Source of the DNA: an uncultured bacterium
Lineage (GTDB): Bacteria > Patescibacteriota > Minisyncoccia > Phycocordibacterales > PALSA-1337
Reading direction: 5' to 3'
DNA: 11,880 bases
NCBI GenBank assembly: GCA_903870235.1
Contig: CAIQCA010000026.1
Location: 1-11,880 of the forward strand
Part shown: positions 1 to 11,880 of the stretch, piece by piece
How the letters are laid out: every line of letters starts with the position of its first letter
Numbering within the stretch: position 1 is the stretch's first letter
Translations under genes and position numbers: made by a program
The notes under the pieces: model-generated
Told to the model about the DNA's origin: nothing
Seen by the model: only the letters and a program-made list of their open reading frames with translations
Databases searched by the model: none

Positions 1-7
1 CAGTTTG

Positions 8-79
8 TGCCCTCGGCAGGAATCGAACCTACAATTACCCCTTAGGACGGGGCAGTTATATCCATTTAACTACGAGGGC
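8..79 (-). tRNA. tRNA-Arg (anticodon CCT)
   Basis: Reading the minus strand, the gene folds as a complete 72-base cloverleaf. The acceptor stem GCCCTCG pairs with CGAGGGC, the D stem is GTTA/TAAC, and the anticodon stem GCCCC/GGGGT encloses the loop GTCCTAA. The T arm is GTAGG-TTCGATT-CCTGC. The anticodon CCT reads AGG codons, so the tRNA carries arginine. The discriminator base is A and the following bases are CAA, so CCA must be added after transcription. It is transcribed divergently from the small membrane protein gene on its right. Confidence 0.95.
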
Positions 80-93
80 TATGTGAAAAGATT

Positions 94-99
94 AGCATA
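94..99 (-). promoter_or_regulatory. Possible -10 box for tRNA-Arg
   Basis: On the minus strand the hexamer TATGCT lies about 15 bases before the mature 5' end of tRNA-Arg, a distance fitting a -10 box with a short pre-tRNA leader. No convincing -35 box is visible, so this is a weak call. Confidence 0.3.
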
Positions 100-123
100 C
101 TTCCGCCTTTAATATAAATTTGT

Positions 124-129
124 TATAGT
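124..129 (+). promoter_or_regulatory. -10 box directly before the small membrane protein gene (leaderless start)
   Basis: TATAGT is followed after six bases by the ATG at 136, so transcription is expected to begin at or next to the start codon. The arrangement TATARTGTGYYAATG recurs exactly before rnhB at 11041. The -35 region (about 101-106, TTCCGC) is poor. There is no Shine-Dalgarno sequence. Confidence 0.5.
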
Positions 130-135
130 GTGCCA

Positions 136-405
136 ATGACACCAGAAGAAAAGGCTTTGCTTGAACAAACCCGCGCATTAGTCGAGGATAGCAATAAAAT
201 GCTTAAGTCCATGCGCCGTTCAGCCAGAATGTCATCTATATTTCATATTTTCTACTGGATTGTCATCTTAGCCTTGACTGTCGGTTCATATTACTTGCTC
301 GAGCCAAACCTCAAGAAGGTGTCGACTCTTATTAGTAGTGATCCACAGTTGGTTGATAACGCTCTTCAACAGGCGAAATCAATGTTGCAGAAGCAACCGC
401 AGTAA
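136..405 (+). CDS. Small single-helix membrane protein, function unknown
   Basis: The protein is 89 residues from the ATG at 136; an in-frame GTG at 130 would add two residues. The ATG is preferred because a -10 box ends six bases before it, implying a leaderless mRNA. An N-terminal charged segment (about residues 1-32, with an acidic start and then an Arg/Lys-rich stretch) precedes one hydrophobic helix (about 35-57). A short amphipathic, Gln-rich tail follows. There is no signal cleavage site, and by the positive-inside rule the N-terminus is cytoplasmic. I do not recognise a named family. Small proteins beginning MTPEE with one membrane helix seem familiar from Parcubacteria, but that is recollection and not a search result. 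It lies alone between two tRNA genes. Confidence 0.75.
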   Translation: MTPEEKALLEQTRALVEDSNKMLKSMRRSARMSSIFHIFYWIVILALTVGSYYLLEPNLKKVSTLISSDPQLVDNALQQAKSMLQKQPQ

Positions 406-408
406 ATG

Positions 409-434
409 TTGAAAATTAGAACGCCGAGGTAGCT
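409..434 (+). repeat. Decayed 5' copy of the tRNA-Phe gene and its leader
   Basis: These 26 bases match 482-507 except at two adjoining-region positions: the upstream TTGAAAATTAG and the tRNA-Phe 5' portion GCCGAGGTAGCT are both kept. The offset between copies is 73 bases, exactly the length of the mature tRNA. After the D-arm the similarity fades, and no anticodon arm or T arm of tRNA-Phe can be folded from 435-480. It looks like the remnant of a tandem duplication, not a working tRNA. Confidence 0.6.
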
Positions 435-464
435 GTTTTGGCTGATAACATTGGCGGTCTTACA

Positions 465-473
465 TGGTATAGT
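465..473 (+). promoter_or_regulatory. Extended -10 promoter of tRNA-Phe
   Basis: TGG followed by TATAGT (468-473) forms an extended -10 element. Initiation would be expected near 480, giving a pre-tRNA leader of about 15 bases. The -35 region is weak, which is common for extended -10 promoters. The element lies inside the diverged part of the 73-base tandem unit. Confidence 0.5.
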
Positions 474-495
474 AGTTTGCATTGAAAATTAGCAT

Positions 496-568
496 GCCGA
501 GGTAGCTCAGTTGGTAGAGCATTCCCCTGAAGAGGGAAGGGTCACCAGTTCGATCCTGGTCCTCGGCA
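496..568 (+). tRNA. tRNA-Phe (anticodon GAA)
   Basis: A complete 73-base cloverleaf: acceptor GCCGAGG/CCTCGGC, D arm GCTC/GAGC, anticodon stem TTCCC/GGGAA with loop CTGAAGA, and T arm ACCAG-TTCGATC-CTGGT. The anticodon GAA reads TTC and TTT. The discriminator is A, followed by CAAA, so CCA is not encoded. A partial copy of its 5' end lies 73 bases upstream. Confidence 0.97.
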
Positions 569-587
569 CAAATTAATATTTTGATAA

Positions 588-605
588 GCGGGCACATTCG
601 TCCGC
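588..605 (+). terminator. Weak hairpin after tRNA-Phe
   Basis: GCGGGC and GTCCGC form a six-pair stem (one G-T pair) around the loop ACATTC, 20 bases after the tRNA. It is followed by ACTATTT and not by a real T run, so termination would be inefficient. It may equally be an RNA-processing boundary. Confidence 0.35.
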
Positions 606-620
606 ACTATTTGACATGGG

Positions 621-626
621 TATAAT
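621..626 (+). promoter_or_regulatory. -10 box of the ligase gene
   Basis: A perfect TATAAT preceded by TGGG lies 92 bases before the ligase ATG. The -35 region at about 598-603 falls in the 588-605 hairpin and is poor. TTGACA at 611-616 is too close to serve this -10 and has no good partner downstream. The implied 5' leader is about 85 bases and strongly purine-rich. Confidence 0.45.
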
Positions 627-698
627 TCATGTGTTAGTTTCAAAATAGACGTTTTGTGAAAAATTGAAATAGAAGAATAGAAAAAACAAGAGAAAACC

Positions 699-708
699 AA
701 GGAAAGGG
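699..708 (+). promoter_or_regulatory. Shine-Dalgarno of the ligase gene
   Basis: AAGGAAAGGG lies nine bases before the ATG at 718. It fixes that ATG as the start and contrasts with the leaderless or Shine-Dalgarno-free starts of several other genes in the window. Confidence 0.6.
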
Positions 709-717
709 AAAGTTAGA

Positions 718-2523
718 ATGTCGAGATTTGTTAGTCCGGAATTGACCGGAAAAGTGCAGGCGGTTATGTTCGGGGATAATTTCAAAACCCCGGAAGAAAG
801 ATTCCTTCAAGTGGAATTGGCGCGCTATGTGCCTCAACTGGTTGGTAAGACTGACCAGGAAGTTACTGCTTTCATGCAGTATCAGTGGGATGTCTATATC
901 GCTGGCAAATTGCCGGTGATCGGCACGCCGATTGCCTCTCTGAATCCGACGTTTGTTGATTCGCTGGATCTGATCCAGGTTCACCAAACTGGTCGCCAAG
1001 TTTATACCAGGGCGTCGATCAAGGAGAATGGGTATCGTGCCCAGATTCATGCGGATGTATCAAGTTTGTCGAGTTTTACTCGGCAATTCACGCGGTATGA
1101 CTGGCACATGTTTCCGGAACTTTGGGAGTTGCGCGATAAGTTGCCGGTTATGATCGGCGATGCGGAATTAGTGAATAAGCGCCACAAGCATTTGGCTGGT
1201 TTCAACCGGGTCAAACTTCGGATTCCGAATCAGACCTACTGGCCTAAACCGGGTCAGGAGCATATCGACAGTAAGCTGCTTGGGCAGTACTTGGCGGATC
1301 AGACGTTGTTTGACGGCGTCGTCAGTCTTCCGGATACGGAGTTGACGTTGGCCTTTCATGGTCTGTTCGCTATCGCACATCCGGATACTTGGGGGAAAGA
1401 TCGGCACCAACAATTGGAAAGCATGATCTCGCTTTGTAAGTTGCCGATTGATTACAAAGAGATCGATCGGTTGCTGGATCTGCTCGGGGAATACTTCCTC
1501 AAGCACAATCTCAATGCTCGTGTGGTCGAACGGTTTGTACCGAAGACGCACAAAGAGCTTGCGGTGTACGTGGAGTCCAATGACGAGAAAGGCCTTGAAG
1601 GCACCTGCGTCGTTCAGTCACTTCGTGATGAACAGGGAATTCCTGTGGTGGGCGGTCGTAGCATCAAGATCAAGAAGTATGAAAACTTGGATTGTGCTTT
1701 GCTCGGCCTTTACCTTCGCGACAAAGAAGAAGGTTTGCTGACGGACAATATCACTGGCGCCATGGTTGGTCTTTATGACCCGGTGCTTGGTGTGTATCTT
1801 CCGGCCGCCAAGGTCAATCTTGATCCAAATGGTGTTCAGATCAAGACAAACGGTCAACGCGAACGCTTGACCGGTTTGCGTGCCGAATTGGCAAGTCTTG
1901 TCACCGACGGTCATGTTGTGGAGGACGATAAGATCTACACTCTCTACGACGCGTTCTTGCTTGAAGGGGCGTTACTCATCAAGTACCTCTTCAATGGCAA
2001 AAGTCCTGGTTTCTCTGTCGACAAAGTGTTGGCGGACTTACCAGTTCGTTCGGATCTGGTCTCATTGTTTGAATTGTATGCTGGCGCAAAGGAGCGTGTG
2101 CTTCTTCAAAGCTATGGACACTGTATCAGCAAGAAGAAAGCCAAACCGGCCACGGTTGCGGAGAAGTTCTTGTTCGCTAACGAAGCTTTCTTCAAAGCGA
2201 TCAATAGCCTCGACCCAGCTAAGCAAAAACGGTTTATTGATTACTTCTCGAAGGTCAAGAAGATTCGTGAAGTTTCAGCAAAGCTTGTGAAGCCCCAGGT
2301 TTTGGTCGATACGCGTAATCCAATCATCTTGGAAACGCAGGTCTTCGACCTCTCATGGGATACATCACCATTTGCGGCTGGATTCCACTCGTGGTTTTGC
2401 AATTCTTTCCGCTTCAACAATGTCTTTGCGGAACAAGTTCGCAATGACAAGAAAACTACGACCGACTTCGCCACGATTCATGGAATCGCGCGCAAGAACA
2501 CGGTTCGGAAAAAGAAGAATTAA
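718..2523 (+). CDS. Divergent ATP-dependent DNA ligase (601 aa)
   Basis: The protein carries the covalent nucleotidyltransferase motifs in order. Motif I is KENGYR, with the presumed adenylated Lys102 (Asn where the usual KxDG has Asp). Motif III is GDAELV (Glu150), a IIIa-like LAFHGLFAIA lies at 211-220, motif IV is EGTCVV (294-299) and motif V is SIKIKK (315-320). Near the C-terminus, SFRFNNVF and VRNDKK resemble the motif VI region of the OB fold of archaeal-type ligases. It should join nicks in duplex DNA through enzyme-AMP and DNA-AMP intermediates. Only about 100 residues precede the lysine, so the large DNA-binding domain of archaeal or eukaryotic ligases is absent or much reduced. Roughly 120 extra residues (about 400-520) appear inserted in the OB region. 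It stands alone between tRNA-Phe and the surface-protein cluster. Its NNG/NNC-rich codons differ from its neighbours. An RNA ligase role cannot be excluded. Confidence 0.75.
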   Translation: MSRFVSPELTGKVQAVMFGDNFKTPEERFLQVELARYVPQLVGKTDQEVTAFMQYQWDVYIAGKLPVIGTPIASLNPTFVDSLDLIQVHQTGRQVYTRASIKENGYRAQIHADVSSLSSFTRQFTRYDWHMFPELWELRDKLPVMIGDAELVNKRHKHLAGFNRVKLRIPNQTYWPKPGQEHIDSKLLGQYLADQTLFDGVVSLPDTELTLAFHGLFAIAHPDTWGKDRHQQLESMISLCKLPIDYKEIDRLLDLLGEYFLKHNLNARVVERFVPKTHKELAVYVESNDEKGLEGTCVVQSLRDEQGIPVVGGRSIKIKKYENLDCALLGLYLRDKEEGLLTDNITGAMVGLYDPVLGVYLPAAKVNLDPNGVQIKTNGQRERLTGLRAELASLVTDGHVVEDDKIYTLYDAFLLEGALLIKYLFNGKSPGFSVDKVLADLPVRSDLVSLFELYAGAKERVLLQSYGHCISKKKAKPATVAEKFLFANEAFFKAINSLDPAKQKRFIDYFSKVKKIREVSAKLVKPQVLVDTRNPIILETQVFDLSWDTSPFAAGFHSWFCNSFRFNNVFAEQVRNDKKTTTDFATIHGIARKNTVRKKKN

Positions 2524-2567
2524 AAAGCATTCGCACAGGCTTCGGATTAAGCTCAAAAATGATTCAT

Positions 2568-2594
2568 GGTCGGGACCAGTGTCCCGGCTTTTTT
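2568..2594 (+). terminator. Intrinsic terminator of the ligase gene
   Basis: GTCGGGAC (2569-2576) and GTCCCGGC (2581-2588) form an eight-pair GC-rich stem with loop CAGT, followed directly by six T. It lies about 45 bases after the ligase stop codon. Confidence 0.9.
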
Positions 2595-2619
2595 GTTTAT
2601 ATATTTTAGGTGCTCTCTC

Positions 2620-2649
2620 TTGACAATTGGGGTAGTAGTATGCTATAAA
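2620..2649 (+). promoter_or_regulatory. Promoter of the first surface-protein gene
   Basis: TTGACA (2620-2625) and TATAAA (2644-2649) are separated by 18 bases. The spacer shares GGGTA and the TAGT...GC run before the -10 with the promoter of the second paralog at 3576-3605. Initiation is expected near 2656. Confidence 0.85.
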
Positions 2650-2673
2650 CAAACTGTTATTAGATTAACACGA

Positions 2674-2731
2674 GCATATAGCTGTTTAGTGGCTTAACAA
2701 GGCCTTACGGCCAACCACTCTAAAGCAGTGC
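2674..2731 (+). ncRNA. Structured 5' leader, copy 1 (candidate cis-regulatory RNA)
   Basis: The leader can fold as nested helices: GCAT (2674-2677) with GTGC (2728-2731), GC (2681-2682) with GC (2725-2726), TTTAG (2685-2689) with CTAAA (2720-2724), and TGG with CCA (2690-2692/2715-2717). The innermost hairpin is GGCC-TTAC-GGCC (2701-2712). The core 2691-2714, including CTTAACA, matches copy 2 at 21 of 24 bases. The UUUAG/CUAAA helix is replaced there by UCUGG/CCAGA, with two compensatory pair changes. The structure ends nine bases before the ATG, where a Shine-Dalgarno sequence would normally be. It matches no riboswitch class I know. Confidence 0.6.
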
Positions 2732-2740
2732 CGAATATTT

Positions 2741-3511
2741 ATGAAAAAAACACAAAAAATTACAATTAGTATGTTGAGTATAGCAGGCATATGTGCCGTG
2801 GTAGCGGTTGTCTTTTTGACTTCTGCTATTGTCGCGCATGGATGCTCTACTTCTGATCCATGTTCTAATTATGATACATATTCATATGGTAGTGCGTATC
2901 AGTATCCACCTAGTCAAATGATTGTAAGCCCTTTGTCGGCTACTTGTTACTCTCAGCCAATATCTACTTTTGTAGGTACTTCGGTTCAATGGACCGCCTC
3001 TGTAACTGGAGGTGTTTTCCCTTACTCTTACAATATCACCTGGATTGGTGACGAAGGTTTGTCAGGTTATGGATCTTCAATTTCTAAAGTCTATAGTACT
3101 CCTGGCTCAAAAACCGCTAGTATTCAGGTTATTTCCGGTGGTCAGACTACAGCCGTAAACTGTTCAAACTCAATCAACGTTATGTTGAGAACTACAGCCG
3201 ACGGATTCTCATTTGGTAATTATAACTATGGTTCTGCTGGAAACAATAATTATCAAAACAATTCAAATTATAACGGCTATAGTAATTATAACAATAACGG
3301 TTATAGCAACTACAATAATTACAATTCCAACAATAACGGTTATAGCAACTACAATAATTCCAACTATAACGGTTATAACAGCAACAATGGCTACAATAGC
3401 TATAATGGCTATGGTAATAACTACAACCAGTATTCTGGATATAACGGTGGTTACCAAAACAATTACAACGGGGGAGGTAGCTATTTCCCAAGTGTTTACC
3501 GATATCGCTAA
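2741..3511 (+). CDS. Secreted or surface protein: one PKD/Ig-like domain plus Asn/Tyr-rich tail
   Basis: The 256-residue protein has a basic N-terminus and a hydrophobic segment (about 10-31) ending in AHGC (Cys35). That could be a signal peptidase I site (A-H-G) or a degenerate lipobox. One PKD/Ig-like beta domain (about 62-147) is bracketed by Cys69 and Cys141, probably a disulfide. Residues from about 160 to the end are low complexity, mostly Asn, Tyr, Gly and Ser in units such as NGYSNYNN, of the prion-like type. There is no C-terminal membrane helix, so unlike its downstream paralog it is probably released or held only by its N-terminus. The first ~147 residues are strongly similar to those of the paralog at 3698. 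No Shine-Dalgarno is visible; the start follows from the conserved leader geometry. A role in adhesion or surface assembly is inference. Confidence 0.8.
   Translation: MKKTQKITISMLSIAGICAVVAVVFLTSAIVAHGCSTSDPCSNYDTYSYGSAYQYPPSQMIVSPLSATCYSQPISTFVGTSVQWTASVTGGVFPYSYNITWIGDEGLSGYGSSISKVYSTPGSKTASIQVISGGQTTAVNCSNSINVMLRTTADGFSFGNYNYGSAGNNNYQNNSNYNGYSNYNNNGYSNYNNYNSNNNGYSNYNNSNYNGYNSNNGYNSYNGYGNNYNQYSGYNGGYQNNYNGGGSYFPSVYRYR
3290..3359 (+). repeat. Perfect 31-base direct repeat in the Asn/Tyr-rich coding tail
   Basis: Bases 3290-3320 and 3329-3359 are identical over 31 bases with a 39-base (13-codon) offset, encoding the unit NNGYSNYNN twice in frame. Identity at silent positions points to recent duplication or slippage instead of selection on the peptide alone. 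Less perfect units surround it from about 3240 to 3420. Confidence 0.8.
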
Positions 3512-3545
3512 AGGATAGTTGCTGTTTAATCGGATTATCTGATTC

Positions 3546-3565
3546 TGCGTAAGAAACACGCATTT
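3546..3565 (+). terminator. Weak hairpin after the first surface-protein gene
   Basis: TGCGT (3546-3550) and ACGCA (3558-3562) form a five-pair stem with a seven-base loop, followed only by TTT. It is the only hairpin at the end of this gene and would terminate poorly, so some read-through into the second gene is likely. Confidence 0.3.
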
Positions 3566-3594
3566 ACCCTGCCTATTGACAAAATAGGGTAAAT
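3562..3594 (+). promoter_or_regulatory. Inverted repeat enclosing the -35 box of the second surface-protein gene
   Basis: ATTTACCCT (3562-3570) and AGGGTAAAT (3586-3594) are perfect nine-base inverted repeats. The -35 box TTGACA lies between them and the right arm occupies the promoter spacer. No T run follows, so it is not a terminator, and the position suits an operator. The promoter of the first paralog lacks the left arm. Confidence 0.45.
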
Positions 3595-3605
3595 AGTGCT
3601 ATAAT
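3576..3605 (+). promoter_or_regulatory. Promoter of the second surface-protein gene
   Basis: TTGACA (3576-3581) and TATAAT (3600-3605) are both consensus hexamers with an 18-base spacer. The expected start is near 3612, about 17 bases before the structured leader. It is a close relative of the promoter at 2620-2649. Confidence 0.9.
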
Positions 3606-3628
3606 AGTTAGGTAATCAAATTAAATGA

Positions 3629-3687
3629 GCATGAAGCCAATCTGGCGGCTTAACACGGCCTCACAGCCAAACACCAGAAGGCAATGC
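3629..3687 (+). ncRNA. Structured 5' leader, copy 2 (candidate cis-regulatory RNA)
   Basis: The same architecture as copy 1: GCAT (3629-3632) with ATGC (3684-3687), GCC (3636-3638) with GGC (3680-3682), TCTGG (3641-3645) with CCAGA (3674-3678), and an inner GGC-CTCACA-GCC hairpin (3657-3668). The conserved core is 3647-3670. Compared with copy 1, the P2 helix has two compensatory changes (U-A to C-G and A-U to G-C) and the outer helix changes U-G to U-A. The conserved GGC at 3647-3649 could alternatively pair with GCC at 3666-3668, giving a second possible fold. The structure ends ten bases before the ATG. Confidence 0.6.
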
Positions 3688-3697
3688 CACAAAATAT

Positions 3698-5020
3698 ATG
3701 ACTAAATCACAAGTAATCAAACATAGTATATTGAGTATCACGATCATATGCGTCGTGGTGGCCGTTGTCTTCTTGGCTTCGACTATTACAGCTCATGGAT
3801 GTTCATATTATGATAATTCATGCGGCGGATATGCTCCTGCACCGATATACTCCTATGGTAGTTCATACCAGTATCCTCCAAGTCAGCCGATTGTGAGTCC
3901 TATAATCGCTACTTGTTATTCTCAACCGCTTTCTACTTATGTAGGTAATACAGTTCAATGGACCGCACAAGTGACTGGTGGTGTTGCGCCTTATTCTTAC
4001 AATATCACCTGGATTGGTGATGAAGGTTTGTCAGGTTATGGATCTACTATTTCTAAGGTCTATAATTCTATCGGAACAAAGAATGCCAGCATCCAAGTTA
4101 TCTCTGGTGGTCAGACTGTTGCTGTAAATTGTTCAAACTCTATCAATGTTTCAGACCAATCTTACAGTTATTATCCAAATTATTACAACAATAATAATAA
4201 TTATAACTATTCAAATTATTCAAGTTATACCAATCCTGTAGCTGTTAGCTGTGTCGCAAATACAACTAGTACTGGCGTAGGTTCAACTGTCACTTGGTCA
4301 GCAATGGCTTCTGGTGGTAGCGGTTACTACACATATAGTTGGAGCGGTACAGATGGACTTTATGGTGCTAGTCAATACACTACATTCACTTACAATAACC
4401 CTGGTGTGAAAAATGCCACTGTTGTCGTAAGCTCAAATGGTCAAACTTCTACCGGATATTGTTCAAGCTCTGTCAATGTAAGTCAAAATTATAACGGATA
4501 TTACAATTCGTATAATCCTAGTTACATAATTACTCAGAACTCAAACAATGGTCTAGATATAGGTTGTTATTCCGATCCTGCTTCAGTAGCTATCAATCAG
4601 CCAGTTACATGGAATGTTGAAGTTACTGGCGGTGTCGCACCTTACACTTATTCTTGGACTGGTACAAATGGTTTGACAGGTAATCAGAGTTCAGTCATCA
4701 AATACTATTCAACTTCTGGTAGCAAAAATGCTATTGTGACAGTTAAATCAGCAGATGGTAAGACTGGAACTCGTGCATGTAGTAATGCTTTGACAGTTCG
4801 TGGCGCTGCTTCAAATGGCACAGTTACAACTGTTATTACTACAAGTACCAGCACAAATGGTACCAATAACACTCCAAACACAAATCCTAATGGTACTCAG
4901 TTGTCAGCTGCATCAATCTTCTCCTTCGATAACGTTCCTTGGGGTTGGATTGCAATCCTGATTATCCTCGTGTTGTTCGCTACAGTTATGTACCTCTTGT
5001 TCAATAGACAGAAGATATAA
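3698..5020 (+). CDS. Membrane-anchored surface protein with three PKD/Ig-like domains
   Basis: The 440-residue protein has an N-terminal hydrophobic segment (about 10-31) ending in AHGC (Cys35), as in its upstream paralog. Three beta-sandwich repeats of the PKD/Ig-like type follow, each carrying a pattern like VTGGVAPYTYSW and bracketed by two cysteines: Cys73-Cys145, Cys185-Cys255 and Cys290-Cys361, spaced 70-72 residues. Linkers at about 152-180 and 262-285 are rich in Asn, Tyr and Ser. A Thr/Asn stalk (about 371-400) leads to a C-terminal membrane helix (about 413-435) with a short basic tail, NRQKI. The repeat array should therefore face outside and be anchored at its C-terminus. Binding to host or neighbouring cells is a reasonable inference for an epibiotic lineage but is not shown. 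There is no Shine-Dalgarno. Confidence 0.85.
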   Translation: MTKSQVIKHSILSITIICVVVAVVFLASTITAHGCSYYDNSCGGYAPAPIYSYGSSYQYPPSQPIVSPIIATCYSQPLSTYVGNTVQWTAQVTGGVAPYSYNITWIGDEGLSGYGSTISKVYNSIGTKNASIQVISGGQTVAVNCSNSINVSDQSYSYYPNYYNNNNNYNYSNYSSYTNPVAVSCVANTTSTGVGSTVTWSAMASGGSGYYTYSWSGTDGLYGASQYTTFTYNNPGVKNATVVVSSNGQTSTGYCSSSVNVSQNYNGYYNSYNPSYIITQNSNNGLDIGCYSDPASVAINQPVTWNVEVTGGVAPYTYSWTGTNGLTGNQSSVIKYYSTSGSKNAIVTVKSADGKTGTRACSNALTVRGAASNGTVTTVITTSTSTNGTNNTPNTNPNGTQLSAASIFSFDNVPWGWIAILIILVLFATVMYLLFNRQKI

Positions 5021-5057
5021 AATGTCTGACGGCGACGACTCGTACTAAATGTTAAAC

Positions 5058-5084
5058 AAAAGACCCTCAATCGAGGGTCTTTTG
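5058..5084. terminator. Bidirectional intrinsic terminator
   Basis: AAAAGACCCTC (5058-5068) and GAGGGTCTTTT (5073-5083) form an eleven-pair stem with loop AATC. The A run on one side and T run on the other give a U tract on both strands, so it can end both the surface-protein transcript and the convergent dnaE-thrS transcript. A second small hairpin (ACCTA/TAGGT, 5107-5122) lies between it and the end of thrS. Confidence 0.92.
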
Positions 5085-5131
5085 TTGTTTGGGTTGATTG
5101 CGGTCGACCTATCTCGCTAGGTTTGTTTGAG

Positions 5132-6889
5132 CTATTTTCTCTGGTTGATCTCCTCAGTGAATTTCTGGAGGATTTCCTCGTTACTCAATTGTCCAATCTG
5201 GCCCTTGTCGCGGCTTTCCAAGGTCACCTTATTTGCTGCAATATCCTTGTCACCAATAATGATGAAATATGGTATTCGGGCATTCTTGGCATTGCGGACT
5301 TTCTTACCGAAGTTGTCTGACGAAGTGTCGAGTAGAGAGCGGATCATAGCTGTGCGAAGTTGATCATGAATTTTTTGGGCGGCCGGCATATGCGCTTCAC
5401 TTATAGGGATTACTTTCACTTGTGTTGGTGCAAGCCAAAGGGGAAAATTGCCGGCATAGTGTTCAATAAGAAATCCTATAAAACGTTCATGTGTGCCAAG
5501 TGGCGCACGGTGTATACAGAGTGGTGTTTGTTCTTTTCCTGAATTGTCTGTATAGGTCAAGCTGAATCTCTTTGGTACTGCAAAGTCTACCTGGTTTGTT
5601 GCGAGGGTAAATTCGCGACCAATAGCGCTCCAGACTTGTACATCGATCTTGGGACCATAGAAGGCAGCTTCGTTTGGTACTTCGATAAAAGGTATCTTCG
5701 AATCTATAAGGACCTTACGTACCATATCCTCAGTCTTTTTCCAAAGCTCTGGCTCATTTACATATTTTTCACCAAGACGCTTAGGGTCATGCGTGGAGAA
5801 ACGCATTACGTATTTTTGAACATTAAATATTTTGAAATACTGTAAGTACATTTCGTTTACGGCACGAAATTCATCGGCAAATTGCTCCTCGGTGCAATAG
5901 ATGTGGGCGTCGTTCATTTGGAGAGAACGTACGCGCATTAAACCAAAAAGTTCACCAGATTTTTCGTGACGATAGTTAGTACCGTACTCAGCCAGGCGTA
6001 GTGGTAAGTCACGATAGCTCTTGGGTCTTGCCGCAAAAATCTTGTGGTGGTGTGGGCAATTCATGGCTTTGAGGTAATATTTTCCACCCTCATATTCCAT
6101 GGGGGGGAACATTGATTCCTCGTAGTATGGCAAGTGACCGCTCTTCAAATACATTGAGTCTTTGGCAATATGTGGTGTGCGTACGCGCACATAATTCATT
6201 TTGAATTCTGTTTCTTTGGCTAGTCTCTCGAGTTCTTCAATGATGGCGCCGCCATTTGGGAGCCATAGTGGCAAGCCTGGGCCAACATCATCATCGAATT
6301 CAAATATATCCATGTCTTTGCCGATTTTTCTATGATCACGCTTCTCGGCTTCTTTCAGCATCGTCTCGTATTCGTCGAGTTCTTTTTTGGAACCAAAAGC
6401 CAATCCATAAATACGAGTTAACATGGCATTCTTTTCACTGCCACGCCAATAAGCACCAGCGAGACGTGTTAGTTTGAAGGAGTCCGAGGCAATTTCTTTT
6501 GCTGGATTTTCTGCATGACCACCGCGACATAAGTCAGTGAAAGTACCAGAAGTATATAGTGTTATGGGTTCTTTTTTGCCGACGATTTCGTCCACGAGTT
6601 CGAGTTTGTATTGATTTCCATTGAAAATTTCATGAGCTTTGTCTGCAGTGACTTCTTCGCTGGTGATAGTTTTCCATGAAGGTAAAAGCTTGCGCATCTT
6701 TTTCTCAATATCTTTCAGCTCTTTTTCCGTTGGTTTGTTTTCTGGTGCAAATTCGAAATCATAGTAAAAGCCGTTGTCTATGACAGGGCCGATAGTCGGC
6801 TTAGCATCTGGATACAATTCGAGCACTGATGCCGCCAGAAGGTGGGCCAAGGTGTGGCGGATATTGACTAGGTTTTGATTGGGGTTCAT
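5132..6889 (-). CDS. thrS: Threonyl-tRNA synthetase lacking the TGS domain
   Basis: A class II synthetase that charges tRNA-Thr. The protein (585 residues) begins directly in the editing domain, with HTLAH (His12, His16) and the second editing-site motif CRGGH (Cys121, His125) that hydrolyses Ser-tRNA-Thr. The catalytic core follows, with zinc ligands Cys278 (MNCPHH), His329 (NDAHIYC) and His460 (CIHRA), motif 2 YRHEKSG and motif 3 THERFIG. The anticodon-binding domain runs from about 490 to the end. Bacterial ThrRS is usually about 640 residues with an N-terminal TGS domain. Here an in-frame TAA lies 12 codons upstream with no alternative start between, so TGS is truly missing. The gene begins 43 bases after the dnaE stop on the same strand and is probably co-transcribed. 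No Shine-Dalgarno or T-box is visible. Confidence 0.96.
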   Translation of the reverse strand: MNPNQNLVNIRHTLAHLLAASVLELYPDAKPTIGPVIDNGFYYDFEFAPENKPTEKELKDIEKKMRKLLPSWKTITSEEVTADKAHEIFNGNQYKLELVDEIVGKKEPITLYTSGTFTDLCRGGHAENPAKEIASDSFKLTRLAGAYWRGSEKNAMLTRIYGLAFGSKKELDEYETMLKEAEKRDHRKIGKDMDIFEFDDDVGPGLPLWLPNGGAIIEELERLAKETEFKMNYVRVRTPHIAKDSMYLKSGHLPYYEESMFPPMEYEGGKYYLKAMNCPHHHKIFAARPKSYRDLPLRLAEYGTNYRHEKSGELFGLMRVRSLQMNDAHIYCTEEQFADEFRAVNEMYLQYFKIFNVQKYVMRFSTHDPKRLGEKYVNEPELWKKTEDMVRKVLIDSKIPFIEVPNEAAFYGPKIDVQVWSAIGREFTLATNQVDFAVPKRFSLTYTDNSGKEQTPLCIHRAPLGTHERFIGFLIEHYAGNFPLWLAPTQVKVIPISEAHMPAAQKIHDQLRTAMIRSLLDTSSDNFGKKVRNAKNARIPYFIIIGDKDIAANKVTLESRDKGQIGQLSNEEILQKFTEEINQRK

Positions 6890-6932
6890 GCAAAGAATGA
6901 TAGCAAATAAGTAATAACGACGCCATTAACCT

Positions 6933-9900
6933 CTATAACCCCTTAACTCGGTCTATGATAAAGCTCTTCTCACCATTTCTGGTGTTTATGGTGGCCTTTA
7001 TGGCCAAGCACCTGTCTGGTGCGATAAGTTCACGGAATTCACGGTAAGTCCGTGGAAATACTACAGAGTCGGCTGTTCCGGAGAAATCTGAAATGGTCAC
7101 AAAGGCCATGGTCTCATTGTTTTTGGTCTGAATCAAACGAACTTCGGTTATGATCACTCCGAGTATAACTGAGGCACCGTCTTTCAAAGTTGCTAAAGCC
7201 TTCTTTATATCTATGTCTTTTTTTGTAATGACGTCGCGGTATCTCTCTAGTGGATGGCCTGAAATATAAAGTCCGAGCAACTCTTTTTCCCAAGAAAGTT
7301 TGTCTTTCATCTCAGCTTTGGGCACATCATTTAATTTTAGCGTTGGCACAGAGGAAGTGTCAGCCATCATTCCAAAAAGGGAATTTTGATCAGCATGTTT
7401 GAGGGCACCCTCTTTGTTGTATTCGAGAAGTAGGTCTAAGTTACCAAGTAGTGTGCCGCGGTCCTCACCGAAACAATCCAAAGCACCAGCCTTGATCAGT
7501 GATTCTAGAGACTTTTTGTTCAAGTTACGATCTTTTACTCGGTCCAGGAAATCCGGCAAGGATTTGTATTTTCCGGCACGCTTACGTTCATCGATAATAG
7601 CCGTAGAGATACCTTGGCCAAAGTTCTTTATAGTTACAAGTCCAAAACGGATACGTTTGAGTGCGGAACTACCAACCGCTTGAGATGCGGCACTATCTTT
7701 GACTACAGTAAACTGACTGTAGCTTTCATTGACATCAGGTGGAAGGACTGGAATACCAATACGTTTACATTCAGCGATAGTTTCGGCAACTTTTTCTGTA
7801 TCACCAGATTCACTCGACAAAACCGCGGACAAATATATTTCAGGAAAATGTGCTTTCAAATATGCCGTGATGTATGCCACACGACCATAAGATACGGAGT
7901 GGGCCTTGTTGAAACCATAAGCCGCAAAAGGTTCGATCCATTTCCAAATCTCGTTGGCTTTTTTCTCAGTCCAGCCACTATGCTTCACACAACCTTGTAT
8001 GAATTTCTCCTTTTGCTTAGCCATTTCTTCAGGAATTTTCTTACCGACGGCTTTGCGGAATTTGTCCACTTCTATCCAACTGTAACCGGCCAGGTCGTGA
8101 GCCATTATGAGGAGTTCATCTTGATAGACGAGCACACCATAAGTTTTCTTGAGGATTTTTTCTAGAGCAGGATCGAGATATTTGATTAGCTTTGGGTTGT
8201 GTTTGTGCTCAATATAGTCGGGAATAAATTGAATAGGCCCCGGACGGTATAGCGCCACCATAGCGTTGATGTCATGAATGGTGGTTGGTCGCATATCCTT
8301 CAAGAATTTGGTCATACCATCGCCATTCAATTGAAAAAGATCAGCGGTTTCACCGCGCGCTAGCATTTCAAAAGTGGGTTTATCATCGACTGGTATCGTG
8401 TCGACATCTAGAGAAACACCGTCGATTTTGCGGATACGTTCGATAGCGTCTGCGATGATAGTCAGGTTTTTTAGTCCCAAGAAGTCAAATTTGAGTAGAC
8501 CGGCTTCCTCGATCGAATACATGTCGTACTGAGTAATAATCTTACCTTCGCCTTTCGGGTCAAACTGTAGAGGAGTATAGTCGGTCAGCGCGGTTGGTGA
8601 TATGACAACACCGGCGGCGTGAACTCCGATATGTCTGGCACAGCCTTCAATTTTCTTGGCCATATCGATGATACGCTTCACGTCGGGTTCGCTGTCGTAA
8701 GCAGCTTTGAGTTCTGGAGTTTCTTCAAGGGCACGTTCGATGGTCATAGGAAAGCCTTGTGAACCCATTGGAATTAGTTTCGAAATGCGATCTCCAACAT
8801 CGTAAGGGAATTCCATGGCACGCGCTACATCACGCACTGAACCGCGAGCGGCCATAGTTCCGAATGTACCGATCTGTGCAACTTTCTCAGCACCATATTT
8901 GCGTCGCACGTAGTCGATAACTTCATCGCGACGATCATCGGCATAGTCCATATCGATATCGGGAGCCGATGGACGGTCAGGGTTCAAGAAACGTTCAAAC
9001 GGGATCTCGTATTCAATTGGGTTGATATTGGTAATTCCGGCCAGGAAAGTAACCATAGATCCAGAAACTGAACCCCTAATGTTGCTAAGGATGCCATTTT
9101 CACGCGCAAAGCGTAGCATATCGGCCACCACCAAGAAGTAAGGTGAATAGCCTTTGTCATGGATAACTTTCAGCTCATATTCGGCGCGCTTGATGATATC
9201 TTCGGTTTTTGGAACATTACGACGTGTGAAGCCTTCATAGACAATTCGTCTAAGTTCTTCGTCTGGTGTAAGACCGCTCTCAACAGTCAGGGCTGGAAAT
9301 ACCCATTTACCGAGTACAAGTTCAAGATTACATAAGTCAGTAATGTGCGCCGTATTTTTCAAAGCTTCTGGCATATCGTGGAAAAGTTCGAGGGCGCGCT
9401 CTTCTCCTATGAAAGAAAAATCATCCTCATCGCTATCCGAAATCTTTTCAGACGCATCTGTATGTGAATTTACGCGCACCAAAGTTTCTCGCGCAAACCT
9501 ATCTTCGGGTTTTATATAGTACACATCATGAGCAGCCATGAGAGGAATCTTTTGCGAGTGTGCGAAATCCGCCAAAGTTTTCATATTGGCTTCATGGTTT
9601 TCTATTTCGGGGTGGCGAGTAATTTCTATATAGAGACGGTTGGTGCTATCGGTGCTACCAGACTTTGAGCCAAAAATCTTCTTATAAAAAGCGGCTATTT
9701 CTTTGGCCTTGTCCTGGTTGCGACCTTTTAGGGATTGAGCGATCTCACCGGAGAAACTTGGTGAAATGGCGATCAGGCCTTCGTTGTATTTTTCCAAAAG
9801 TTCACGATCTATACGTGGTTTATAGTAGAAGCCTTCAAGGTTAGAAAGCGTGACTAGTTGGATTAAGTTCTTGTAACCAGTCTCGTTCATGGCCAATAAG

Positions 9901-10169
9901 ACCAGACGCGAACGACGATTATCAATACCAGCAGCCATGTCTTTACGAGAACGAATGGCCACATAGAAGTCCACACCAATAATCGGCTTGATTTCTTTTT
10001 TCTTACACTCTTTGTAGAACTCTATGGCGCCATAGAGATTGCCACTATCGGTTATGGCCAATGCTTTCATACCGTGTCTCTTGGCTTCACCGACAAGGTC
10101 CTCGATCTTTGGTAGAGCCGTCAAAAGGGAATAATGGGAGTGGACATGGAGGTGGGTAAATTCAGACAT
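6933..10169 (-). CDS. dnaE: DNA polymerase III alpha subunit (DnaE)
   Basis: The replicative polymerase catalytic subunit, 1078 residues. An N-terminal PHP domain (about 1-280) starts HLHVH. The palm carries PDIDMD with catalytic Asp404 and Asp406, and FDFLG with Asp562, matching Asp401, Asp403 and Asp555 of E. coli. GVHAAG (about 515-520) is a conserved family segment. Fingers and tandem helix-hairpin-helix regions follow, then an OB domain (about 975-1078) where the protein ends. The longer C-terminal tau-binding region of E. coli DnaE (1160 residues) is missing. Several PHP positions that bind metal in proofreading-type enzymes are replaced (Thr17, Ser42, Arg88), so the PHP domain is probably not an active exonuclease. 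It is the first gene of a likely dnaE-thrS operon, divergent from the gene at 10294. Confidence 0.97.
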   Translation of the reverse strand: MSEFTHLHVHSHYSLLTALPKIEDLVGEAKRHGMKALAITDSGNLYGAIEFYKECKKKEIKPIIGVDFYVAIRSRKDMAAGIDNRRSRLVLLAMNETGYKNLIQLVTLSNLEGFYYKPRIDRELLEKYNEGLIAISPSFSGEIAQSLKGRNQDKAKEIAAFYKKIFGSKSGSTDSTNRLYIEITRHPEIENHEANMKTLADFAHSQKIPLMAAHDVYYIKPEDRFARETLVRVNSHTDASEKISDSDEDDFSFIGEERALELFHDMPEALKNTAHITDLCNLELVLGKWVFPALTVESGLTPDEELRRIVYEGFTRRNVPKTEDIIKRAEYELKVIHDKGYSPYFLVVADMLRFARENGILSNIRGSVSGSMVTFLAGITNINPIEYEIPFERFLNPDRPSAPDIDMDYADDRRDEVIDYVRRKYGAEKVAQIGTFGTMAARGSVRDVARAMEFPYDVGDRISKLIPMGSQGFPMTIERALEETPELKAAYDSEPDVKRIIDMAKKIEGCARHIGVHAAGVVISPTALTDYTPLQFDPKGEGKIITQYDMYSIEEAGLLKFDFLGLKNLTIIADAIERIRKIDGVSLDVDTIPVDDKPTFEMLARGETADLFQLNGDGMTKFLKDMRPTTIHDINAMVALYRPGPIQFIPDYIEHKHNPKLIKYLDPALEKILKKTYGVLVYQDELLIMAHDLAGYSWIEVDKFRKAVGKKIPEEMAKQKEKFIQGCVKHSGWTEKKANEIWKWIEPFAAYGFNKAHSVSYGRVAYITAYLKAHFPEIYLSAVLSSESGDTEKVAETIAECKRIGIPVLPPDVNESYSQFTVVKDSAASQAVGSSALKRIRFGLVTIKNFGQGISTAIIDERKRAGKYKSLPDFLDRVKDRNLNKKSLESLIKAGALDCFGEDRGTLLGNLDLLLEYNKEGALKHADQNSLFGMMADTSSVPTLKLNDVPKAEMKDKLSWEKELLGLYISGHPLERYRDVITKKDIDIKKALATLKDGASVILGVIITEVRLIQTKNNETMAFVTISDFSGTADSVVFPRTYREFRELIAPDRCLAIKATINTRNGEKSFIIDRVKGL

Positions 10170-10203
10170 AATAGTTAGAATTCCTGTTGATTCTATGGAT
10201 TGA

Positions 10204-10212
10204 AGTATAACA
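10204..10212 (-). promoter_or_regulatory. Extended -10 promoter of dnaE-thrS
   Basis: On the minus strand TGT followed by TATACT forms an extended -10 element. The expected start is about 28 bases before the dnaE ATG. The -35 region is poor. A weak AGGA lies about 13 bases before the ATG. Confidence 0.55.
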
Positions 10213-10232
10213 AAATATGAATCTTTATCACA

Positions 10233-10260
10233 TTGACTTTATTGTTTTTTTGGGTAAGAG
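10233..10260 (+). promoter_or_regulatory. Possible promoter of the prephenate dehydratase-like gene
   Basis: TTGACT (10233-10238) is followed after 16 bases by TAAGAG (10255-10260) preceded by TGGG. The -10 is weak. It is divergent from the dnaE promoter inside a 124-base intergenic region. Confidence 0.35.
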
Positions 10261-10277
10261 TGAACGTTAGAAAAAAG

Positions 10278-10286
10278 AAAGGGTGG
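10278..10286 (+). promoter_or_regulatory. Shine-Dalgarno of the prephenate dehydratase-like gene
   Basis: AAAGGGTGG lies seven bases before the ATG at 10294, at the end of a purine-rich leader like that of the ligase gene. It supports this ATG as the start. Confidence 0.6.
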
Positions 10287-10293
10287 GAATAGT

Positions 10294-10977
10294 ATGAATA
10301 CAGAACAAGGCCGAGGATGGAAGATTCGTAGTCCTAAAAAGAATGTTGGTGCTGAGGTGCTCGTGGGTGTTTCGATCTCGACGGGAAAAAATGGGCCGTT
10401 TGCTTATAAGATGTTTGGTGAGCGTGACCTTTTTGCTAATGCAAATACGGGCGTGATATTCCTGAAATCGAACAAGGAAACCCTAGGGGCCGTGTCTCGT
10501 GGAGAGGTTCAGTTTGGTGTTGTACCAATCTTGGACCCGTCTATACCAGAAGGGTTGGTTAGTGAAGTTGTACATTTCTGGGTGGAACATGACCGTAAGG
10601 TCGGAGTCGTCGCGGAACAGTTACTGAATGTTGGATGCGGACGATTGGTCCGATTCAACTTGGTCACCGCAGTTGCGTCGGATCCAGCGATCAGAAACAA
10701 GAAGGCCCTGGTCCTGTGTGTCGATCATAAGTCGAAAACAATCGACGGGGCACTTGAGGTTATCCGGTCGTTTCAGTACAAACAGACCTGTCTGAGGCCG
10801 ATCGATACGGGTGCACCTGAAGATCATTGTTTCTATGTCGAGGTTATCCGCTCGGTAAATGATCATGCTTGGTCACCAAACTTCATGAAGGAATTGTCGG
10901 AGGTGACCGTATGGGCTCGTTGTATGGGGACTCTCCGCGAACACAATCGTTTTGTGGATGTACCCCAGTCTGGATAG
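10294..10977 (+). CDS. Reduced prephenate dehydratase-like protein with ACT domain
   Basis: The 227-residue protein resembles PheA-type prephenate dehydratase in two parts. Residues about 21-115 match the first half of the catalytic domain: NGPFAYKMFG corresponds to the family's GPxGTFS start, and EVQFGVVPIL corresponds to ADYGVVPIENS. Residues about 135-215 match the C-terminal ACT domain, with GAL at 152-154 and LRP at 167-169 as in the family's GAL and ESRP motifs, ending in WARCMGTL. The intervening second lobe and the catalytic Thr-Arg-Phe segment are absent (families usually run about 270-280 residues), and the IENS tetrapeptide is replaced by ILDP. Dehydratase activity is therefore doubtful; an amino-acid-sensing or regulatory role is a guess. 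It is monocistronic, with a strong Shine-Dalgarno and terminator. Its NNG/NNC-rich codon use resembles the ligase gene more than dnaE or rnhB. Confidence 0.55.
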   Translation: MNTEQGRGWKIRSPKKNVGAEVLVGVSISTGKNGPFAYKMFGERDLFANANTGVIFLKSNKETLGAVSRGEVQFGVVPILDPSIPEGLVSEVVHFWVEHDRKVGVVAEQLLNVGCGRLVRFNLVTAVASDPAIRNKKALVLCVDHKSKTIDGALEVIRSFQYKQTCLRPIDTGAPEDHCFYVEVIRSVNDHAWSPNFMKELSEVTVWARCMGTLREHNRFVDVPQSG

Positions 10978-10996
10978 GGATACCAAGTTTTGTGCG

Positions 10997-11030
10997 TGTC
11001 GGAGTGGATTTACTTCACTCCGACATTTTT
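10997..11030 (+). terminator. Intrinsic terminator before rnhB
   Basis: TGTCGGAGTG (10997-11006) and CACTCCGACA (11016-11025) form a perfect ten-pair stem with a nine-base loop, followed by TTTTTGTTTT. It lies 20 bases after the preceding stop codon. Its 3' arm ends in CCGACA, 15 bases before the rnhB -10 box, so it may double as the -35 region. Confidence 0.93.
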
Positions 11031-11040
11031 GTTTTAAGGT

Positions 11041-11046
11041 TATAAT
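11041..11046 (+). promoter_or_regulatory. -10 box directly before rnhB (leaderless start)
   Basis: A perfect TATAAT is followed after six bases (GTGTTA) by the ATG at 11053, so the transcript should begin at or beside the start codon. The layout is the same as before the small membrane protein at 136. The best -35 candidate is CCGACA at 11020-11025, inside the terminator stem, with a short 15-base spacer. Confidence 0.6.
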
Positions 11047-11052
11047 GTGTTA

Positions 11053-11709
11053 ATGGTAAAACCGCACGCAAAACCACACAAAAAGTTTTGGACAAAAAAA
11101 CCATCGGAGATACTTGTTGGTATCGATGAAGCCGGTCGCGGTCCATTGGCTGGCCCAGTTTCTGTGGGAGTTTTTGCTGTAAGAACTTCCGGCATATTGA
11201 AAAAATTCTGTGGCGTTAAAGACTCGAAACAGCTAAGTGAAAAACAAAGGGAAGAATGGTTGGAGAAAATTAAAAAAATGCGTAAGCCTATTACAGGCGG
11301 ATCTCCAGAAGTTGCCTACGCGGTTTCTTTCTCAAGCGCTGGCACAATTGATAAGCGCGGCATTTCACATGCTGTACGTGCGGCGATAAATCGAGCGCTA
11401 CAAAGACTTGAGCGTGACGGTTTTGTAGATATTCATTCTCAAATTAAACTTGATGGTCTCCTACATGCTCCCACCCGGTTTAAACACCAAAGAACTATTA
11501 TAAATGGTGATGCTACACAACCTATAATTGCTTTAGCCTCTATCTGTGCGAAGGTTCACAGAGATCGTCGTATGAAAAAAGTTGCCAAGCAATATCCACA
11601 ATACGGCTTTGAAATCCATAAAGGCTATGGCACAGCTGCTCATTATAAGGCCATAAAAAAACACGGCATATCGAAAATACACCGTAGAAGCTATTTGAAG
11701 AATCTTTAA
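11053..11709 (+). CDS. rnhB: Ribonuclease HII
   Basis: Cleaves the RNA strand of RNA-DNA hybrids and single ribonucleotides embedded in DNA, in the cytoplasm. The 218-residue protein has the family signature GIDEAGRGPLAGPV (Asp25, Glu26) and DSKQLSEKQR (Asp57). The remaining acidic active-site residues are Asp134 (KLDGLL) and Asp153 (NGDATQ), followed by the conserved SICAKVHRDRRM segment and a basic C-terminal tail. All four acidic active-site residues are present and the length is normal. An in-frame GTG at 11047 would add two residues, but it lies directly after the -10 box, so the ATG at 11053 is chosen. There is no Shine-Dalgarno, consistent with a leaderless mRNA. Confidence 0.95.
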   Translation: MVKPHAKPHKKFWTKKPSEILVGIDEAGRGPLAGPVSVGVFAVRTSGILKKFCGVKDSKQLSEKQREEWLEKIKKMRKPITGGSPEVAYAVSFSSAGTIDKRGISHAVRAAINRALQRLERDGFVDIHSQIKLDGLLHAPTRFKHQRTIINGDATQPIIALASICAKVHRDRRMKKVAKQYPQYGFEIHKGYGTAAHYKAIKKHGISKIHRRSYLKNL

Positions 11710-11754
11710 GGTTTATTTGATTGGTTTTTGATTAGACTATAGAACTTCTTGATC

Positions 11755-11775
11755 AAAACTTCATAGAAGTATTTT
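11755..11775 (+). terminator. Weak hairpin after rnhB
   Basis: ACTTC (11758-11762) and GAAGT (11766-11770) form a five-pair stem with a three-base loop, flanked by AAA and ATTTT. It is AT-rich and marginal. The 100-base gap between rnhB and the pilin gene holds nothing else clear; a TTGATC (11749-11754) and TTTATG (11773-11778) pair with an 18-base spacer could be a promoter for the pilin. Confidence 0.25.
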
Positions 11776-11809
11776 ATGCTACATACATTATTAATTAACT
11801 TTATTAATC

Positions 11810-11880
11810 ATGTTTTTTCATAGAAAAAGCTCTGTATTATGTAGTGGATTTACTCTGATAGAAGTCCTGGTTGTTATCGG
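11810..11880 (+). CDS. Type IV pilin or pseudopilin, N-terminal fragment
   Basis: Only the first 23 codons lie in the window. They read a short basic leader (MFFHRKSSVLCSG) followed by FTLIEVLVVIG, the classic prepilin motif. Cleavage by prepilin peptidase is expected after Gly13, followed by N-methylation of the new Phe, with Glu at mature position 5. The hydrophobic helix runs off the window edge, so whether this is a major pilin, a minor pilin or a competence pseudopilin cannot be told. No Shine-Dalgarno is visible before the ATG. Confidence 0.85.
   Translation, partial: MFFHRKSSVLCSGFTLIEVLVVI

Follow-up and report, generated by a model that had tools for sequence, protein, structure and literature searches.

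The 14-nt centre shared by two structured leaders in front of a pair of surface-protein genes is, in our moderately confident reading, a double-stranded DNA site for a putative dimeric regulator of the cell envelope, the surface-gene leaders being additionally able to form hairpins. The window analysed here, i.e. the whole stretch of 11,880 nt, is a contig of an 889-kb genome that is 75 % complete, and its two leaders are one example of a near-palindrome that many of the tiny uncultured bacteria of this order carry close to promoters of genes for the cell wall and surface. To our knowledge, gene regulation in Patescibacteria has been little explored. No paper on transcription factor binding and regulons in the candidate phyla radiation was found in a limited literature collection, and none of the matches listed there for Parcubacteria promoter motifs or peptidoglycan hydrolases names such an element in its title; the accessible parts of the literature on Patescibacteria and riboswitches found in this collection treat riboswitches as tools.

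Genes A and B of the window are tandem duplicates, each with a leader of about 85 nt counted from the inferred RNA start. The features concerned are as follows:

2620..2649, forward strand: promoter of copy 1, read from the sequence, with TTGACA at 2620-2625, a 17-nt spacer and CTATAA at 2643-2648 (TATAAA at 2644-2649)
about 2656, forward strand: RNA start of copy 1, inferred from the promoter
2672..2732, forward strand: predicted leader hairpin of copy 1 (RNA), with outer GCAU/GUGC, GCU/AGC, AGUGG/CCACU and apical GGCC/GGCC
2691..2714, forward strand: 24-nt core of copy 1, GGCTTAACAAGGCCTTACGGCCAA
2691..2704, forward strand: near-palindromic, operator-like centre of copy 1, GGCTTAACAAGGCC
2741..3511, forward strand: gene A, for a Tyr/Asn-rich, probably secreted protein (256 aa)
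3576..3605, forward strand: promoter of copy 2, read from the sequence, with TTGACA at 3576-3581, a 17-nt spacer and CTATAA at 3599-3604 (TATAAT at 3600-3605)
about 3612, forward strand: RNA start of copy 2, inferred from the promoter
3627..3688, forward strand: predicted leader hairpin of copy 2 (RNA), with GCAU/AUGC, GCC/GGC and UCUGG/CCAGA
3647..3670, forward strand: 24-nt core of copy 2, GGCTTAACACGGCCTCACAGCCAA
3647..3660, forward strand: near-palindromic, operator-like centre of copy 2, GGCTTAACACGGCC
3698..5020, forward strand: gene B, a surface protein with a PKD-like domain (Pfam PF18911, 7.9e-07)

Gene A has no Pfam match and, by inspection, no C-terminal membrane segment; gene B, by inspection, has one, and its homologs are present in 48 of 53 family genomes. 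The predicted hairpins stop 8-9 nt short of the start codons, and inspection agrees with the earlier note that both ATGs lack a Shine-Dalgarno sequence. Elsewhere in the window, the genes at 718-2523 (without Pfam match) and 10294-10977 (with only a sub-threshold match to PF00800, E 0.003) show Shine-Dalgarno-like sequences by eye, and the gene at 11047-11709, RNase HII-like by eye, appears leaderless.

The nearly identical 24-base core described earlier proved to be genuine, with 21 of 24 identities between the copies, the best 24-mer in 200 shuffles (leaders permuted as two-base blocks) reaching 18, and both cores begin 71 nt past TTGACA. With up to three mismatches allowed, this core occurs within its own genome only at the two window sites and was not found in 146 relatives; its exact pattern had no match among viral contigs. 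Given the tandem duplication of the two genes, little is therefore proven by the two sequences alone. Single-sequence folding is modestly better than that of shuffles, with z of -1.85 for copy 1 and -1.57 for copy 2 (-1.94 and -0.39 with longer flanks). The UUUAG/CUAAA helix which the earlier note had drawn in copy 1 does not hold up, i.e. its pair probabilities are 0.00-0.01, forcing it costs 5.1 kcal/mol and AGUGG/CCACU is predicted to form instead, so that the drawn P2 helix is disfavoured even in copy 1; UCUGG/CCAGA in copy 2 has a pair probability of 0.91-0.95. The supposed two double substitutions therefore set a favoured helix against an unfavoured one. As to the switch suggested by two mutually exclusive partners of a conserved GGC, the complementarity is real, and the predicted pairing differs between the copies: the middle GCC pairs downstream with a mean probability of 1.00 in copy 1 and 0.38 in copy 2, and with the first GGC with 0.00 and 0.26, respectively. 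A pseudoknot between the leader 5' end and the loop, as well as short ORFs inside the leaders, were also weighed but discarded on inspection.

Homologs with covariation, as anticipated, do exist, and what the orthologous leaders of the genus (records named Ca. Taylorbacteria and others) retain is only the 14-nt centre GGCY-N6-RGCC, not the 24-nt core. This centre or a near form of it was assigned, by hand and alignment, in 25 of 51 printed leaders, the other 26 being short or having no assignable centre. It starts 68-71 nt after TTGAC in 23 of the 25 (at 84 and 86 nt in the remaining two), whereas its distance to the start codon, with starts chosen by hand, varies from 4 to 68 nt; its position therefore follows the promoter rather than the start codon. 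For each leader, the pairing of the 5' arm with the 3' arm from the same leader was then compared with its pairing to 3' arms taken from the others, kinship being ignored. Over the 25 leaders, the sum was -222.5 kcal/mol, a value reached by 0 of 20000 permutations, compared with -154.5 (sd 11.8) for permuted arms, and shuffled arms of the same leaders, with dinucleotides kept, gave -171.8 (sd 9.9) kcal/mol. The 20 surface leaders whose arms are of sufficient length gave a swap z of -5.5, falling to -2.5 at positions 9-30. G-U pairs in the arms were in slight excess (42 vs 36.2 expected), A-C pairs were not (30 vs 31.0). Since the arms pair better within than between leaders, a hairpin in the leader RNA of this surface-gene family is supported, but the test does not single out the helices of the earlier note.

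The leader is all but missing in several homologs from other genera and in some from within this one, and therefore the structured leader looks like an addition. A hairpin that does nothing but stabilise the 5' end of the mRNA, its apex being conserved because it folds well, would suit both such an addition and the long stems of variable sequence; as it leaves the conserved central bases, the use of both orientations and the sites upstream of promoters (see below) unexplained, we consider it very improbable. Further variation among these leaders was seen by the way. In L023, L026, L031, L045, L048, L050 and L054 the ATG lies a few bases past the -10 region, and these are probably leaderless. 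A mini-hairpin ACGA-GCAA-UCGU just before the ATG replaces the long hairpin in L006 and L007, the second tandem copy of two close relatives; L008, L009 and L016, with a different promoter type, have an extra hairpin AUACG...CGUAU near the inferred 5' end; and L136 and L139, which precede a surface-type protein of a different family, carry GGCTT twice, as GGCTTAAAAACGGCTT or AGCTTAAAAACGGCTT, in a comparable position.

A promoter-plus-core model (R1) run over the genus gave 21 matches with E < 1e-5, all of which precede this surface-gene family; because 20 of the 21 are training sequences, they are no independent proof, and the sole non-training match (in G027) is also a homolog's leader. Weaker matches in the genus were mixed. 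Over 297 order genomes, 28 had matches with E up to 0.01, several of them terminator-like by eye. This resemblance to intrinsic terminators, together with T runs seen by inspection after some order sites, would fit an attenuator or terminator-like leader hairpin set by a factor; nevertheless, neither window hairpin is followed by the U run of an intrinsic terminator (by inspection), some sites of the element lie upstream of the promoter, and we regard attenuation as quite improbable.

The centre is dispersed well beyond the surface genes. In its own genome, GGCYYNAYNNRGCC has 14 matches and the reversed pattern none, the looser GGCYNNNNNNRGCC (GGCYN6RGCC) being less enriched (36 vs 22 reversed), and in 34 genus genomes GGCTYARYANRGCC has 90 matches (51 + 39 by strand) vs 10 reversed, as summed by hand. 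We read 81 genus sites, i.e. the stretches around most matches, and grouped them by neighbouring genes; the class labels P, T, Q and S and many centres were assigned by hand, and the conservation of the centre at genus and order sites is partly built in, because the search patterns fix it. In class P, 19 sites separate an rpmA-like gene, so named by eye, from a divergent gene with a weak SLT resemblance (E 0.0042, short of the cut-off). The sites of class T, 15 in number, are located in the leaders of one gene cluster, of which the one member tested is a LysM-M23 gene, and 11 of them adjoin a divergent helicase-like gene (named by eye); the class counted 18 sites in the first arm test and 15 in the later one, including L213, whose gene falls outside the M23 cluster. 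Other genus sites are found near an rpsF-like gene, tRNA genes (some 3' of them), a Band_7 gene and elsewhere, and a few fall inside genes. Around the centres of L211, L214, L234, L236, L257, L258 and L260, upstream of the promoters of unrelated genes, a longer stretch is conserved, with three copies in G010, which could be a repeated promoter module.

The class P centre starts 34 nt (18 sites) or 33 nt (one site) before TTGAC in 19 of 19 cases, with 8 sites in sense and 11 in reverse orientation. In class T, the centre starts 60-63 nt after TTGAC at 14 of 15 loci, the other having no recognised promoter; L213 shares this spacing. Here 11 sites are sense and three reverse, i.e. the M23 sites favour one orientation. 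As for the loops of the 25 surface leaders, nine match YARYAN fully, seven its full reverse complement, and nine neither fully or were not scored. The element thus has dyad symmetry and is used independently of orientation, and within the genus its spacing to the promoters of several genes is fixed. Several copies per genome in either orientation might also be expected of a dispersed repeat, or of a mobile hairpin, with no part in regulation, but the fixed promoter spacing and the recurring gene neighbours speak against it, and we find this reading hardly credible.

The same observations bear on a cis-regulatory RNA whose GGCU-N6-AGCC apex would be bound by a protein, RNA or ligand and would govern how surface and peptidase mRNAs are translated or decay. 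Such an RNA is favoured by the location of the element in the leaders of surface and M23 genes, by alternative GCC partners in several leaders, by the small G-U excess and by the covariation of the arms, which recurs more weakly in the genus M23-type leaders (swap z -2.3 for 15 loci, kinship ignored, among them L213, which is not a shown M23 gene). However, a strand-specific core inside the transcript was not found: the centre occurs in both orientations, and a class P site, lying upstream of the promoter in 19 of 19 cases, cannot be in the RNA of that gene. In duplex DNA it is natural that YARYAN and its reverse complement replace each other at one position, which is hard to explain for an RNA loop; C-A mismatches in the fourth pair of certain reverse centres (L013 and L029, by inspection) and the order M23 leaders, which have no extended stem, point the same way. 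Therefore, an operator fits better than an RNA ligand core, and we judge the purely RNA-based reading rather unlikely.

Arm pairing at the remaining genus sites is uneven. The 29 unclassified sites covary, with a swap z of -3.8 (kinship ignored), and classes S (7 sites) and Q (4 sites) show no covariation against swaps (z +0.6 and -0.9, respectively). For class P the comparison with two-base-block shuffles gave z -3.9 and the swap z was reversed (+2.5), but the swap test is unusable there because both orientations are mixed. A plain operator explains neither the covariation in the surface leaders and the 29 unclassified sites nor the G-U excess. It is conceivable, if unlikely, that the element is dual, i.e. 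a double-stranded operator across the order that in one genus also serves as the apex of covarying hairpins in leader RNA, both forms being recognised; if true, peptidoglycan hydrolases and surface proteins would be linked in one regulon.

Across the order, ATGGCTYARYANAGCCAT (ATGGCTY-N4-RAGCCAT, up to one mismatch) is present in 142 of 397 genomes and 81 of 179 genera, its reversed form occurring six times in five of the 397. At 17 of the 20 order loci listed, the site lies 57-71 nt after a TTGAC promoter, and ORFs taken at 16 of these 17 all encode LysM and M23 domains (16/16). By our own scoring, nine of the 17 centres are fully sense, two fully reverse and six neither. Of the other three loci, L289 and L292 have the site 56 nt before the promoter of a gene without Pfam match whose first residues resemble those of the class P gene, and L302 fits neither the M23-type nor the upstream-site group. 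The 17 M23-type loci have no extended stem (z +0.5 vs swaps and +0.3 vs two-base-block shuffles, kinship ignored); since their arms pair at chance, the widely shared feature is the short palindrome, and the long stem looks like a local addition. Among 379 phylum genomes, a stricter pattern matched 12, i.e. the own genome, one of the 16 further members of the order and 10 of the 362 genomes beyond it, nine of these 10 with one mismatch, and the reversed pattern matched two; a contrast between this order and other orders of the phylum is thus suggestive only. Order M23 leaders such as L290, L298 and L304-L307 also share a second recurrent motif, approximately TAGGCTTATTTTA, 30-50 nt past the palindrome and shortly before the start.

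Taken as an operator, the 18-bp near-palindrome would be bound near promoters by a candidate dimeric regulator, whose targets would comprise LysM-M23 peptidases, a possible lytic transglycosylase and PKD-type surface proteins (in the genus). An activator would suit the upstream sites, whose centre is at about -63 if the RNA start is placed 36 nt past the initial T of TTGAC, and a repressor or roadblock would suit those at about +27 to +49; in the window, where the site covers about +36 to +49 relative to the inferred RNA start, a protein bound there could block transcription at an early stage or modulate it. Complementary flanks in the surface-gene family would extend the site into a long leader hairpin that may tune mRNA stability or ribosome access. 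A CRP-type regulator, suggested by the half-site spacing, is not supported, HTH_Crp_2 (PF13545) being over the cut-off in only one of 34 genus genomes.

The earlier note knew of no riboswitch class with this core, and no Rfam family matched: the window compared with Rfam at E up to 5 yielded two tRNAs and a sub-threshold plastid match overlapping a tRNA, and 33 related loci gave only tRNAs at gathering thresholds. Of the proposal of a structured leader with a control role, the homologous leaders with covarying arms remain, and the riboswitch is not supported, because the near-palindrome occurs in both orientations, upstream of promoters and before order M23 genes without the extended stem. Judged from sequence, the element resembles a DNA site bound by protein more than it does a riboswitch, and its RNA can also fold into a hairpin.

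Among known systems, hairpins such as that of ompA stabilise mRNAs from the 5' UTR. The window hairpins likewise are stem-loops near the 5' end of a surface-protein mRNA, but about 15 unpaired nt precede them, counted from the inferred start, and their apex is common to other genes. The c-di-AMP riboswitch is a large RNA, unlike the short palindrome found here, and neither the window nor the 33 related loci had an Rfam match but tRNA. According to the accessible part of one report, this riboswitch (ydaO-yuaA) can control a cell-wall peptidase gene (PMC9960051). Both are leader elements ahead of a cell-wall hydrolase gene. Operators of dimeric transcription factors include, e.g., the class I sites of the CRP family near -61.5. 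The present element differs from these in sequence and in that the surface and M23 sites lie downstream of the inferred start, but resembles them in being a near-palindrome whose orientation is irrelevant and which keeps a fixed upstream spacing, the class P centre being at about -63.
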